From Endozoicomonas numazuensis (lineage in GTDB: Bacteria > Pseudomonadota > Gammaproteobacteria > Pseudomonadales > Endozoicomonadaceae), in NCBI RefSeq assembly GCF_000722635.1, contig NZ_JOKH01000001.1:1555182-1619181 (forward strand): a stretch of DNA of 64,000 nucleotides, written 5' to 3'. The notes under the pieces are model-generated. The model saw only the letters and a program-made list of their open reading frames with translations. It was not told the DNA's origin and did not search any database. Position 1 is the first letter of the stretch. Every line of letters begins with the position of its first letter. Below, piece by piece: positions 1 to 64,000 of this stretch. The position numbers were made by a program, and so were the translations under genes.

Positions 1-1494
1 CTTGAGGCTGACGTCATGTCCTTCCTTGAGCGTGACAACGGCAGTTACCTTGGCATGGAAGCGTTCGTCAGGGGTTTCAACCACCAGGCAATCGATAATA
101 GCCGGGTTGTTTTTCAAAGCCTGCTCTACTTCTTCAGGGAAGATTTTCTCACCCCCTGAGTTGATGCAGTTGGAGTCACGACCAAAAATGGTGATGGAAC
201 CGTCTTCTTCCAGACGAGCGGCGTCGCCTGTCAGCAGCCATGTCTTACCTTTACCTTCTACATCGATAAAGGTTTTAGCGGTTTTAACCGGATCGTTGTA
301 GTAACCCGCCGGGATGTGACCTGAGCGGGAGAATATACCGGTTTCTCCTGGCTTGGCGTGACGAGCCTGTTCAGGCGTCTCACCTTCAACAATAACGTCC
401 ATAAACTCGGAACGATTAACGTTACCCAGGCTGGCCTCTTCTTTCTTGCTGCCTGTATCCATACCCATGCTGCCAGATTCAGAAGAACCAAAGGAGTTGG
501 TAATAAAGACATTAGGAAAGTGTTTCTTAAAGGCGTCTTGTTTGGCGTAGGAGAATACAGCGCCCCCTGAACCGACATTGAAGACAGAGTCCAGCTTCCA
601 GCGGCCAGGGTTGTTGTCCAAAGCTTCCAGCAGAGGAATAGCCATGGCATCACCCACAATCTGTACTGAGTTTACCGCTTCCTGCTCAACCAGCCCCCAG
701 ACGACTTCTCCATTGAGATTTCGTTCAGGGTTCATGACCAATTTATTTCCGGCCAGCAGAGTGATGCAGGCAAACCACCAGGAGGCTCCATGCATGAGTG
801 GTGCCAGAGGCAGGGAAGCCATTTCAAAGCCGGGCATACGGTCAATGATGTCTTCAGGCTTCTGACAAGGTCCTTTTTCACCACTGTAAAAGCCTCCGCC
901 GCCCATTGCTGCATGGAAAACGTGCTCGTGTGGCCACATCACGCCCTTTGGCATACCCGTGGTGCCACCGGTATAAAGAATAAACAGATCCTGTCCGGAG
1001 CGCTCTTCAAAGTCACGAACATTGGACTGGTCAGACATGGCATTTTCGTATTCGGTGGCGCCAATCAGTGACAGATCATGATCGGTAGCATCATCAACGG
1101 AAACAAACGTCTTCAACTCAGGGAACTGTCCCTTGATCTCGTTGATGGCCGGAATGAATTCACGGTGGTGAATACAGGCTACGACATCTGCGTTGTCGAA
1201 AATGTACGACAGCTCTTCATTGACATAGCGATAGTTAACATTGATGGGAACCGCACGAATTTTGAAACAGGCCAGCATGCCTTCGAGATATTCGCTGCAA
1301 TTGTACATATAGAGTGCTACATGCTGGCCTGCCTTCACGCCCTGAGCGCTGAGGTAATGAGCCATCTGGTTCGCCCGCTCTTCAAGCTGGGTATAGGTGA
1401 TGCGGCTGTCGCCACAAACCAGGGCTTCACGCTCGCCAACTGCATCGGCTACCAGCTCGAACATATCGCAGATATTGAAGTGTTTTTCAGCCAT
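1..1494 (-). CDS. Acyl-CoA synthetase (AMP-forming), FadD19/FadD17-like, 3' end outside window
   Basis: Reading leftward from the ATG at 1494 gives an uninterrupted frame to base 1, so the C-terminus lies outside the window. The visible protein (about 498 residues) has the adenylate-forming signature YTGGTTGMPKG (P-loop, A3 motif), then PLMHGASWW, then an adenylate-binding GSSESG motif and LLTGDAA late in the large domain. The family activates carboxylic acids to acyl-CoA through an acyl-adenylate. The PLMHGA motif and overall layout resemble the actinobacterial FadD17/FadD19 steroid side-chain ligases, and the window is rich in steroid side-chain oxidation genes, so a sterol or bile-acid CoA ligase is the likely role (inference). 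AAGG lies a few bases before the ATG. Substrate cannot be read from sequence. Confidence 0.88.
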   Translation of the reverse strand, partial: MAEKHFNICDMFELVADAVGEREALVCGDSRITYTQLEERANQMAHYLSAQGVKAGQHVALYMYNCSEYLEGMLACFKIRAVPINVNYRYVNEELSYIFDNADVVACIHHREFIPAINEIKGQFPELKTFVSVDDATDHDLSLIGATEYENAMSDQSNVRDFEERSGQDLFILYTGGTTGMPKGVMWPHEHVFHAAMGGGGFYSGEKGPCQKPEDIIDRMPGFEMASLPLAPLMHGASWWFACITLLAGNKLVMNPERNLNGEVVWGLVEQEAVNSVQIVGDAMAIPLLEALDNNPGRWKLDSVFNVGSGGAVFSYAKQDAFKKHFPNVFITNSFGSSESGSMGMDTGSKKEEASLGNVNRSEFMDVIVEGETPEQARHAKPGETGIFSRSGHIPAGYYNDPVKTAKTFIDVEGKGKTWLLTGDAARLEEDGSITIFGRDSNCINSGGEKIFPEEVEQALKNNPAIIDCLVVETPDERFHAKVTAVVTLKEGHDVSLK

Positions 1495-1727
1495 TACCTT
1501 AATTACCTGTTGTTTATTGTTCTTTTCGACTCTGACCATTCCTGGTCTTGTATTTCCGTTTTTCACGCGTGTCAGGAGAGCGGAAAAACTGAAGATGTCT
1601 TGTTGCCTAAGACAAATTTCTTAATGGAGGTAACTAATACCAGAGGGGTCTATGATTCACTTCGTCCACTTGGGGTATAGAGGGCTGTGTTTGCCAGCTA
1701 TTTACACTCAGGAAACAGGAGTTTTTG

Positions 1728-2912
1728 ATGCCTTCTGAAACCACTATTTCATTTTTTTCTTACTGGCGCGTGGCTATCCTCGCTGGGACTACTCTGATCC
1801 TCACCGTTCTGGTAGAAGATGCCTATGTTCCTGTCACAGCGGATGTTGCAAAAGAGTTTGGTGATGCACTGAGTGACTTTCAGTTAACGACCATTCTGTT
1901 GATTTGCGTTCAAGGAGTCACTATGCCCCTGTTTGCATCCTTTGGGGACAGGGTAGGGAGAATGCCTGTTCTGGAAAGTGGTTTGCTGGTCTTTATAGTG
2001 GGGGCGCTGGTTTGCATGATGGCAGGATCTGACTGGCAGTTTTATGCAGGGCGCATATTTCAGGGGATAGGTGCATCAGCGGTTCTGGTCATTATACCGG
2101 CTATGATTCGTGATCGTTACAGTGATAATGAAGCCGCGAGTCAGTTTTCAGCCATAGCTCTTATCCTGCTTGTGAGTCGTATTTTTTCACCGGAGCTGGG
2201 GGTGCAGGTGACTTCAAGTTTGGGTTGGAGGTTTCTGTTTGGCTTGATCGCCGTGCTGGGGGTTATCATTCTGTGGATAAGTTTTCGAGCTTTTCATGAG
2301 GAAGAGAAAAGTTGCTTTCAACGTCGCAAAAGTTCTTTCCTCATGGATGTTAAACGTGTTTTAAGTCATTCATTGTCGCTAAGGTTTATCTTTACTTACA
2401 CCGCCAGCTCAACGGTTGTTCTGGTTTATTACAATAATGCCTCATTTCTCTTCATCCAGTATTACCAGCTAACAGAATCTGTTCTGGCATTGATTTTGTC
2501 ACTATCGTTTGCGGTTCAGGGCGTGGCTTCACTGATCAATATCTGGTGGTTAAAGCAAATGAATTATCGCCAGATCATGACGCTCTCTTTTTATCTGATG
2601 GTGCTGTTGGCTGTCATCAATGCTGTGATGGACTGGACTGAAAGTCACACTTTGTTTAGCAATATGCTGCTGTTGTCACTGCTGTTTTTTTTCTCGGCAT
2701 TTATTGCCCCCAACGCTTTGACGGGAGTGGTTCAGGTGCATCCTGATGCAGCGGCAACGGCCAGTTCATTGATGGATGTAGTCGCCATCATTGTCAGTAG
2801 TCTGGCTTCAGTGCTGGTGATTCTGTTATCCGATGGTACGCCAAAAACCCTGTCTCTGGTGGCCATGATGATTTGCTTGCTATCACTTGCTCTATGGTGC
2901 AAAAGCAATTGA
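1728..2912 (+). CDS. MFS transporter, DHA1/Bcr-CflA-like drug:H+ antiporter
   Basis: A 394-residue inner-membrane protein of about 12 hydrophobic segments. The loop after the second segment reads FGDRVGRMPVL, a clear match to the MFS motif A (GxxxDRxGRR). The N-terminal half also carries the DHA1-type RIFQGIGAS sequence. Such proteins export small molecules by proton antiport. The start is the ATG at 1728, with AGGAG six bases upstream; an adjacent TTG would add one residue. It is transcribed divergently from the acyl-CoA synthetase. A second MFS exporter lies at 8166-9326, and the genes between look like a small peptide-modification locus, so export of its product is possible, but nothing in the sequence fixes the substrate. 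Confidence 0.85.
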   Translation: MPSETTISFFSYWRVAILAGTTLILTVLVEDAYVPVTADVAKEFGDALSDFQLTTILLICVQGVTMPLFASFGDRVGRMPVLESGLLVFIVGALVCMMAGSDWQFYAGRIFQGIGASAVLVIIPAMIRDRYSDNEAASQFSAIALILLVSRIFSPELGVQVTSSLGWRFLFGLIAVLGVIILWISFRAFHEEEKSCFQRRKSSFLMDVKRVLSHSLSLRFIFTYTASSTVVLVYYNNASFLFIQYYQLTESVLALILSLSFAVQGVASLINIWWLKQMNYRQIMTLSFYLMVLLAVINAVMDWTESHTLFSNMLLLSLLFFFSAFIAPNALTGVVQVHPDAAATASSLMDVVAIIVSSLASVLVILLSDGTPKTLSLVAMMICLLSLALWCKSN

Positions 2913-3075
2913 GGATTTCGACCAGTAGCTTTTTCCAGCTCTCAGCTAATATAAGTCCGCGTATATGGGAATACTTTAATAAAAATGGTTTCGCTTGGAG
3001 AGTGGATATACCCGTCGCCTTTCAAGATGCTACGTTGTTGCCAGCGTTCGCTCACCCTGATCACCTACTACTTGC

Positions 3076-3161
3076 AGGCTCACAGGTTGTAGGCTCACAG
3101 GTTGTAGGCTCACAGGTTGTAGGCTCACAGGTTGTAGGCTCACAGGTTGTAGGCTCACAGG
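3076..3161. repeat. 15-bp tandem repeat, about 5.7 copies
   Basis: The unit AGGCTCACAGGTTGT is repeated perfectly five times and then in part. It lies in the 324-bp gap between the MFS gene and the secreted protein gene, ending about 75 bp before that gene's start codon. The gap otherwise shows no gene. The repeat sits within an open frame that has no recognisable protein features. Its position makes it a possible promoter-spacing or slippage tract. Confidence 0.9.
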
Positions 3162-3236
3162 GCTTCGCTCACTTGTCGCCTGATAGCATCTTGAAATCCA
3201 ATGGGTATAGTACTTTATATTCAGAACAGGATTATT

Positions 3237-4658
3237 ATGAGAACATACTTTTTTGTTCTGGCCGTTCTTTTGTCGCTGCCGGCAGGGGCTGAGAGTTACA
3301 CACGGACAGATGATGATCTAGCCCAATTCATGAGAGAGACGAATCTGATCGATTCCGTCATGGAAATGATGATCAGGAGAACCGCAAGATCGGACGAAGG
3401 ATTATTGCTTAGACGATATGTTCTGGAAGATGGGGCATTGGTTCAAAGTAATATCAGTACGGAAGAGTCGCTGGGTTTTCAATACAAAGGTGAAAACCAG
3501 AGTATAAGCTCAAGCCAAACGACTATTAAGAAGAAAGAGTGTAAAGCAGAGCTCTGTAATGATAAGGCAGCTTCAACCGAGTTAAAGCTGTTTTACTGGC
3601 ATCTCTCGGACGATGATCCAGGTTCGATAAAATCCATAAATGAACAGTTTGATATTTTGGTCGATAATTTCTCAAAGCTCGATGAAGTCCGGAGGGAAAA
3701 TCCGGATCTCTTTGTGTTCTCTGGTGTTTCCTATGTGGCGTACCTGGTCCAGATTCATAAGCTTTGTTTGAGAGTCCTGACTTTGAGTTTATCAGATGAA
3801 GAGACTCAGAAAGCCTGTCATCTTTTCGGAACGGAAAATCATTATCTGAATGCCCGGACTGATCACGTTTTGTTTGTCGGTGATTTTTTGGTGATCAGTC
3901 CATTGCCTCTAGAGCCTTATATCAATCAGTCTAATGATGCTAGTGCAACGTTCTGGCTGAAAACTGGCAGAAACTCAACGGCAAATATTGCTTATGTAAC
4001 CCACTATAAAGTCCTCAAGGATGATCATTGGCACTCGATTATTCAGTGGACTGGAAATCATGATTTCGCTTGGTCTAATCCAAAAGATGTACAGGTCGGG
4101 GACTGGGATTGGATCGCCACCTCAAAAGTCAAGAGTGTATTGGATGAGATGCTGGAAGAGGGAGAGTCAGCCCATGTTTTGACGCATATTGCTGGAAGTG
4201 CTTTCCCGAAAAAAAAGGTGGCAAAGCGTTTGAATACAGCGCCTAAGACATACAGTGAGGACTTACCCGATTTTGATCCTGAAAATAATCGTCTGGCACA
4301 GGAGATGACCTATAAATTTAATTACCTCCAGCGTCCTCAAGCCCAGCAGATAGCACAGGTTTACCTGTATCGAAAAGGGAAAAAAATAAAAAACTCAGGT
4401 GCTCCCATGAAACGGCTGACTCTTAAACAGGCTGATAAGGATGAGGTGGGTAGTCAGGGTTGGTATGAATGGCTTTTTGGGGAGGTGTCTCACAGAGATT
4501 TGTCTGCATTCTTTCCCGTGGTGACAACCCTAAAGTACCGGCATGTTGAGCGGCAATCGACGGCGCTTAATTCTAAAGACTCCAATCAGAAGGGACCTGA
4601 TTCTGTTCCTGGAGTTCCTGTGCTTGAGAATCAGTTGAACCACTATCGCCGCTTCTGA
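3237..4658 (+). CDS. Hypothetical exported protein, about 473 aa
   Basis: The protein begins MRTYFFVLAVLLSLPAGAES, a typical Sec signal peptide with cleavage expected after residues 18-20. The ATG at 3237 is chosen because it starts this signal and has AGG six bases upstream; an earlier in-frame ATG at 3201 would place 12 extra residues before it. The mature part is soluble and charged, with no recognised domain. One stretch around residues 60-115 is rich in serine, glutamate and lysine and includes a CKAELC pair of cysteines. It stands alone on the + strand, preceded by a 15-bp tandem repeat and facing the leftward SDR gene at its 3' end. I do not recognise the family. An envelope or secreted role is all the sequence supports. 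Confidence 0.75.
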   Translation: MRTYFFVLAVLLSLPAGAESYTRTDDDLAQFMRETNLIDSVMEMMIRRTARSDEGLLLRRYVLEDGALVQSNISTEESLGFQYKGENQSISSSQTTIKKKECKAELCNDKAASTELKLFYWHLSDDDPGSIKSINEQFDILVDNFSKLDEVRRENPDLFVFSGVSYVAYLVQIHKLCLRVLTLSLSDEETQKACHLFGTENHYLNARTDHVLFVGDFLVISPLPLEPYINQSNDASATFWLKTGRNSTANIAYVTHYKVLKDDHWHSIIQWTGNHDFAWSNPKDVQVGDWDWIATSKVKSVLDEMLEEGESAHVLTHIAGSAFPKKKVAKRLNTAPKTYSEDLPDFDPENNRLAQEMTYKFNYLQRPQAQQIAQVYLYRKGKKIKNSGAPMKRLTLKQADKDEVGSQGWYEWLFGEVSHRDLSAFFPVVTTLKYRHVERQSTALNSKDSNQKGPDSVPGVPVLENQLNHYRRF

Positions 4659-4680
4659 TTATTTTTGGTTCTTAGAGCTT

Positions 4681-5508
4681 TCAAGATTTTAATGGGGTGA
4701 GACTCTTTCTAAGAGCCTTTTCATAATAGCTGGATTGTGGTTGCAGGATGATTTCAGTAGGGCAAGAAGAGCCACCAACGGAAAGAATAAAATCGATGGT
4801 TTTTAAAATGTCGTTTAATTCTATAGCGTGTTTGTCAGCGGCTTCCGTACCTTCCCTTTGACTGATTTGCCCAGGAAGAATGCTACAGACTTTTATATTG
4901 TACTCCCTTACGTCTTCGAACAAAGATTGACAATAACCTCTAAGGCCAAACTTACTGCCGCAATAGGCTGCCCCTCCAGGGTACGACTGCACGCTGGCAA
5001 TAGAGCCAAAATGAATCAGGCACCCCGAGTTTCTTTGGATCATATCGGGTAAAAAGAATTGATTCAGGGCTATGGGGAACTCAAGGTTTACCTTGAGCAG
5101 GCGAGAGTATTCGGCAAATTCAAATTCATGGGCGGGAGCCCATCGAAAGGCACCAGCAGCATGAATAATGAGGTCAGGGCAGCCGACTTTTTCCTGAACA
5201 GATTTGAAAAGATAAGGCCACTGATTCTCATCCAGAATCTCACAGGCAATGGTCGATATTCGATGACGGTTTGTGTGAGGCAAGTCTTTGGAGTCATTCA
5301 GGCGAGAGGAGGAACTGGCTGTCAGGATAAGATGGATGTCCTTTGCTGCAGTCATTGCTGCAAAGTGTTGGGTAATGGATTGCCCAACCAGCCCGCTGGC
5401 ACCCGTTATAAGGCATGAACTCCTGTGATGCACGCTTATGTTCTGATGGGCAAGCTGGTTAGCAATGTTTGTTTCATTTATCGGTTTGCACTCGAATGTT
5501 GCAACCAA
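4681..5508 (-). CDS. SDR-family NAD(P)-dependent oxidoreductase
   Basis: A classical short-chain dehydrogenase of up to 275 residues. The dinucleotide-binding motif TGASGLVG lies at residues 35-42, the catalytic serine in HFGSIAS, and the YxxxK pair in YCGSKFG. The conserved IHAAGAF corresponds to the NNAG motif. The frame opens with TTG at 5508, inside the last codons of the upstream small peptide gene, with AGGA five bases before it. A GTG at 5433 is an alternative start that would remove about 25 residues, so the N-terminus is uncertain. Overlap with the peptide gene implies translational coupling. In context it could oxidise a hydroxyl group placed on the peptide, but this is inference. 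Confidence 0.85.
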   Translation of the reverse strand: MVATFECKPINETNIANQLAHQNISVHHRSSCLITGASGLVGQSITQHFAAMTAAKDIHLILTASSSSRLNDSKDLPHTNRHRISTIACEILDENQWPYLFKSVQEKVGCPDLIIHAAGAFRWAPAHEFEFAEYSRLLKVNLEFPIALNQFFLPDMIQRNSGCLIHFGSIASVQSYPGGAAYCGSKFGLRGYCQSLFEDVREYNIKVCSILPGQISQREGTEAADKHAIELNDILKTIDFILSVGGSSCPTEIILQPQSSYYEKALRKSLTPLKS

Positions 5509-5659
5509 ATCCTACGACTTCACCTGCGAATGTGACATCAATGGCTCTTCTGTAAGAGCTGGCAATCATTACGGGCTCTTCCAAGGATGCAAATTCAAGG
5601 GGAGCAGGGTTTAGACCTTTTGGTCGATCAGATTTATTCTTTCTTTCAGAAGTTTTCAT
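5474..5659 (-). CDS. Small peptide gene, 61 aa, candidate modified-peptide precursor
   Basis: A 61-residue ORF in the middle of a leftward gene set. The start at 5659 is preceded by AAAGG nine bases upstream; an ATG at 5683 in the same frame would add eight residues and overlaps the stop of the upstream gene. The N-terminal third is basic and hydrophilic (MKTSERKNKSDRPKG), the middle is acidic (LEFASLEEP), and the C-terminal part is hydrophobic and glycine-rich, ending GFGCNIRVQTDK with a single cysteine. This polarity resembles leader plus core of a ribosomal peptide. The neighbours are a cupin-like protein, its paralogue, an SDR, a JmjC hydroxylase and exporters. Known RiPP classes were not recognised. 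It could instead be a small structural subunit. Confidence 0.6.
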   Translation of the reverse strand: MKTSERKNKSDRPKGLNPAPLEFASLEEPVMIASSYRRAIDVTFAGEVVGFGCNIRVQTDK

Positions 5660-5675
5660 ATCGATTACCTTTCTA

Positions 5676-6539
5676 TCAATCATTTAGAAGTTGGGACAGC
5701 CTGCCGGGGACGTAGGGTTCATCATCCCGGGAGGCGTGTTGCAAGAACAGGTTGCTGTTTTCGGGTGATAGCCGGGCTGCTGCATACCAGGCTCTCAGCC
5801 GGGTTTGGGCGCTGACATGCTTACTGGCCAGAGTGACCAGAACGTCCACGGTATCCTCATTACCAATTAAAGGGGCAATGCTCAGCATGGCACTGCTGAC
5901 CGGGTATTGATCAATAGGGTTTTTAATGCATTGTTTCTTGATATCGAAATAAAACTGCATTCTCCGAGTCTTTTCACCAAGCAGTATGTAGTTGAGTGAT
6001 GCTGAAAAGTCCGCTGGAGGAATCTGGGAGTGTATGTCCCTGTTTGCCCGGTAATACATCAGCTTTCCTGGCGACAGCTGGTAGGTCTTTCGAGGCGTTA
6101 TCTCAATGGCTTCATCCATTAACCCCTGATATGAGAGACCATCATATTCGTAGGTTTCTGTTTGATATCCGCTGCCAAATAAGCCACAGGTGAGAAAGCT
6201 GAAGTCGTGGTCATGTGGTTCACGGTAACTCAGCAGCTGGAAAGGAGACAGGTCACTTTCAGGAAGCCAAACTACGACTCTGACAGCAAATCTCTCATCA
6301 ATATGCAGTACAAAAACGGGAGGAGTGTATGTGTTGTTGCTCTGAAACTCATCCGGGTGTTTCAGCTGATCCGTCAGAAAGTCTGCGAAAAAACGTTTGT
6401 TGTTACACAGGGCTTTTAGCTGACCTGCATTCTCCAATGTTTCGTCCATGTCGTATTGCGACAGGTCGTGACGGCAAAAGTCTATAAACTCGTTAAGAGC
6501 TAATGTATGGTCTGTCTTATTTTCAACCACCAGTGGCAT
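5676..6539 (-). CDS. Cupin-like protein with HxH...H motif and C-terminal HEAT-like repeats
   Basis: A 287-residue protein. The middle carries EPHDHDF (His109 and His111) followed about 60 residues later by His170 in RDIHSQ. This HxH plus distal His layout is expected of a metal-binding cupin. The last 60 residues form helical repeats of the type TRLRAWYAAARLSP...DDEPYV, similar to HEAT repeats. The start at 6539 is chosen for AGGAG nine bases upstream; an ATG at 6614 would overlap the upstream gene by 92 bases. The start overlaps the upstream gene's end by 17 bases, and the small peptide gene follows 16 bases after the stop. The upstream gene is a paralogue. A metal-dependent oxygenase acting on the small peptide is my inference. 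Confidence 0.6.
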   Translation of the reverse strand: MPLVVENKTDHTLALNEFIDFCRHDLSQYDMDETLENAGQLKALCNNKRFFADFLTDQLKHPDEFQSNNTYTPPVFVLHIDERFAVRVVVWLPESDLSPFQLLSYREPHDHDFSFLTCGLFGSGYQTETYEYDGLSYQGLMDEAIEITPRKTYQLSPGKLMYYRANRDIHSQIPPADFSASLNYILLGEKTRRMQFYFDIKKQCIKNPIDQYPVSSAMLSIAPLIGNEDTVDVLVTLASKHVSAQTRLRAWYAAARLSPENSNLFLQHASRDDEPYVPGRLSQLLND

Positions 6540-7413
6540 ATTGAACAACTCCTGGCTGGGGGTTTGTTGCAAATAACGTGGTTTGAGCGGCTTTGCGAAT
6601 GTGGGGATGTTCATCCTGCAAAGCCAGATAAAGTGCTCCCTTGCCTTTGTCAGGATTCAAGTGATATATCTGTTGTATGGCTTCCCAGCGAGTGTGGTGG
6701 TCAGGACTTTCCCTTGCCAGACGAACCAGGCATTCTGTGTGGGATTCATCACCCGTCATGCCTATGACCCTTGCTGCTAATTGTATTCTTGAACTGTTCA
6801 GGTGGTTGGCAATCTGGCTTTTTGTTTTCCCCGTGTTCCGGTCAAATAGCCAGCCAATATCGCCTTTGGATTCTGATCGTATGATCAGACAGGGTGGATA
6901 GCTTTGATCGCCATTGGGAGCGTCCAGGTCGACAAGGTCTTCATAGGCTTTGAAATAAAAGGGCTTCCAGGGTTCAAAGTAGAAGTCTCCCATTCTTTTC
7001 AGATCTGAAGGCTTTTTCCAGTCTCTATTTTTGCTAATATCTGTCGTGTAATAAGGGGACGAAAAAGCCTTCTGGGACAGGTTGATAATAAGAATATCAA
7101 ACTCACAGCTACGCAAGGGGTCGTTTTCATCACGAAGGTCACTGTTAGCACCCATGCCGGCCTGTTTGATGGTCATGTGGAAATCGTCGCCTATTCGAGC
7201 CAGAGCCAGATCACCATTGACCAGAGTTGTTTTTAGATCGTCATTCTCACTGAGTTTGAGGTACTTCAGTAGCAAAGAGTTCAACAGCTGTGACGATTTT
7301 GTGGCATTGAACTTTTGAAAAATGGGTATATATCGCTCAGAAAAGCTCAGGCACTTTTTTTGCTGAACTCTTGTAACCAACTCTTCAAGAAACTGAATGT
7401 TAAAAGATTGCAT
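6523..7413 (-). CDS. Degenerate paralogue of the adjacent cupin-like/HEAT protein
   Basis: A protein of about 296 residues that aligns by eye with the downstream gene product. It shares the PFYFKAYEDL block with MYYRANRDIH of its neighbour and the C-terminal repeats (HTRWEAIQQIYHLNP...DEHPHIRKAA). Where the neighbour has HDHDF this protein has LRSCEFD, and where the neighbour has RDIHSQ it has EDLVDL, so all three presumed metal-binding histidines are absent. It therefore looks like a non-catalytic partner or a substrate-binding subunit. The start at ATG 7413 is a choice with no strong ribosome site; the frame stays open to a TTG at 7482. It is the first gene of the leftward set and lies divergent to the VirK-like gene. 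Confidence 0.55.
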   Translation of the reverse strand: MQSFNIQFLEELVTRVQQKKCLSFSERYIPIFQKFNATKSSQLLNSLLLKYLKLSENDDLKTTLVNGDLALARIGDDFHMTIKQAGMGANSDLRDENDPLRSCEFDILIINLSQKAFSSPYYTTDISKNRDWKKPSDLKRMGDFYFEPWKPFYFKAYEDLVDLDAPNGDQSYPPCLIIRSESKGDIGWLFDRNTGKTKSQIANHLNSSRIQLAARVIGMTGDESHTECLVRLARESPDHHTRWEAIQQIYHLNPDKGKGALYLALQDEHPHIRKAAQTTLFATNPQPGVVQYATGG

Positions 7414-7654
7414 GAGCCAACGTATCAAATTAGTGGAAGTAATTAATGATTTAAAAAAAACGACTAGTGCTGTGCGTCGCAAATATAAATCTAAGCAAAT
7501 AAAGTGATTCTTTCTAATATTTTTTAAGTCGAAATAACGACTATGTATATGAAGAAATGTTAATGCAAAACAATATTTGTTGTTTATCCTCGGAGGAGTT
7601 GTTGGTTTATTCTATTCATATACTCGATTCATCCATGGTCTCAAAGGCAAGGTT

Positions 7655-8179
7655 ATGTTGTTGAATAACGTCCTGTACAGATTTCTTAAGTCTTTGGCTT
7701 TACTCTCATCTGTCATCCTGTCAATGTTTGCGGTTCTCTTCTCTCCCACAGTAACAGCAGACTCTGTGTCTATGATGAAAGGCAAACCTCTGCATGATTT
7801 TAAAGCGCTCAGCGAGGCGGTTCTGGAAGACAACCGTGCTGTCAGGGGGCTGATTTATCAGGAGAAATGTCACTTGAGAAGTGAGAGTGGCGAAAAAGAA
7901 TTTCCTTTGGCTATTCGTCCTTTTTACTACACCGATTTTGCTTATGTACCCAAAACGGGCGTTCTTGCTACCTGGCATAATGCGGAGCATCCGCATCCTC
8001 AGGGGCACGATAAACTGCCTTACGACATTGTTAGAATGTCCATGTACATCTGGGGAGCTGAGGAAGATAAAGGCCTCAATGTTAAATTAATGTTGAGCAA
8101 CTATAAATTTGAGAAGGTTTTGGACAGAGTTTATTTCTGTGAGTTTGGTAAAGGCATCGAGCTGTTCAGGACGCCTTGA
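7655..8179 (+). CDS. VirK-like exported protein
   Basis: The protein of 174 residues begins with a hydrophobic signal (residues 1-36, MLLNNVLYRFLKSLALLSSV...). The region just after it, HDFKALSEAVLEDNRAVRGLIYQEKC, has the layout of the VirK family (PF06903): an amphipathic helix, a short strand and a conserved cysteine. VirK-type proteins are small periplasmic proteins of unknown biochemistry found near virulence or envelope genes. The start at 7655 is preferred because AAAGG lies seven bases upstream and the signal peptide starts there; the frame is open from 7577. Its 3' end overlaps the converging MFS gene by 14 bases. Family assignment is from motif memory and moderately sure. Confidence 0.6.
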   Translation: MLLNNVLYRFLKSLALLSSVILSMFAVLFSPTVTADSVSMMKGKPLHDFKALSEAVLEDNRAVRGLIYQEKCHLRSESGEKEFPLAIRPFYYTDFAYVPKTGVLATWHNAEHPHPQGHDKLPYDIVRMSMYIWGAEEDKGLNVKLMLSNYKFEKVLDRVYFCEFGKGIELFRTP

Positions 8180-9326
8180 AGGAGCTTATTGAATGTTTAT
8201 AGCAGGTCAATGCCAGAAAGCTGAATAGCATCATCAGAGCGGTAGGCTGGATCATACTCTGATGATTCATTAGTCCTACAGTTGTTCCGGCCAGTCCACC
8301 GACACTGAAATTGAGAATGTTTCCTGAAACCACCAGGGTGCTGGTGCTTTCGGGAAACTCAGTTATGAGGCTGGCATTACCATTGGCACCAATGAAGGCC
8401 ATTGGAATGACGGCAAAAAGAATCAGGCATATAAATAATGGCAGGATGGCAAGGGTTGCCGAGAGAACAAGAGTAAACGTAATGAGCAACTGACTGTAAA
8501 TCCCCCATTTTAACAGTCGCTCCAAATGGATGGTTCGTACCAGCCAGGCATTAACAATACTGCCTCCAATCAGTGTCCCATTAATCAAAGTACTAAGCAG
8601 AACAAATTCTCCCAGGCTCAAAGAGATCAGATTTATGAAGATGTTCGCTTGGGAGCTAAGTAAGACCATAATGACCGAAAAGCTGAAACTGATGGCGAGA
8701 AGACGACTCAGAACCCCGGGTTTTTTCAGGATCTTACCAGGATGAACTTCAATACCCTGTGAAAAGCATTGAGGAGGAAAAGACAGGGATAAAAAAAGAA
8801 TCAGTATTAAACTACCCACAAGAGCTTGAGCCAGAAAAATGGTTTTCCACCCCCATGTCATCAATATGGCGCCGGATAGTGGTGATACGACCATCATGAC
8901 CCCCATTGAGGCGGTCATCAGAGAAAGGCGAGCAGACAGCAGATTTGAACTATACAGGGTTGAAACAGCTGTTATAGACAGGTTAGTGAGAAACCCCGCA
9001 GCTATCGATTGAAAAAAACGCAAGATCAAAAATAGATAAGTATTTTCAGCAAAAACTGTTCCTGCAGAGCCTACAATGTATCCGATCAATGCCAGTAGCG
9101 TCAGAGTATATCGATGCTTACGTGCGAAGCCGGAAGCCATCAGTCCAACGGCATGGCCCAGAATGAAAATACCCGTAGAGGCCATGACTGCAGAGGAAGA
9201 GTGACTGTAAAAGTTCATGATCTCCGGTAAAGCAGGAAAAACACTTTCCAGAGCAAAAGAGGCCAAAGAGGCTGCCATTAAAAAAAATAGAAAGTAGTTG
9301 GAGTGTGTATTCACGGGTGAGGTCAC
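8166..9326 (-). CDS. MFS transporter, DHA1-type exporter
   Basis: A 386-residue polytopic inner-membrane protein with about 12 hydrophobic segments. It has GHAVGLMASGFARKHRY after segment 2, a weak motif A, and an RFFQSIAAG sequence typical of the DHA1 group. The start is GTG at 9326 with GGGGAG seven bases upstream. It is divergent from the JmjC gene across a 56-bp gap, so both probably share a promoter region, and it converges with the VirK-like gene. Together with the MFS gene at 1728-2912 it brackets the peptide-modification-like genes, consistent with export of their product. Substrate unknown. Confidence 0.8.
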   Translation of the reverse strand: MTSPVNTHSNYFLFFLMAASLASFALESVFPALPEIMNFYSHSSSAVMASTGIFILGHAVGLMASGFARKHRYTLTLLALIGYIVGSAGTVFAENTYLFLILRFFQSIAAGFLTNLSITAVSTLYSSNLLSARLSLMTASMGVMMVVSPLSGAILMTWGWKTIFLAQALVGSLILILFLSLSFPPQCFSQGIEVHPGKILKKPGVLSRLLAISFSFSVIMVLLSSQANIFINLISLSLGEFVLLSTLINGTLIGGSIVNAWLVRTIHLERLLKWGIYSQLLITFTLVLSATLAILPLFICLILFAVIPMAFIGANGNASLITEFPESTSTLVVSGNILNFSVGGLAGTTVGLMNHQSMIQPTALMMLFSFLALTCYKHSISSFKAS

Positions 9327-9382
9327 AAAATGCTCCCCTCAGGGTTTGAATGATTAATCCAACTTAGGCAGCGGCTGTCTTC

Positions 9383-10402
9383 ATGCAACAAGTTATAACG
9401 ACCACTCATACCATTGACTCAGAATCTTTTATTCAATCTTTTCTGAACCCTCATCAACCGCTATTAATAAAAGCGTACGCTCCGGCTTCAACAAGTAAAA
9501 AACAGTTACAGTCTGTGGTCAGTCTGTTTGGTAGTCATCCCATGCAGGTCAAGATACCTTATATTGAACAGCTTCAGGCTCAGAGCAGTTTAGAACAAAA
9601 TCCAGAAGTCATGAGCCTGGAGGATTTTATTGTCCGGCTGGAACAAAGCCCCTCCTGTCGACAGTGCATGGTTGAGGAGCCTACACCAGCGAGTGTGCTT
9701 GAGCAGATTGGGATTCCTGATTTGACATGGGGCAGGGGAGTTGGCGAGCTGGTTTCCAACACCTTCGTTGCAGGAAAAGGAAATCATGCTCAACTGCATT
9801 TTGATTGTGACCAGCGGCATGTTCTTCTCATGCAGCTCTTCGGTCGTAAGCGAGTATTTCTTATACACCCAAAAGATTCTCCAAAACTTTTACCTGTTCT
9901 GAATCAGAGCTGGTGGATGCTTCAGAATATGGCTTTGGACTGTAAAAGACATTTGTTGTCCAGCTGTGAATACTGGGAGGTAGAGCTCGAGCCCGGGGAT
10001 ATGATCTATATCCCCATGATGTTCTGGCATCATATAGACTACCTGGATACGGGTGTTTCTGTTAATTTCAGGTTCGGTAACCGGCCTGAAAATACCTTCA
10101 TTAGCGAACACCTGCACAGAGACAGCTTTATACAACGATTGTCTTTATTTCTCGATTCCACCGATGATGATCTGGCAAGGCAGGCAATTATGACTGCTCT
10201 GAAGGAGAGGTTGAGTGAAAGCTACTCATCAGCTTTTGAAGCCTATTCATGTATCAGACAGAGGGCGAGTGAGCTTTGCCAGCTCTATTGTGAGGACTGG
10301 TCAGGGGAACAGTTCGTGCTCGACTATGAAGAGAGCATGGTCCGGGGTACTCCTGCTCTGATGAGAATTATTCAGGGCTTTTATCAGGGGCGGGTTGAAT
10401 GA
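9383..10402 (+). CDS. JmjC/cupin_8 domain protein, FIH-like Fe(II)/2-oxoglutarate hydroxylase
   Basis: A 339-residue protein with the full facial triad of the cupin_8/JmjC family: His139-Phe-Asp141 in LHFD and His216 in IPMMFWHHID. The segment GDMIYIPMMFWHHID closely resembles the corresponding part of human factor inhibiting HIF (FIH). It also has the LFGRKRVFLIHP strand that follows HxD in this family, and SVNFRFG after the distal His. These enzymes hydroxylate protein or peptide side chains with Fe(II), O2 and 2-oxoglutarate. The gene is divergent from an MFS exporter and close to a small peptide gene, so the peptide is an attractive substrate (inference). No clear Shine-Dalgarno sequence precedes the ATG. 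Confidence 0.85.
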   Translation: MQQVITTTHTIDSESFIQSFLNPHQPLLIKAYAPASTSKKQLQSVVSLFGSHPMQVKIPYIEQLQAQSSLEQNPEVMSLEDFIVRLEQSPSCRQCMVEEPTPASVLEQIGIPDLTWGRGVGELVSNTFVAGKGNHAQLHFDCDQRHVLLMQLFGRKRVFLIHPKDSPKLLPVLNQSWWMLQNMALDCKRHLLSSCEYWEVELEPGDMIYIPMMFWHHIDYLDTGVSVNFRFGNRPENTFISEHLHRDSFIQRLSLFLDSTDDDLARQAIMTALKERLSESYSSAFEAYSCIRQRASELCQLYCEDWSGEQFVLDYEESMVRGTPALMRIIQGFYQGRVE

Positions 10403-10436
10403 AAAAAGAGAGTGCAGCTCAGCGTTATTACTCATA

Positions 10437-10500
10437 CCGTTCGCACTGAGCCTGTCGAAGTGCATTACCAGCATCCTTCGACAAGCTCTGGATGAACGGA
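10437..10500. repeat. Dispersed palindromic repeat, copy 1 (TTCGACAGGCTCAG family)
   Basis: The inverted arms CCGTTCGCACTGAGCCTGTC and its diverged complement flank a short loop. The same hairpin recurs at 40405, 44016, 46073 and 54041. It lies between two converging genes, where it could act as a transcription end or RNA stabiliser. It resembles REP-type elements. Confidence 0.85.
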
Positions 10501-10544
10501 GCATGTATGTGTTTTAACGCTTGGCTGCTCCAGGTAAAAATGTT

Positions 10545-11708
10545 TTACCCTTTATCAGCGCTTACAATCCACATGGCATAGAACTGTGCACCACCACCAT
10601 AAGCATGACCCATAGCTGTTTTAGCACCGGGTACCTGGTGGTCACCACATTCGCCGCGAACCTGCTGAGCCGCTTCTGCGAAACGGATCATACCGGAAGC
10701 ACCGATGGGGTTAGACGACAAAACACCGCCGGATGGGTTCCAGGGTGTGTCACCGCCATCAATCAATGATGTGACATTATCCATGGTCAGCTTCCAGCCT
10801 TCACCTTCTTCGGCAAAGCCCAGGTTTTCCAGCCACATAGGCTCATACCAGGAGAAAGGTACATAGATTTCTGCACAGTCAATCTCTTTACGAGGATTGG
10901 TAATACCGGCTTGCTGATAAACGTCAGCAGCACACTGACGACCAGCCAGAGGGTTCACCTCTTCACGTTCTGCGAACATGGTGGGCTCGGAACGCATGGC
11001 GGTACCACGGATCCAGGCAGGTTTTTTGGGAGACTGTTCAGCCAGCTCTTCGTTAGCGATAACCATGGCACAGGCACCGTCGGAAGATGGGCAGGATTCC
11101 AGCATCCGGATCGGATCCCAGAGCATGCCAGAGTGTTCTACCTGTTCTTCGGTAATTTCACCCAGTTTGAGGTGAGCCAGAGGGTTCAGTGCACCGTGCA
11201 GACGATCTTTGGTCGCTACCCGAATACCCGTATTGTAGGGTGCATTACTGCGGCGCATATACTCACGAATAATGGGGGCAAAGTAACCTCCGGCGCCGGC
11301 ATTCAGGTGAGGTGAAAACGGCTGAGGGTTAGACAATGCCCACATGGCATTGGATTCTGACTGTTTCTCAAAAGCGACTGTCAAAATACGCTTGAACATA
11401 CCACTCTGTACATAAGACGCGGCTACAATAGCGGTTGACCCACCTACAGAGCCCGCAGTATGGACACGCAACATGGGTTTGCCGTTACAGCCCAGAGCGT
11501 CGGTCAAATAGGCTTCAGGCATAATAATGCCTTCAAACATATCGGGCGCTTTGCCCACTATCACGGCATCGATGTCGTCCCAGGTCAACTCTGCATCTTT
11601 CAAGGCGTTGACAGCGGCTTCTCGAACAAGGCCTGCAATAGAAACATCGGATCGTTTGGTTTGGTATTTGGTTTGTCCAACACCCACCACTGCTGCTAAT
11701 TCAGCCAT
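10545..11708 (-). CDS. Thiolase-superfamily protein, SCP2/Ltp-type (lipid-transfer thiolase-like)
   Basis: A 387-residue thiolase-fold protein beginning MAELAAVVGVGQTKY, as in the non-classical Ltp/SCP-x group. The classical N-terminal cysteine motif is replaced by HTAGSVGGS. SCPSSDGACAMV lies mid-protein and the C-terminal catalytic-loop histidine is in MGHAYGGGAQ. Such proteins catalyse thiolytic or retro-aldol C-C bond cleavage of branched acyl-CoAs, usually with a DUF35 partner. The start is ATG 11708, overlapping the upstream stop as TAATG; the frame extends further upstream but without support. It is the last gene of the leftward operon that includes racemase, hydratase and thiolase genes. 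The precise reaction is unknown; steroid side-chain cleavage is inferred from context. Confidence 0.82.
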   Translation of the reverse strand: MAELAAVVGVGQTKYQTKRSDVSIAGLVREAAVNALKDAELTWDDIDAVIVGKAPDMFEGIIMPEAYLTDALGCNGKPMLRVHTAGSVGGSTAIVAASYVQSGMFKRILTVAFEKQSESNAMWALSNPQPFSPHLNAGAGGYFAPIIREYMRRSNAPYNTGIRVATKDRLHGALNPLAHLKLGEITEEQVEHSGMLWDPIRMLESCPSSDGACAMVIANEELAEQSPKKPAWIRGTAMRSEPTMFAEREEVNPLAGRQCAADVYQQAGITNPRKEIDCAEIYVPFSWYEPMWLENLGFAEEGEGWKLTMDNVTSLIDGGDTPWNPSGGVLSSNPIGASGMIRFAEAAQQVRGECGDHQVPGAKTAMGHAYGGGAQFYAMWIVSADKG

Positions 11709-12766
11709 TATTCTGCCTCCAGTACCGTGACCATGTTGTGCTGCAAGCAAGGTCCGCTGGTGGCATGAGCAACACCGCGTTTTGCTTCCCCATTGATAAT
11801 GCGACGGGCGACTTCACCAATACGGTCAAGGCCTGCAGCCATCATGACATTACCGGCCAGAGGGCCACCGGAAGGGTTGACCACTGTATTGTCATCCAGA
11901 CCCAGTGCTTTTTTCAGGATGATTTCCTGATGACTGAACGGAGCATGAATTTCAGCAATATCCACCTTGGCAGACTTAACACCGACAGCTTCAGCAGCAA
12001 TGGCAGTCGATTCAGACATCGTCAGGTCACGGGCGCCAAAGTTATGGGTTTCAATGCGATGATCCATCGCTTTGATGACGGCGTAGGGCAGTCCCCATTC
12101 TTTGGCTTTTTCAACGGTGCAGATGATCATGGCTGACGCACCGTCTGAAACCGGAGGACAGTCATGTTTGCGAAGAGGTGCAATGTACTCTGGCTCTTCC
12201 AGCAACTGTTCTACTGAGTAGTCGCCAGACAGTTGAGCTTTGTTATTAGACTTGGCATTCGCTCGTGAACGACTGACGACTTCTGCCATGTCTTCTTCTG
12301 TCAGAACGCCTGCGTCGAGAGCTGCACGAGCCTGCATGGCATTCAAGCTGACCACATCTGGCCATAGTGGCGAGTAATAATAAGGGTCCAGCTGTTGAGA
12401 AAGAACCTGAGCCAGTTTACCGGGACTGGATTTTGCAAATCCGTAAATCAGGGCGGATTCGGCTGCACCCATGTTAATTTTCAGGATACTTTCGTACAGC
12501 GCCCAGGCTGCGTCCATTTCAACGTGGGATTCCTTGATAGGTGGCACAGCACCCAAGGCATCAACACCGGCAACAAAGGCAAAGGCAGCCCCTTGCAAAT
12601 AGTCACAGCTGCCTGAGCAGGTGAAGTCGACATCATGGATGTCTTTCAGTCCAGCATCTTTCAATACCTGTTTGACCACAGGCATGATCAGCTCGACTTC
12701 GTTATTGGCACCAGCATCCCGAACAATAGGGTTCTGTGCATAGGCTACAACGGCTATATCACGCAT
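11708..12766 (-). CDS. Thiolase-superfamily protein, second Ltp-type subunit
   Basis: A protein of about 352 residues starting MRDIAVVAYAQNP, with the thiolase fold recognisable from FTCSGSCDYLQG, the central PPVSDGASAMI block, EIHAPFSHQE and VVNPSGGPLAGN. The last is the variant of the thiolase NxxGG loop seen in acyl-CoA acetyltransferase-like proteins that pair with OB-fold partners. The start at 12766 is chosen for the GGGGAGAAG ribosome site directly upstream; it overlaps the upstream OB-fold gene by eight bases (ATGCGTGA). Its 3' end overlaps the next thiolase-like gene by one base. This tight three-gene coupling suggests a protein complex of two thiolase-like subunits and a DUF35 protein. 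Confidence 0.82.
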   Translation of the reverse strand: MRDIAVVAYAQNPIVRDAGANNEVELIMPVVKQVLKDAGLKDIHDVDFTCSGSCDYLQGAAFAFVAGVDALGAVPPIKESHVEMDAAWALYESILKINMGAAESALIYGFAKSSPGKLAQVLSQQLDPYYYSPLWPDVVSLNAMQARAALDAGVLTEEDMAEVVSRSRANAKSNNKAQLSGDYSVEQLLEEPEYIAPLRKHDCPPVSDGASAMIICTVEKAKEWGLPYAVIKAMDHRIETHNFGARDLTMSESTAIAAEAVGVKSAKVDIAEIHAPFSHQEIILKKALGLDDNTVVNPSGGPLAGNVMMAAGLDRIGEVARRIINGEAKRGVAHATSGPCLQHNMVTVLEAE

Positions 12767-13817
12767 CTTTCTTCTCCCCCTTTTCATTAGCTGAGGGCTG
12801 CTCATTAGCTGAGGGCTCATTAGCTGAGGGCTCATTAGCTGAGGGCTCTAACTTACCAATTTCTTCACGAGGAATATCGGGCTCGTCAATGGGTTGGAAG
12901 TAAGCGATGCTTTCCATTGCATGAGTCCACTCTTCTTCTGGCTTCCAGACAGCTTCTACGCGCATACCAATGCGAACATCGCTGTTGTCACAGCCGCTGA
13001 CTATGTGAAGGAAGGATTGATGGGTATCGTCAACCATCAGGTTTGCCACTACAAAAGGTGGTTTGATGGGGTTGCCGGGAATAGGGATAGAGATGATGGT
13101 GAATGATTGAACGGTAGCCTTGTTGGTCAGCTCTACGTTTTCATCATTAGCAACACCACAGGCTGGACATGAGCCACGAGGTGGTACATAAACAGCGGTG
13201 CATTCAGGGCACTTGCCGCCTGTGAGCTTGCCTTTCTTGATGTTGGAAAGGAAGGCCGCTGTCGCTTTACCTGCAGTGAAGTTGTACTCCAGATAAATAG
13301 GTGATTCGACACCGGTGACGGGCTCGAGATCAGCAGCTACAGCAGGTTTTTCTGCGACTTTACCTTCTTCGGATGCCGGTTCGAAACAGGCAATGTCGGT
13401 GATCAGTCCCTGGGTTTCATCAGCCCAGCGTACCTGTACTTTCATGCCCGTACTCATGGCCTCCTGACTGCCAGCGTCAACCATATGCAGCATGGGAACA
13501 TCGGTGCCGTCCAGCTGAATCAGGGCAAATGCGAAGGGTTTCTTCAGAAGATGCTTTTCATTCGGCTCATTGACCCACGACCAGGTTTTGACCACACCGG
13601 TTTCAGCCACATCAACAAAGTCAGTGATGGCTTCAGCCGTTTTGGGATCGTATTCCATCGGAGGCACATAAACCTTACCGTCACTGGCCTGGTTGCCAAT
13701 GAGTTTGCGCTCGCGCAGCCCGGTCAGGAATCGACCTACAACAGGGCCGGTAGAGCGGGTATAGGTGTAGCCGAGCGTAAATGCCTGGCTCAACACCTCT
13801 GGCTCATTTTGCGGCAT
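12759..13817 (-). CDS. Zn-ribbon/OB-fold (DUF35) protein with two OB-fold halves
   Basis: A 352-residue protein with two DUF35-like halves. The first (about residues 15-145) has the FLTGLRERKLIG helix and OB strands but its zinc-ribbon cysteines are missing. The second (about 175-320) has a normal ribbon, KCPECTAVYVPPRGSCPAC (CxxC...CxxC), followed by the OB-fold GNPIKPPFVVANL. DUF35 proteins bind acyl-CoA and partner thiolase-like enzymes, as in ChsH2-Ltp2. The C-terminus is a repeated SANEP tail encoded by a tandem repeat. The start is ATG 13817 with AAAGGAG eight bases upstream; a GTG nine bases earlier overlaps that site and is unlikely. It is translationally coupled to the two thiolase-like genes downstream. 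Confidence 0.88.
   Translation of the reverse strand: MPQNEPEVLSQAFTLGYTYTRSTGPVVGRFLTGLRERKLIGNQASDGKVYVPPMEYDPKTAEAITDFVDVAETGVVKTWSWVNEPNEKHLLKKPFAFALIQLDGTDVPMLHMVDAGSQEAMSTGMKVQVRWADETQGLITDIACFEPASEEGKVAEKPAVAADLEPVTGVESPIYLEYNFTAGKATAAFLSNIKKGKLTGGKCPECTAVYVPPRGSCPACGVANDENVELTNKATVQSFTIISIPIPGNPIKPPFVVANLMVDDTHQSFLHIVSGCDNSDVRIGMRVEAVWKPEEEWTHAMESIAYFQPIDEPDIPREEIGKLEPSANEPSANEPSANEQPSANEKGEKKDA
12784..12847. repeat. 15-bp coding tandem repeat (SANEP tail)
   Basis: About four units of TCATTAGCTGAGGGC, one interrupted by three extra bases, encode the repeated Glu-Pro-Ser-Ala-Asn tail of the OB-fold protein. The last unit lies just ahead of the start of the next gene in the operon. Copy number could vary by slippage without changing the frame. 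Confidence 0.9.
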
Positions 13818-13905
13818 ATTTATCACTCCTTTTTTTGTTTTTATCGTGAAAAATTTTTCATCGTTGCGATGAAAAACAAAATCTTCCGCTTATGATTTTC
13901 TAAAC

Positions 13906-13935
13906 TGCATTCCCGCGCGCCAACATGGGAATGCA
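13906..13935. repeat. Short palindrome TGCATTCCC...GGGAATGCA
   Basis: Nine-base arms TGCATTCCC and GGGAATGCA flank a 12-base loop in the 132-bp gap between the racemase and OB-fold genes. A related GGGAATGCAT arm occurs near 17388, so it belongs to a dispersed palindrome family. Confidence 0.6.
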
Positions 13936-13949
13936 TAGTCAACTTAAGT

Positions 13950-15074
13950 TCAGCTGAGTGCACCGGCATTTTTCAATGCCTGGATTTTGTCTGCTGAGAA
14001 GCCCCATTCATTGAGTACACTTTCGGTGTCCACACCGGCTGCTTTGGAGCCATGGCTTACCTCAGAAGGTGTACGGCTGAAGCGGGGGGCCGGAGCAGGC
14101 TGAGTCATACCATCAATCTCGATGTAAGTATTACGTGCGACATTGTGTGGGTGCTGTGGTGCTTCCAGGAAATCGAGGACAGGTGCAAAGCAAACGTCAG
14201 AGCCTTCCATCAGCTCACACCACTCTGCCTGAGTCTTGGTTTTGAAAATGACTTCCAGCTTTTCCTTGTATTCAGGCCAGCGAGCAGAGTTATGCTGGTC
14301 ACCAAACACACTGGGATCAAGGTTGGCTTTTTCAATCAGCAGGCTGTAGAACTGGGGTTCAATAGAACCCAGCGAAACGTATTTACCATCCTGAGTCTCG
14401 TAGGTGTCATAGAAATGAGCGCCACTGTCCAGCAGGTTGCTGCCTCTCTGGGTGCTCCAGATTCCCATGGCATGGAATGAGTTAAACATGGACATCAGGA
14501 GTGCAGAGCCATCGGTCATGGCGGCGTCTATCACCTGACCTTTGCCTGTTTTTTGTGCTTCCAGTAATCCTGCCAGCAGACCCACCGCCAGGAACATGGC
14601 ACCACCACCGTAATCGCCTACCAGGTTCAGGGGAGGAACAGGCTTTTCATGTTTGCGGCCGGTTGCGTACAAAGCCCCTGTGAGAGCGATATAGTTGATG
14701 TCATGACCTGCAGCCTGAGACAAAGGACCTGTCTGCCCCCAGCCAGTCATTCGACCATAAACCAGTTTAGGATTGCGCTTCTGGCAGTCTTCAGGACCTA
14801 CACCCAGTCGTTCGGCCACACCAGGACGGAAACCTTCAAAGACGGCGTCAGCACCTTCAACCAGATTCAGAAGGGTTTCGAGACCTTTTTTACTTTTCAG
14901 GTTCAGGGCTATGGATTTTTTCCCACGTCTTGTGACGTCTGGCATGACATGTTCGGAGCTGGCTCGTTCAATGACAATGACTTCTGCGCCCATGTCAGCG
15001 AGCAGCATGCCACAGAAAGGGCCTGGACCAATGCCAGCGAGCTCGATAATTTTAAAGCCTGTCAGGGGACCCAT
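13950..15074 (-). CDS. Alpha-methylacyl-CoA racemase (CoA-transferase family III)
   Basis: A 374-residue CaiB/BaiF-family protein. The catalytic pair of alpha-methylacyl-CoA racemase is present: His124 in [10 protein letters not shown] and Asp154 in [10 protein letters not shown], two residues off the numbering of the M. tuberculosis enzyme MCR (His126, Asp156, from memory). The enzyme interconverts 2R and 2S methyl-branched acyl-CoAs so that the 2S form can be oxidised by acyl-CoA dehydrogenases; sterol and C27 bile-acid side chains need this step. The start at ATG 15074 has GGAG about nine bases upstream; the frame extends five codons to a TTG. It lies in the leftward operon between the FadB-like and OB-fold genes, which supports a branched side-chain substrate. 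Confidence 0.9.
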
Positions 15075-15117
15075 TGTGTACGTCTCCAATTTTTATAGTT
15101 ATTTTGAGGCTGTCAAT

Positions 15118-15166
15118 CCCTCGGAGGTTGATCGAGATTTTATTCTCGATCAACCTCCTGTGAGGG
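15118..15166. other. Strong intercistronic hairpin
   Basis: Fifteen-base perfect arms (GGAGGTTGATCGAGA and complement) enclose a six-base loop and are extended by CCCTC/GAGGG with a small bulge. It lies in the gap between the FadB-like and racemase genes, both read leftward. No T-run follows on the minus strand, so it is more likely an mRNA-processing or stability element than a simple terminator. Confidence 0.75.
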
Positions 15167-15178
15167 CAAGCGAACAGG

Positions 15179-17326
15179 CTATACGAACAGCTCGCCTTTC
15201 TCAGCCTTCTCAACAGCAATGGCAGGTGGAGCGAAACGGTCACCGTATTTCTCGGCCAGTTCGGTCGCACGATTCACGAACTTCTGAGTGCCGTAGGTGT
15301 TGACAAACTGGATCAGACCACCGGTCCAGGCAGGAGCACCGATACCCATGATGGTTCCGATGTTGGCATCGGCAACGGAGTGTACAACGCCTTCCTGCAA
15401 ACCTTTCAGGGCTTCAATGACCTGACGGAACAATAGGCGGTCTTTGACGTCTTCATTCGGGATATCAAGATCTTTGTTGTAGTAAAGGTCATACAGTCCA
15501 GGCCAGATTTCTTTACTGCCATCTTCACCGTATTGATAGAAGCCACCCCCCTGATGACGACCACCACGACCGTGTTCTTCAACCATGGTGGACATAACGC
15601 CACGAGTAATTGAGCTGTCACCATGAACATCCAGAAGACCCAGTGCTTCAGCAGAAGCGCTGGCTTTTAAAGAGGTGCTCAGACTTACTTCGTCATAGAT
15701 AGCCAGCGGGCCCAGAGGCATGCCGATAGAGTTAGCCAGGTTGTCCAGAGCAACCGGATGAAAACCTTCCTTCAGCAGTTGAACCCCTTCATCCAGATAG
15801 CTGCCGAAAGTACGGGAAGTGAAGAAGCCGAAAGAGTCATTAACGACGATAGGCGTCTTTTTGATCTTCTGAGAGTAGTCAAAAGCCTTGGCCAGTGTTT
15901 CCTGGCTAGTTTTGTCACCACAAATAATTTCTACCAGCGGCATTTTGTCGACTGGCGAGAAGAAGTGGATACCGATGAAGTTCTCTGGGTTCAAGCTGGC
16001 TTCTGCCAGACGACCGATAGGCAGGGAAGAGGTGTTAGAGCCATAAGTTCCGTTTTCTGCCAGGAAAGGTTCTGTCTCCTGAACGATCTTCTTCTTCAGA
16101 TTAATATCTTCGAAAACAGCTTCGATGATCAGGTCACAGCCCTGTAGGTCTTCGTTGTTGGCTGTAGGCTTGATCAGGCTCAGAATGCCTGCTTTTTTCT
16201 CTTCATTCATACGACCACGGGAAACGCGCTTGGAGAGCACTTTATCAGAGTAGCTCTTGCCTTTTTCAGCGGCTTCAACGGTCAGATCTTTCAGGACAAC
16301 TTCAATGCCTGCCATGGCTGAAACCAGAGCGATACCCTGACCCATGACACCAGCGCCGAGTACACCGACTTTCTTCACATCTGTTTTGTCGATGCCTTTA
16401 GGACGACTGGCTCCGCCATTCACCTGATTCATCTGGAAGAAGAAGGTGGTAATCATGTTCTTCGCTACCGGAGTCATAACCAGTTTGGTCAGACCACGGC
16501 TTTCGACTTTCAGAGCGCCGTCAAAGCTGAGTCGAGCGGCTTCTGCGGCACAATCCAGAATGGTTTCGGGAGCAGGCATCAAGCCTTTGGTTTTTTGCAG
16601 CAGCATCGCAGGCGACATAACCAGCAGCTGAGCTACCTGTGGGTTATTGGTGTCGCCACCAGGGATCTTGTGACCTTTACGATCCCAGGGCTGGCTTTTG
16701 GCTTCGTCGTTGTCCTTGTTTTCCTGGATCCAGGCTTTAGCACGGGAAACCAGTTCTTCTTTGGTGTCGACCAGTTCGTTAATCAGGCCTGCTTCCAGCG
16801 CTTTGTCCGGAGTGATCTGTTTGCCTTCCATAATGTAAGGCAGAGCATTTTGCAGGCCCAGCATATTAACGGTACGAACGATGCCACCTGCACCCGGCAG
16901 CAAGCCCAGGTTTACTTCAGGCAGACCCAGTTTGACGCTGCGGTGATTCCAGGCAATTCGATAGTTACAGCCCAGGCAGAGTTCGAAACCACCACCCAGT
17001 GCCGCACCATTAATGGCAGCGACTACAGGTACAGGCAGTTTTTCCAGGCGACGGAAATGACCTTTTACCACTTCCAGGCCTTCCATGTAATCTTCTTCAT
17101 CACCGGGCTGAGCTTCTACCAGCTCGTTGAGGTTACCACCGGCAAAGAAGACGTCTTTGGCTGATGCAAAAACGACACCTGTCATGTCGGTTTCTGCTTC
17201 CAGACGGGTCACAGTGTCTTCCATAGTGCCACGGTATTCTTCAGTCATAGCGTTGACTGAACCTTCCATGTCCATGGTGATGGTGACGATACCGTCGGCA
17301 TCTTTTTCGTAAATAAATCCGCTCAT
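15179..17326 (-). CDS. FadB/FadJ-type enoyl-CoA hydratase / 3-hydroxyacyl-CoA dehydrogenase
   Basis: A 715-residue two-domain enzyme. The N-terminal crotonase domain has the oxyanion-hole motif FFAGGNL (about residue 60) and the active-site segment LPEVNLGLLPGAGG. The C-terminal half has the NAD-binding GAGVMGQGIA, the catalytic histidine in GIHFFSPVDKMP and VVNDSFGFF. It hydrates trans-2-enoyl-CoA and oxidises the L-3-hydroxyacyl-CoA to the 3-ketoacyl-CoA in the cytoplasm. Length matches the FadJ family. It follows the thiolase gene (17459-18667) after 132 bp, so the two resemble a fadBA-type pair in reverse order. The racemase downstream suggests methyl-branched side chains, though straight-chain fatty acids cannot be ruled out. 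Confidence 0.92.
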   Translation of the reverse strand: MSGFIYEKDADGIVTITMDMEGSVNAMTEEYRGTMEDTVTRLEAETDMTGVVFASAKDVFFAGGNLNELVEAQPGDEEDYMEGLEVVKGHFRRLEKLPVPVVAAINGAALGGGFELCLGCNYRIAWNHRSVKLGLPEVNLGLLPGAGGIVRTVNMLGLQNALPYIMEGKQITPDKALEAGLINELVDTKEELVSRAKAWIQENKDNDEAKSQPWDRKGHKIPGGDTNNPQVAQLLVMSPAMLLQKTKGLMPAPETILDCAAEAARLSFDGALKVESRGLTKLVMTPVAKNMITTFFFQMNQVNGGASRPKGIDKTDVKKVGVLGAGVMGQGIALVSAMAGIEVVLKDLTVEAAEKGKSYSDKVLSKRVSRGRMNEEKKAGILSLIKPTANNEDLQGCDLIIEAVFEDINLKKKIVQETEPFLAENGTYGSNTSSLPIGRLAEASLNPENFIGIHFFSPVDKMPLVEIICGDKTSQETLAKAFDYSQKIKKTPIVVNDSFGFFTSRTFGSYLDEGVQLLKEGFHPVALDNLANSIGMPLGPLAIYDEVSLSTSLKASASAEALGLLDVHGDSSITRGVMSTMVEEHGRGGRHQGGGFYQYGEDGSKEIWPGLYDLYYNKDLDIPNEDVKDRLLFRQVIEALKGLQEGVVHSVADANIGTIMGIGAPAWTGGLIQFVNTYGTQKFVNRATELAEKYGDRFAPPAIAVEKAEKGELFV

Positions 17327-17372
17327 TGTTCTTGTTCTCTCTGTTCTTTTTCACAGCTCATGGCTGTTTTCT

Positions 17373-17443
17373 CGTTCCTACGCTCTGCGTGGGAATGCAT
17401 ATTGGGTCTGGCTCACGCTCCCACGCTGGATCATGGGAGCAGG
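17373..17443. repeat. Dispersed palindromic repeat between fadA- and fadB-like genes
   Basis: Two adjoining inverted repeats: CGTTCCTACGC/GCGTGGGAATG, with one mismatch, and GCTCCCA/TGGGAGC. They resemble the small palindrome at 13906. They lie in the intergenic spacer and contain no ORF. Confidence 0.65.
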
Positions 17444-17458
17444 CTGTTCTGTCGAGTC

Positions 17459-18667
17459 TTAAACCCGTTCAACGATGGTGGAGATACCCATACCACCGCC
17501 AACACAGAGAGAGATCATGCCGCGCTTGAGGTTACGACGTTCCAGCTCGTCAACCATTGTGCCGACCAGCATGCCGCCGGTAGCACCCAGTGGGTGACCC
17601 ATGGCAATAGCGCCACCGTTTACGTTGGTAACGTCGTGGGAGATTTCCAGTTCACTCATATAGCGCAGGGCAACAGAAGAGAAGGCTTCGTTGATTTCCC
17701 ACAGATCGATATCGCTGGCTTGCAGGCCGGCTTTTTTCAGTGCTTTGCGAGCAGCAGGAGCTGGGCCAGCCAGCATCAGAACGGGCTCAACAGCCAGAAC
17801 CGCAGTGGCGACAATACGAGCGCGAGGTGTAAGACCCAGATCTTTACCGGCTTTCTCACTGCCCACCAGAACCGCTGAGGAACCATCTACGATGCCGGAA
17901 GAGTTACCCGGAGTATGAATGTGGTTAACTTTGGAAACCTGTGGGTACTTGCTGATGGCCACATCGTTAAAGCCAAATTGTCCTGGCATTTCGAAAGCAG
18001 GCTTCAGTTTGGCCAGGCCTTCCATAGTGGTTTCAGGCTTGATGAAGTCGTCTTTGTCCAGAACGGTGACACCGTTGCTGTCTTTGACGCCAACAACAGA
18101 TTTGTCAAAGTAACCATTGTCGCGGGCGTGAGTAGCACGACGTTGTGATTCTACTGCGAAGGCATCCACCTCTTCACGGGTGTGACCGTCCAGAGTACCC
18201 AAAAGGTCAGCGGCCACACCTTGAGGAATAAAACCATTCTTGAAAACAAACTCAGGGTCTGCACCCATAGCGCCACCACTGGAACCCAGGGGAACACGGG
18301 ACATAGACTCAACACCGCCGGCTACGACCAGGTCTTCCCAGCCAGAAGCAATCTTCTGAGCAGCAATGTTCACAGCTTCAAGGCCGGAAGCGCAGAAACG
18401 GTCCAGCTGGACACCGGCAACACTCTGATCCCAGCCAGCATTGGCAACGATCATTTTAGTGATGTCGCCACCCTGTTCACCAACAGGTGTCACACAACCG
18501 AATACTGCGTCATCGACGTATGAAGTATCCAGGTCAAGACGACTTTGCATGGCTTTCAGTACTGAAGCGCCCAGATCGATAGGCTTGACTGTGTAGAGGC
18601 TACCGTCTTTCTTACCCTTACTCCTTGGAGTGCGTACGGCATCATAGATATACACTGGATGGGGCAT
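17459..18667 (-). CDS. Acetyl-CoA C-acyltransferase (FadA/FadI-type thiolase)
   Basis: A 402-residue classical thiolase with all catalytic elements: nucleophilic Cys92 in LDRFCASGLEA, the NEAF loop (WEINEAFSSVA), the His in GHPLGATGG and the second Cys in SLCVGGGMG. It cleaves 3-ketoacyl-CoA with CoA to acetyl-CoA or propionyl-CoA and a shortened acyl-CoA. It is the promoter-proximal gene of the leftward operon that continues through the hydratase/dehydrogenase, racemase, OB-fold and Ltp-type genes. An AraC-family regulator is divergent across a 359-bp gap with repeated GACA motifs. Sequence alone does not separate fatty-acid from steroid substrates; the operon context favours side-chain oxidation. 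Confidence 0.92.
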   Translation of the reverse strand: MPHPVYIYDAVRTPRSKGKKDGSLYTVKPIDLGASVLKAMQSRLDLDTSYVDDAVFGCVTPVGEQGGDITKMIVANAGWDQSVAGVQLDRFCASGLEAVNIAAQKIASGWEDLVVAGGVESMSRVPLGSSGGAMGADPEFVFKNGFIPQGVAADLLGTLDGHTREEVDAFAVESQRRATHARDNGYFDKSVVGVKDSNGVTVLDKDDFIKPETTMEGLAKLKPAFEMPGQFGFNDVAISKYPQVSKVNHIHTPGNSSGIVDGSSAVLVGSEKAGKDLGLTPRARIVATAVLAVEPVLMLAGPAPAARKALKKAGLQASDIDLWEINEAFSSVALRYMSELEISHDVTNVNGGAIAMGHPLGATGGMLVGTMVDELERRNLKRGMISLCVGGGMGISTIVERV

Positions 18668-18798
18668 GTTGGGTTTCCTTTAATTTCTTCTTGCTTTTTT
18701 AATTCCAGGTGGCCGGTTGTCCTGAAACTGTTTTGTACCGGCTGATTCCCTGAAGCTGTCATTTGCAGCTATGGACTGTGGCTCATTCTGCTTTGGAA

Positions 18799-18866
18799 CG
18801 ATTGACTTAACAATGACAGAGGGGGACATAAAAATTGACATTAGATGACAGTTTTACTTTAGAATT
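18799..18866. promoter_or_regulatory. Candidate AraC-type operator/promoter in the divergent intergenic region
   Basis: In the 359-bp gap between the thiolase operon and the AraC gene, GACA occurs at 18815, 18825, 18837 and 18847, about one helical turn apart, as (T/G)GACA direct repeats. A TTGACA at 18835 with TAGAAT at 18860 gives a rightward sigma70-like pair with a long 19-base spacer. No other feature was seen in the gap. Operator function is inference from spacing and position. Confidence 0.35.
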
Positions 18867-19026
18867 CAGGTTTGGAAGGACGAGACGACTAGAAGAATCA
18901 GTCCTAGGAAGGGTGTTGGAACCGACTCTTTTACAATGAAAATGCAGCTCTATCAGACCCTCTAGTCATTTTCATGTTTCGGGGGGAGCCGCATTTCCCG
19001 CTCATGGCTGTTTCAGAGTGTAAAGA

Positions 19027-20034
19027 ATGAAAGCAATTACAATCAGTTCGGCTTATGTACGTCAGACACTCGATGGTGCCAAGGCTCTGGGTTATGACCT
19101 CAAGAAGCTTTTGCATGAGTGCAAGATTCCTTTGCAAGTATTGACTGAAGACCGTTCAAGGGTGGAAGCAGCCCAATATTTCAGGCTGGTTAATAAGCTG
19201 ACATTGTTGCTAAATGATGAAGCTATGGGGCTTTTGGGTAAGCCGCAAAGGATTGGTGTGTCTGCCATGATGTGCAATGCGGTGATTAATTGCCCCTCCA
19301 CTGGGGAGGCTTATGAGCGTTCGGTAGAGTATGCGAATCTGTTGGAGAATGGCTTTCACCATCGGCTGACATTAGATGACAATCTGGTGACTCATGAAAT
19401 TGCCCGTCGTTCGACAGACGCAGTGATCAATGCCTACATCGTGGAAACAACTCTGATGTCTTTTCATCGTTTTCACAGCTGGTTGGCCAATGAAAGAATG
19501 CCGATCGTTCAGGTCACGCTGGACTATCCCGCTACGGACTACCCGGAAGAGTATCAGTTTCTCTTTTTTGGTGCGGCGGTACTGTTCAACCAACCCAGAA
19601 ATACCATTGTTTATCAGCGTAATGCCTTTGATTTACCCAATTGCCAATCCTATCAGTCTCTGCAGGCTTATATGGAGCGTGCTCCTATGAATCTGTTTGA
19701 AACCAGAGTCAGTGATAAACAGGTGGCGATGAACGTTAGAAACCTGATTGAAGTCAGCCTCAAAGAGAAAAAAGAATTACCAGAGATAGAAGTGGTCGCT
19801 GCTCATTTAAATATGCACTCGCAAACCCTGCGTCGTGCATTGAAGAAAGAAGGAACGGTGTTTCAGGACATCAAGACGCAAACTCGAAGGGACATTGCCA
19901 TCCATCTTCTTAATCAGAAGCGGCTATCCATAGAAGAGATTGCCGCTAAAGTGGCCTTTTCAGAGCCCAGTGCTTTTATTCGTGCTTTTAAAAGCTGGAC
20001 CGGGCTTACGCCTTTGACTTATCGGAAGGGGTGA
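19027..20034 (+). CDS. AraC-family transcriptional regulator (arabinose-binding-domain type)
   Basis: A 335-residue protein with an N-terminal ligand-binding domain of the PF12625 type (GVSAMMCNAVINCPSTGEA and the FHHRLTLDD region) and a C-terminal double helix-turn-helix from about residue 245. The second recognition helix region ends with the family signature IAAKVAFSEPSAFIRAFKSWTGLTPLTYR. This subgroup commonly regulates catabolic operons. The gene is divergent from the thiolase/FadB/racemase operon, making that operon the likely target. The ligand may be a steroid or acyl-CoA intermediate (inference). No strong ribosome site is evident before the ATG. Confidence 0.9.
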   Translation: MKAITISSAYVRQTLDGAKALGYDLKKLLHECKIPLQVLTEDRSRVEAAQYFRLVNKLTLLLNDEAMGLLGKPQRIGVSAMMCNAVINCPSTGEAYERSVEYANLLENGFHHRLTLDDNLVTHEIARRSTDAVINAYIVETTLMSFHRFHSWLANERMPIVQVTLDYPATDYPEEYQFLFFGAAVLFNQPRNTIVYQRNAFDLPNCQSYQSLQAYMERAPMNLFETRVSDKQVAMNVRNLIEVSLKEKKELPEIEVVAAHLNMHSQTLRRALKKEGTVFQDIKTQTRRDIAIHLLNQKRLSIEEIAAKVAFSEPSAFIRAFKSWTGLTPLTYRKG

Positions 20035-20217
20035 GGGTGCATCAGGTTTGTCACTCTTGCGCTCGTAATCTCACTAAATACATTCATGACCAAATTAAGT
20101 ATTCTATAAGTATCTGGCTACCGGGAACCCTGCTGAGTCTGTTTATGTATTGATCAAGGCGTTGTTTTGGGCGGTAGCATGCCTGTATGAGATGGCCCCA
20201 CTAACTTGAAGTTTTTT

Positions 20218-21906
20218 ATGAAGACTACAGAACAGCAGTTTCTCAACAACCTTGAGAAAAAGCTCTGGACCAGCGCCGACAAGTTGCGCTCTACTCTTGA
20301 TGCAGCACAATACAAACACACCGTTTTGGGTCTGGTCTTTCTGAAATACGTTTCAGACTCCTTTGATATTCGTCGTGATGAGCTGACTGAACAGTTCAAG
20401 AACGAAGATCACGAATACTTCCTCGATCCAGAAGAATTCGATGGTGCAGACGGTGATGAATACGCTGAAGCTATCGCTGAAGAACTGGAAGAGCGTGATT
20501 ACTACACCGAAGTCAATGTCTTCTGGGTGCCCAAGCAGTCACGCTGGGAGTTTCTTCAGAACCAGAATAAAGTGGTCATCACGGGTGAGCTGGAAGTTAG
20601 CGAAGGCGGCTCTTCAGGAGGGAAGACCAAAAAAATCCGTTCTGTTGGTCAACTGATTGATAACGCCCTGGAAGCCATCGAGCACGACAACCCCAAACTG
20701 AAAGGGGTACTGAACAAACGCTACACACAGTTGCAGATTGACCAATCCAAACTGGGCGAACTGATCGACCTGATTGCCACCGTACCCTTCAAGCATGACT
20801 CTCTTGATTCCAAAGATATTCTCGGCCATGTGTACGAATACTTCCTCGGTCAGTTTGCCCTGGCAGAAGGGAAAAAAGGCGGTCAGTTCTACACGCCCAA
20901 ATCCATCGTTAGCCTGATTGTGCAAATGCTGGAACCCTTTAAAGGCCGCGTGTACGACCCGGCGATGGGATCGGGTGGTTTCTTTGTACAGAGTGAACAC
21001 TTTATCAGTGCTCATAAAGGCCGTATTGGAGATGTGTCCATTTACGGGCAGGAATACAACCACACTACATGGCAGCTGGCGGCCATGAATATGGCGATTC
21101 GTGGTATCGACTTTAACTTTGGTAAAGAGCCTGCCAACACCTACACCAATGACCAGCACCCGGATTTGCGGGCTGATTTTGTCATGGCCAACCCGCCGTT
21201 CAATATGAAAGAGTGGGACACCGGCATCAGCGATGATGACCCCCGTTGGCAATACGGACGACCACCGTCAGGCAATGCCAACTTCGCCTGGCTGCAGCAT
21301 ATGCTGTATCACCTGGCGCCCAATGGCAGTATGGGCCTGTTGCTGGCCAACGGCTCCATGAGTTCCAACACCAATAATGAAGGCACCATCCGTAAAGCCC
21401 TGATCGAAAACGATCTGGTGGAATGTATGGTCGCCCTGCCCGGCCAGCTGTTTACCAATACCCAAATTCCTGCCTGTATCTGGTTCCTCACCAAAAACAA
21501 AAATGAACGCACCAACTCCCGTGGTCGCAAGCTACGCAACCGCAAAGGCGAAGTGTTGTTTATTGATGCCCGTAATCTTGGCTTTATGAAAGATAGGGTG
21601 CTGCGTGATTTCTCTGCGGAGGATCTGACCCGAGTCACAGAGACTTACCATAACTGGCAAACGGGTGAAAGTTACGAAGATGAAGCCGGTTTCTGTAAGT
21701 CTGCTGATTTTGAAGCTTTGAGAAAACACGACTTTGTGCTGACACCCGGGCGCTATGTCGGTGCAGCAGCAGAAGAAGACGATGGCGAACCTTTTGCGGA
21801 GAAAATGGCTCGGTTGACTGGGCAGTTGAAAGAGCAGTTTGCGGAGTCGGATCGGCTGGAAATCGAGATTAAAAAGAATTTGTTGGGGTTGGGATATGAA
21901 CTCTGA
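20218..21906 (+). CDS. hsdM: Type I restriction-modification system methyltransferase subunit
   Basis: A 562-residue N6-adenine methyltransferase. The N-terminal helical domain (LWTSADKLRSTLDAAQYKHTVLG) is typical of HsdM_N. The SAM-binding DPAMGSGGF lies near residue 247 and the catalytic NPPF near residue 325. With HsdS it methylates both strands of a bipartite site; with HsdR the complex cleaves unmethylated DNA. The start is ATG 20218; a TTG four codons upstream gives a longer frame without better support. The 3' end overlaps the next gene by 11 bases. hsdS and hsdR lie downstream but separated by accessory genes. The last 18 codons are duplicated in diverged form just before hsdS. Confidence 0.95.
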   Translation: MKTTEQQFLNNLEKKLWTSADKLRSTLDAAQYKHTVLGLVFLKYVSDSFDIRRDELTEQFKNEDHEYFLDPEEFDGADGDEYAEAIAEELEERDYYTEVNVFWVPKQSRWEFLQNQNKVVITGELEVSEGGSSGGKTKKIRSVGQLIDNALEAIEHDNPKLKGVLNKRYTQLQIDQSKLGELIDLIATVPFKHDSLDSKDILGHVYEYFLGQFALAEGKKGGQFYTPKSIVSLIVQMLEPFKGRVYDPAMGSGGFFVQSEHFISAHKGRIGDVSIYGQEYNHTTWQLAAMNMAIRGIDFNFGKEPANTYTNDQHPDLRADFVMANPPFNMKEWDTGISDDDPRWQYGRPPSGNANFAWLQHMLYHLAPNGSMGLLLANGSMSSNTNNEGTIRKALIENDLVECMVALPGQLFTNTQIPACIWFLTKNKNERTNSRGRKLRNRKGEVLFIDARNLGFMKDRVLRDFSAEDLTRVTETYHNWQTGESYEDEAGFCKSADFEALRKHDFVLTPGRYVGAAAEEDDGEPFAEKMARLTGQLKEQFAESDRLEIEIKKNLLGLGYEL

Positions 21907-23338
21907 CCGCTCATTACTGGATGAAATCCAACAGGGTGAGAGTAAAACCCTGGAATTCAAGAGTCAGCTGCCCAGCCACGATCAGTTGGCAAAAACCATG
22001 ATTGCCTTTTCCAACTCTGGCGGGGGTAAGCTGGTTATTGGCGTCAACGACAAACGCAAACTGACAGGCCTGGGTGATAAAGATGTGTTTGAACTGATGG
22101 ATCAGATCAGCTCAACACTCTACGACTCTATCGCCCCGGCACTGCTCCCTGAAACCTATGTGGAAAATGTACGGGGCACGGAGCTACTGGTTATCCGTGT
22201 TTCAAGAGGCTCAATGCTTCCTTATTACCTGAAGAAGAAAGGTAAAGAGAAGGGTTGCTATATACGTATTGGCGCCACGAATCGTATAGCCAGCGCTGAA
22301 CAGCTGGCTGAGCTGGAGAGACAGCGATTTCACCGGTCATTTGATGAACAGATCAACGCCGAAGTTTCTTTGGATGATCTGGACCTCTCGCCTCTGGAAC
22401 AGCGCTTTCAAGCTCTGGGCAAAATACTCAACAAACAACAGCTTCAGAACCTGAAACTGGTGCGTTCTGAACAAGACTCACTTTACCCGACCCATGGTCT
22501 GCTCATACTTCTGGGTTATTACGAACACTGTGAAATAAAATGCAGTCGTTTCAAAGGGAACACCATGTCCATTTTTCTGGACAAAAAAGAGTATCGGGGG
22601 GATCTGTTTTCTCAGCTTGAACAAGCGGAGCTGTTTATCAAAAACCACCTGCACCTGAAAGCAGATATTAACCAGCTGCAAAGACAGGACAGTTACGAAA
22701 TCCCTTTCACCGCTATCCGGGAAGTGCTGGTGAATGCCCTTGTTCACCGTGACTACAGCAACTTCGGTCGGGATATAAAGCTGGGCATTTATGATGATGC
22801 CCTGAACATTGTCTCACCCGGTGGCCTGCCTAATGGCCTGACCACGGATGATATTCAGAAAGGCCGTTCTGAAGTGCGGAACCGGGTGATCGCCCGTGTC
22901 TTTAAAACCCTGAACTATATAGAACAGTGGGGCAGCGGCATTCAGCGGATAAAGGAAGCCTGTCAGGAAGCACAGCTTCCAGAACCCAGACTGTCTGAAA
23001 CTGGCGATTTTATAGACTGGGAGCTCTACCGCCCTCTGAGAAACCAGGTTCGGGAGCCTGCTTCGACACCAAAATCGTCGGAGAAAATGTCGGAGAAAGT
23101 GTCGGAGAAAGTGTCGGAGAAAGTGTCGGAGAAAGTGTCGGAGAAAACGTCGGAGAAAACGTCGGAGAAAATACTCCGTCTGCTGTCAGTCAGCCCCAGG
23201 ATGACCATTGCCGAGATGGCTCAGTCAACCGGGACCACTACCCGTACCATCGAGCGGAATATCAAGAAATTGCAGGAGTTTGGACAGTTGAAACGGATTG
23301 GGTCTGATAAAGGTGGTTATTGGGAGGTTCAGGGATGA
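21896..23338 (+). CDS. AlbA_2 (Schlafen-like) putative DNA-binding regulator with SEK repeats
   Basis: A 480-residue protein of the COG2865 type. It has an N-terminal AlbA_2 domain (about residues 10-130; TLEFKSQ, FSNSGGGKLVIGV, YYLKKKGKEKGCYIRIG), a GHKL-like ATP-binding C-terminal module (EVLVNALVHRDY, GGLPNGLT, RNRVIARVF), a low-complexity hinge of about eight SEKV/SEKT units (residues 394-425) and a winged helix (MTIAEMAQSTGTTTRTIERNIKKL). Such genes are common inside type I restriction loci; their exact role is unsettled, and regulation or defence have been suggested. The start at 21896 overlaps the hsdM stop. It was inserted between hsdM and hsdS, as shown by the relic hsdM tail after it. 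Confidence 0.85.
   Translation: MNSDRSLLDEIQQGESKTLEFKSQLPSHDQLAKTMIAFSNSGGGKLVIGVNDKRKLTGLGDKDVFELMDQISSTLYDSIAPALLPETYVENVRGTELLVIRVSRGSMLPYYLKKKGKEKGCYIRIGATNRIASAEQLAELERQRFHRSFDEQINAEVSLDDLDLSPLEQRFQALGKILNKQQLQNLKLVRSEQDSLYPTHGLLILLGYYEHCEIKCSRFKGNTMSIFLDKKEYRGDLFSQLEQAELFIKNHLHLKADINQLQRQDSYEIPFTAIREVLVNALVHRDYSNFGRDIKLGIYDDALNIVSPGGLPNGLTTDDIQKGRSEVRNRVIARVFKTLNYIEQWGSGIQRIKEACQEAQLPEPRLSETGDFIDWELYRPLRNQVREPASTPKSSEKMSEKVSEKVSEKVSEKVSEKTSEKTSEKILRLLSVSPRMTIAEMAQSTGTTTRTIERNIKKLQEFGQLKRIGSDKGGYWEVQG
23078..23173. repeat. 12-bp coding tandem repeat (SEK units)
   Basis: Eight units of TCGGAGAAAGTG with changes only in the last codon encode the Ser-Glu-Lys hinge of the AlbA_2 protein. 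The 12-bp period keeps frame, so slippage would change hinge length only. Confidence 0.92.
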
Positions 23339-23361
23339 TTGTTTTGTATCCGGGGGATGCG

Positions 23362-23424
23362 ATGTCTGATCGGTTGGAAGGTGAGATTAAGGTGAATCTG
23401 GCGGGGTTGGGTTTTGATGTCTGA
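23362..23424 (+). pseudogene. Relic 3' end of an hsdM gene, upstream of hsdS
   Basis: A 20-codon frame encodes SDRLEGEIKVNLAGLGFDV, matching the true hsdM C-terminus SDRLEIEIKKNLLGLGYEL (21848-21906) at most positions. The DNA also aligns (GATCGGTTGGAAGG versus GATCGGCTGGAAAT). Its stop overlaps the hsdS start as ATGTCTGA, the arrangement expected of an ancestral hsdM-hsdS junction. It has an ATG of its own and may still be translated, keeping hsdS translation coupled. Confidence 0.75.
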
Positions 23425-24808
23425 TTGGGTCTTAAAACCATTAGGTGAGTTGATATCTCTTCAAAGGGGGCATGATCTTCCTTCACAAGATCGTGTTGCT
23501 GGTTCAGTTCCTATTATGGGGTCTTCAGGAATCACTGGATTCCATAATAAAGCCAAAATCTCTGGCCCTGGAGTTGTTGTAGGAAGAAGTGGTAATTCTA
23601 TGGGAGAAGTCAGCTTCAGCTCCGAAGATTACTGGCCATTAAATACCTGTCTCTATATCACAGACTTCAAAGGGAATGATGTAAGGTACATTTATTACTT
23701 ACTCAAAACCATTAACTTTGATCAGTTTAATTCTGGAAGTGCACAGAAATCACTCAACAGAAATGCAGTTTATCCCTATGAAGTAAAAACAACGACATGC
23801 AAAGAAGAGCAAGAAAGAATTCGCAGAGTTTTAGCAAACCTCGAAGATAAAATCGAACTCAACCGCCAAACCAACCAAACCCTCGAACACATCGCCCAGG
23901 CCATTTTCAAAAGCTGGTTTGTGGATTTCGAACCCACCCGTGCCAAAATCGCCGCCATAGAAAACGGGCAAGACCCAGAGCGGGCGGCTATGTGTGCTAT
24001 CAGCGGCAAGTCATCCGACGAACTAGCACTGCTGGGTGCAGAACAGATTGAACAGCTGAAAGCTACTGCAGCACTGTTTCCGGAAGTGTTGGTTAAGTCG
24101 GAGTTGGGAGAGATTCCGGAGGGATGGTCTGAAAAAACTATCAACGACCTTTCTACTACAGTTGCTATGGGGCCATTTGGCTCAAACATAAAAGTAGATA
24201 CATTTGTTGAACAAGGTATTCCTATTATTAATGGTCAACAGCTTAGAGGGATTATGCTCACTGATAGTGATAATAATTTCATAACACCAGAACATGCTGA
24301 TCGACTAAGTAAATCAAATGTCTTCCGTGGAGACATTGTCATTACCCATCGAGGTACTTTAGGCCAAGTAAGCATAGTTACTGAAGGGTCACAATATGAT
24401 CGGTACATTGCCTCACAAAGCCAGTGCTTTATCAGGCCAAATAGAGAATTAATTTCCCCAGTATTTCTTGCTTTCTATTTTCATTCTTATATTGGTCAAC
24501 ATGAATTGTTCTCATATAAGTCTCAAGTGGGTGTACCTGCGATTGCTAAACCTGTAACTAATTTGAAGAAGATTGAGCTTGTCACACCATCAAAGGTGAT
24601 TTCAGATCAGTTTGAAAAAGTTGTTACTTCGCTCCAAGCAAAGATGACTAAAAATATTGAAGAATCCTCTTCATTGGGTTCGATAAGAGACACCCTCCTC
24701 CCCAAACTCCTCTCCGGCGAGCTAACGCCTTACTCAAACGCTGCAAAGTTTATTAAAAGTGATATGCTGAATAACACACCCGCCACTGCGGAGGCCAGCC
24801 CACAGTGA
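23417..24808 (+). CDS. hsdS: Type I restriction-modification system specificity subunit
   Basis: A 463-residue HsdS with two target-recognition domains (about residues 1-125 and 225-400). The conserved helical spacer between them reads LANLEDKIELNRQTNQTLEHI and IFKSWFVDFEP, as in the HsdS central region, and the C-terminal helix contains RDTLLPKLLSGEL. It determines the bipartite DNA target of the complex. The start is ATG 23417, overlapping the relic hsdM tail by eight bases. The end overlaps the next gene by four bases (GTGA). TRD2 and part of TRD1 look more AT-rich than the flanking segments, consistent with recombinational exchange of recognition domains. Confidence 0.93.
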   Translation: MSDWVLKPLGELISLQRGHDLPSQDRVAGSVPIMGSSGITGFHNKAKISGPGVVVGRSGNSMGEVSFSSEDYWPLNTCLYITDFKGNDVRYIYYLLKTINFDQFNSGSAQKSLNRNAVYPYEVKTTTCKEEQERIRRVLANLEDKIELNRQTNQTLEHIAQAIFKSWFVDFEPTRAKIAAIENGQDPERAAMCAISGKSSDELALLGAEQIEQLKATAALFPEVLVKSELGEIPEGWSEKTINDLSTTVAMGPFGSNIKVDTFVEQGIPIINGQQLRGIMLTDSDNNFITPEHADRLSKSNVFRGDIVITHRGTLGQVSIVTEGSQYDRYIASQSQCFIRPNRELISPVFLAFYFHSYIGQHELFSYKSQVGVPAIAKPVTNLKKIELVTPSKVISDQFEKVVTSLQAKMTKNIEESSSLGSIRDTLLPKLLSGELTPYSNAAKFIKSDMLNNTPATAEASPQ

Positions 24809-25875
24809 GCACACCACAAGAAGAACTGCCGTTGGCACCGCAAAAGGTGGACAACCGAATGATAAAGGTATTTGAGTTCAAAAATCTCGGACCACTGGAC
24901 TATGTGGCTGCCGATAATCTTGGCCAGATCAATCTGATCATTGGCCCCAACAGCGCCGGGAAAACCTGGCTATTAAAGGCTCTGTATGCTGCCATCCGTA
25001 CTCTCGAAGAAACCGGACGTGGACACAGTAACAGCAGCCTTTCAGACGTGCTGAGCGACAAACTCTACTGGACTTTCCAGAGTGGTAAGCTTGGAGATAT
25101 TGTCAGCAAGGGCAAAGGGAAGAAACTCTCAGCTTCGGTGACATTAAAAGGCCAACCTCCTTTGGACTTTAGTTTTGGGCAGGACACCGCTAAGCAGGTT
25201 GGTGATGTCACTAGTGAAGGGTTGCATCGCAGAGAAGCCAACTCGATATTTATGCCCCCCAAAGAGGTGCTGTCATTAGACAAAATCATTTTGCAAACTG
25301 CTATCATAGAAAAGCAATTTGGCTTTGATAGCACCTATACGGATTTGGTTTTGGCATTGCAGAAGCAAGAGCCTCAGGGTAAAAGCAACCTCCCCCTAGC
25401 TCAAACAGGCCATGCGCTTGAGAGTATGTTCGCAGGTCGTATTGAATACGATAGAAATCGTAAAGAATGGATTTATAAAGTTGGTAATACTCGCTTTTCT
25501 ATCAATGCGACAGCCGAGGGTATTAAGAAAATCGGCATACTGGACATTCTGATTCGTAATCAGTATCTAACTCAAGACTCCGTTGTGTTTATTGACGAAC
25601 CAGAATCAGCCCTTCACCCAACCGCTATTACTCAATTATTCGATATTATAGAGCTGTTAGCCAAGCAAGGTATGCAGTTTTTCATTGCCAGCCATTCTTA
25701 TTATGTGGTGAAGAAACTTTATATCACTGCGTTACAGGAAAATATTGATATTCCTGTCCTGATTGCTAACGGTAACGGCCAATGGCAACAAGCTAGCTTA
25801 AAAGACGGCATACCGGATAATGAAATCATCAACGAGTCTGTACGCTTGTTTGAACAGGAAATTGGAGTGGCCTGA
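24805..25875 (+). CDS. AAA/OLD-like ATPase of a two-gene accessory module
   Basis: A 356-residue ABC-type AAA ATPase (AAA_15/AAA_21-like). The Walker A is GPNSAGKT (residues 47-54), the Walker B FIDEPESALHP, and the D-loop/switch His in FIASHSYYVV. Such stand-alone ATPases drive antiphage modules with a nuclease partner. The start is GTG 24805, overlapping the hsdS stop; an internal ATG at residue 19 (MIKVFEF) is an alternative nearer the ATPase fold. The next gene follows after two bases and encodes a possible PD-(D/E)xK protein, so the two probably work together. Location inside a type I restriction locus supports a defence role, which is inferred. Confidence 0.8.
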   Translation: MSTPQEELPLAPQKVDNRMIKVFEFKNLGPLDYVAADNLGQINLIIGPNSAGKTWLLKALYAAIRTLEETGRGHSNSSLSDVLSDKLYWTFQSGKLGDIVSKGKGKKLSASVTLKGQPPLDFSFGQDTAKQVGDVTSEGLHRREANSIFMPPKEVLSLDKIILQTAIIEKQFGFDSTYTDLVLALQKQEPQGKSNLPLAQTGHALESMFAGRIEYDRNRKEWIYKVGNTRFSINATAEGIKKIGILDILIRNQYLTQDSVVFIDEPESALHPTAITQLFDIIELLAKQGMQFFIASHSYYVVKKLYITALQENIDIPVLIANGNGQWQQASLKDGIPDNEIINESVRLFEQEIGVA

Positions 25876-25877
25876 CC

Positions 25878-26381
25878 TTGGAATTTGAAGAATCAGGCCT
25901 GCAGTTTGAGTTTGATGATGATAGCTGCTACCGCATAGAACTTTGTCCTGCTGCAGAAGCTGTTGGCAAAGGTATCAAAAAAGCTGAGTTTCTGTGTGTA
26001 CAAGAGAACAATTTATGGGTACTTGAAGCAAAAAGTTCCATTCCAAATGAAACTAAAGACAAGGTCCGTTACGAAGAGTGGTGGCAAGAAATCTATGAAA
26101 AGCTCTATAACTCTCTGCAGCTCACAGCACTGGGGCTTGTAGGCCGCCATGAAGCGCTTGGTAATGGGGTGCCGGATAAACTGATATTTTCTGACTGGTC
26201 AGCACTCAAGATTCAACTTGTTCTTGTGATACCAGATGCACCCAAGGCCTACCTTCCTCCCCTGACCGATAAGCTTCAGAAAAAATTTCAAACACTTTTT
26301 CTGAAACTGTGGAAAATCAAACCCAATGAGATAATGGTTCTTAACCGGGACCTTGCTCGTCGCAAAGCTCTTTGCCAATAG
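25878..26381 (+). CDS. Putative PD-(D/E)xK nuclease-like partner of the ATPase
   Basis: A 167-residue protein starting at TTG 25878, two bases after the ATPase stop. Residues 37-52 read E-F-L...WVLEAK, giving an acidic residue, a beta-hairpin and an E50-x-K52 pair as in the PD-(D/E)xK nuclease core. The rest is mixed alpha/beta with VLVIPD later. I did not recognise a named family. The spacing and pairing with an AAA ATPase are typical of two-gene defence modules in which the ATPase senses and the nuclease acts. The nuclease call is motif-level only. Confidence 0.55.
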   Translation: MEFEESGLQFEFDDDSCYRIELCPAAEAVGKGIKKAEFLCVQENNLWVLEAKSSIPNETKDKVRYEEWWQEIYEKLYNSLQLTALGLVGRHEALGNGVPDKLIFSDWSALKIQLVLVIPDAPKAYLPPLTDKLQKKFQTLFLKLWKIKPNEIMVLNRDLARRKALCQ

Positions 26382-26417
26382 AGCCACAGGATAACAACAC
26401 CCAGCAGGAGCCAGCCT

Positions 26418-27624
26418 GTGTCTGAAACTCTCCCAAGCCATTACTCCCAATGGCTCAGCACCATCAAAAGCCGAATTCATTCGGCCCGTCAGCAAGCGGT
26501 ATTAGCGGTCAGTCGGGAAATGCTGGGGCTTTACTGGCAGATTGGCCATGAGATTCTTGAGCGTCAGCAGGCTGAAGGCTGGGGAGCCCAAGTGGTAAAG
26601 CAGCTGGCCCATGACCTTTAGCGCAGTTTTCCTGACCTCAAGGGCTTCTCACGGGCCAATTTGATGTATATGCGTGCCTTTGCTGATGCCTGGCCTGATT
26701 TTACCGGGGAGTCAAATGTCCAACAGACTGTTGGACAAATTCCCTGGGGGCATAACCTTCTGCTGTTAAGCAAGCTGAAAGACCGTCAGCAGCGCTTGGA
26801 ATACGCCACCAAAACCATTGAAAACGGCTGGTCTCGCAATGTACTGGCACACCAGATAGAGAGCCGCCTGTTGGAACGTCAGGGCGCAGCCGTGAGCAAT
26901 TTTGAACAGTCTCTACCTGATTCCCAATCGGAACTGGCACAGCAAACTCTGAAAGACCCTTACCTGTTTGATTTTTTATCCTTGGAAGAAGCGGCGAAAG
27001 AACGGGATATCGAGCAGGCTCTGACCCGACATATCAGTCTGTTTTTGCTTGAGCTGGGTGCAGGTTTTGCCTATGTGGGCCAACAGGTGCATCTAGCCCG
27101 GATATTTCATAAACTTGCTCCCGATCTCGCTTGTTCTTTGGCGCTCTAAGGGAGTTTTACTCAGTCGACCGTACTCCCCGGTACGGCGCTCCTTCGCAAA
27201 ATCCCTTAGAGCGCCAAAGTCCTGCGCGAGACTCGGGGCAGTTTATGAAATATCCGGGCTAGAGGTTGGGGACGATGATTTTTATATGGACTTGCTGTTC
27301 TATCACCTGAAACTGCGCTGCTATATCGTGGTGGAGTTGAAAACCGGTGATTTTAAACCTGAGCATGTCGGCCAACTTAACTTTTACCTTTCGGCGGTAG
27401 ACAGCCAGATGAAAGCAGAACAGGATGCTCCGAGCATCGGTCTGCTGCTGTGCAAGAGCCGAAACAAGGTAGTGGCCGAATATGCCCTCAGGGATAATGC
27501 CAAGCCCATAGGCGTTGCAGAGTATCAACTGGCTCAGACATTGCCAGATGAACTGGAAGATAAACTGCCCAGTATTGAACAGATTGAGAAGGAAATTTCC
27601 CTTCTTCCTGAAGATGCGAAATAA
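26418..27624 (+). pseudogene. DUF1016/YhcG-family nuclease, broken
   Basis: Three pieces together make one DUF1016 (YhcG, PDDEXK) protein. The N-terminal part (26418-26621, LYWQIGHEILERQ) ends at an in-frame TAG at 26619 in AHDL-stop-RSFPDLKGFS. The middle part continues in the same frame to QQVHL, where a 164-bp TA-flanked element shifts the frame. The C-terminal part contains DFYMDLLFYHLKLRCYIVVELKTG, the nuclease core (D...ELK). Removing the element with one TA rejoins VHLEVGDDDFY in frame, leaving only the nonsense codon. YhcG proteins often accompany type I restriction genes. Two independent lesions indicate decay. Confidence 0.9.
27094..27261. mobile_element. MITE-like palindromic element, 164 bp, TA target duplication
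   Basis: The element runs from 27096 to 27259 and is bounded by TA on both sides. Its ends are perfect 20-base inverted repeats (GCCCGGATATTTCATAAACT). Inner arms TTTGGCGCTCTAAGGGA and complement also pair, so the whole element can fold into one long hairpin. It encodes no transposase. TA duplication points to mobilisation by an IS630/Tc1-mariner-type transposase elsewhere in the genome (inference). Confidence 0.9.
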
Positions 27625-27638
27625 TTTTTAAACAGGAC

Positions 27639-27809
27639 AAATTTGTGGTTTTCCGGCATACCCTCAATGCCTTCAGGAAAGATGAATCAGAATGGGATTC
27701 AGTATGTGTAAAAAATGCAACAACTACGGTCGACGGCAAAACCTATCAGGTTCTGTACTTTAAGCTCAATATGATTATCTCCGTAGGCTTACTAAACATA
27801 TTAATGTAG
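27639..27809 (+). pseudogene. RhuM-family fragment
   Basis: An open frame encodes NAFRKDESEWDSVCVKN and DGKTYQVLYFKLNMIISVG, matching the conserved middle of RhuM/virulence-protein homologues (the DGKTY...YNLDMIISVGYRV block). The frame then runs into unrelated codons and a TAG at 27807, and no N-terminal or C-terminal domain remains. RhuM-like genes are frequent cargo in type I restriction loci, which fits its place. It lacks a start codon and is a remnant. Confidence 0.65.
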
Positions 27810-27872
27810 ATGAATAGCTGCTTGAGCGGTAACATGACCACTGTCGGGTACTGGTAGCCAACAGGATTTTGA

Positions 27873-28391
27873 ATGCTGACTATCGAAATGCTTGAAGATA
27901 CAGCAGCTAAACAGAAGCTTGCTTCTCTTGTTGAAAAAAAGCTTCTATATCAAGATGGTAGCGGTCGCGGAACGATTTATTTCACCGCTCAGGCTATGGC
28001 AGAAGATACGATGTTAGAACTCATTTCCAAAGGGATGGAAATGGAAAGATCCTGGCCTGAGGGTGAAAGGTCCGGACCTTGCCCCGAAGGGTCTGGACCT
28101 TTCACTCCAAGCTCCGGACCTTTAGAGAACGAGCTGACGGCCCTGGCAATACCCATCGCCTCAAAAAAGCGCGCCCCCAGTGAAGAGGTTCGTCAGGCCA
28201 TTCTTGGCCTGTGTGCCCTGAGAACATTGCAACTTGAAGAACTGGAAAAACTGCTGAATCGAAGTGGCGAATCACTGCGCAAAAAATACCTGCAACAATT
28301 GATCAAAGAGCACAAACATCAGGTTGATGTACCCGACCAAGCTCAATCACCCCCAGCAGGCCTATATTACCGTTGGGTCAGAGATCGATAA
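27873..28391 (+). pseudogene. C-terminal fragment of an AlbA_2-type regulator
   Basis: A 172-residue frame resembles only the C-terminal third of COG2865-type proteins. It has a winged-helix end (LASLVEKKLLYQDGSGRGTIYFT), a low-complexity hinge with degenerate SGP units (residues 65-90) and the terminal helical module ILGLCALRTLQLEELEKLLNRSGESLRKKYL. The AlbA_2 and ATP-binding domains are absent, and the region before it holds a RhuM remnant. It ends 9 bases before hsdR. It may be translated, but as a full-length family member it is truncated. It is not a copy of the intact AlbA_2 gene at 21896. Confidence 0.6.
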
Positions 28392-28400
28392 GGAGTACAA

Positions 28401-31400
28401 ATGATCACTGAAGATCAACTGGAACAACTCTGTCTGGAATGGTTCGAGAGCATCGGCTACGACTCAGTATCCGGCTATGATATTGCGCCGGACGGTGATT
28501 ACTCTGAACGCTCGGATTATCGTCAGATTTTCCTGCCTGGGCGTTTGCTGGAGCAGCTGGAAATCATAAATCCCCATATACCTATGGCAACATTGGAAGC
28601 TGTCGTTCAACGGGTAAGCAAACCGGACACGCCTATCCTTATCAAAAATAATAAAGCCTTCCACCAGCTGCTTCTGGAAGGCGTGAAGGTAGAGTTTAAG
28701 CGAGACAACGAAACGGTTGTAGATTATGTACGACTGGTTGATTATGACAAACGTGATAACAATCAATTTTTGGTAGTTAACCAATTTACTATTTCTGGCA
28801 GTAAAGGTCTCAGACGCCCAGATATCATTGTCTTCATTAATGGGCTGCCGTTAGCGGTCATTGAACTGAAAAACCCGGCTGACAGTAATGCCGATATCTG
28901 GTCCGCCTTTCAGCAGCTGCAGACCTATAAAGAAGAAATCTCCGACCTGTTTGTGTTTAACGAGGCTCTGGTAGTCAGTGATGGACTGAATGCGCGGGTG
29001 GGCTCCCTGACAGCGAACAAAGAGCGCTTTCTGCCTTGGCGCACTATAGCCAATGAAAACGATAAGCCGCTGTTTGAATATCACCTGGAAACTTTGATCA
29101 AAGGCTTTTTCAAGCCCGAACTGTTTCTGGACTATATTCGTCACTTCGTTCTGTTTGAGACCGAAGGCGATGCGATTATTAAGAAGATTGCCGGTTACCA
29201 CCAGTTCCATGCCGTACGGGAAGCTGTTAAAGCCACGGTTATTGCAGCCCGTCAAGATGATCTAAATGCGGTTGCAGAACCAAGAGCTAACTATGGCGAC
29301 AAGGTTGTGCCCGGCTCGGGTAAAGCCGGTGTCGTCTGGCACACCCAGGGGTCAGGCAAATCCATCTCCATGGTTTGCTATGCCGGAAAGTTACTAGCCC
29401 AACCGGAGATGAACAACCCTACATTAGTTGTCGTTACCGACCGAAGCGACCTGGATGGCCAACTGTTCAACACATTCGGCATGGCTGCCGAATCACTCAA
29501 GCAAACACCCGTACAGGCAACAGACCGGGATGACCTGCGGGATATTCTGGCTTCACGACAATCTGGCGGAATTGTGTTTACCACGGTTCAGAAGTTTGCG
29601 CTTTTGGCTGATGAGATCAGCCACCCTGTATTGAGTGACAGGCACAATATTGTTGTGGTCAGCGATGAGGCTCACCGGAGCCAGTATGGGGATAAAGCCA
29701 AATTTAATAAGGACACAGGCAAATACACGTTTGGCTATTCCAAGCATATGCGTGATGCGTTGCCTATGGCATCGTTTATTGGCTTTACCGGTACACCGAT
29801 CGACTCTGCCGATAAAGATACCCGGGCAGTGTTTGGTGATTATGTCTCCATCTACGATATTCAGGATGCCGTAGACGACGGTGCAACTGTGCCAATCTAC
29901 TACGAATCCCGTCTTGCCAAACTGGATATCAAACAGGAACAGATCGAAAGCCTCAATGAAGAAGTAGACGAAATTATTGAGGACGAAGAAACCGAGCTAC
30001 AGGAGAAGACCAAATCTAAATGGGCAGCTCTTGAAAAGCTGGTTGGCAGTGAGCCACGGATTGAACAGGTTGCCAAAGATCTTGTAGCTCATTATGAAAA
30101 TCGCATCAGCACAATGCCCGGCAAGGCGATGATCGTTGCCATGAGCCGGGAGATTTGTGTAGATATGTACAATGCCATTGTGGCTCTGAAGCCCGATTGG
30201 CAAGGCTCTCCATTAGGCGCGGCCACTGACCCAGCCAAAGGAGTCATCAAGATTGTGATGACCGGCTCCGCCTCCGATAAAGAAAAGCTGCAGCCCCATA
30301 TCTACAACAAAGAGACCAAGAAGCTGTTTGAGAAACGCTTCAAGGATGTGAATGATCCGTTGCAACTGGTGATTGTGCGAGATATGTGGCTGACCGGCTT
30401 CGATGCACCCAACTGCCATACCATGTACATCGATAAGCCTATGAAGGGCCATAACCTGATGCAGGCCATTGCCAGGGTTAACCGGGTATTCAAGGACAAA
30501 CCCGGTGGCCTGGTGGTGGATTACATTGGTATCGCAAACGAACTGAAACATGCACTGAACACCTATACCAACTCCAACGGTAAAGGCAAGCCCACCCACG
30601 ACGCCAATGAAGCTTTCGCTATCCTCCTGGAAAAGATGGATGTGGCCAGAGGAATGTTTGCTACTCCAGTTAATGGACAACCCTTTGATTACAGCAACTT
30701 TGAATCCAACGCTTTGCAATTATTGCCAGGTGCAATGGGGCATATTCTGGCGCTGGTCGGTCCTTCCGGAGCGCCTGCGGCCAATCAAAAGCTGGACGGC
30801 AAGAAAAGGTTTCTGGATGTGATGGCTGCCATCAGTTCCGCTTACACCCTGTGCAGCACCCTTGATGAAGCGGAGCCACTGAAAAAAGAAATCGCGTTTC
30901 TGGCCGCTGTTAAAGCCGCGATCAGCAAGTACACAAGCGTTGACAAAAAGCGTACCGATGAAGAGAAAAACTCTGCCCTGAAACAGATCATCGATAATGC
31001 CATTGTTGCTGAAGGGGTGGATGACATCTTTGAAATGGTAGGGCTGGATCGCCCGAATATCGGGTTGCTATCCCCTGAATTTATGGAAGATGTCGCCAAC
31101 CTGCCCCAGAAGAACCTGGCGGTAGAGCTTCTGGAAAAGCTTCTGCGGGATGAAGTGAAAGCCCGGATGAAAACCGATGTGGTTTCCGAGAAGAAATACT
31201 CTGACCGCATTATGGAAACACTGCGGAAATACCATAACCGCGCCATTGAAACGGCCCAGGTGATTGAAGAGCTGATCAAGATGGCCAAGGAGATGGCAGT
31301 AGATGCAGAGCTGGCCGAGAAATCCGGCCTTAACCCTGATGAAATAGCTTTCTATCGCGCCCTGATTCAGAACGAATCGGCAGTCAAAGAGCTGGGTGAT

Positions 31401-31619
31401 AGTAATCTGCGAGAACTGGCCAAATATGTAACAGCACAACTGCGTAAAAGCACAACGGTGGACTGGCAAGTCCGGGACAGTGTACGAGCTAAGTTGCGTA
31501 ACCTGATTCGTCGAGTCTTGCGGAAATGGAAGTACCCACCCGATGAAGCCAAGGACGCCATTGAGTTGTGCCTGAAGCAGGCTGAGGTGCTGTCTAATCA
31601 GTGGAGTTCTTCAATGTAA
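28401..31619 (+). CDS. hsdR: Type I restriction enzyme endonuclease/translocase subunit
   Basis: A 1072-residue HsdR. The N-terminal nuclease domain has RPDIIVFINGLPLAVIELKN (Asp about 140, ExK about 154-156). The motor has Walker A QGSGKS near 315, the DEAH box SDEAHRSQYG near 421, motif III FIGFTGTP and motif VI QAIARVNR. The C-terminal helical region contacts the methyltransferase. It translocates DNA by ATP hydrolysis and cuts away from the unmodified site. The start at ATG 28401 has AAGGAG eight bases before it. Domain structure and length look intact, so with intact HsdM and HsdS the system is probably functional despite the decayed genes in between. Confidence 0.95.
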   Translation: MITEDQLEQLCLEWFESIGYDSVSGYDIAPDGDYSERSDYRQIFLPGRLLEQLEIINPHIPMATLEAVVQRVSKPDTPILIKNNKAFHQLLLEGVKVEFKRDNETVVDYVRLVDYDKRDNNQFLVVNQFTISGSKGLRRPDIIVFINGLPLAVIELKNPADSNADIWSAFQQLQTYKEEISDLFVFNEALVVSDGLNARVGSLTANKERFLPWRTIANENDKPLFEYHLETLIKGFFKPELFLDYIRHFVLFETEGDAIIKKIAGYHQFHAVREAVKATVIAARQDDLNAVAEPRANYGDKVVPGSGKAGVVWHTQGSGKSISMVCYAGKLLAQPEMNNPTLVVVTDRSDLDGQLFNTFGMAAESLKQTPVQATDRDDLRDILASRQSGGIVFTTVQKFALLADEISHPVLSDRHNIVVVSDEAHRSQYGDKAKFNKDTGKYTFGYSKHMRDALPMASFIGFTGTPIDSADKDTRAVFGDYVSIYDIQDAVDDGATVPIYYESRLAKLDIKQEQIESLNEEVDEIIEDEETELQEKTKSKWAALEKLVGSEPRIEQVAKDLVAHYENRISTMPGKAMIVAMSREICVDMYNAIVALKPDWQGSPLGAATDPAKGVIKIVMTGSASDKEKLQPHIYNKETKKLFEKRFKDVNDPLQLVIVRDMWLTGFDAPNCHTMYIDKPMKGHNLMQAIARVNRVFKDKPGGLVVDYIGIANELKHALNTYTNSNGKGKPTHDANEAFAILLEKMDVARGMFATPVNGQPFDYSNFESNALQLLPGAMGHILALVGPSGAPAANQKLDGKKRFLDVMAAISSAYTLCSTLDEAEPLKKEIAFLAAVKAAISKYTSVDKKRTDEEKNSALKQIIDNAIVAEGVDDIFEMVGLDRPNIGLLSPEFMEDVANLPQKNLAVELLEKLLRDEVKARMKTDVVSEKKYSDRIMETLRKYHNRAIETAQVIEELIKMAKEMAVDAELAEKSGLNPDEIAFYRALIQNESAVKELGDSNLRELAKYVTAQLRKSTTVDWQVRDSVRAKLRNLIRRVLRKWKYPPDEAKDAIELCLKQAEVLSNQWSSSM

Positions 31620-31735
31620 ACCGTAGCAACATAGAATTCAAAGGAGGCGAACGTGTCTATTTTAAATTCAATGTTGGCACGGCTTAACACAGAGGAAACA
31701 AGCTGTTTCTGTCTGCCTCCCTGTGGCACGGAGAA

Positions 31736-31882
31736 GGTTTATTTCAATCGACCGTACACACCAGTCCGGCACTCCATAGCTTAACCCCTTATGACCGGAT
31801 GGGATGCAGGAGCTAGAACAACTCTGGAACAGGTGTCGAGTGCCGCAAGGTTCTGCGCGACCATCGCAGAAATTTCCGGGTT
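31736..31882. repeat. Degenerate relative of the 27094 MITE
   Basis: The segment GTTTATTTCAATCGACCGTA...CCGGCACTCC resembles the centre of the element at 27094 (GTTTTACTCAGTCGACCGTA...CGGCGCTCC). TCTGCGCGA and AAATTTCCGGG correspond to its right arm. The match is patchy and the left end is not clear. It fills the gap between hsdR and the DUF1254 gene, where no ORF was recognised. Confidence 0.4.
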
Positions 31883-33287
31883 ACTTCACCCTCTCAATCC
31901 GAGCCAGCTGATATTCTTTATCAAGAATGGCCTGTTCAGGTTCATACATTCTCATTACTGCCATAAATATACCTTCAGGGACGGGCAGCCAGTTTTTGTT
32001 GGGGTCTTCCGGCTTTTCAGATTGCAGCCAGATTGTTAAAGATCCATCGTCGTTGAAGTGAATCCCCGGGGTTCGGTCACCAATGCTGTATCGATTGATT
32101 TCATTGCTGGCCAGTTGTTTTTTAGGAAGTTCGTAAGTGGCCACTGACCAGAAACCCTTTACAGGTGGTAACTGACCTTTCTCAAAATGCAATTTGTAGG
32201 TATTGCTGCCGGTCATGATGTCATCATCACCGGATGTCAGGGTGGCAGCATAGGTAGACTCTTCCGGGAGGTTGCCATAACCGTTGGCGACGACTGAAGC
32301 TCTTTGAATATAATCAAATCCATAGCGACCTACTTTCTGTGGAATCATCCAGCCGTTATAACTGGGTAAGGTGCGGAGTTCAGACGCTTCAACAATGTTA
32401 ATGCCTTCTTCCAGAGCCTGTTCCAGTCCCTTGAGAGTGGCTTCGCTCAATTGTTCAGGGTCAAAGTGACTGTTGGGGCCAATACCAATCAGGTCAAATT
32501 GAGCCATTAAAGCCTGTTCACTGGCCCGGGTTGGCAGCGTTCTCAGAGCTTTATTCATGTAGCTAAAAAACTCTATAGACTTCAGTGGGTCGATAGGGTC
32601 TGAGTTCGCAGGGGTGGGAGTGGCGGGTTTTTGTCCCGGAGTGAATTCGCTCAGTGCCGCCATCCAGATATTGTTCATGGCATCCACTGCGGCGGGTTTG
32701 TCGTTCTTGCCTGCTACATACATTCTGCCCAGCAACCAGCCTGTTGTAGACTCAACTTCAATCGGGGTGATGCCTTCAGGCAGTGTCCCTTGCCAGTCGG
32801 GAGATACCAGTGCGTAATAGGCTTCGTCAGTACCAAATGTTCGTCGTCCAATGTGGGTCACTTCAGAATACAGGTTGGTGACGGCAATGGTGAAATAGCG
32901 ACCTTGAGTGTCGGGCGTATGGATAATTACAGGTTCATTGCGGATATCAAACCAGCCACTGAAGTAAAGCGTGTCGTTATTGGGCAGTCTAAGATTGCCT
33001 GCATTGTCAGGCCCTACAATTTCATCGAATCGGTGCAAACGGTTAATGGGGGCGTAGACCTGCTGCTCCGCCTTCACTAAATGGGTTTCGTTGTGCATCT
33101 GTGCGGCCATATCCACCAGAGGGTAGCCGTAGACATAGGCCAGTGTGCCAATACTGGCGGCCATTTTCTCGGCAATAATGGCGTCGCTTCGTTTCTGTTG
33201 ATAACTGATGAATGATGCCAGGTTGATCTGACTGACTGCGACTCCGAGCAGGACCGCAACAGCCAGCAGGATAGAGACCTTTTTCAT
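31881..33287 (-). CDS. DUF1254/DUF1214 domain exported protein
   Basis: A 468-residue protein beginning with MKKVSILLAVAVLLGVAVSQ, a signal peptide or N-terminal anchor. The N-terminal half carries DUF1254 features (AYVYGYPLVDMAAQ, LPNNDTLYFSGWFD, GRYFTIAVTNLYSEV). The C-terminal half is DUF1214 (LTSGDDDIMTGSNTYKLHF, PPVKGFWSVATY, YSIGDRTPG, DGSLTIWLQ, NWLPVPEGIF). The family is widespread, envelope-associated and of unknown biochemistry. The start at 33287 is chosen over ATG 33305 because it opens directly into the signal. A LysR regulator is divergent across 178 bp and likely controls it. Confidence 0.88.
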   Translation of the reverse strand: MKKVSILLAVAVLLGVAVSQINLASFISYQQKRSDAIIAEKMAASIGTLAYVYGYPLVDMAAQMHNETHLVKAEQQVYAPINRLHRFDEIVGPDNAGNLRLPNNDTLYFSGWFDIRNEPVIIHTPDTQGRYFTIAVTNLYSEVTHIGRRTFGTDEAYYALVSPDWQGTLPEGITPIEVESTTGWLLGRMYVAGKNDKPAAVDAMNNIWMAALSEFTPGQKPATPTPANSDPIDPLKSIEFFSYMNKALRTLPTRASEQALMAQFDLIGIGPNSHFDPEQLSEATLKGLEQALEEGINIVEASELRTLPSYNGWMIPQKVGRYGFDYIQRASVVANGYGNLPEESTYAATLTSGDDDIMTGSNTYKLHFEKGQLPPVKGFWSVATYELPKKQLASNEINRYSIGDRTPGIHFNDDGSLTIWLQSEKPEDPNKNWLPVPEGIFMAVMRMYEPEQAILDKEYQLARIERVK

Positions 33288-33465
33288 TGTTATTTTCCGG
33301 GTCATGAGTGTATCTATGGGGTTTAATTACGTGTCTTCAGCTTAGGGACTCGGAAAAATTAATAAACAGCCTGGTTGGAAATCCGGGTTTTCCATATGGA
33401 AACGGGCAGGATGATCCGTGATATCTGTTATCATCGGCTCCTGAATAAAATAAGAACAGTGTCTT

Positions 33466-34365
33466 ATGAGTAAGATCGAGCAGTATCAGATATTCGGCTG
33501 CGCCGCTGAACTCGGGAGTTTCAGTCAGGCAGCAGAAAAACTGGGAGTATCGAATTCACACATCAGCAAACAAATGGCCAGGCTGGAAGTGGCTCTGGGC
33601 TACAAGCTTTTTCATCGAAGCCCCCATCTTTTTCTAACTGAAGCGGGAGAAACCCTCCTGCCTAATGTTCAATCCATGCTGGAGTGTTACAGCAATCTGG
33701 AACAGACCGGGCAGGCGTTGAAAGAAGACATATCGGGTATTGTGCGTCTCAGTGTTCCACCTCTGCTAGCCAGAGAACTGGTGCTTCCTGAGCTGCCACG
33801 ACTGATGAATGAGTACCCGGAGCTCAAAATAGACCTGACGGTAGAGCAGCCGACTCTTAAAGCCTTCTCTGATAAACAGGACATCATTATCACTATGGGG
33901 CAGCTGTCAGACAGTTCCCTTATTTGTAAAAGTCTGGGGCAGTGTTCAGTCGTTCTGGTGGCAACACCAGATTATCTGATGCAGAAGGGCGAGCCTCGAA
34001 TGCCTTCAGATCTGAAAGATCACCATTGTATGGCTTCTCATTTTCGCCTGTTTAACAGTGCTGTCCCGTGGGTCTTTCACAAGGATAAGAAGCAGTTTGC
34101 TGTTGAGATCGAAAGTCGTGTGGCCATGAATGATATTTATGGCATTAAAACACTGGTGAAGGCGCATATGGGGGTTGGGGTCATGCTCAAGTTTTTTGTT
34201 GAGGAAGAGATTCGTTCTGGCAAATTGGTCCAGGTGTTGCCTGATTTCCAGTTTGCTTCCAGGCCTCCTATCTATATGGTCTCCCGGGAGCGTCAGTTGC
34301 TTCCCGCTAATGTCAGGGTGCTCAAGGCTTTTTTGGGTGAAGTGATTGGGCAGCGGCTGAATTGA
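33466..34365 (+). CDS. LysR-family transcriptional regulator
   Basis: A 299-residue LysR-type regulator. The N-terminal winged helix is clear (FGCAAELGSFSQAAEKLGVSNSHISKQMARLE) with the linker helix following. The effector-binding domain contains the periplasmic-binding-like strands VRLSVPPLLARE and the hinge around VALVATPDYL. It is divergent from the DUF1254/DUF1214 gene, the usual arrangement for a LysR protein and its target. It also precedes the ChsH2-like operon by about 310 bp on the same strand, which makes that operon a second possible target. Effector unknown. Confidence 0.92.
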   Translation: MSKIEQYQIFGCAAELGSFSQAAEKLGVSNSHISKQMARLEVALGYKLFHRSPHLFLTEAGETLLPNVQSMLECYSNLEQTGQALKEDISGIVRLSVPPLLARELVLPELPRLMNEYPELKIDLTVEQPTLKAFSDKQDIIITMGQLSDSSLICKSLGQCSVVLVATPDYLMQKGEPRMPSDLKDHHCMASHFRLFNSAVPWVFHKDKKQFAVEIESRVAMNDIYGIKTLVKAHMGVGVMLKFFVEEEIRSGKLVQVLPDFQFASRPPIYMVSRERQLLPANVRVLKAFLGEVIGQRLN

Positions 34366-34675
34366 AGGTTTAGCAGTGCATGGGAAAGGGGTTAGTGAGA
34401 ACAGAGTAGGGTATGATCATCGTGAGCCCGATATGTTCATGGCTTTAATGCCATTAATGATCCTTATTCTCTGTTATTGATATTTTTGCCAGCCACGAAT
34501 GGCCATTTTTGTAATTGCCTGCATCCTCCCGACCCGTAAAATGCTAACTGATCTATGCCTATAGCGATAAGTGCGTAAGATAAGTGCATAAAAAGAACAG
34601 AAGAAACTTCCGGCTTAACAGCCCTTGAAGGAAGTGAAAAACATCTGGCCTGATCAACAGGCGGAGACAGTAAGC

Positions 34676-35674
34676 ATGACTGATCAGAACAACAATAAGG
34701 AACTGGAAGCCCGGATGGCTGAGACCGTCGGTGTGAGGGTTGGTCCTCACAGAAGCTGGGATCCAGTCAATCAGCCCATGATCCGTCACTGGGCCCAGGC
34801 TATGGGGGATCAGAACCCCATGTATACCGATGCAGAATACGCTGCAAAGAGCTCCGAAGGTTCAACGATAGCACCTCCTACGATGCTGCAGGCCTGGACC
34901 ATGAGAGGCGTAACAGGACAGCATGCTCCGGGAACAAAAGAGCGTACCGAAGCTCAGCCTTACGTACTGAATATTCTGGATGAGTATGGTTTTGTCGGTG
35001 TAGTGGCCGTTAACTGTGACCAGGAATATTTCCGTACACTCAAGCCAGGCGATGATATTTCTCACTACATGGAAATTGAATCTATTTCCGAGAGAAAAGA
35101 TACCGCCCTGGGTAGCGGGTACTTTGTCACTGAGCTGTGGACTTTTGTTGATCAGAATGAAGAAAAAGTAGGTGAGATGCGTTTCCGCCTGCTCAAATTC
35201 ATTCCACCCAAAAGCGATAACAAGCCAAAGGCTTCCAGTGCCGACCAGCAAAATAAAAGCGCCAAGGCTAAAAAAGCTGTACGACCTCGTCCTGGTATTA
35301 ATCGTGACAACCGTTTCTTCTGGGATGGACTGAAAGAAGGTAAGCTGTTGATTCAGCGTTGTAAGTCCTGCGAAACCCTGAGACATCCACCTTCACCCAT
35401 GTGCCCAAGCTGTCGTTCGTTGGAGCGTGATGCGGTTGAAGCCAGTGGTAACGGTGTGATTCACAGTTTTGTGAATCTGCATCATCCCGCTCTGCCTGCT
35501 TTTGATGAACCTAACCCCATCGCTCTTGTGGAACTGGAAGAAGGCACCCGTCTGGTCGCTGGCTTGGTTGGTATCGAGCCTGAGGATGTAAAGATTGGAA
35601 TGTCGGTTAAGGCAGAGATCACTCAGTGCGATGAAGAATTGACACTGGCCCTGTTCAGACCTGTTGAAGCTTAA
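34676..35674 (+). CDS. ChsH2-like fusion: MaoC-type hotdog domain plus Zn-ribbon/DUF35 domain
   Basis: A 332-residue protein. Residues 1-165 form an FAS1/MaoC-like hotdog (RHWAQAMGDQNPMYTD), in which the catalytic His of the D-x4-H motif is a Tyr. After a lysine- and alanine-rich linker comes a DUF35 domain with a zinc ribbon (CKSCETLRHPPSPMCPSC) and OB-fold. This exact domain order is that of M. tuberculosis ChsH2, which forms a hydratase with ChsH1 and whose DUF35 part binds the aldolase Ltp2. The start at ATG 34676 has GGAG nine bases upstream; a TTG at 34625 would add 17 residues. It leads a four-gene operon with dehydrogenase, MaoC and Ltp2-like genes. Confidence 0.88.
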   Translation: MTDQNNNKELEARMAETVGVRVGPHRSWDPVNQPMIRHWAQAMGDQNPMYTDAEYAAKSSEGSTIAPPTMLQAWTMRGVTGQHAPGTKERTEAQPYVLNILDEYGFVGVVAVNCDQEYFRTLKPGDDISHYMEIESISERKDTALGSGYFVTELWTFVDQNEEKVGEMRFRLLKFIPPKSDNKPKASSADQQNKSAKAKKAVRPRPGINRDNRFFWDGLKEGKLLIQRCKSCETLRHPPSPMCPSCRSLERDAVEASGNGVIHSFVNLHHPALPAFDEPNPIALVELEEGTRLVAGLVGIEPEDVKIGMSVKAEITQCDEELTLALFRPVEA

Positions 35675-35697
35675 GGAAACCTTAAAGGAGCGAGGAT

Positions 35698-36837
35698 ATG
35701 GAATTTTCATTGACTGAAGATCAGTTGGCTATCAAGGACCTGAGCGCACAGGTACTGGCAGATTTGTCGACGGATGAAAGACTGAAAGCTTTGCAAGAGA
35801 AAGGCGAAGTTTACGACAAGGATCTGTGGCAGCAGTTTGCCGATTCCGGACTGCTGGGTATGGCTGTACCTGAAAGTTATGGCGGTAGCGGCTTTGGACT
35901 GGTCGAAATTTGTCTGATGCTGGAAGAGCAGGGACGTTATGTTGCGCCTTTGCCTCTGTTACCCAGCCTTGCTCTGGCAGGACTGGCGCTGGCTGAATAT
36001 GGCTCTGAAGAGCAAAAAACACAATATCTGACGGCACTGGCCACCGGTGAGAGTATTTTAACAGCGGCCCTGGCTGAAGAAGGGCTCAGTAATCCTCACA
36101 AAACCGTGTTGAATGCAGAAAAAAACGGTGATCAGTACATTTTGAATGGCACCCGTGTCTGTGTTCCTTATGCCAAAGAATCAGCCGTGGTTCTGGTACC
36201 GGCCACTCAGGAAGATGGTAAAACGGTGATTTTCCTGGTGACACCCGGAACTGAGGGTGTTGAGCTGGAGTATCAGGAAAGTACAAACGGCGAGCCGCTA
36301 TATACCATGACTCTGTCTAATGTCAGCTTATCTCAGGCTCAGGTACTGGCAGGAGCGGACAAGGGCGAAGAAGCCTACAAGTTTATGGTGGATCGCGGTA
36401 ATGTTTGCCATGCAGCTACTCAGGTCGGTATTGCCGAGGAAGCACTGAAACGCACGGTAGAATATACGACTGAGAGAAAGCAGTTTGGTAAGTCAATCGC
36501 ACAATTCCAGGGCACCACACTGAGATGTGCGGATGCCTACATGGATATTGAAGGTATGCGTTCAACCTACTGGCAGGCTGTATGGAAACTGAGTGAGAAC
36601 ATGCCTGCAGAGCCAGAAGTCAGAGCGGCAAAATATTGGGCTTGTGTCGCAGGTGGTCGAGTGGTTCACACGGCTCAGCACTTGCATGGTGGTATTGGTG
36701 CTGATATTGATTATCCGCTGCATCGTTACTTCCTGTGGGCCAAGCGAAACGAGTTGAACCTGGGTGGGGGCAGCCTGCAGCTGGCCAAATTGGGAGCTCT
36801 GCTGGCGGACAAAGAATCTGTGGTGAACGTATTATGA
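35698..36837 (+). CDS. Acyl-CoA dehydrogenase, ChsE-like
   Basis: A 379-residue acyl-CoA dehydrogenase. The N-terminal helical domain starts FSLTEDQLAIKDL, the middle beta domain is present, and the C-terminal domain has VEYTTERKQFGKSIAQFQG and QHLHGGIGADIDYPLHRYF, the FAD- and substrate-contacting segments. In actinobacterial steroid degraders the ChsE1-ChsE2 heterotetramer introduces the double bond in the three-carbon side chain before ChsH1/ChsH2. Here only one such gene lies in the operon, with its stop overlapping the MaoC start (TATGA). Either it acts as a homo-oligomer or it pairs with a product of the 51662-53992 genes. The ribosome site AAGGAG precedes the ATG. Confidence 0.88.
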   Translation: MEFSLTEDQLAIKDLSAQVLADLSTDERLKALQEKGEVYDKDLWQQFADSGLLGMAVPESYGGSGFGLVEICLMLEEQGRYVAPLPLLPSLALAGLALAEYGSEEQKTQYLTALATGESILTAALAEEGLSNPHKTVLNAEKNGDQYILNGTRVCVPYAKESAVVLVPATQEDGKTVIFLVTPGTEGVELEYQESTNGEPLYTMTLSNVSLSQAQVLAGADKGEEAYKFMVDRGNVCHAATQVGIAEEALKRTVEYTTERKQFGKSIAQFQGTTLRCADAYMDIEGMRSTYWQAVWKLSENMPAEPEVRAAKYWACVAGGRVVHTAQHLHGGIGADIDYPLHRYFLWAKRNELNLGGGSLQLAKLGALLADKESVVNVL

Positions 36838-37283
36838 GCCAGACTGTTGTGAATCAAACGGCGAATCGAGTGAGCTTTGACCAGGTAGAAGTTGGGCAGA
36901 AGCTGCCTGAACTGATCATTGATGTGACGGCAGAACAGATAGTTGCAGGCGCAATGGCATCCCGTGATTATCAGGATGTGCATCATGACAAGGAGAAGGC
37001 TCAGGCTCTGGGTTCTCCTGATATCTTCATGAACATTCTGACCACTAATGGTCTGGTTGGGCGCTTTGTCACCGACTGGAGTGGGCCTGAAGGTATGTTG
37101 AAAAAGGTGAATATCAAACTGGGTGCACCAAATTATCCCGGCGACAGTATGCGTCTGGTAGGCAAGGTGACTGAAAAACAGCAAAAAGACGACCAGAACC
37201 TGGTTGAAGTTTCAGTGATCGGAAAGAACAGTATGGGTAGTCATGTAACCGGCACCGTGCTGGTTGCATTACCACTGGCATAA
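36834..37283 (+). CDS. MaoC-family enoyl-CoA hydratase, ChsH1-like
   Basis: A 149-residue single-hotdog protein. It has the hydratase motif D-x4-H in SRDYQDVHHDKEKA and the following GSPDIFMN segment. It is the expected catalytic partner of the upstream ChsH2-like protein, whose own hotdog lacks the histidine. Together they would hydrate the side-chain enoyl-CoA before retro-aldol cleavage. The start at 36834 overlaps the dehydrogenase stop by four bases; the longer frame from 36735 is only the dehydrogenase in another phase. The Ltp2-like gene follows after 15 bases. Confidence 0.88.
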   Translation: MSQTVVNQTANRVSFDQVEVGQKLPELIIDVTAEQIVAGAMASRDYQDVHHDKEKAQALGSPDIFMNILTTNGLVGRFVTDWSGPEGMLKKVNIKLGAPNYPGDSMRLVGKVTEKQQKDDQNLVEVSVIGKNSMGSHVTGTVLVALPLA

Positions 37284-37298
37284 GGCGAGAGTGAAAGA

Positions 37299-38477
37299 AT
37301 GTCCAACAGAACGCTGAGTGGCCAGGCGGCAATCGTCGGTATTGGAGCCACTGAATTTTCCAAAAACTCTGGCCGCAGTGAAATGCAGCTGGCAGTAGAG
37401 TGTGTCACCCAGGCGCTGGCCGATGCGGGTATTGACCCTTCAGAAGTAGATGGTATCTCTACCTTTACCATGGATAATAACCCTGAAATTGAAGTATTCA
37501 GGGAAATTGGTGGTAAAGAGCTGAAAATGTTTAGCCGTATTCACTACGGTGGTGGTGCCGCCTGCGGTACAGTTCAGCAGGCAGCTATGGCTGTTGCAAC
37601 CGGTGTTTGTGAGGTGGTGGTTGTTTATCGTGCCATGAACGAGCGCTCAGAGTACCGCTTTGGTGCAGGTATGCAGGATACGGCCGCTGAGCCTGACTTC
37701 GAAACTGCACATTATGGCTGGTACATTCCCCACGGACTGGTTACACCGGCATCGTGGGTGGCCATGAATGCTCAACGGTATCTCCATGAGACCGGCGCAA
37801 CCTCTGAAGACTTTGGTCGTGTAGCGGTAGCAGCTCGGGAATTTGCGGCTACCAACCCGAATGCCTGGTTCTATGAACAACCCATCACTCTGGAAGATCA
37901 TCAGAACTCTCGCTGGATTGCTGAACCTTTGCGCCTTCTGGACTGCTGTCAGGAAAGTGATGGCGGTGTTGCTCTGGTCATTACTTCGGCTGAGCGCGCC
38001 AAGAAGCTGAATAAAGAGCCGGCTCTTATTAAGGGTGCTGCTCAGGGCGCTTGTGATGATCCGCAGATGATGACGCATTTTTATCGTAAGGATATTACTC
38101 GTCTGACTGAAGTCGGCTTAGTGGCCAAGCAGCTTTATAAGCAGGCTGGTCTGACACCTGACGATATTCAGTCAGCCATCATCTATGACCACTTCACTCC
38201 ATTTGTATTGACCCAGCTGGAAGAGTTTGGATTTGCCGATAAAGGCAAGGCCAAAGATTTTGTCCGCAATGGTGACATTAAAATGGGTGGACGACTGCCA
38301 ATCAATATGCACGGCGGTCAGTTAGGTGAAGCTTATATTCACGGTATGAACGGTATTGCGGAAGCGGTGCGTCAGATTCGTGGTGAAGCTGTAAACCAGG
38401 TCGACAAGGTTGAAAACATGATCGTTTCAGCCGGTACCGGTGTTCCTACCAGTGGGCTTATTCTGGGTAAGGGATAA
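37299..38477 (+). CDS. Ltp2-like thiolase-fold retro-aldolase
   Basis: A 392-residue thiolase-superfamily protein lacking the classical catalytic cysteines. Tyr296 in IIYDHFTPF and Tyr346 in GGQLGEAYIHGMN lie two residues from the numbering of the two tyrosines reported as essential in Ltp2 of Thermomonospora curvata (Tyr294, Tyr344; from memory). Ltp2 cleaves the 17-hydroxy C22 steroid acyl-CoA to a 17-ketosteroid and propionyl-CoA with the DUF35 domain of ChsH2. That partner is encoded three genes upstream. A terminal palindromic element follows. The combined evidence makes this the best-defined functional unit in the window. Confidence 0.9.
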   Translation: MSNRTLSGQAAIVGIGATEFSKNSGRSEMQLAVECVTQALADAGIDPSEVDGISTFTMDNNPEIEVFREIGGKELKMFSRIHYGGGAACGTVQQAAMAVATGVCEVVVVYRAMNERSEYRFGAGMQDTAAEPDFETAHYGWYIPHGLVTPASWVAMNAQRYLHETGATSEDFGRVAVAAREFAATNPNAWFYEQPITLEDHQNSRWIAEPLRLLDCCQESDGGVALVITSAERAKKLNKEPALIKGAAQGACDDPQMMTHFYRKDITRLTEVGLVAKQLYKQAGLTPDDIQSAIIYDHFTPFVLTQLEEFGFADKGKAKDFVRNGDIKMGGRLPINMHGGQLGEAYIHGMNGIAEAVRQIRGEAVNQVDKVENMIVSAGTGVPTSGLILGKG

Positions 38478-38483
38478 GTTTGC

Positions 38484-38780
38484 AGAGAGCCAGTTCTAGG
38501 GAAGGTGTGAACAAGTCCTATGCGTGCTCTGCAAGGCAAAAAGGCGGCAGATACAAGGCGCAGTTTGCGGTTAATGGCCTTAGTCCTTAATAAAAACTGG
38601 AACGCAGTAGGTGCCGCCTTTTTGCCTTGCCCTTCGGGGCCTCCAGGGGGATCCAGACTCTGCGTTAGCCTTTTTTGACAGGTCTAGACATGCCTGTAAA
38701 AGACTGCCTTGATTCTGAATCCCCCTGGCAGGCCAGAGCACATAGGACTTATTCACACCTTCCCTTGTCTGGCTCTCTCA
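38484..38780. mobile_element. MITE-like element with long terminal inverted repeats
   Basis: About 35-base imperfect terminal inverted repeats (GAGAGCCAG...GGAAGGTGTGAA...AGTCCTATG...TGCTCTG and complement) bound about 295 bp. An inner palindrome, GGCAAAAAGGCGGCA/TGCCGCCTTTTTGCC, lies inside. No transposase frame is present. It fills the gap between the Ltp2-like and YceI genes and could also end transcription. The half-site CTAGGAAGGGTGT near 18903 may be a remnant of the same family. Confidence 0.7.
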
Positions 38781-38885
38781 CTTTTACTTCTCTTCTTCGT
38801 GATCGCATTCAGGTCGATTGCACTTCATAGTTCTGTGAATCTCCCGCACTTTTCTACTGACTTTGCATGGCTGTGCTGGGTTCTG

Positions 38886-39470
38886 TCATTTATTTGTGAA
38901 AATTAAATGAAAATAGACAGGCACTGCAGGGCTGATAGAGGTTAGGCCCGCAACGGCTTTTAGTTTTTCGACTCCGGCAAGGAGTTCAAATGGCGAGGCA
39001 TTAATAATCAGAGGTTGTGCAGAGGAAACCAGAACAGTTTTGTTGTTGAGGTAGCTGACCAGCATTACTGCGGTCATTTCGAGCACTTTACCGTGAAGAG
39101 AGAGGGAAATAGGGGCTTCTATATGACGCACCATGCCGGGTTGTATGTTCGACACAAGTTTTTGTTCCAGTTCTGCTGTTATCACTGCCTCAGGAAATTG
39201 AGCGATCTCGAATAGCAGGGTTTTCATTCTTTCATCGCGTATGGCTATTCCTGTATCAATCGTCGACAAATCAATTGAGATTTGAGCTTGTCCTTTATTC
39301 GTAATGGTTCCACTCATTGAGCTGAAAGTATGAACTTCAGCCACGACATTGGCTTTAGTGGTGACCAGGTTGATAGTCGACTGGCTGTTATCCAGAGTCC
39401 ATTGAGCGAAGCTGTTGACAGTGAAAAAAGTTAAGTAGAGCGCTGCTACCCATTTGATTAGACTTTCCAT
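38886..39470 (-). CDS. YceI-family exported lipid-binding protein
   Basis: A 194-residue protein with a signal peptide ending around FAQ (residue 22). It begins its mature part with WTLDNSQSTINLVTTK, the usual YceI opening, and continues with the SGTITNKGQAQISIDLSTIDTGIAIRDERM pattern and the late LHGKVLEMTA strand. YceI proteins are periplasmic lipocalin-like barrels that bind isoprenoids or amphiphiles. It stands alone on the minus strand beside steroid genes; binding of a hydrophobic substrate would fit but is inference. Confidence 0.88.
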   Translation of the reverse strand: MESLIKWVAALYLTFFTVNSFAQWTLDNSQSTINLVTTKANVVAEVHTFSSMSGTITNKGQAQISIDLSTIDTGIAIRDERMKTLLFEIAQFPEAVITAELEQKLVSNIQPGMVRHIEAPISLSLHGKVLEMTAVMLVSYLNNKTVLVSSAQPLIINASPFELLAGVEKLKAVAGLTSISPAVPVYFHLIFTNK

Positions 39471-39652
39471 GACAGTTCCTTGTCTTCGTTGGAGATATTG
39501 GAGTAATCAAGAACAGATTATCCCAGTCAGCGCAGCCATGAAAGAGTGATGCACTCAAAGGAAGGGGTTTGCAGAGATGCTTATGGTTCAGCAGAGCATT
39601 GAAGAAACTGCGAAGTGAAAGGTAGGTATGAGGCTTTTTGGACGTTAGAGTT

Positions 39653-39682
39653 TAAAAAGAACGGCAAGTACCGCTCTTTTTA
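39653..39682 (-). terminator. Rho-independent terminator after the thioesterase gene
   Basis: A hairpin AAAAGAGCGG...CCGTTCTTTT (minus strand) with one mismatch is flanked by A- and T-runs, about 70 bases past the stop of the thioesterase gene. It could act in both directions. Confidence 0.65.
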
Positions 39683-39731
39683 AAGACATTTTTTGAAGAC
39701 ATTTTTTGAAGACATTTTGTGAAGACATTGT
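39683..39731. repeat. 13-bp tandem repeat, nearly four copies
   Basis: The unit AAGACATTTTTTG recurs at 39683, 39696, 39709 and 39722 with small changes. It is non-coding and lies between the terminator and the thioesterase stop codon, with nothing else seen in the gap. Confidence 0.8.
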
Positions 39732-39753
39732 CTCAAACGATTATCTATCAGGT

Positions 39754-40134
39754 TTAGTCTTTTATGTTATCCATGCTCAGTGAATGAGGTACTGGCTGTC
39801 CCTCATCATTAATTGCCACAAAGACAATTTTATCGACCTGAATAATGACTTGTTTGGTGATTTTGTTACGCACTTCACAGCGTACTGTGAAGGATGTTGT
39901 GCCAACACTGGCTACTTCCATGCCGAATTCAATGACGTCCCCGTTAAATGCGGAGCCGACAAAATTGATTTCAGACATGTATTTGGTGACCAGATTGCGA
40001 CTGAAGCCCATTTGGCAAGAAGCAAAAATGCCCGCTTCTTCATCAATCCAGCTGAGGAGGTAACCACCAAACAGTCGGTTTGCAGGGTTGAGGTCGCCAG
40101 GTTTCACTACACGGCGTGAGTAGTACTTCATCAT
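39754..40134 (-). CDS. Acyl-CoA thioesterase, YciA-like hotdog
   Basis: A 126-residue single-hotdog protein. It shows the YciA/BACH layout: RVVKPGDLNPANRLFGGYLLSWIDEEAG with the catalytic Asn and the Asp-Glu of the long helix, then NFVGSAFNGDVIEFGMEVASVGTTSFTV. Such enzymes hydrolyse acyl-CoAs to free acid and CoA in the cytoplasm and relieve CoA trapping. It is monocistronic with a downstream terminator. In this neighbourhood it could spare CoA during side-chain oxidation. The start follows a GGAG about eight bases upstream. Confidence 0.9.
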   Translation of the reverse strand: MMKYYSRRVVKPGDLNPANRLFGGYLLSWIDEEAGIFASCQMGFSRNLVTKYMSEINFVGSAFNGDVIEFGMEVASVGTTSFTVRCEVRNKITKQVIIQVDKIVFVAINDEGQPVPHSLSMDNIKD

Positions 40135-40736
40135 TGGGCTTCTCCTTGGAATTCTTGTTCGCTATTCAATGCAATGTTGACCAATGGGTTGAAACTCAGT
40201 TTTTGAGGTTTAGTAACAACCGAGCAGTTTTTATGCCAGATCAGAGCGCTGACTTTCAACAGCCTCTGGGACTATCTCCTAAAGGACTCTGAATGTCTCT
40301 AATCAATGGAGACTATGTTGTGTATATAAAGAATCATCACTGGGTGTTTTACTCAGTATTTCATGAAAAATACTCCCTGGTGCCGCCAGATATTTTGCCC
40401 AATACCGTTCGCACTGAGCACTGTCGAGGTGCATGATCAGCATCCTTCGACAGCTTCAGGATTAACGAAGATGTGTGTGGTGATTAATACCTGCTTCGCT
40501 AAGTGGTTTCCGAACGCATCCGCAAAGAGTAAAAAAAAGCTCTTAATCCATCGGCAAAGAGGCCTGAAATCAAGGGGTAGGGTCTAATAGACTCCAAGAA
40601 GCGCCGCGAAGGAGTTGCCAGTCTTTCAAGACAGGTATGAGCGGGAAAATGAAATCATGTTATGTACTGCATCTCTCTTGAGAGGGGCAGTCATAAATGA
40701 AATATATAAAATAAGAACAATAAGAAGGTGTCTTCT
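40135..40736. other. 602-bp intergenic region
   Basis: Apart from one copy of the dispersed palindrome (40405-40470) I see no gene. Short frames here are translations of the repeat or lack a ribosome site. The last 50 bases, AT-rich with AGAAGG near 40722, form the leader of the alkylsulfatase-like gene. Confidence 0.6.
40405..40470. repeat. Dispersed palindromic repeat, copy 2
   Basis: CCGTTCGCACTGAGCACTGTCGAGGTGCA and CATCCTTCGACAGCTTCAGG form the same hairpin as the copies at 10437, 44016, 46073 and 54041, with extra mismatches. Confidence 0.8.
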
Positions 40737-42170
40737 ATGTCCAGGAAGTTCCTCAAGCTCGGTCTCACTGTATCGCTGTCGGTAGCGGTGGGTATTGGTG
40801 CGGGCATGTTGCTCAGCTCTGATAAGACCAGTCGTATCATTAATGAGCGAAAGGCTGAAGCACTTGGCACGCTTGCCAGCAAAGCGATTGCATCCAAGGT
40901 GGCGCCAGCAGACCCTAATGCAAAGGTTAAAACGGTTTCCACTCTCCATCATATCCCTATGGAAGTGAAGACTTACAAAGAGAATATTTATCTGGCGACA
41001 GGGGTTGGTAACACCTATCTGGTTGAAACATCAGAAGGTAATATTTTATTTGATACTGGCTTGCCTTTGCAGGGAGCTTCCCACAAGCGGATGCTGCAGG
41101 AAAAGGTTAAGGGTGACATTAAATATATCGTTTTGTCCCATTCCCACCAGGATCATACTGGAGGAGCACAATTTTGGCAGGCTGAATTCCCGGATGCCAA
41201 GGTTATTACTCACTCCCGTTTTGAGCCGGCCGAGCAGTACCTGAAAGACCTTGAGCCCTATTTCTGGGATCGAAATCGAATGCTGTATACCTTCATGCCG
41301 GAGCAGCCGCCTGCAGAAGATTCCTTGTTTGGATTCAAGCGTCACGCTGCAGATATTACTGTTCAGGATGGTACAGAATATCGCTTTGAACTGGGAGGTC
41401 AGGAGTTCGTAATCATCCCGACACCAGGTGCTGAAGGTGACGACAATCTGGTTATGTGGATGCCAGAAAAGAAAGCCCTGTTTACCGGTGACGTCTTTGG
41501 CCCACTGTTCCCTATGGTGCCAAATCTGTTCACTTTACGAGGTGAGAGATTCCGTGATCCGATGGATTACATTAAATCACTCGACACCATGATCGCCCTC
41601 AAGCCTGACATGATTCTGCCCAGTCACTTTGAACCGGTAGTGGGTGAAGAGCAGATTGATAATGACCTCAAGCGTATGCGTGAAGGCACTCGTTATATTC
41701 ATGACGAAACGATTGCTGGCATGAATGCAGGTAAAACCCTTTGGGAACTGATGCAGGAAATTCAGTTGCCAGAAGAGCTGGGTCTGAGTCAGGGCCATGG
41801 CAAGGTATCCTGGAACGTACGCAGTATCTGGGAGTTCTACAGCACCTGGTTCCGTTTTGAATCGACCACTGAACTCTATCCTGTTCCGGTTAACACCCTT
41901 TACTCTGAAATTGCCGATCTGGCGGGTGGACCTGAGATTCTGATAGGCAAGGCAAAAGAAAAACTGGCGGAAAATCATCCGGTTCAGGCTCTGCACTATG
42001 TAGAAATGGCGCTGTCAAAAAGCCCCGATGATCAGATGGCTTATCAGACCAAGCTGGAAGCTCTGCAGCAACTGCTAAGAGAAGCGTATAACAACGGCAG
42101 TAACTTCAGTGAAACTATGTGGCTGAAGAATAGAATTGCAGCCACAGAAGAAATACTGACCAAGAGTTAA
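40737..42170 (+). CDS. MBL-fold hydrolase with alkylsulfatase dimerisation domain
   Basis: A 477-residue exported protein with an N-terminal hydrophobic segment (residues 6-27). The metallo-beta-lactamase core has the zinc motif SHSHQDHTGG, a later GAEGDDN loop, TGDVFG and LPSHFEP, giving the two-zinc ligand set. The C-terminal part (about residues 320-475; DETIAGMNAGKTLWELMQEI, SIWEFYSTWFRFESTTELYP, ALHYVEMALSKSPDD) matches the dimerisation domain of SdsA1-type secondary or primary alkylsulfatases. These hydrolyse alkyl sulfate esters to alcohol and sulfate. The start at 40737 has AGAAGG upstream; a GTG three codons earlier overlaps that site. It is paired with a classical sulfatase gene 145 bp downstream. 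Confidence 0.85.
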   Translation: MSRKFLKLGLTVSLSVAVGIGAGMLLSSDKTSRIINERKAEALGTLASKAIASKVAPADPNAKVKTVSTLHHIPMEVKTYKENIYLATGVGNTYLVETSEGNILFDTGLPLQGASHKRMLQEKVKGDIKYIVLSHSHQDHTGGAQFWQAEFPDAKVITHSRFEPAEQYLKDLEPYFWDRNRMLYTFMPEQPPAEDSLFGFKRHAADITVQDGTEYRFELGGQEFVIIPTPGAEGDDNLVMWMPEKKALFTGDVFGPLFPMVPNLFTLRGERFRDPMDYIKSLDTMIALKPDMILPSHFEPVVGEEQIDNDLKRMREGTRYIHDETIAGMNAGKTLWELMQEIQLPEELGLSQGHGKVSWNVRSIWEFYSTWFRFESTTELYPVPVNTLYSEIADLAGGPEILIGKAKEKLAENHPVQALHYVEMALSKSPDDQMAYQTKLEALQQLLREAYNNGSNFSETMWLKNRIAATEEILTKS

Positions 42171-42314
42171 AGCGATTGATGCTCCCACTGATGTCTATAA
42201 GCTGTAGGCATTGTGGGAACCCGGCGTTCCCGAGCTGGCTGTACCTATGAGGAAATGGGAATTCTTCAGTTGTTTTGTACAGTTCGGCAGGAGATAAGAC
42301 GTGAGAATAGAAAT

Positions 42315-43949
42315 ATGAATAAAAAAAGCTTGATTGCAGGTGCATTACTGTCAGTAATGACTCTGCCGGCAATGGCATCCAGTGCACAGGTCAGCAAACC
42401 TGAGCAGCCCAACGTTCTGGTGATTATGGCAGACGATTTGGGTTGGGCTGATGTCGGCATTAATGGTTCCAGGATTGAGACACCTAATATCGACAGTCTT
42501 GCTGCTGAGGGTGCAACTCTTGAGCGTTTCTATGTTGCTCCTACCTGCTCGCCCACTCGTGCGGGTCTGATGACCGGCCGTGACCCTATGCGGTTGGGCA
42601 TTGCTTATGCCACTGTTATGCCATGGTCTAATAACGGTGTTAACCCATCTGAAACCCTGATGCCTCAGTCATTCAAGGAAAATGGTTATCAGACGGCCAT
42701 GTTCGGGAAATGGCACTTGGGAATGTCTCAAGAGAGTTATGTTCCTAACATGCGTGGCTTTGACTACTTCTACGGACATCTTAATACCGAAGTTGACTAC
42801 TTCCCTCCTTATAAGAACCAGGGCGGTGCAGACCTTCAGAGAAATGGTGTTTCTGTAGCAGCTGATACAGAAGGTTATGCTACCTACCTGTTGGCAGATG
42901 ACACCAGCCGCTGGATCAAGGAGAGAGATAAGAAAAAGCCATTCTTTGCTTATGTACCCTTCCTGGCACCTCATACTCCACTGCAAGCACCTGCTGAGTT
43001 GATCGAGAAGTACAAGGATCTTGATGACGACAGTGAAAGTTCGCGGACGGGAACAGAAGGTTTGAGACGTCTGGCAAAACTGACAGGTTCAGACGCAAGA
43101 CCGGTTTATGCGGCCATGGTTGATGCTATGGACCAGGCTATTGGCCGGATTCTGAAAACACTGGAAGATGAAGGTATTGCTGACAATACCATTGTTATGT
43201 TCTTCAGCGACAATGGTGGTCCAGTTTATGGTGGGGCGGGTGCCTATAACTACCCTCTCAGAGGCGGTAAAGGTAATACCTTTGAAGGGGGTATCCGTGT
43301 TCCGTCGGTTGCACGTTGGCCTGAAGGTATTCCTGCGGGCACCAAGGTCGATAGTATTATGACCATGATGGATGTATTTCCCACAATGGCTGCAGCTGCA
43401 GGTTTTGAACCACAAACGACTTATAAGCTTGATGGTCGAAACATGCTGAAGGCGATGTCGGGCAAACAGAAAATAGGTCGGGAAGACTATGTGTTCTTTG
43501 TGTCAGAAACACCAGTGAGAAACCACTTCAGTATTACTGCGTTTAATGATCAGTATAAGCTGGTTCAGCAAGTTGATCAGTCTCTGACGTCTATTGATGT
43601 GACAAACTATCTGTTTGATATCAATAAAGACCCTTATGAGCACAATAACCTGGCCGCCAACAATCCCAAACTGGTAGCTAAAATGTCTGAAGCGATCAGG
43701 GAGTGGCGTTTACTGCATCCTCTGAACGGAACCCGCTCAAATGTGGTTCCACCTCCAGGCTGGAGAGCACCAAGAGACTGGGCTGACTATCCGATCCCCA
43801 TGGAGAAACTTCAAGCTGAAGAAGCTCGAGGCATGCCTCCAGAGCGTGTTAAAAGAATGCTGGATCGTACCTATGGTGACGCGGGTCGTTTGATTTACGA
43901 TTGCACACCAAACCCATGGTTGATGGGGTTCTGTACCAAGAATAATTGA
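42315..43949 (+). CDS. Exported formylglycine-dependent sulfatase (S1 family)
   Basis: A 544-residue protein with a signal peptide (MNKKSLIAGALLSVMTLPAMASS). It carries the sulfatase signature CSPTRAGLMTG, in which the Cys of C-x-P-x-R is converted to formylglycine, preceded by the metal site MADDLGWADVG. FGKWHLG and FFSDNGG supply further active-site residues. It belongs to the arylsulfatase A/B type and hydrolyses sulfate esters in the periplasm. The start at ATG 42315 opens the signal; the frame extends upstream to 42213 without support. A terminator follows at 43957. Maturation needs a formylglycine-generating enzyme encoded elsewhere. Among steroid genes, a steroid sulfate is the likely substrate (inference). 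Confidence 0.93.
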   Translation: MNKKSLIAGALLSVMTLPAMASSAQVSKPEQPNVLVIMADDLGWADVGINGSRIETPNIDSLAAEGATLERFYVAPTCSPTRAGLMTGRDPMRLGIAYATVMPWSNNGVNPSETLMPQSFKENGYQTAMFGKWHLGMSQESYVPNMRGFDYFYGHLNTEVDYFPPYKNQGGADLQRNGVSVAADTEGYATYLLADDTSRWIKERDKKKPFFAYVPFLAPHTPLQAPAELIEKYKDLDDDSESSRTGTEGLRRLAKLTGSDARPVYAAMVDAMDQAIGRILKTLEDEGIADNTIVMFFSDNGGPVYGGAGAYNYPLRGGKGNTFEGGIRVPSVARWPEGIPAGTKVDSIMTMMDVFPTMAAAAGFEPQTTYKLDGRNMLKAMSGKQKIGREDYVFFVSETPVRNHFSITAFNDQYKLVQQVDQSLTSIDVTNYLFDINKDPYEHNNLAANNPKLVAKMSEAIREWRLLHPLNGTRSNVVPPPGWRAPRDWADYPIPMEKLQAEEARGMPPERVKRMLDRTYGDAGRLIYDCTPNPWLMGFCTKNN

Positions 43950-43956
43950 TTGAGTC

Positions 43957-43981
43957 AGGAGTCTGCTTGTCAGACTCCTTT
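43957..43981 (+). terminator. Rho-independent terminator after the sulfatase
   Basis: The nine-base stem AGGAGTCTG/CAGACTCCT with a five-base loop and a short TTT tail starts eight bases after the stop codon. Confidence 0.75.
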
Positions 43982-44015
43982 CGATTTCACCAGGAACCAA
44001 GCGTTATACCCCATA

Positions 44016-44080
44016 CCGTTCGCACTGAGCCTGTCGAAGTGCATGATCAACATCCTTCGACAGGCTCAGGACGAGCGGGG
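44016..44080. repeat. Dispersed palindromic repeat, copy 3
   Basis: CCGTTCGCACTGAGCCTGTC and CCTTCGACAGGCTCAGGACG form the hairpin seen in the other copies. It lies between the converging sulfatase and membrane-AraC genes. Confidence 0.85.
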
Positions 44081-44091
44081 TCTGCAAGGTA

Positions 44092-45339
44092 TTAGGCAGT
44101 CGCTGTTTCTGCCTGCAACTCTTCCAGATTCTGATCCTTGAACTGCCTCGGTGTCATATTTGCGTGCTTTTTGAACTGATTGTAAAAGGTTGACTGGCTC
44201 TTGAAGCCGACTTCAGTAGCGATATCCAGCATTTTCCGTTTCTTATGCACAGGATTAGCCAACAGTCGCATAGCTTCTTTTACACGGCAGCCGTTGATCA
44301 ATTCATAAAAGTTATTGCCTGACTGGCTGTTGATGACCTGGCTAAGGTCATGGGGTTTTTCACCCAGTTGTTCTGCCAGTTGCGGCAGGGTCAGCTCATC
44401 ATTTAAGTAAGGTTTTTCGTTTTCCAGCAGAACACTGAGCATTTGCCAGATATTTTCAAGTCGAGCCGGCTCCATGCCAGATTTCTGGTATTTAGCAGTA
44501 GTGATGTCTGACTCGGTTTCAATAGCCTGCTCAGAAGACTTCTGCGGAAGGCCTTTGGCTGTGGGGGCTTGCATTGATGTTTGCAGAGGCTGACTGGACG
44601 ACACGGTTAAGACCGATTGCAGTTCCTCGGTGAAAATCCGTGGCTGCCGCATTCCGCCAAAAGAAATGAAGTAGATAAAGCCGAGATTCAGTACCAGAAC
44701 AACAATGGACTTAGGCTCTATTGAGCTGAAGCCCATAAGGTGGCTGATGTCGAGACCCAGGTGGAAAGCACAGATAATGATCATGAAAATTATCAACCCT
44801 CTCAACCAGTTCAGGTTGATTGATTCGGTCATGGACACTGCGCTTTCTATCAACTTCTGATGTCGTTCCAGCTTGATCAGAGAAGCAATGCTGTAGGACA
44901 TGATGACAAGGTTAACGTAGTTATTGAACAGAGGTAGTTTCAGTTGTCCAAAGAACTGATAGATGCTCATGGGTTCATTCAGGTCAATGCCTGTCAGCAA
45001 GTAAAGAAAAATCGCCGTAGCGGGTAGCATCACCAGTAGATGCTTGAGTAAGTCCTTACTGAGTTTGAACCCGACTTCAGTCAGGGAGCGAACATACAGG
45101 TACAGGGCTGGACCTTTCAGAATGGTCAGTAGCAATGAGCCATAGACCAGAGTATGTATAGTGATGTCAGCGCGAACGAATGAATAAATAGCAATCGGTA
45201 TGGTATTGAGTGCCACCGTTGCTGCCAACAGAAGGTTGGCGGTTCTTTGATGGGTATTCAGGCTGAGGATAACTATACAGAGCAGAAAACCTTGGGATAT
45301 TGCGGAAATTAGAGCAATGCTGAACCAATCAATAGCCAC
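44092..45339 (-). CDS. Membrane-anchored AraC-family regulator
   Basis: A protein of about 415 residues. The N-terminal half has about seven hydrophobic segments (ALISAISQGFLLCIVILSL, YGSLLLTILKGPALYLYV and others) and the C-terminal 100 residues form an AraC-type double helix-turn-helix (LTLPQLAEQLGEKPHDLSQVIN, MLDIATEVGFKSQSTFYNQFKKHANMTPRQF). Such proteins sense signals in or through the membrane. The GTG at 45339 is preferred because GAGAGAGAAGG lies about ten bases upstream; ATG 45363 is an alternative but abuts a palindrome and lacks a ribosome site. It converges on the sulfatase gene and may control it or the neighbouring side-chain genes. Confidence 0.82.
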   Translation of the reverse strand: MAIDWFSIALISAISQGFLLCIVILSLNTHQRTANLLLAATVALNTIPIAIYSFVRADITIHTLVYGSLLLTILKGPALYLYVRSLTEVGFKLSKDLLKHLLVMLPATAIFLYLLTGIDLNEPMSIYQFFGQLKLPLFNNYVNLVIMSYSIASLIKLERHQKLIESAVSMTESINLNWLRGLIIFMIIICAFHLGLDISHLMGFSSIEPKSIVVLVLNLGFIYFISFGGMRQPRIFTEELQSVLTVSSSQPLQTSMQAPTAKGLPQKSSEQAIETESDITTAKYQKSGMEPARLENIWQMLSVLLENEKPYLNDELTLPQLAEQLGEKPHDLSQVINSQSGNNFYELINGCRVKEAMRLLANPVHKKRKMLDIATEVGFKSQSTFYNQFKKHANMTPRQFKDQNLEELQAETATA

Positions 45340-45363
45340 TTTAAGTACACCTTCTCTCTCCAT

Positions 45364-45385
45364 GACAGGTGATTTGACACCTGTC
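45364..45385. promoter_or_regulatory. Perfect palindrome, candidate operator
   Basis: GACAGGTG and CACCTGTC are separated by six bases (ATTTGA), directly upstream of the membrane-AraC gene. The position suits an autoregulatory site. Function is inferred only from symmetry and location. Confidence 0.45.
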
Positions 45386-45484
45386 AATAGTGTTTATTTT
45401 TGTTCTCGGGCGCTATTGTGCACTGTTTATTGCGGAAAATACAGTTGGCTGCCTGAAGGAAAAGGAGGCATGAAAGGAGGGTGT

Positions 45485-45504
45485 GGGCTACTCAGTAGTA
45501 GCCC
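45485..45504 (-). terminator. Possible hairpin terminator after the MaoC gene
   Basis: GGGCTAC and GTAGCCC enclose six bases, 13 bases past the stop of the leftward MaoC gene. No immediate T-run follows, so termination strength is uncertain. Confidence 0.4.
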
Positions 45505-45516
45505 GGTAGCAGGTGC

Positions 45517-45981
45517 TTACATGTACATGAACATCATTTCGTAAACCAGGGCAGGTCTTTCTTCTCCTACCACATGAACATTCTGTTCCATAGTCACGGT
45601 AGTCCCTTTAGGTGAACCCGCTACGCTCTTGATACGACTGCGGCAATGTATTTTGCTGCCTACAGGTACCACACCTGTGAAACGCAGTTTGTTTGAGCCT
45701 GCGTTCATCATGTTCTTGAAGCCAACTACTTCATGAGTGGGTTCTGTACGCATTTTGGACAGCAATACCAGAGTCAGAAAACCGTGGGCAATAGTCGTTT
45801 TAAAAGGGCTGTACTGGGCGCACTTCTCAGGATTGGTATGAAGCCAGTAGTCGTCTCCAGACAACTCGGCAAACAGGTCAATCAGTTCCTGGTTGATAGT
45901 AACTTCCTGACTCCAAGCTCCAAATTCGTCAGACACCAGTTCCTGCAGAGTTTCAATATCATCAAATTGATATTGTTTCAT
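45517..45981 (-). CDS. MaoC-family (R)-specific enoyl-CoA hydratase
   Basis: A 154-residue single-hotdog protein. The hydratase motif D-x4-H is in SGDDYWLHTNPEKC, followed by the TIAHGFLTL segment, both typical of NodN/PhaJ-like hydratases. It adds water to trans-2-enoyl-CoA to give the (3R)-hydroxyacyl-CoA. The SDR at 49565-50470 resembles 17beta-HSD4-type (3R)-hydroxyacyl-CoA dehydrogenases, and the FadA5-like thiolase is encoded 410 bp away, so the three could perform one beta-oxidation cycle on the sterol side chain. It is transcribed divergently from the thiolase gene. Confidence 0.9.
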   Translation of the reverse strand: MKQYQFDDIETLQELVSDEFGAWSQEVTINQELIDLFAELSGDDYWLHTNPEKCAQYSPFKTTIAHGFLTLVLLSKMRTEPTHEVVGFKNMMNAGSNKLRFTGVVPVGSKIHCRSRIKSVAGSPKGTTVTMEQNVHVVGEERPALVYEMMFMYM

Positions 45982-46072
45982 GGTGACATCTCCCCGTTTT
46001 CGTTTTTTATTTTATGGGAACCTGTTATTGGTCAGGCTCCTGGTGCAACCAAGCGTTAATGCTCATACAGAC

Positions 46073-46138
46073 TCCGTTCACCCTGAGCTTGTCGAAGAAT
46101 GCTGGTATTGCACTTCGACAGGCTCAGTGCGAACGGTA
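46073..46138. repeat. Dispersed palindromic repeat, copy 4
   Basis: CCGTTCACCCTGAGCTTGTC and CTTCGACAGGCTCAGTGCGA form the same hairpin in the 410-bp gap between divergent MaoC and thiolase genes. The rest of the gap shows no gene. Confidence 0.85.
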
Positions 46139-46388
46139 TGAAGTATAAAGCTTGGCAGCAATAGTGTTTTCTTTGCTGGAGAGCTTACCCTACTTTATCG
46201 ATACCCTGAAGTGGCCAGTATTGACCATTCTCTATGGTCAGAATCTGCCATTTTAAGTTGACTAGTCCTTTAATAGGTTGTGTTGCGTTAGAGTGGCGGC
46301 TATAACCGCTACAGGTGAGATATTTGACTTAATAGAAAAACAATAACCACAGCAATCACCGGATTGCCTGACATGGTTAGAGGAGTGA

Positions 46389-47567
<1,179 letters not shown>

Positions 47568-47732
47568 CCCATCATGGGGAGTATTCTCGGTCAGACGCTT
47601 AGGAGTCTGTCGGACTTATGCTTTCGAGCATGAATTTCGGTAAAACGAGTCGCAGCTATGAGCACTCTGGACAGTTTCGATGGATTCGTGCGAATTTGTG
47701 CGAATAGTTGACCTATTTAGTGCATCGTGAAC

Positions 47733-47755
47733 ATCCACGTCCTATGGACGTGGAT
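47733..47755. terminator. Hairpin downstream of the FadA5-like thiolase
   Basis: Ten-base arms ATCCACGTCC and GGACGTGGAT with a three-base loop. It lies between converging genes and could end transcription from the thiolase side, though no strong T-run follows. Confidence 0.5.
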
Positions 47756-47790
47756 CATTGACTTATATTCTTTGGGTCAATGAATATCAG

Positions 47791-49260
47791 CTACTTATGA
47801 GTAAATTTACTTTTTGGAGGTGGTGTTGAGTCCGAATTCGAGTCGTTGCTGCTTTCAGCTGTTTCATACTCATTATCAGAGTTTGCCTCAACCTGATTCC
47901 GTTCTTGTATTTGATCGATAGCATCAAACCATTCTTCATCTGAACTTTCCTGAGAAGGCAGGTCTCGGGGAGAGGGAGCAAATGTTTTATATTGTTCAGG
48001 GATTCTTTTGCTCATAGTTAAGAAATCTTTTGTAGAAATATTGATGGCCAATAGGCGTACTTTAAATTCGCTCGACAAGGGAGAATAGCCAGGGATATTA
48101 AGGTCAATGCTCTTCAGTTTGTGTTGAAAGGGTGTTAAAAAATCATCACAGGGGTTACCTGTTTGGATTAAAAAACACTTCTGTCCGGATTCAATCATGT
48201 TACAGAGCATGTATACGGTCGCTTGAGCTGACAGATAAATGTGGCTCATATGCTTTTTTTTTCGATCTTTTATGACACGGTTCGCTGCTTTTTGTGTAAT
48301 GTCAGTGTCCGGCCAAGGGTTTTGAGGTGCAGTTAAGTCGGTGGTCGTCAGCTTTTTGTGACCAGCTTGCTTGAGAGATGCGCTGAGCAGGCCTCTTCCA
48401 GCGCCTAGTTCTACAGCATTTGGAGCCATGGCTTGTAAGCACTGATTCAAGTGTGTAGCAAACTCCAGACTGAACAGCTCTGAAACTTGGAGGGCTCCGG
48501 GAATAAGGCGCCAAACAAGCTCAGCGAACTTGCTATGTTCATGTGGGCCTTTATAGCAAAATATACCGGGGGACCGATCAAACTCCTGAGATATATCCAG
48601 TGCACTCATCAGCTCCCTGAAGTCTGGAATGGTTTCAGGAATCTGTCCTTTAAATAGCAATTCCAGAGCGCTAAGGTAGTTGTTGATCAGAGTCAGCTGT
48701 TTTTGGTCGAATTTGTTCTGCTGAATAAGCTTTTGTGCATACTCATTTAAGAGTGACATAGAAAATTCAGGTGAATAGAGAGGCTTGTCCGAAGGTGTGA
48801 TGTCCCATTTAGGGTTTTCCGAAACTAGCTTTAATTTGTCTTCCAATTTTAATTTAGCTGGGGAATCAGGTTTTGTAGAGAATCGTTTCGCCTGCTTGCC
48901 TGTGGCTGACTTATCTTTCTTCTTTTTGGGTTGTTTTTCAGGCTGTGATAATGCTGTTGCTTCAGATGCTTGAAGACTGTCATTAGTCGTAGGCTTCCTA
49001 CGTTGAAAAACCTGACAGCTGAGCAGGTTATTCGTCAGCTTTGGGTGAGTCAGTTCGTTTTGGCCAGTGGGGAGAGAAATAAAGTAGTCTTCGAGTGACT
49101 TTTTATCTTCTGGCCCGAGTTTATGCCTTAACAGAACACCTATGGCGAAATCATTCACTAGCGGGAATATATAATTATGCGCTTCTCCCTGATAAATGGG
49201 CTGTGTATTGGGCGTCGAATGACTCATCGCTGTGGCCCCGGAAGGGGGGAGGCTATTCAT
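47791..49260 (-). CDS. Hypothetical protein with a methyltransferase-like motif
   Basis: A 489-residue protein of no family known to me. The central part has NAVELGAGRGLLSASLKQAG, which matches motif I of SAM-dependent methyltransferases (E-x-G-x-G-x-G), followed by KKLTTTDLTA as an acidic motif II. Residues 95-150 are lysine-rich and low-complexity (KQPKKKKDKSATGKQAK), and the C-terminal 60 residues are acidic and serine-rich (SSDEEWFDAID, ESSNDSNSDST). No signal peptide is seen. Such modular charged tails occur in effector-like proteins of host-associated bacteria, so a secreted effector is possible but unproven. It sits alone between side-chain genes. Confidence 0.7.
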   Translation of the reverse strand: MNSLPPSGATAMSHSTPNTQPIYQGEAHNYIFPLVNDFAIGVLLRHKLGPEDKKSLEDYFISLPTGQNELTHPKLTNNLLSCQVFQRRKPTTNDSLQASEATALSQPEKQPKKKKDKSATGKQAKRFSTKPDSPAKLKLEDKLKLVSENPKWDITPSDKPLYSPEFSMSLLNEYAQKLIQQNKFDQKQLTLINNYLSALELLFKGQIPETIPDFRELMSALDISQEFDRSPGIFCYKGPHEHSKFAELVWRLIPGALQVSELFSLEFATHLNQCLQAMAPNAVELGAGRGLLSASLKQAGHKKLTTTDLTAPQNPWPDTDITQKAANRVIKDRKKKHMSHIYLSAQATVYMLCNMIESGQKCFLIQTGNPCDDFLTPFQHKLKSIDLNIPGYSPLSSEFKVRLLAINISTKDFLTMSKRIPEQYKTFAPSPRDLPSQESSDEEWFDAIDQIQERNQVEANSDNEYETAESSNDSNSDSTPPPKSKFTHK

Positions 49261-49564
49261 GATTAATTTCCTTTTGAATTGGCCGTTTTCTTACAGTGAG
49301 ACATTGGGGAAGTTGATTAGTTCAAAAGGCGTTGTAGTGAGCTGGGTAGAAAGTAGTGAGCTGGTTAGAAAAGAGTGGCGTGTGATGGTTGTTTTGATCA
49401 TCAACAGGGGCTGAAACTTGATATAAAAGGGTTGCTTGGGATCAGTGTCATAGCTAAGTCCGACAGGCTCATAGCGAATAGTTCATTTGTATGAGGTTTG
49501 CTGGCTCTGCTTCTGGCAGCATGTTATCAGGTTGCAGAATAACAATTATTCAGGAGACGTATAA
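49261..49564. other. 304-bp intergenic region
   Basis: No gene recognised. GTCCGACAGGCTCATAGCGAATAG near 49460 is partly like a motif near 47605 after the thiolase (GAGTCTGTCGGACTTA, opposite orientation). GGAGACGT just before 49565 is the ribosome site of the SDR gene. Confidence 0.5.
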
Positions 49565-50470
49565 ATGAGTAACCTGGAAGGTAAAGTAGCCATCGTTACT
49601 GGTGCTGGCCGTGGATTGGGCCGTGCTGAAGCGATTCAACTGGCGAAACAGGGCGCTCGAGTCATTGTTAATGATCTTGGCGGTAACGCGGCTGCTGAAG
49701 AAGCTGCCATGAGTGTGGTGGAAGAGATCAAGGGTTTTGGTGGCGAAGCCATTGCCCAGTTGGGTGATTGTGCCGACTGGAATGATTCCGAAGCTGTGTT
49801 CAAGGCGGCTATTGATACCTGGGGTGATCTCAATATCCTGGTTAACAATGCGGGTTTTTGCCGGGACAAAGCTATTTTTAACATGACGGAAGATGAGTTT
49901 GATTCTGTTGTGCGTGTGCACTTGAAAGGTCACTTCGTGAATATGCGTCATGCTACCAGCTACTGGCGCAACAAGTGCAAGACTGAAGGCAAGCCGGTTT
50001 TCGGTCGTCTGATCAGCACTTCTTCTGAAGCATTCCTTTATGGGTCTGCCGGTCAGCCTAATTATGCGGCTGCTAAAGCCGGTATTGTTGCCATGACCAT
50101 GGGTGCTGCCCAGATTATGTACAACTATGGTGTGACAGCGAACGTTATCTGTCCTCGTGCCCGTACTGATATGACCAATCAGGGTGTGACTGCTCAGATG
50201 TTTGCCAAGCCAGAAGAAGGTTTTGACACCTTTGCGCCTGAAAATGTTGCACCACTGGTGGGCTACCTGGCTTCTGAGCAGGCTGCAAATGTTTCCGGTG
50301 AAGTGTTTGTGGTTTGGGGTAAGGAAGTGACGCTTGTTCATAGTCCATCGACTGAAGTCACCTTCAAGAACGGCGATGCCTGGACGCCTGACTCTCTGCA
50401 GTCAGCTATGGGTGAACATTTTGCCAGTCAAACCCCGATCAGAGACGGGTTTGCGATCATGCCTCAGTAA
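49565..50470 (+). CDS. SDR-family 17beta-HSD4-like (3R)-hydroxyacyl-CoA dehydrogenase
   Basis: A 301-residue short-chain dehydrogenase. The NAD-binding motif is TGAGRGLGRAEA, NNAG follows in VNNAGFCRDK, the catalytic Ser lies in STSSEAFLYG and YxxxK in NYAAAKAG. The RVIVNDLGG segment and the sequence DEFDSVVRVHLKGHF are characteristic of the dehydrogenase part of peroxisomal MFE-2/17beta-HSD4 and its actinobacterial steroid-cluster homologues. It would oxidise the (3R)-hydroxyacyl-CoA made by a MaoC hydratase. Its C-terminus is longer than in minimal SDRs (about 50 extra residues). A GGAGACG ribosome site is present. The next catabolic genes follow after an accessory toxin insertion. Confidence 0.9.
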   Translation: MSNLEGKVAIVTGAGRGLGRAEAIQLAKQGARVIVNDLGGNAAAEEAAMSVVEEIKGFGGEAIAQLGDCADWNDSEAVFKAAIDTWGDLNILVNNAGFCRDKAIFNMTEDEFDSVVRVHLKGHFVNMRHATSYWRNKCKTEGKPVFGRLISTSSEAFLYGSAGQPNYAAAKAGIVAMTMGAAQIMYNYGVTANVICPRARTDMTNQGVTAQMFAKPEEGFDTFAPENVAPLVGYLASEQAANVSGEVFVVWGKEVTLVHSPSTEVTFKNGDAWTPDSLQSAMGEHFASQTPIRDGFAIMPQ

Positions 50471-50592
50471 GTTTCTGGCTGGTCAGGTTCCTGTTAGTGT
50501 CGATGTGTTCGCTAGCCGGAACCTGGAGTTTGCTTTTGGCATGGGGTTAGCTCCATTTAGTACTGAATAGTACCGAAAATATAGGAGTATGA

Positions 50593-50955
50593 ATGAAAGC
50601 GATTAACTACGAAGATATGAGTAGTCTTTATCAATGGATGGACTTCATCGTAAATGAAAAGGATGTCTCTGTAGAGAGCATAGATTGTCATTTAAAAGTT
50701 TTTGGTGAAGGAGATGATACTTACTTGGTGGTTAATATATACGATAATGATAAAAGTTCGACTGAGTATTATTTCAAACCTGTTGATGGCAAAAATGGAT
50801 TGATGTCACTGGTTTCATTGATGAGTGATTTTGATTTTTCATTAAAAAAGCTGCTAGAAAAATTACCGTTTCAAAATTATGTGGAAGTAGATGCTGGCTG
50901 CTGTGTCAGTGTTAACGGTATAAAAATTTTTAAAGAAAAAATAGTGTCAAATTAA
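50593..50955 (+). CDS. Small hypothetical protein, 120 aa
   Basis: A 120-residue acidic protein, MKAINYEDMSSLYQWMDFI, with clear beta-strand alternation (YLVVNIYDND) and no signal. Codon usage is AT-rich compared with the flanking catabolic genes. AGGAG seven bases before the ATG supports translation. It lies directly upstream of the toxin-antitoxin-like genes and may be part of the same accessory insertion; an immunity-protein-like role is possible, but I do not recognise the family. Confidence 0.6.
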   Translation: MKAINYEDMSSLYQWMDFIVNEKDVSVESIDCHLKVFGEGDDTYLVVNIYDNDKSSTEYYFKPVDGKNGLMSLVSLMSDFDFSLKKLLEKLPFQNYVEVDAGCCVSVNGIKIFKEKIVSN

Positions 50956-50965
50956 AGGCTGAGGA

Positions 50966-51124
50966 ATGAAGAAAAACACTCAGATTAATGTAAAAAATAC
51001 CCTTAAAAATAAAAAACCAATATCAGATTCATCATTAATCATTACATCTAAAAATACAGATAAAGCTCTAGAGAAAAGAAAAAAAGAAAACAAAAATATA
51101 GAGGAATTTACTGAATGGAAGTAA
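50966..51124 (+). CDS. Small basic protein, candidate antitoxin of the YafO-type toxin
   Basis: A 52-residue lysine-rich protein (MKKNTQINVKNTLKNKKPIS to KNIEEFTEWK) preceded by GAGGA. Its last codons overlap the toxin start (ATGGAAGTAA), the usual tight coupling of antitoxin and toxin. It is not like E. coli YafN, which is longer and Phd-related, so the antitoxin call rests on position, size and overlap. Its DNA is as AT-rich as its neighbours. Confidence 0.5.
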   Translation: MKKNTQINVKNTLKNKKPISDSSLIITSKNTDKALEKRKKENKNIEEFTEWK

Positions 51125-51500
51125 AGGTTTTTACCTCTTCTTTAATAAGGGATACCATGCAAGATTCGGAATTGGCCAGTCTTGTATCAGAGTTTAGGGA
51201 ATACAAAAAAACAGGGAATGCTCCGATACTTTTTGGTCGAGATGCTTCATATAATCGTCCAGATGCTGTTCTTAAGGCAGATATACATCATGTTCACCTG
51301 AAAGGCAATGAAAACTGGAGTTTGAATATTGTTCAGTTTCGAAGGTTAAGCAATCTACACCTTCTATATTGTCGTGGTTTCATGAACCCAATGCATATCT
51401 GTTAATTGCAGTCATAGATAGAGCGCATGAAAGAGCCAGAAATATTAATTTCATGCTGGATATGTCCGAAATTGCAGAGAGCTTTAGATCAAAAGTTTAA
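51115..51500 (+). pseudogene. YafO-family mRNA interferase toxin, frameshifted
   Basis: The first 88 codons encode a YafO-like protein: SLIRDTMQDSELASLVSEF, EYKKTGNAPILFGRDASYNRP, HHVHLKGNENWSLNIVQFRR and LHLLYCRGF. The frame then ends prematurely at a TAA after 96 codons. From 51381 the next frame encodes the missing C-terminus (HEPNAYLLIAVIDRAHERAR and MSEIAESFRSKV), which aligns with the end of YafO. One base appears lost in GGTTTCATG near 51380. YafO cleaves translated mRNA on the ribosome. The C-terminal third is normally needed, so the toxin is probably inactive, unless the ribosome slips or the base is an assembly error. Confidence 0.8.
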
Positions 51501-51661
51501 TGCTAACAAAACTCAGCGCGCCTTAATAATGCTGCAAAGACTGCGGCAAGTTCTGACCGGGTTGAAACATCCACTTCATGTCCTGCACATCTTTCCCATA
51601 GATGGTGAAGTGCGCAAGCAGGAAGTGGTTGCGCTGCTCAAACGATCAAGAGAATTCATGA

Positions 51662-52849
51662 ATGTCTGATTCCAAAGCATTTCGCCAGGAAATTAGAGCC
51701 TGGCTGGAAGAAAACTGTCCCGAATCGATGCGCTCCAAGGCTAAGCCGGAAGAGCAGGTCTGGGGTGGGCGTAATATCCAGTTCCCTTCAGAAGATGCCC
51801 GTGTCTGGTTCGAGCGCTGCGTTGAAAAAGGTTATTGTGTACCGGACTGGCCTAAAGAATACGGCGGTGCGGGTTTTGATCAAAAGCAGACTCGTATCTT
51901 TCAGCAGGAAATGACACGACTGAATTGTCGTCCACCGCAGGTGAATCTGGGGATTTGGATGGCAGGTCCGGCCATTCTGGAGTTTGGTACTGAAGAGCAG
52001 AAGCGTGAGCATCTACCAAAAATTGCCCGAGGTGAAATCCGTTGGTGTCAGGGGTATTCCGAGCCTGGTGCCGGATCTGACCTTGCCGGTCTGCAATGTA
52101 AAGCAGAATCCGATGGCGATGAGTATGTCATTAACGGTTCAAAAATCTGGACGTCATACGCCGATCATTCTGACTGGATTTACTGCCTGGTCAGAACCGA
52201 CAGCGATGCGCCAAAACATAATGGTATCACTTTCCTGCTGTTTGATATGGCCAGTGAAGGGGTTGAAGCCAAGCCGATTGAGCTGATTACCGGTGAAACG
52301 CATTTCTGTCAGACCTTCTTTGATAATGTTCGTGTTCCTAAAAAGAATGCGTTGGGTGAAGAAAATAAAGGTTGGACCGTCGCTAAGCGAGTGCTCGAGT
52401 TCGAGCGTGACATGATGTCCGACATGGAATCCACCGCTGTGAATTCCGGTCAATCTCCTCGCAGCATTGGTCAAAAGTTTCTGGGAGATGAAGACGGTCG
52501 AGTAACCGATGAAGTCTTTCGTCATGCCATTGCCAAGCATGAAGTGCAGCGCCGTGGTCTGGAAATGTCACAGCAGCGGATGATTGATGAATACATGCAG
52601 GGTATTGGCGACCCACGTATCGCCATGATCTTCAAATACGTGGGAACTGAAGAAGAGAAAAGTAAGTACGAGCTGATGGTGAAAATGGCAGGTGAGCACA
52701 GTCTCGGCTGGGGAGAGGGTTACACCGAAAACGAAATTCAGATGACCAAGGACTGGATGGGTGCCAAGACCCACAGTATTGCCGGTGGTACCTCTGAAAT
52801 TCAGCTTAACATTATTGCCAAGCGTGCCCTTGGCCTGCCGGAGAAGTAA
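51662..52849 (+). CDS. Acyl-CoA dehydrogenase, FadE-like, first of a pair
   Basis: A 395-residue acyl-CoA dehydrogenase. CQGYSEPGAGSDLAGLQ and NGSKIWTSYADHSDW are the FAD/substrate segments of the middle domain, and AGGTSEIQLNIIAKRALGLP is the C-terminal signature. The N-terminus (FRQEIRAWLEENCPES) is typical of the steroid FadE26/FadE28-like branch. It is followed after three bases by a second, shorter dehydrogenase gene. In steroid degraders such adjacent genes encode alpha2beta2 heterotetramers that desaturate sterol acyl-CoAs. This protein retains the GGTSEI segment, so it may be the FAD-binding subunit (inference). Confidence 0.9.
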   Translation: MSDSKAFRQEIRAWLEENCPESMRSKAKPEEQVWGGRNIQFPSEDARVWFERCVEKGYCVPDWPKEYGGAGFDQKQTRIFQQEMTRLNCRPPQVNLGIWMAGPAILEFGTEEQKREHLPKIARGEIRWCQGYSEPGAGSDLAGLQCKAESDGDEYVINGSKIWTSYADHSDWIYCLVRTDSDAPKHNGITFLLFDMASEGVEAKPIELITGETHFCQTFFDNVRVPKKNALGEENKGWTVAKRVLEFERDMMSDMESTAVNSGQSPRSIGQKFLGDEDGRVTDEVFRHAIAKHEVQRRGLEMSQQRMIDEYMQGIGDPRIAMIFKYVGTEEEKSKYELMVKMAGEHSLGWGEGYTENEIQMTKDWMGAKTHSIAGGTSEIQLNIIAKRALGLPEK

Positions 52850-52852
52850 GTC

Positions 52853-53992
52853 ATGTCTTTAGCTTTTAATGAAGAACAGCGTTCTCTGAAAGATACTGCC
52901 AGAGACTTTGCCCGGGACAATACGCCGGTTGAAGCCCTGCGTCAGCTTCGTGATACCCAGGATGAACTGGGGTATTCCAAAGAGCATTGGGCGCAAATGG
53001 TCGAACTGGGTTTTGGGGGCGTGATTTTTCCTGAAGCCTACAGCGGTTTTGATTTTGGCGTAAAAGGCCTGGCCGGCTGTATGGAAGAATTTGGTCGTAC
53101 ATTAACGGTTTCTCCACTGTTGTCCTCTGTGGCTCTTTCCGGTTCGTTGATTCTGGAAGCTGGTAATGAAGCTCAAAAAAGTAAGTGGCTGCCAGCCATT
53201 GCCATGGGCGAAAAGCTGGTGTCTGTCGCTTTGGAAGAAACATCCAGGCATAACCCTCAGGCCACAGCACTTTCAGCAGAAAAAGTTGCTGATGGTTACA
53301 AACTGAACGGTAAGAAGACGCTGGTTATAGATGGGCATGTAGCCGATCTGTTATTGGTGGTGGCCAGAACCTCGGGTCAGGCAGGTGAACAAGACGGAAT
53401 CAGTTTATTTTTGGTAGATCCAGAAGCTCAGGGTGTTGATGTTCAGCGTACAGTGCTGACAGACAGTCGGAACTATGCCCGTCTGGAATTGAGTGATGTT
53501 GTGGTTGCTCAGGATGCTCTGCTGGGTGAAGAAGGGCAAGGTTTTGCTCCTCTGGATAAGGCTCTGGATGTGGCGCGAATCTGTCTGGCGGCAGAAATGT
53601 TTGGCAGTATTCAGGAAGCCTTCGAGCGTACGGTTGAATACTTCAAGGAAAGAAAACAGTTTGGTGTGCTGATTGGAACCTTTCAGGCGCTGCAGCACAG
53701 GGCGGCCCACATGTACACCGAAGTTCAGGTGTGTAAAACCATCCTTATGGATGCATTGAACGCGCTTGAGTCAGGTGCGGATAATGCTCCGGCTTTGGTC
53801 AGTGGCGCCAAAGCCAAGATTTCAGAAGTGGCCGAGCTGGTCAGCAACGAAGCAGTTCAGCTTCATGGTGGTATAGGTGTGACCGATGAGCTGGATATTG
53901 GCTTGTTTCTCAAGCGTGCCAGACTGTCACAAATTCTTCTTGGTGATGAACGTTTTCATTACCAGCGTTACGCGACACTGAGTGGCTTTTAA
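52853..53992 (+). CDS. Acyl-CoA dehydrogenase, second of a pair
   Basis: A 379-residue acyl-CoA dehydrogenase starting MSLAFNEEQRSLKDTARDFARDN. VEYFKERKQFGVLIGTFQALQHR and EAVQLHGGIGVTDELDIGLFLKR are the conserved C-terminal segments. The middle-domain segment SVALEETSRHN replaces the usual EPGAGSD motif, so substrate/FAD contacts differ from those of its neighbour, as expected in an obligate heteromer such as ChsE or FadE26-FadE27. The start is three bases after the upstream stop. A palindromic repeat and the second SDR gene follow. Confidence 0.88.
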   Translation: MSLAFNEEQRSLKDTARDFARDNTPVEALRQLRDTQDELGYSKEHWAQMVELGFGGVIFPEAYSGFDFGVKGLAGCMEEFGRTLTVSPLLSSVALSGSLILEAGNEAQKSKWLPAIAMGEKLVSVALEETSRHNPQATALSAEKVADGYKLNGKKTLVIDGHVADLLLVVARTSGQAGEQDGISLFLVDPEAQGVDVQRTVLTDSRNYARLELSDVVVAQDALLGEEGQGFAPLDKALDVARICLAAEMFGSIQEAFERTVEYFKERKQFGVLIGTFQALQHRAAHMYTEVQVCKTILMDALNALESGADNAPALVSGAKAKISEVAELVSNEAVQLHGGIGVTDELDIGLFLKRARLSQILLGDERFHYQRYATLSGF

Positions 53993-54040
53993 GAGTCACT
54001 CAGGATTTGTCTTGAAATAACTTCCCGATTAAAACATGAA

Positions 54041-54107
54041 CTCCGTTCACCCTGAGCCTGTCGAAGGGTGGCGGCTCTGGGCTTCGACAGGCTCAGCCCG
54101 AACGGAG
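54041..54107. repeat. Dispersed palindromic repeat, copy 5
   Basis: CCGTTCACCCTGAGCCTGTC and CTTCGACAGGCTCAGCCCGA form the most perfect copy of the hairpin. Its translation (HPEPVEG...STGSARTE) extends the downstream SDR frame spuriously. Confidence 0.9.
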
Positions 54108-54179
54108 GGGGGGCAAATAAGGAAGTTATTTACGGACTATTCCTTAGCTTCTGTAACAAACAATAATAAGAGAGATAAA

Positions 54180-55037
54180 ATGGGCACTGAAAAAATTTGT
54201 CTGGTGACTGGCGCCAGTCGGGGAGCCGGTAAAGGCATTGCGCTGGCTCTGGCCAGGAGTGGTGCAACCGTCATTATTACCGGTCGAACCAAGCAGGAAG
54301 GTGAAGCACCCTTACCCGGTACTATTTATCAAACGGCTAAGGAAATTGATGAAGCCGGTGGTCGTGGTGTCGCGGTTGCGGTTGATCACAGTAATGATGC
54401 CGACGTTCGTGCTTTGTTTGATACCATCAAGAAAGACTTTGGTCGTCTGGATGTGGTCGTTAATAACGCCACAACGATCCATGATCAATTGATTCAGCCG
54501 GGTGGTTTCTGGACCAAGTCGCTGGACCTGGTCAACATTCTGGATGTGGGTCTGCGTTCTGCCTATATTGTCAGCTATTATGCAGCCCAGATGATGGTAG
54601 AACAAAAAAGCGGTGTCATTGCCTTCACTTCATCTTTTGGTAGTAGCTGCTATATGCATGGCCCGGCTTATGGCGCCCAGAAAGTGGGTGTGGATAAGTT
54701 TGCCAAGGATATGGGCGTGGATCTTCGTGATCATAATGTTACGGCTGTTTCTCTTTGGATGGGGCCGCTCAGAACGGAAAGAACAGAAAAAGTCTGGGAA
54801 GAAAATCCGGAGCAGTACAAAGACTTTATGCCTGTGGCAGAGAGTCCGCAGCTGACCGGTATGGTGGTCAATGCGATTCACGATGATCCTCAAAGAATGG
54901 CGCTCAGTGGTAAAGTACTGGTGGTTGCTGAACAGGCTGATGAATACGGAATTCTGGATGTCGACGGCAATAAAAAGCCGAGCTATAGCGATATGTTAGG
55001 AGCACCGGTTCAAGCTCATCCTGCAATTGTTGAGTAG
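54180..55037 (+). CDS. SDR-family oxidoreductase, DHRS1-like
   Basis: A 285-residue short-chain dehydrogenase with TGASRGAGKGIA, VVNNATT in the NNAG position and YGAQKVGVDKFAKDMG providing YxxxK. The segment SLWMGPLRTER is characteristic of the DHRS1-like subgroup. Its substrate is not predictable, but it follows the FadE pair and probably acts on a steroid or acyl-CoA intermediate. The start is ATG 54180; the open frame to 54036 encodes only the palindromic repeat. No strong ribosome site is seen (AGAGA nearby). A palindrome follows the stop. Confidence 0.88.
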   Translation: MGTEKICLVTGASRGAGKGIALALARSGATVIITGRTKQEGEAPLPGTIYQTAKEIDEAGGRGVAVAVDHSNDADVRALFDTIKKDFGRLDVVVNNATTIHDQLIQPGGFWTKSLDLVNILDVGLRSAYIVSYYAAQMMVEQKSGVIAFTSSFGSSCYMHGPAYGAQKVGVDKFAKDMGVDLRDHNVTAVSLWMGPLRTERTEKVWEENPEQYKDFMPVAESPQLTGMVVNAIHDDPQRMALSGKVLVVAEQADEYGILDVDGNKKPSYSDMLGAPVQAHPAIVE

Positions 55038-55051
55038 ATAGTTATCCTGGT

Positions 55052-55118
55052 TATACCAATCAACCTTTCAAATCTCAAATAGCTTCGTAATAGAGCATTT
55101 TGAAAGGATGATTGGTAT
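55052..55118. repeat. Inverted repeat ATACCAATCA/TGATTGGTAT
   Basis: Arms ATACCAATCAACCTTTCAAA and its near-complement TTTTGAAAGGATGATTGGTAT surround about 26 bases. It lies just past the SDR stop, between converging genes, and may be a terminator or a small repeat element. Confidence 0.6.
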
Positions 55119-55187
55119 GAATGTCGTGAAAGAAAAATATGGTAACTATCGAGTCTGAAAAGCAAGATCGAACGATTTTTTTCTATA

Positions 55188-56108
55188 TCAGTGTAACAGC
55201 GTGTTTCTCAGAAGAGCCAAAAATATAAAGGTTTCTGCCACAACAGAATAGCCCGTATGATAACGGCTAATCTGCATGAAGTTAGCGTTGTTTGCGGCAA
55301 TGGCAAAACCCGATTGATAGCCATAACTATCAAAAGAGTGGATGTCTGGTTGCATGCTAGGTTGGTAATCACCCAAGGCTATGTTTGTCAGTTTAATGGC
55401 ATGGTTTGAACGCTTGATATCGTCGCTGCTTTGCATTGTTAAGCAGTTTTGATATTGGTTGTAATCTTCTTCAATAAATCGACTACAGTGAAACGGCCTC
55501 ATAGCGGCTCTAAAGTGTTTGGAGTGAAATTGCCTCCATACCGTTGTTGGTTCCTGAGTCTTTGTACCGAGCATAAAAAGAATTGTTTCGAGAACGATAC
55601 GGCTTCTCATGAGGTCTGCACTTTCAAAGTCTTCAGGGTCGAGTTCTTCATAGCTTGGCATGTTTTGAACATAAGATGCTGTGGAAGAAAATGGCATATA
55701 AGTGCCAGATTCTGTTGGGTAGTGAGGGGTATTGTGTGAAAAAGGCTGCGAGGAGGATAGATCTGGAATCTGTATTTGGCTGTTTTGTGGCAGATTGAAA
55801 CAGTACACAGAGTCAAATGTGTCATGGATTAACTGGCCGTTGTCTGGCAGGTCCTGGTTGTTGGTAATGGCTCTGTTGACTGCATTAGCCCAACTGAAAT
55901 AGGCGCATTGAGCCCTGATAACAAACCAGTTATCGCTGAAATCGTCTGACTCTTCCTCAATAAGGGCGTTAATAAACCCTGAGATACCTGGCAAAGCTTT
56001 TTCAGTTATTGCTTGATAAACTGGGGCCAGATTGTCATCCATTTTATCATAAGCCTCGCTTCCTAATGAAAACAGGGCAAGTAGCAGGAAAATATTAATA
56101 TTTCTCAT
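55188..56108 (-). CDS. Hypothetical exported protein, 306 aa
   Basis: The protein begins MRNINIFLLLALFSLGSEA, a Sec signal with cleavage expected around residue 19. The mature part includes CAYFSWANAVNRAI and a proline/serine-rich stretch (residues 115-150; SSSQPFSHNTPHYPT), then helical segments with a few cysteines (FHCSRF, NQYQNCL). The last 30 residues are hydrophobic (YSVVAETFIFLALLRNTLL). No family recognised. It is monocistronic, divergent from the DUF1302/DUF1329 genes and may be a secreted or envelope protein of a host-associated lifestyle, without direct evidence. Confidence 0.65.
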   Translation of the reverse strand: MRNINIFLLLALFSLGSEAYDKMDDNLAPVYQAITEKALPGISGFINALIEEESDDFSDNWFVIRAQCAYFSWANAVNRAITNNQDLPDNGQLIHDTFDSVYCFNLPQNSQIQIPDLSSSQPFSHNTPHYPTESGTYMPFSSTASYVQNMPSYEELDPEDFESADLMRSRIVLETILFMLGTKTQEPTTVWRQFHSKHFRAAMRPFHCSRFIEEDYNQYQNCLTMQSSDDIKRSNHAIKLTNIALGDYQPSMQPDIHSFDSYGYQSGFAIAANNANFMQISRYHTGYSVVAETFIFLALLRNTLLH

Positions 56109-56486
56109 TACGTCTTTACCGGTTGAATGCTTCTGAGTAGCTGGCCGGGCATTTTTTGCTGTCCTCGTTACGGACGCTATTTTCGGTCAGCCTCTTAGAG
56201 ATTCAATATAGGGTGAAAAGTTCCTGAAGCGCTTAAATTCTGTCACTTTAATCCGCTGTTTTCCTGTTTATGCATTTACGCGGCTGGTTAGAATCCGGGT
56301 GCTTGGCTGATTATGTAAAACTCGAATGGCCAGATTTGTTATTGTCCATAACAAGGACTCCGAATAGTGTTAACACCAGCCAACTTATAAGAAAAAAAAT
56401 AACACACAAGGCTGGTAGTAGAGCATGCGTCATAAGCAGTAAGGGAGTTTTCTGCAAGCATCTCAGCCTCCTCTTCGGGGCCTCTT
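56109..56486. other. 378-bp intergenic region before the DUF1302 operon
   Basis: No gene supported. TTTTCGGTCAGCCTCTTAGA near 56180 resembles TTCTCGGTCAGACGCTTAGG near 47585, so a short dispersed motif may be present. The remainder must carry the promoter of the DUF1302 gene, but no convincing -35/-10 pair was identified. Confidence 0.45.
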
Positions 56487-58262
56487 ATGAAAAATAAAAC
56501 AATAAAGACTGTTAAGCAGGACGCTGTTTCTCATTCAAGCAATAATCGCATCAAACTGCTGCCAGTGGCTATCGCCACCGTGGTTGCCAGTATGTCTGCC
56601 CCTGCCTGGTCGCTTTCTTTCCAGCCTACGGACGAAGTCTCTGTTGATTGGGATACCACACTCAACTATTCAGCCGCATGGCGGATGAGTGATCATAACG
56701 ATGATTTGATTGGTAATTCGCTGGGTGACGATGGTAACCGTAACTTTGAAAAAGGTTCGATGGTTACCAACCGTTTCTCTGTACTGAGTGAAATGGATAT
56801 TCGTTATCAGAATATGGGCGCTTTCGTCCGGGGTAGTGCTTTTTATGATGACGCCTATTTTGGTAAAAATGATAACGATAGCCCATTAACCAATAACAAT
56901 CTCTCAGTGGCCTATAACGAGTTCACCGACGAGACTAAAGATGCTCACGGTAAAAAAGCCCGTTTGCTGGATGCTTTTGTTTACGGCAATTTTGATGTTG
57001 CAAACAGAAACCTTAATGTCCGAGTTGGCCGACAGGTTGTTAACTGGGGTGAGAGTATTTTTATTGGTAATATTGGCTTGGCAATGAGTCCGGTTGATGG
57101 CACTAAAAGTAATGTGGCAGGGGTTGAGGTTAAGGACATCTATTTGCCAGTAGGCCAGGTTTTTGCACAGTTAGACTTGACAGAAAATCTTAGTGTTGCA
57201 GCCTACAGTCAATGGGAGTGGGCAAAAACTGAGACAAATGCTGTTGGTAGTTTCTTCAGTGTCAGTGATGGTATTGATGAAGGTGGTGAAAGTCTCTTGC
57301 CAGCTGAGCAATTTGCAACATTGGAGCAGAATGTTGAATTAATGAGACAAGGCATTATAGCCAATGCTCCAGCTCCAGTGGCTAGTGCAGTAGGTGCTAA
57401 CTCTATAGATGCACCTGGAATAAGAAGAGGTAAAGATATTGATGCTGATGATGATGGGCAGTGGGGTCTAGCCTTCAATTACTTTGCTGAGAATTTGGGT
57501 AATGGTACAGAGTTTGGTCTTTATTATATTAACTATCATGAAAAAACACCGGCGAATGTTGTCAGAAGTCTAAGTAACTATCAACCATATTCTGATGCAG
57601 CTGTAGCGGCAAATCCATTTCTAAGTGCTTTAAACACAACCTATGAAAGTAACATTCCAGCGGCTAATAGAGCACAGGTACCTATCGGTACTTATCATAT
57701 CGAGTACTTTGAAAACATCAAACTGATTGGAACCAGTTTTGGTACTTTGATTGGAGATACTAATGTTGGTGGTGAGATCGCATTGCGAAAAGACACCACT
57801 GTACTTGATCAAAATGGCACTGCCATGAGAGCTGATACAGTTCAGGCTCAGCTTTCCATGATCCATTCTTTTGGTGTGACCCGTCTGGCTGATGAAGTGC
57901 TGTTCACCGGTGAAATTGGCTACAACCAGGTTCTTGGTAAAGATAAGGATGAAATTCAGTCTACCGCAGAGCTTCATGGCTCTGGTTTAGCCGGTATGGT
58001 AACCCTGAAATACAACAATATCTTCCCGGCCACTAATCTGGAAGTGCCGATCAGCTTCAGACACAACATTGATGGCAAGTCTGCTGCAGGTACCTTTACT
58101 GCTACTGGTTCTAACTCAGATCGTCTGAGTATTGGCGCCAAGTTCTTCTATCAAGATCAGTGGGAAGCCGGCCTCAGCTACAACGCCTATTTTGGTAAAG
58201 CCGAAGATAACGCTTATACCGACAGGGATTATGTCGCTCTGAACGTGAAGTACAGCTTCTGA
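56487..58262 (+). CDS. DUF1302 family outer-membrane-barrel-like protein
   Basis: A 591-residue exported protein. After a long signal region (cleavage near AWSLSF, residue 42) it has the DUF1302 opening VDWDTTLNYSAAWRM and SVLSEMDIRYQNMGAFVRGSAFYDDAYF, then RVGRQVVNWGES, a family landmark. It is rich in alternating beta strands and ends with YVALNVKYSF, a C-terminal aromatic typical of outer-membrane barrels. DUF1302 genes pair with DUF1329 genes in steroid, alkane and polymer degraders and may mediate uptake of hydrophobic substrates. The pairing is repeated in this window. Confidence 0.88.
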   Translation: MKNKTIKTVKQDAVSHSSNNRIKLLPVAIATVVASMSAPAWSLSFQPTDEVSVDWDTTLNYSAAWRMSDHNDDLIGNSLGDDGNRNFEKGSMVTNRFSVLSEMDIRYQNMGAFVRGSAFYDDAYFGKNDNDSPLTNNNLSVAYNEFTDETKDAHGKKARLLDAFVYGNFDVANRNLNVRVGRQVVNWGESIFIGNIGLAMSPVDGTKSNVAGVEVKDIYLPVGQVFAQLDLTENLSVAAYSQWEWAKTETNAVGSFFSVSDGIDEGGESLLPAEQFATLEQNVELMRQGIIANAPAPVASAVGANSIDAPGIRRGKDIDADDDGQWGLAFNYFAENLGNGTEFGLYYINYHEKTPANVVRSLSNYQPYSDAAVAANPFLSALNTTYESNIPAANRAQVPIGTYHIEYFENIKLIGTSFGTLIGDTNVGGEIALRKDTTVLDQNGTAMRADTVQAQLSMIHSFGVTRLADEVLFTGEIGYNQVLGKDKDEIQSTAELHGSGLAGMVTLKYNNIFPATNLEVPISFRHNIDGKSAAGTFTATGSNSDRLSIGAKFFYQDQWEAGLSYNAYFGKAEDNAYTDRDYVALNVKYSF

Positions 58263-58299
58263 TGTAAGAGTAAGTGGGCCTTCTGGCCCGGAGCGTTGA

Positions 58300-58353
58300 A
58301 ATGCAGCGTACTTTTAACTTGTAAGGTAATGATAAGTACGGGTTCGCTGCATT
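58300..58353. other. Inverted repeat between DUF1302 and DUF1329 genes
   Basis: AATGCAGCGTACTT and AAGTACGGGTTCGCTGCATT form an imperfect stem in the 112-bp spacer. A smaller GGGCC/GGCCC hairpin precedes it at about 58277. They may cause partial termination or mRNA processing and so reduce expression of the downstream genes. Confidence 0.5.
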
Positions 58354-58374
58354 TTCAGAACAAGGAGTAGAATA

Positions 58375-59748
58375 ATGATAAGAACGGTTCTGGCGGCCCC
58401 TGTTTTAGTAGCATGTGCGGCTGTGGCATTTGCCCTGAATGCCAACGCCAAAGTGACACCAGAAGAAGCTAAAAGGCTGGACTCTGAATTAACGCCCATG
58501 GGAGCGATTCGAGCAGGTAACGAACAGGGGACGATTCCTGCCTGGAATCCGGACTTCAAACCGCCCGAAGGATATGTGCCCGGGGATCGTTATCCTGACC
58601 CCTATGCTAATGAAAAACCCATTCTGACCATCACCAAAGAGAATTACCGTGAGCATCAGGACAAGCTGTCTCCCGGACTTGCCGCTATGTTCAGAATGTA
58701 TCCCAGAACATTCAAAATGAATGTTTATCCGTCTCATCGAGACGGTGGGTATTCCGATTTTATTGTTAAAAATACCCGTTTGAATGCGACCCGTGCTGAG
58801 GTGGTCAGCGGCGGTAATGGTATTGAAAATGCTTTTGGCGGCAGTCCTTTCCCTATTCCTAAAACGGGTATGGAAGTTGTCTGGAATATGACCGTGGCCG
58901 CAGGACCTCTGTATCGTGAGTCCACTACTCATGATGTGATGGTTTATCGTAATGGCCGCCACCTTGTGGGACGAAATACGGTCATCAGGTTGACTCCTTA
59001 TTTTGATCCTGAGCTCAATTTGAAGAGCTATGAAGATCAGGAGCTGCCAAGGCTGCTGCAAATCAACCTGTCTCATGCTCCCAGCAGAGATAAGGGAAAA
59101 AGCACTCTGGTCCATGAGTTTCTGAATCGAGATGAAAGCCCAAGGGCTGCGTGGTCTTATACCCCCGGTGTGCGTCGAGTTCGAAGAGCTCCAACCATTT
59201 CTTATGATACACCGCAGGGGTTGGGCAAAATTCGAACGACAGACAGCTCTTATGGCTTTAATGGCAATGTAGATAAGTACGACTGGACTCTGGTCGGCAA
59301 GAAAGAAATGTACATTCCCTACAACAGCTACAAATTCGAGCAGGAAGGCGCCGAGTTTAAGGAACTGTTGCCAAAGGGGCATCCAAATCCTGAATTCATG
59401 CGATACGAATTGCATCGGGTTTTAGTGCTGGAAGCCAATTTGAAAAAGGGTGAGCGTAATGTCTATAAAAAACGTCAGTTCTTTATAGATGAAGATACCT
59501 GGTTACCCATACTTATAGATCAGTATGATAACAGGGGCACACTCTGGCGTACGAGTTTGCAGAACAGTATCAATATGTATGATTTGCCCGGTATTCAAAG
59601 AAGAACCATGTTCTACTTCGATTTGATATCAAGAGAATATCTGGCCAACGAAGTTTATAACAGGGAAGAACAACAGCCTGTTAACGAAAACGCAAAACAG
59701 GTTTCTTACTTTACTCCGGGCACACTTAGAAAACTGGGTGTGCGTTAA
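58375..59748 (+). CDS. DUF1329 family exported protein, copy 1
   Basis: A 457-residue protein with a signal peptide ending near NANA (residue 23). DUF1329 landmarks are the opening VTPEEAKRLDSELTPMGAIR, NEQGTIPAWNPDF, FKMNVYPSHRDGGYSDF, GGNGIENAFGGSPFPIP, SYTPGVRRVRRAPTISYD and the C-terminus TLRKLGVR. The family has a LolB/outer-membrane-lipoprotein-sorting-like fold and accompanies DUF1302 proteins; transport of hydrophobic substrate across the envelope is suggested. Two further copies follow in tandem (59972 and 61893). AAGGAG precedes the ATG. Confidence 0.9.
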   Translation: MIRTVLAAPVLVACAAVAFALNANAKVTPEEAKRLDSELTPMGAIRAGNEQGTIPAWNPDFKPPEGYVPGDRYPDPYANEKPILTITKENYREHQDKLSPGLAAMFRMYPRTFKMNVYPSHRDGGYSDFIVKNTRLNATRAEVVSGGNGIENAFGGSPFPIPKTGMEVVWNMTVAAGPLYRESTTHDVMVYRNGRHLVGRNTVIRLTPYFDPELNLKSYEDQELPRLLQINLSHAPSRDKGKSTLVHEFLNRDESPRAAWSYTPGVRRVRRAPTISYDTPQGLGKIRTTDSSYGFNGNVDKYDWTLVGKKEMYIPYNSYKFEQEGAEFKELLPKGHPNPEFMRYELHRVLVLEANLKKGERNVYKKRQFFIDEDTWLPILIDQYDNRGTLWRTSLQNSINMYDLPGIQRRTMFYFDLISREYLANEVYNREEQQPVNENAKQVSYFTPGTLRKLGVR

Positions 59749-59971
59749 TTATAACCGGGGCATTCATCAGCCCCATTTAAATTCAACGAGGATCAGACAG
59801 AAGAAAGTGTTTTCGTGCTGAAATCACTCTCCAATGAAAAAGTTATTTTTGTATTTGCTGTGATAACTGACTGTATTTCGTGAGAATGCGAGCGTTTTCA
59901 CGTGCCGGGGCAGGAATAAGCCTGCTTGCGGTTGCTTGCCAAAGCATTGAGTCTCTGACTGAAAAAATAGA

Positions 59972-61363
59972 ATGATTATGAAAATAAAAATAAAAAAATC
60001 ACTATTGGCAGCCCCAGTTGTTAGTTTATTAGCCACCATGACCGCATTGTCGGCTCATGCCAAAGTCTCACCGGAAGAAGCCGTCAGGCTGGGTAAAGAA
60101 TTGACCCCGGTGGGTGCTGAAAGAGCGGGCAATAAAGAGGGTACGATTCCTGCCTGGAATCCCGATTTTAAAGCTCCGGCTGACTACAAGGGCAGTGGCA
60201 GTCCTTATGTTGATCCTTATGCCGGTGAGAAGCCTCTTTTCACCATCACCGCCAAGAACTTTGAGCAGTACAAGGACAAGTTGTCTCCGGGTACTCAGAA
60301 AATGTTCAAAACGTATCCGGATACTTTCAAGATGAATATTTACCCTTCACACAGGGATGGTAAATATTCAGACTTTACTGAAAAGAATACGATTCTTAAT
60401 GCCACTCGAGCGACAATGGCTCCCGGTGGTAATGGGGTTGTGAATTCTTTTGGTGGTGCACCTTTCCCTATACCCAGATCGGGTGAAGAGGTGATCTGGA
60501 ACGCTAACCAGGCGGGTACGCCTTATTTTTACAGTGAAACTGCCAGTAACATTATTGTTTATCGCGACGGTACTCAACTGGTAGGCAGTAAAACGGTCAC
60601 TCGTCTGGCTCCTTATTTTGACCCCAATAGCGACATTGAAGAGTTTCAGGCCAAGAACTACCCCAAACTGTATCAGTTAGTTCAAAGGCACGCTCCGACC
60701 CGGGACAAAGGTAAGTCCATCGTAGTTCATGAGCCTCTGGATCAGAGTGCTATGGCTCGAGCAGCCTGGTCTTATACACCCGGGGTGCGTAGAGTGAGAA
60801 GGGCGCCTACCGTAGCGTATGATTCCCCTCAGGGATTGGGTAACTTCCTGCCGGTTGACAGTTCATTCGGTTTTAATGGTGCGACCGATAAATACGATTG
60901 GAAGCTGATCGGTAAGAAAGAGCTTTATATTCCTTACAATGCGTACAAGTTTGAAGATCCAACCCTTGAATTTAAGGACATGTTCCCTGCAAACCATCCA
61001 AACCCAGAGCATATGCGTTATGAATTGCACAGGGTATGGGTCGTAGAGGCCAACTTGAAAGACGGCGAGCGTAATGTCTTCAAGAAGCGCGTGCTTCATG
61101 TTGAGGAAGATGGCTGGATTCCGGCTGTTGTGGATATGTACGACGGTCGTGACAACCTTTGGCGCGTAACCTTTGTAAACTCCATCAACCGTTATGATAT
61201 GCCGGGTATTTCCAGACGTACCTCTATTTATCAGGATCTGATCTCAAGAGAGTATATGGCGGGTGAGGTTTATAACAGGAGTAAGAATAAGCCTATTAAT
61301 ACTGACATTAAAGATGTGAGTTATTTTACTCCGAGTACATTACGTAAATTAGGCGTTCGTTAA
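59972..61363 (+). CDS. DUF1329 family exported protein, copy 2
   Basis: A 463-residue paralogue of the upstream gene, sharing KEGTIPAWNPDF, FKMNIYPSHRDGKYSDF, NSFGGAPFPIPRSG, SYTPGVRRVRRAPTVAYDSPQGLGNF and the C-terminus TLRKLGVR. The signal peptide ends near SAHA (about residue 29). The gene starts with two in-frame ATG codons two codons apart; the first is used here. A 223-bp spacer without a recognised element separates it from copy 1. A hairpin with a T-rich tail follows the stop, so the third copy may have its own promoter. It is closer by eye to copy 3 than to copy 1. Confidence 0.9.
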   Translation: MIMKIKIKKSLLAAPVVSLLATMTALSAHAKVSPEEAVRLGKELTPVGAERAGNKEGTIPAWNPDFKAPADYKGSGSPYVDPYAGEKPLFTITAKNFEQYKDKLSPGTQKMFKTYPDTFKMNIYPSHRDGKYSDFTEKNTILNATRATMAPGGNGVVNSFGGAPFPIPRSGEEVIWNANQAGTPYFYSETASNIIVYRDGTQLVGSKTVTRLAPYFDPNSDIEEFQAKNYPKLYQLVQRHAPTRDKGKSIVVHEPLDQSAMARAAWSYTPGVRRVRRAPTVAYDSPQGLGNFLPVDSSFGFNGATDKYDWKLIGKKELYIPYNAYKFEDPTLEFKDMFPANHPNPEHMRYELHRVWVVEANLKDGERNVFKKRVLHVEEDGWIPAVVDMYDGRDNLWRVTFVNSINRYDMPGISRRTSIYQDLISREYMAGEVYNRSKNKPINTDIKDVSYFTPSTLRKLGVR

Positions 61364-61369
61364 TTATGG

Positions 61370-61408
61370 ACAGGGTTGGGTTCAATCGAATTCAACCCTG
61401 TAGCTTTT
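61370..61408 (+). terminator. Terminator-like hairpin after DUF1329 copy 2
   Basis: ACAGGGTTG and CAACCCTGT enclose 14 bases and are followed by AGCTTTTA, starting seven bases past the stop codon. Confidence 0.6.
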
Positions 61409-61892
61409 ATTCTGAGCGCTTTGTGTTAATGATAAATGGCCGAAAACGTCATTGAGGAGGTCGCTGCTAGAAGATAGTTTTTGATTAAAACCCTATGTGA
61501 AATGGAGTATGTAATTTAACTGTCTCTGTCTTAGAAATTGTACGTGAAAGCTGTTTTTGAGGGTGTTCGACAATTTCCAGTCATGCCACTCGAGACTGAT
61601 GAGAATAATAATAACAATAAAGAGCTGTGAGCGGGATGAGTGCTTTCTTCCAGCCATTAAGGCTGTCATCACCGTCACAGGTAATAAACGTACAATCACG
61701 GAAGTTTTCCCGCCTCCTGAAGCTTTCAGGAACCAGTCTGAGCTACTGTTGCTCTGTACCGTGATCGTCTCTGCTTTACCGAATGCCGCAGTCGGAGAAA
61801 ACCATCTGTCCTTATCCTCTTGTGCCTGAGAGGGAGGCGATGAGTTGCGGTTCAAGTGCCTTTAGCACCATGAAAAGCCAAGGAAAGAAAAA
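61409..61892. other. 484-bp intergenic region with an unexplained block
   Basis: No convincing gene. Positions 61640-61850 form a distinct, more GC-balanced block. On the minus strand it contains CTCTCAGGC followed by AAGGACAGATGG, reminiscent of the 3' tail of a glycine riboswitch aptamer, plus open frames on both strands. No minus-strand target gene lies next to it, so it may be a remnant of another locus. AAGGAAAG before 61893 is the ribosome site of DUF1329 copy 3. Confidence 0.35.
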
Positions 61893-63269
61893 ATGATAAT
61901 AAAAAAATCTCTTCTGGCCGGTAGTATTGTAGGAGCATTAATCACTGCAACGGGTCTATCTGCAAAAGTCACGCCTGAGGAAGCGGCCAAGCTGGGGAAA
62001 GAATTAACCCCGGTGGGTGCTATTCGGGCCGGTAATGCTGAAGGAACGATTCCTGCCTGGAATCCTGACTTTAAGCCGCCTGCGAATTATAAGGGCAGTG
62101 GATCGGAATATCCGGATCCTTATGCGGACGAAAAGCCTCTTTTTACCATTACAGCGGCGAATGTAGATAAACACAAAGACAAACTCTCTCCCGGGCAGGT
62201 CAAACTGTTTGAAACCTATCCGGAAACTTTCAAGATGCACATTTATCCGTCTCACAGGGACGGTAGCTATTCTGACTTTATTCAAAAAAATACCGTACTG
62301 AATGCCACCCGGGCGACGCTTTCTGAAGGGGGGAATGGCGTTAAAAATGCATTTGGTGGTGCACCGTTCCCGATTCCAACCAATGGTGAGCAGGTAGCTT
62401 GGAATTTAAATCAGGGTGGTACCGCCTTCTTTGACGTGCTTACAACGAATACCGTTGTCGTGTACCGAGATGGTTCACATCTGGTTGGTAAGAGAAAGGT
62501 AACGACCCGGGCGCCTTATTTTGATCCCAGTAGCAGTATTGAGACATTTCAGGGCAGTAATTCTCCCCGTCTGTATCAGATAGTGGAGCGTTTTTTGCCT
62601 TCCCGGGATAAAGGGAAATCCATTCTGGTTCACGAGCCTGCTGATCAGTCGGTCAACCCGCGTTCTGCCTGGTCCTATACACCTGGAGTTCGTCGTGTAA
62701 GGCGTGCGCCTACGGTAGCCTATGATTCACCTCAGGGTTTGGGTAACTTTAACCCTGTAGACAGTTCATACGGCTTTAATGGTGCGACCGATAAATACGA
62801 TTGGAAACTGTTGGGTAAAACAGAGCTTTATATCCCATACAACTCCTATAAGTTCGAGAATGCTGAAGAACCTATGGATCAGTTGCTCACAGCAGGCCAT
62901 GCGAATCCTGATCTGATGCGCTATGAGCTGCATCGTGTCTGGAAGGTTGAGGCGACTTTGAAAGCTGACGAGCGTAATGTCTTCAAAACCCGAGTGCTGT
63001 ATGTGGATGAGGACAGCTGGGTACCTTCTATCGTCGATCTTTACGATGGCCGTGATGTGCTGTGGCGTGTAACTATGCTGAACTCCATCAATATGTTTGA
63101 TCTGCCTGGCGTTAAAAGACGAGCTTCTATGTACCACGATCTGCTGTCTCGTGAGTATCTGGTTGATACATTGAACAACTACATAGATTCTCAGCAACCC
63201 ATTAACACCAATGTAAAAGATGTGGCTTACTTTAAGCCAGGTACACTTCGCAAGCTTGGTGTTCGCTAA
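61893..63269 (+). CDS. DUF1329 family exported protein, copy 3
   Basis: A 458-residue third paralogue with AEGTIPAWNPDF, FKMHIYPSHRDGSYSDF, GGNGVKNAFGGAPFPIPTNG, SYTPGVRRVRRAPTVAYD and the C-terminus TLRKLGVR. A short signal peptide ends near GLSA (residue 24). Divergence from copy 2 is greatest in the middle (residues 160-220) and near SSIETFQGSN, where substrate contacts may differ. The ATG has AAGGAAAG upstream. It is followed by a strong terminator and then another DUF1302 gene, so the set forms alternating units. Confidence 0.9.
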   Translation: MIIKKSLLAGSIVGALITATGLSAKVTPEEAAKLGKELTPVGAIRAGNAEGTIPAWNPDFKPPANYKGSGSEYPDPYADEKPLFTITAANVDKHKDKLSPGQVKLFETYPETFKMHIYPSHRDGSYSDFIQKNTVLNATRATLSEGGNGVKNAFGGAPFPIPTNGEQVAWNLNQGGTAFFDVLTTNTVVVYRDGSHLVGKRKVTTRAPYFDPSSSIETFQGSNSPRLYQIVERFLPSRDKGKSILVHEPADQSVNPRSAWSYTPGVRRVRRAPTVAYDSPQGLGNFNPVDSSYGFNGATDKYDWKLLGKTELYIPYNSYKFENAEEPMDQLLTAGHANPDLMRYELHRVWKVEATLKADERNVFKTRVLYVDEDSWVPSIVDLYDGRDVLWRVTMLNSINMFDLPGVKRRASMYHDLLSREYLVDTLNNYIDSQQPINTNVKDVAYFKPGTLRKLGVR

Positions 63270-63300
63270 GCTTCAAAGCTAATAATAGTTAGCAGTTTAC

Positions 63301-63327
63301 AAAAAGGGCGCCCGGCGCCCTTTTTGT
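63301..63327 (+). terminator. Rho-independent terminator
   Basis: AAAAAGGGCGCC and GGCGCCCTTTTT form a GC-rich stem with A- and T-runs at either side, 31 bases past the DUF1329 stop. It may work on both strands. Confidence 0.92.
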
Positions 63328-63536
63328 GCGCTATGTCAAAAAGTGTTCTGGCGTTTTGGCCGATTTTGTCATTGTTTGCATATGGGATAGTGAGTATTTT
63401 TCAGCGTGTCAGAATAATAAAAAACTATTCGCCGTTGACGTTGGTTGTAATGCTGTTCTAAAGAGCGGTTGTTGCAGGGGGGAAACAAGCAGATTTGTTT
63501 GTACCCACCGACAGGCTTACGCTCAAGGATGTTGTA

Positions 63537-64000
63537 ATGAAGTATAAAATAAAAAAAACGTACGCTACTGAAAATCCACACCTTGCCGGTTCTATCGGTG
63601 TGCGAAAGTCTCTGTTAACGATTGCCGTCGCCTCTGCTGTTTCTTCCATGTCCCTGAATGCTCACGCCCTCTCTTATGAGTTTGGCGAAGTACTCGTGGA
63701 TTGGGATAATACGCTGACCTATTCCGCTGCCTGGAGGGCTGAAAGCCCTGATAAGGATGCGGGTACCAATACCGGTAACCTGAACTTTGATAAAGATGCC
63801 ATGATTACTAACAGGGCATCGATTCTGTCAGAGGTCAGTGTTCAGTATCGTGATTATGGTGCATTCATCCGAGGTAGTGCTTTCTACGACGATGCGTATT
63901 TCGGCGAAACAGATAACGATGCGCTGGGAAATCCAGGGTTCAGTGACAAAACTCAGGATGCTCATGCAAAGGATGCCCGACTGCTGGATGCGTTCGTTTA
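63537..64000 (+). CDS. DUF1302 family protein, second copy, 3' end outside window
   Basis: The visible 154 codons start at ATG 63537 with AAGGA eight bases before it. After a signal region (cleavage near NAHA, about residue 44) comes the DUF1302 opening LVDWDNTLTYSAAWRAES, then the paired block SILSEVSVQYRDYGAFIRGSAFYDDAYFG, closely matching the gene at 56487. The frame is open to the window edge and no lesion is visible. It is a second barrel-like component following three DUF1329 genes and after a terminator, so it probably has its own promoter. Confidence 0.9.
   Translation, partial: MKYKIKKTYATENPHLAGSIGVRKSLLTIAVASAVSSMSLNAHALSYEFGEVLVDWDNTLTYSAAWRAESPDKDAGTNTGNLNFDKDAMITNRASILSEVSVQYRDYGAFIRGSAFYDDAYFGETDNDALGNPGFSDKTQDAHAKDARLLDAFV

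Follow-up and report, generated by a model that had tools for sequence, protein, structure and literature searches.

In the 64,000-nucleotide stretch of DNA analysed here (the window), we found a compact locus that probably encodes an undescribed RiPP-like pathway, in which two related proteins, cupA and cupB, would bind and modify a 61-residue peptide before JmjC and SDR chemistry is applied to it. The recurrence of this gene set in distant bacteria suggests a so far unknown route to a modified peptide. An open reading frame check found every gene named in an earlier sequence-only reading in its place:

1725-2912, + strand: predicted MFS exporter, Bcr/CflA-like (TIGR00710 2.2e-38, under the curated cut-off)
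3201-4658, + strand: 485-aa exported-looking protein, at most a candidate pathway member (no Pfam or NCBIfam family)
4681-5508, - strand: SDR of the module clade (PF00106 4.6e-29; start codon uncertain)
5474-5659 (stop included; ORF open to 5683), - strand: putative 61-aa precursor peptide (relatives at 20 other loci)
5501-5524, - strand: peptide core motif GEVVGFGC, residues 46-53 (alignment of 21 peptides)
5676-6539 (open to 6614), - strand: cupB, putative metal-dependent peptide-modifying enzyme (HDH...DxH motif, C-terminal HEAT-like region)
6523-7410 (open to 7482), - strand: cupA, cupB paralogue and putative substrate-binding partner (HEAT C-terminus)
7577-8179, + strand: 200-aa exported-looking protein, at most a candidate pathway member (no convincing Pfam/NCBIfam family)
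8166-9326, - strand: second predicted MFS exporter (PF07690 1.5e-21)
9383-10402, + strand: predicted JmjC/FIH-type 2-oxoglutarate-dependent hydroxylase (PF13621 1.2e-17)

Consistently with the sequence-only reading, the peptide gene lies between cupB and the SDR gene, and coordinates and overlaps bear out the tight coupling: cupA and cupB overlap by 17 nt, 16 nt separate cupB from the peptide, and the SDR frame, which starts at TTG 5508 or at a GTG further in, overlaps the 3' end of the peptide. The coordinates likewise agree with the adjacency of the JmjC, 200-aa and MFS genes, and with a further MFS gene and exported-looking gene on the left. A profile scan of the nine proteins of the finding and seven flanking ORFs revealed no radical SAM, YcaO, LanB/C/M, ATP-grasp or MNIO family, in keeping with the claimed absence of known RiPP maturases, and neither an RRE nor a PqqD family was matched among the window proteins at E up to 1 (Pfam). 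No dedicated protease was noticed at the locus, and a promoter scan gave 2 sites versus 9.1 in shuffles, which is uninformative.

The peptide gene at 5474-5659 is real. Peptides sharing the near-constant core G-R-x-x-G-F-G-C occur at 21 loci, in Endozoicomonas-type bacteria, Photorhabdus, Yersinia similis, Paraburkholderia kirkii, Sphingomonas deserti and eight gammaproteobacteria of one order, with weak matches (E 0.03-0.83) in 13 further genomes. Their alignment showed a conserved V-x-[LI]-A segment, a GxxxGFGC segment and a short variable tail after the cysteine. G46, G50, G52 and C53 are invariant (21/21), while F51 and R47 are each kept in 20/21 (W in P. kirkii and E in the window peptide, respectively). 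The peptide is under purifying selection, with pN/pS of 0.10 in five Photorhabdus, 0.23 in four Endozoicomonadaceae and 0.18 in seven of the eight peptides from the one gammaproteobacterial order, all three groups leaving out the window peptide; with such values (0.10-0.23), the ORF is not noise. A short ribosomally encoded precursor is thus conserved together with its cluster, as in RiPP clusters, and the reading withstood the test set for it beforehand, by which homologous loci should keep the peptide ORF. The proposed check of core variability turned out otherwise: the core is nearly invariant across the 21 loci, and the GFGC peptide is therefore not a typical diversified antibiotic. Such a core is also compatible with a carrier or cofactor role.

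Conserved synteny, the other comparison suggested at the outset, was confirmed: the genes for the peptide, cupA, cupB and the SDR are found together repeatedly, in varying order and orientation and often accompanied by a JmjC gene. The peptide adjoins cupA-cupB in five genera and one further order, with differing gene orders; both genes lie beside it at 20/21 loci (cupB being shortened in L138), with remnants at the remaining locus. An SDR of the separate clade is present at 17 of the 21 loci and a JmjC gene is adjacent at 10. Three Endozoicomonadaceae loci (L033-L035) hold the peptide, cupA, two cupB genes and an MFS gene without an SDR or JmjC gene within the 20 kb read (L033 and L043 both denote one E. 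elysicola locus, counted once). In genome G005 an intact peptide ORF stands next to broken cupA/cupB, and two of the eight cupA matches in the one gammaproteobacterial order contain a TAA. This cupA type was found in 8/143 genomes of that order and in 4/11 genomes of the genus, one of which (G006) has the other peptide type. A class survey (369 genomes, cupB profile) added a single genome, G274, and a phylum survey (398 genomes, cupA profile) gave, beyond the genome's own, only two cupA matches, weak and partial. As a query, the window cupB alone found nothing and the alignment worked; E. coli gave no DNA match to a Yersinia cupB. A chance neighbourhood was rejected on two grounds: the set turns up again in other orders and orientations, and its SDRs form one clade. 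Phage cargo was discarded, the window cupB having no match in 50,697 phage records, as was a defence system, for which seven proteins gave no more than one weak hit, of cupA to HEAT (E 0.0095).

The most constant enzymes of the module are cupA and cupB, rather than the JmjC protein and the SDR. The two are paralogues (hhalign E 4e-15), cupA ending in a HEAT region (HEAT_2 7e-7, Pfam) and cupB in a HEAT-like tail. In cupB, the motif HDH...DxHxQ forms a putative His-His-His metal site, which agrees with the HxH...H metal-ligand pattern, a resemblance of pattern only. Across its alignment (the window and 70 of 88 listed cupB stretches), H109 and D168 are conserved in 71/71 and H111 and H170 in 70/71. 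By contrast, among 43 aligned cupA sequences only 6 have a histidine in the H109 column, and histidine is absent from the letters listed for H111 and H170. The label 'cupin' that cupB had received derives from the motif only and was not confirmed: none of the 71 members matches a cupin family in Pfam (E up to 1), hhalign against 16 Cupin_2 proteins gave a probability of 2.5%, and there was no convincing PDB sequence match, so that these comparisons lend no support to a standard cupin. Since no cupin profile matches cupB, its fold and metal site remain putative. The 71 cupB relatives have no convincing Pfam or NCBIfam match other than HEAT repeats, and the same holds for the cupA-cupB family against Pfam, NCBIfam, PADLOC and PDB.

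The window SDR combines its profile match with the TGxxxGxG and YxxxK motifs of its class. Eleven of the 17 module SDRs were placed in a tree, where they group apart from 27 other SDRs as one clade (97/97; recovered in 98% of 200 bootstrap trees), with one aberrant outgroup row (L207) and the window row on a long branch. All 8 module SDRs that were aligned, out of 17, have T35, G36, Y182 and K186. Besides PF13621, the window JmjC protein matches PF08007 (1.1e-8) and has the HxD...H triad of JmjC/FIH 2OG oxygenases; of the 10 adjacent JmjC proteins, 6 were aligned, and all of them keep H139xD141...H216. The predicted catalytic residues are thus intact. In the five Photorhabdus and in P. kirkii, cupA carries a fused domain with a weak resemblance to JmjC; against PF08007 this domain scores 8.8e-5 in P. 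kirkii, just past the cut-off, and 0.0056-0.0086 in Photorhabdus, short of it. A profile built from the adjacent JmjC genes did not match the fused domain, and the Y. similis genome had no match to it. Because L033-L035 have neither gene within the 20 kb read and Y. similis has no fused-domain match, the SDR and JmjC steps are at most optional. A search of 12 other genomes with the window JmjC protein gave nothing at 1e-5, but it also missed the module JmjC of G274, and the null result therefore excludes only close relatives there. Cysteine-dioxygenase genes were present in 2/19 genomes, neither at the cupA-cupB locus. The idea of a pathway of hydroxylation plus SDR oxidation is accordingly upheld in part: the recurring set and the SDR's own clade speak for it, and against it stand an SDR and a JmjC protein that are not universal and a fused JmjC-like domain that is weak.

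In the scheme that we infer, from the peptide as substrate through the order of steps, the metal and each reaction to export, the 61-aa peptide would be a precursor with an N-terminal leader containing V-x-[LI]-A-[GS], an internal core G-R-x-x-G-F-G-C and a short variable tail. CupA and cupB would work as a pair, with cupA, whose His residues are mostly lost, probably holding the leader while the His-x-His...Asp-x-His site of cupB oxidises the core in a metal-dependent reaction whose most likely target is F-G-C or a position beside it. The JmjC protein would then hydroxylate a side chain in the core, and the SDR might oxidise that hydroxyl to a carbonyl or perform the matching reduction. A protease encoded elsewhere would release a small product, which an MFS protein could export.

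Both window MFS proteins match PF07690 and are Bcr/CflA-like but under the curated cut-off of the Bcr/CflA model. The one at 1725-2912 clusters with MFS proteins of three other Endozoicomonadaceae loci (28-29% identity); the one at 8166-9326 has a weak match to one neighbour MFS only (5.6e-7). The 200-aa protein, earlier described as VirK-like, has no Pfam support for that name at E up to 1 (only EhaL, E 0.49), and neither it nor the 485-aa protein is similar to the exported neighbour in the loci of the gammaproteobacterial order, which rejects them as its homologues.

The alternative that survives best, although we consider it unlikely, is that the peptide is a carrier or scaffold on which a small molecule is built, at the conserved cysteine or another core atom, and then released, the peptide being recycled and cupB, JmjC and SDR acting on the tethered substrate. 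A near-invariant core in unrelated lineages and a short tail after the cysteine suit a carrier over a diversified product, and the SDR and JmjC protein would suit tailoring of a tethered molecule, but the gene clusters common to the lineages contain no obvious ligase or adenylating enzyme, and the peptides of the wider family are quite different in sequence, some without cysteine. Slightly more doubtful still is a pathway leading to a peptide-derived redox cofactor or metal-binding compound, with the SDR as user of the product rather than maturase. PqqA and MftA are precursors of such redox cofactors, and the PQQ and mycofactocin systems have a short precursor with a constant core, are widely spread and are linked to dehydrogenases. 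The window shares with them a short precursor with a constant core linked to an SDR, but has no radical SAM or PqqD-type partner among the proteins scanned. Constancy of the core across hosts and the dedicated SDR clade favour a cofactor; the patchy distribution (8/143 genomes of the order, 4/11 of the genus) and the three loci that keep peptide and cupA/cupB with no SDR found nearby do not.

FIH-type JmjC protein hydroxylases resemble the window JmjC protein in the PF13621 match and HxD...H ligands; most of their studied members act on larger proteins, whereas here the substrate would be a dedicated small peptide. MNIO systems also apply a metal-dependent oxidative enzyme and a partner protein to a short precursor, much as cupB (a putative metal enzyme) and cupA would. 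Unlike them, cupA, cupB and the 71 cupB relatives have no DUF692/MNIO profile match, and the partner in the window is a HEAT-repeat paralogue of the enzyme itself. Two reports deal with bufferin and thiooxazole metallophore types of such enzyme-partner systems (PMC12452194, PMC12668002). In biphenomycin-like pbs/bpm RiPP clusters, according to the accessible text, the cupin-like PbsQ, related to the JmjC-domain BpmG, hydroxylates a small precursor, and an MNIO, a B12 radical SAM enzyme, an arginase and an MFS protein are also encoded (PMC12257519). Going by that text, the small precursor, JmjC-type protein and MFS of the window are shared, but the MNIO, B12 radical SAM and arginase families were not matched among the window proteins scanned, and its description of pbs/bpm holds nothing resembling cupA, cupB or the SDR (PMC12257519). 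Among titles and abstract openings in the open-licence PMC literature, we recognised no description of cupA-cupB with a peptide.

In the wider family, 79 loci were read (80 of 191 confirmed stretches, sphingomonads dominating), from Pseudomonadota and Bacteroidota, plus one locus each from a planctomycete and a verrucomicrobial MAG. CupA precedes cupB in 75/79; among the other four, a cupA-like ORF ends at the cupB start in L109 and L120 lies at a contig end. Another conserved peptide sits at the cupA start in 38/79 loci, once per locus and on the cupA strand, its end falling in a range from 37 nt ahead of the cupA ORF's 5' end to 145 nt beyond it, and its pattern is matched nowhere else within the locus. 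Four of these 38 ORFs (L076, L085, L109, L114) share more than 40 nt with the open cupA frame. Its pN/pS is 0.36, for a segment picked by amino-acid pattern, which favours a low value. Other candidate small ORFs include tandem copies upstream of cupA. The small-ORF comparison covered 56 of 69 non-GFGC loci; because fragments of neighbouring genes fell into blastp groups as well (of 17 and 16 loci), membership of a group does not by itself prove a peptide. It is improbable that the peptide serves a cupA-cupB complex as a small structural or regulatory subunit and is never modified: its gene adjoins cupB, its conservation is about as wide as that of the enzymes and its modification is so far only inferred, but across the wider family the small ORFs that accompany cupA differ and are sometimes tandem, and the ABC/HlyD-type neighbours (author's reading) fit a secreted product better.

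Taking both branches together, we see an even chance that cupA-cupB are an undescribed peptide-modifying class, an active metalloenzyme with a degenerate leader-binding paralogue, serving many unrelated precursors, and that the GFGC branch is a fixed pathway whose single product, a conserved oxidised small molecule, is made by bacteria that we take to live mostly with animal, plant or protist hosts. If the RiPP-like reading is true, RiPP biology gains a maturase family that current profile libraries leave nameless. Rule-based mining relying on Pfam/NCBIfam-type profiles would probably miss cupA-cupB pathways, because the 71 cupB relatives have no convincing profile match beyond HEAT repeats, and cupA-cupB would themselves be a handle for finding small precursors encoded nearby. 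Two questions follow: what a putative His-site enzyme, acting with a 2OG hydroxylase and an SDR, would make of Gly-Phe-Gly-Cys, and what keeps the core nearly constant across distant bacteria.

Also in favour of the RiPP-like reading, transport-type genes (ABC/HlyD-type, from our reading of the neighbours) lie beside some wider-family loci, and a LanC-like gene is present at the Mucilaginibacter locus L048.

The genes named in the sequence-only reading were all present at their places in the window, where cupA and cupB (paired paralogues; "cupin" is only a label), the 61-residue peptide gene and the SDR gene form a close series on the minus strand:

6523-7410, minus strand, cupA (start set by relatives)
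5676-6539, minus strand, cupB (start set by relatives)
5474-5659, minus strand, peptide gene, 61 aa
4681-5508, minus strand, SDR gene
right of the series: genes for an apparently exported 200-aa protein, an MFS exporter and a JmjC hydroxylase
left of the series: genes for an apparently exported 485-aa protein and another MFS

cupA and cupB overlap by 17 nt, and a gap of 16 nt separates cupB from the peptide gene, whose end is overlapped by the SDR frame. The JmjC hydroxylase matches PF13621 (1.2e-17). The left MFS clusters with MFS genes of other Endozoicomonadaceae loci, one of which is weakly matched by the right MFS (5.6e-7). Since the five ORFs at 10.5-17.3 kb are two thiolase-like, one ChsH2-like, a CoA-transferase and a 3-hydroxyacyl-CoA dehydrogenase, the locus probably ends on the right at 10.4 kb.

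In a search of 95 related genomes, the peptide was found adjoining cupB at E below 1e-4 in the window genome and four others; in 13 more the matches were weak (E 0.03-0.83). Its conservation in homologous loci, proposed earlier as a check, was borne out in several lineages, with relatives adjoining cupA-cupB in Photorhabdus (5), Yersinia similis, Sphingomonas deserti, Paraburkholderia kirkii and gammaproteobacteria of one order (8, hereafter one-order loci). Alignment of 21 peptides showed that G46, G50, G52 and C53 (window numbering) are invariant, that F51 and R47 are each kept in 20 (W in P. kirkii and E in the window, respectively), and that the tail after the core Cys varies in length and sequence. 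Within groups, the pN/pS ratio came to 0.10 (the five Photorhabdus), 0.23 (four Endozoicomonadaceae) and 0.18 (seven of the eight one-order peptides); the reading frame is therefore under purifying selection, and the peptide is a real, conserved gene. Carriers of this form, with its near-constant G-R-x-x-G-F-G-C core (loci L053, L077, L108, L122, L136-L142, L033-L035 and the window), are mostly associated with animal, plant or protist hosts; S. deserti is an apparent exception.

Across the 21 loci of this form, cupA and cupB were both found in 20, an SDR in 17 (window, S. deserti, five Photorhabdus, Y. similis, P. kirkii and eight one-order loci), an adjacent JmjC gene in 10 (window, S. deserti and eight one-order loci) and a JmjC-like fusion in six. 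All eight one-order loci hold peptide, cupA, cupB, SDR and JmjC inside about 5 kb in mixed orientations; among them, L142 has a rearranged gene order, L138 a shortened cupB, and two a TAA inside the cupA match. S. deserti carries all five genes plus a sulfotransferase gene, and in Y. similis the set consists of cupA, peptide, SDR and two copies of cupB. Three Endozoicomonadaceae loci (L033-L035) comprise peptide, cupA, two cupB and MFS, with no SDR or JmjC match in the 20 kb read; in a fourth (L036, 9580-10500), cupA and cupB are broken into fragments and the peptide ORF is intact. Genes for a methyltransferase (PEMT/ICMT-like in L122, the one scanned) and a small exported protein recur beside the module in seven of the eight one-order loci (L122, L136-L141), and a methyltransferase gene also follows the SDR of Y. 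similis (L108:9713-10372).

In a tree with 27 other SDRs drawn from five genomes, eleven module SDRs grouped together as one clade (support 97/97; 98% of 200 bootstrap trees), with the window SDR on a long branch; the module SDRs were thus not recruited at random. The JmjC proteins are diverse: blastp at 1e-8 made a single link between groups, that of the window and S. deserti proteins, so that recruitment of a JmjC-type activity may have occurred repeatedly. A search of 12 other genomes, those of L033-L035 among them, gave the window JmjC no relative at 1e-5; this search excludes close relatives alone, since it also missed the module JmjC of genome G274. In the five Photorhabdus loci and P. 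kirkii, where peptide and SDR come after, the N-terminal domain of cupA is weakly JmjC_2-like (0.0056-0.0086 and 8.8e-5, respectively) and by eye keeps an HxD...H pattern; a profile built from the adjacent JmjC genes did not match it, nor did it have a match in the Y. similis genome. Two more neighbouring matches to this domain lie outside the module on contig C32 of Photorhabdus caribbeanensis (L210, L211). The weak fusion and the limited reach of the window JmjC search weaken the JmjC step, not the link between cupA-cupB and peptide.

cupA and cupB are full-length paralogues (hhalign E 4e-15, probability 98.5%). R87, W91, H109, D168, Q172 and N183 are conserved in 71/71 aligned cupB proteins, and H111 and H170 in 70/71. 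In the joint alignment, cupA has His in the H109 column in 6/43, and residues other than His are the most frequent at H111 and H170; its best-kept feature is an R-W pair in the well-supported HEAT region. As judged from these residues, the pattern is that of a putative enzyme and pseudo-enzyme. The earlier "cupin" label for cupB retains its sole basis, the HxH...H pattern, and found no profile match: no cupin Pfam family matched any of the 71 members at E up to 1, a profile comparison against 16 Cupin_2 proteins reached a probability of 2.5%, NCBIfam matches were weak and scattered (best E 0.01), and the PDB held no close sequence. Two plasmid records with cupA/cupB relatives annotate them as "hypothetical proteins".

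An alignment query of the genome collection gave 191 confirmed stretches, from which 79 loci were retained. In 75 of these cupA immediately precedes cupB, and 38, mostly from sphingomonads, carry a peptide family with a consensus near MNLPKIDLSSLPDLDTLTGLFGSL. Its members were located once in each locus, on the same strand as cupA, and terminate between 37 nt ahead of the 5' end of the cupA ORF and 145 nt past it; this placement and the cupA-cupB order both support the cupA-cupB-peptide link. This family had a pN/pS of 0.36 for a segment chosen by pattern. Tandem small ORFs with hydrophobic C-terminal ends precede cupA in Ferrimonas (L115, five, four of them nearly identical) and Niveispirillum (L047, three). 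Other candidate small-ORF groups upstream of cupA were of Nevskia type (4 loci) and from Bacteroidota (3 loci); the grouping, which had no chance control for such smaller groups, gathered pieces of flanking genes as well. Neighbours included ABC and HlyD/MacB-type genes at some loci (read from translations, partly annotated), a LanC-like gene adjoining cupA-cupB in Mucilaginibacter (L048:5251-6438; PF05147, 1.3e-30), and, on a Vibrio sp. ED002 plasmid, a 59-aa peptide gene with a short cupA and cupB (L213:6087-7643). The plain reading would be that cupA-cupB accompany small peptides generally, the window's five-gene form being one branch.

As to gene set and likely purpose, these data support a RiPP-like locus centred on the undescribed enzyme pair cupA-cupB. 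The peptide would resemble a RiPP precursor whose internal core is conserved; cupA may bind the leader and cupB perform the first oxidative step, roles assigned to them as the most constant partners, and JmjC and SDR, in the many but not all loci that have them, would attach a hydroxyl group and alter its oxidation state. The pathway of the sequence-only reading is supported for its genes and likely purpose; we infer the whole chemistry, which is unproven. As rivals to a RiPP-like precursor, the peptide might serve as a carrier or give rise to a cofactor, while a simple antibiotic is disfavoured by a core that hardly varies.

No report of this gene set was recognised from titles or abstract starts in the open-licence PMC literature. 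PMC12257519 describes RiPP clusters that encode the cupin-like hydroxylase PbsQ, to which the JmjC protein BpmG is related, and that otherwise employ MNIO and B12 radical SAM enzymes; PMC12710340 places JmjC proteins in RiPP-like contexts. According to PMC13083261, a Gly-Cys motif becomes a thiazole when its precursor is produced together with a lanthionine synthetase and a GMC-family oxidoreductase, which recalls that G-C motifs can be modified.

Two side observations concern the wider family. The Vibrio plasmid genes lie between recombinase and restriction-modification genes. A second cupA-cupB-cupB locus, on contig C3 of the window's own genome (L037:8380-11257) and in L038, has a different small ORF downstream; in L037 this ORF encodes 48 aa containing KVDFAGKAPHSINTKEQ, and its core recurs after it as a second, decayed copy.
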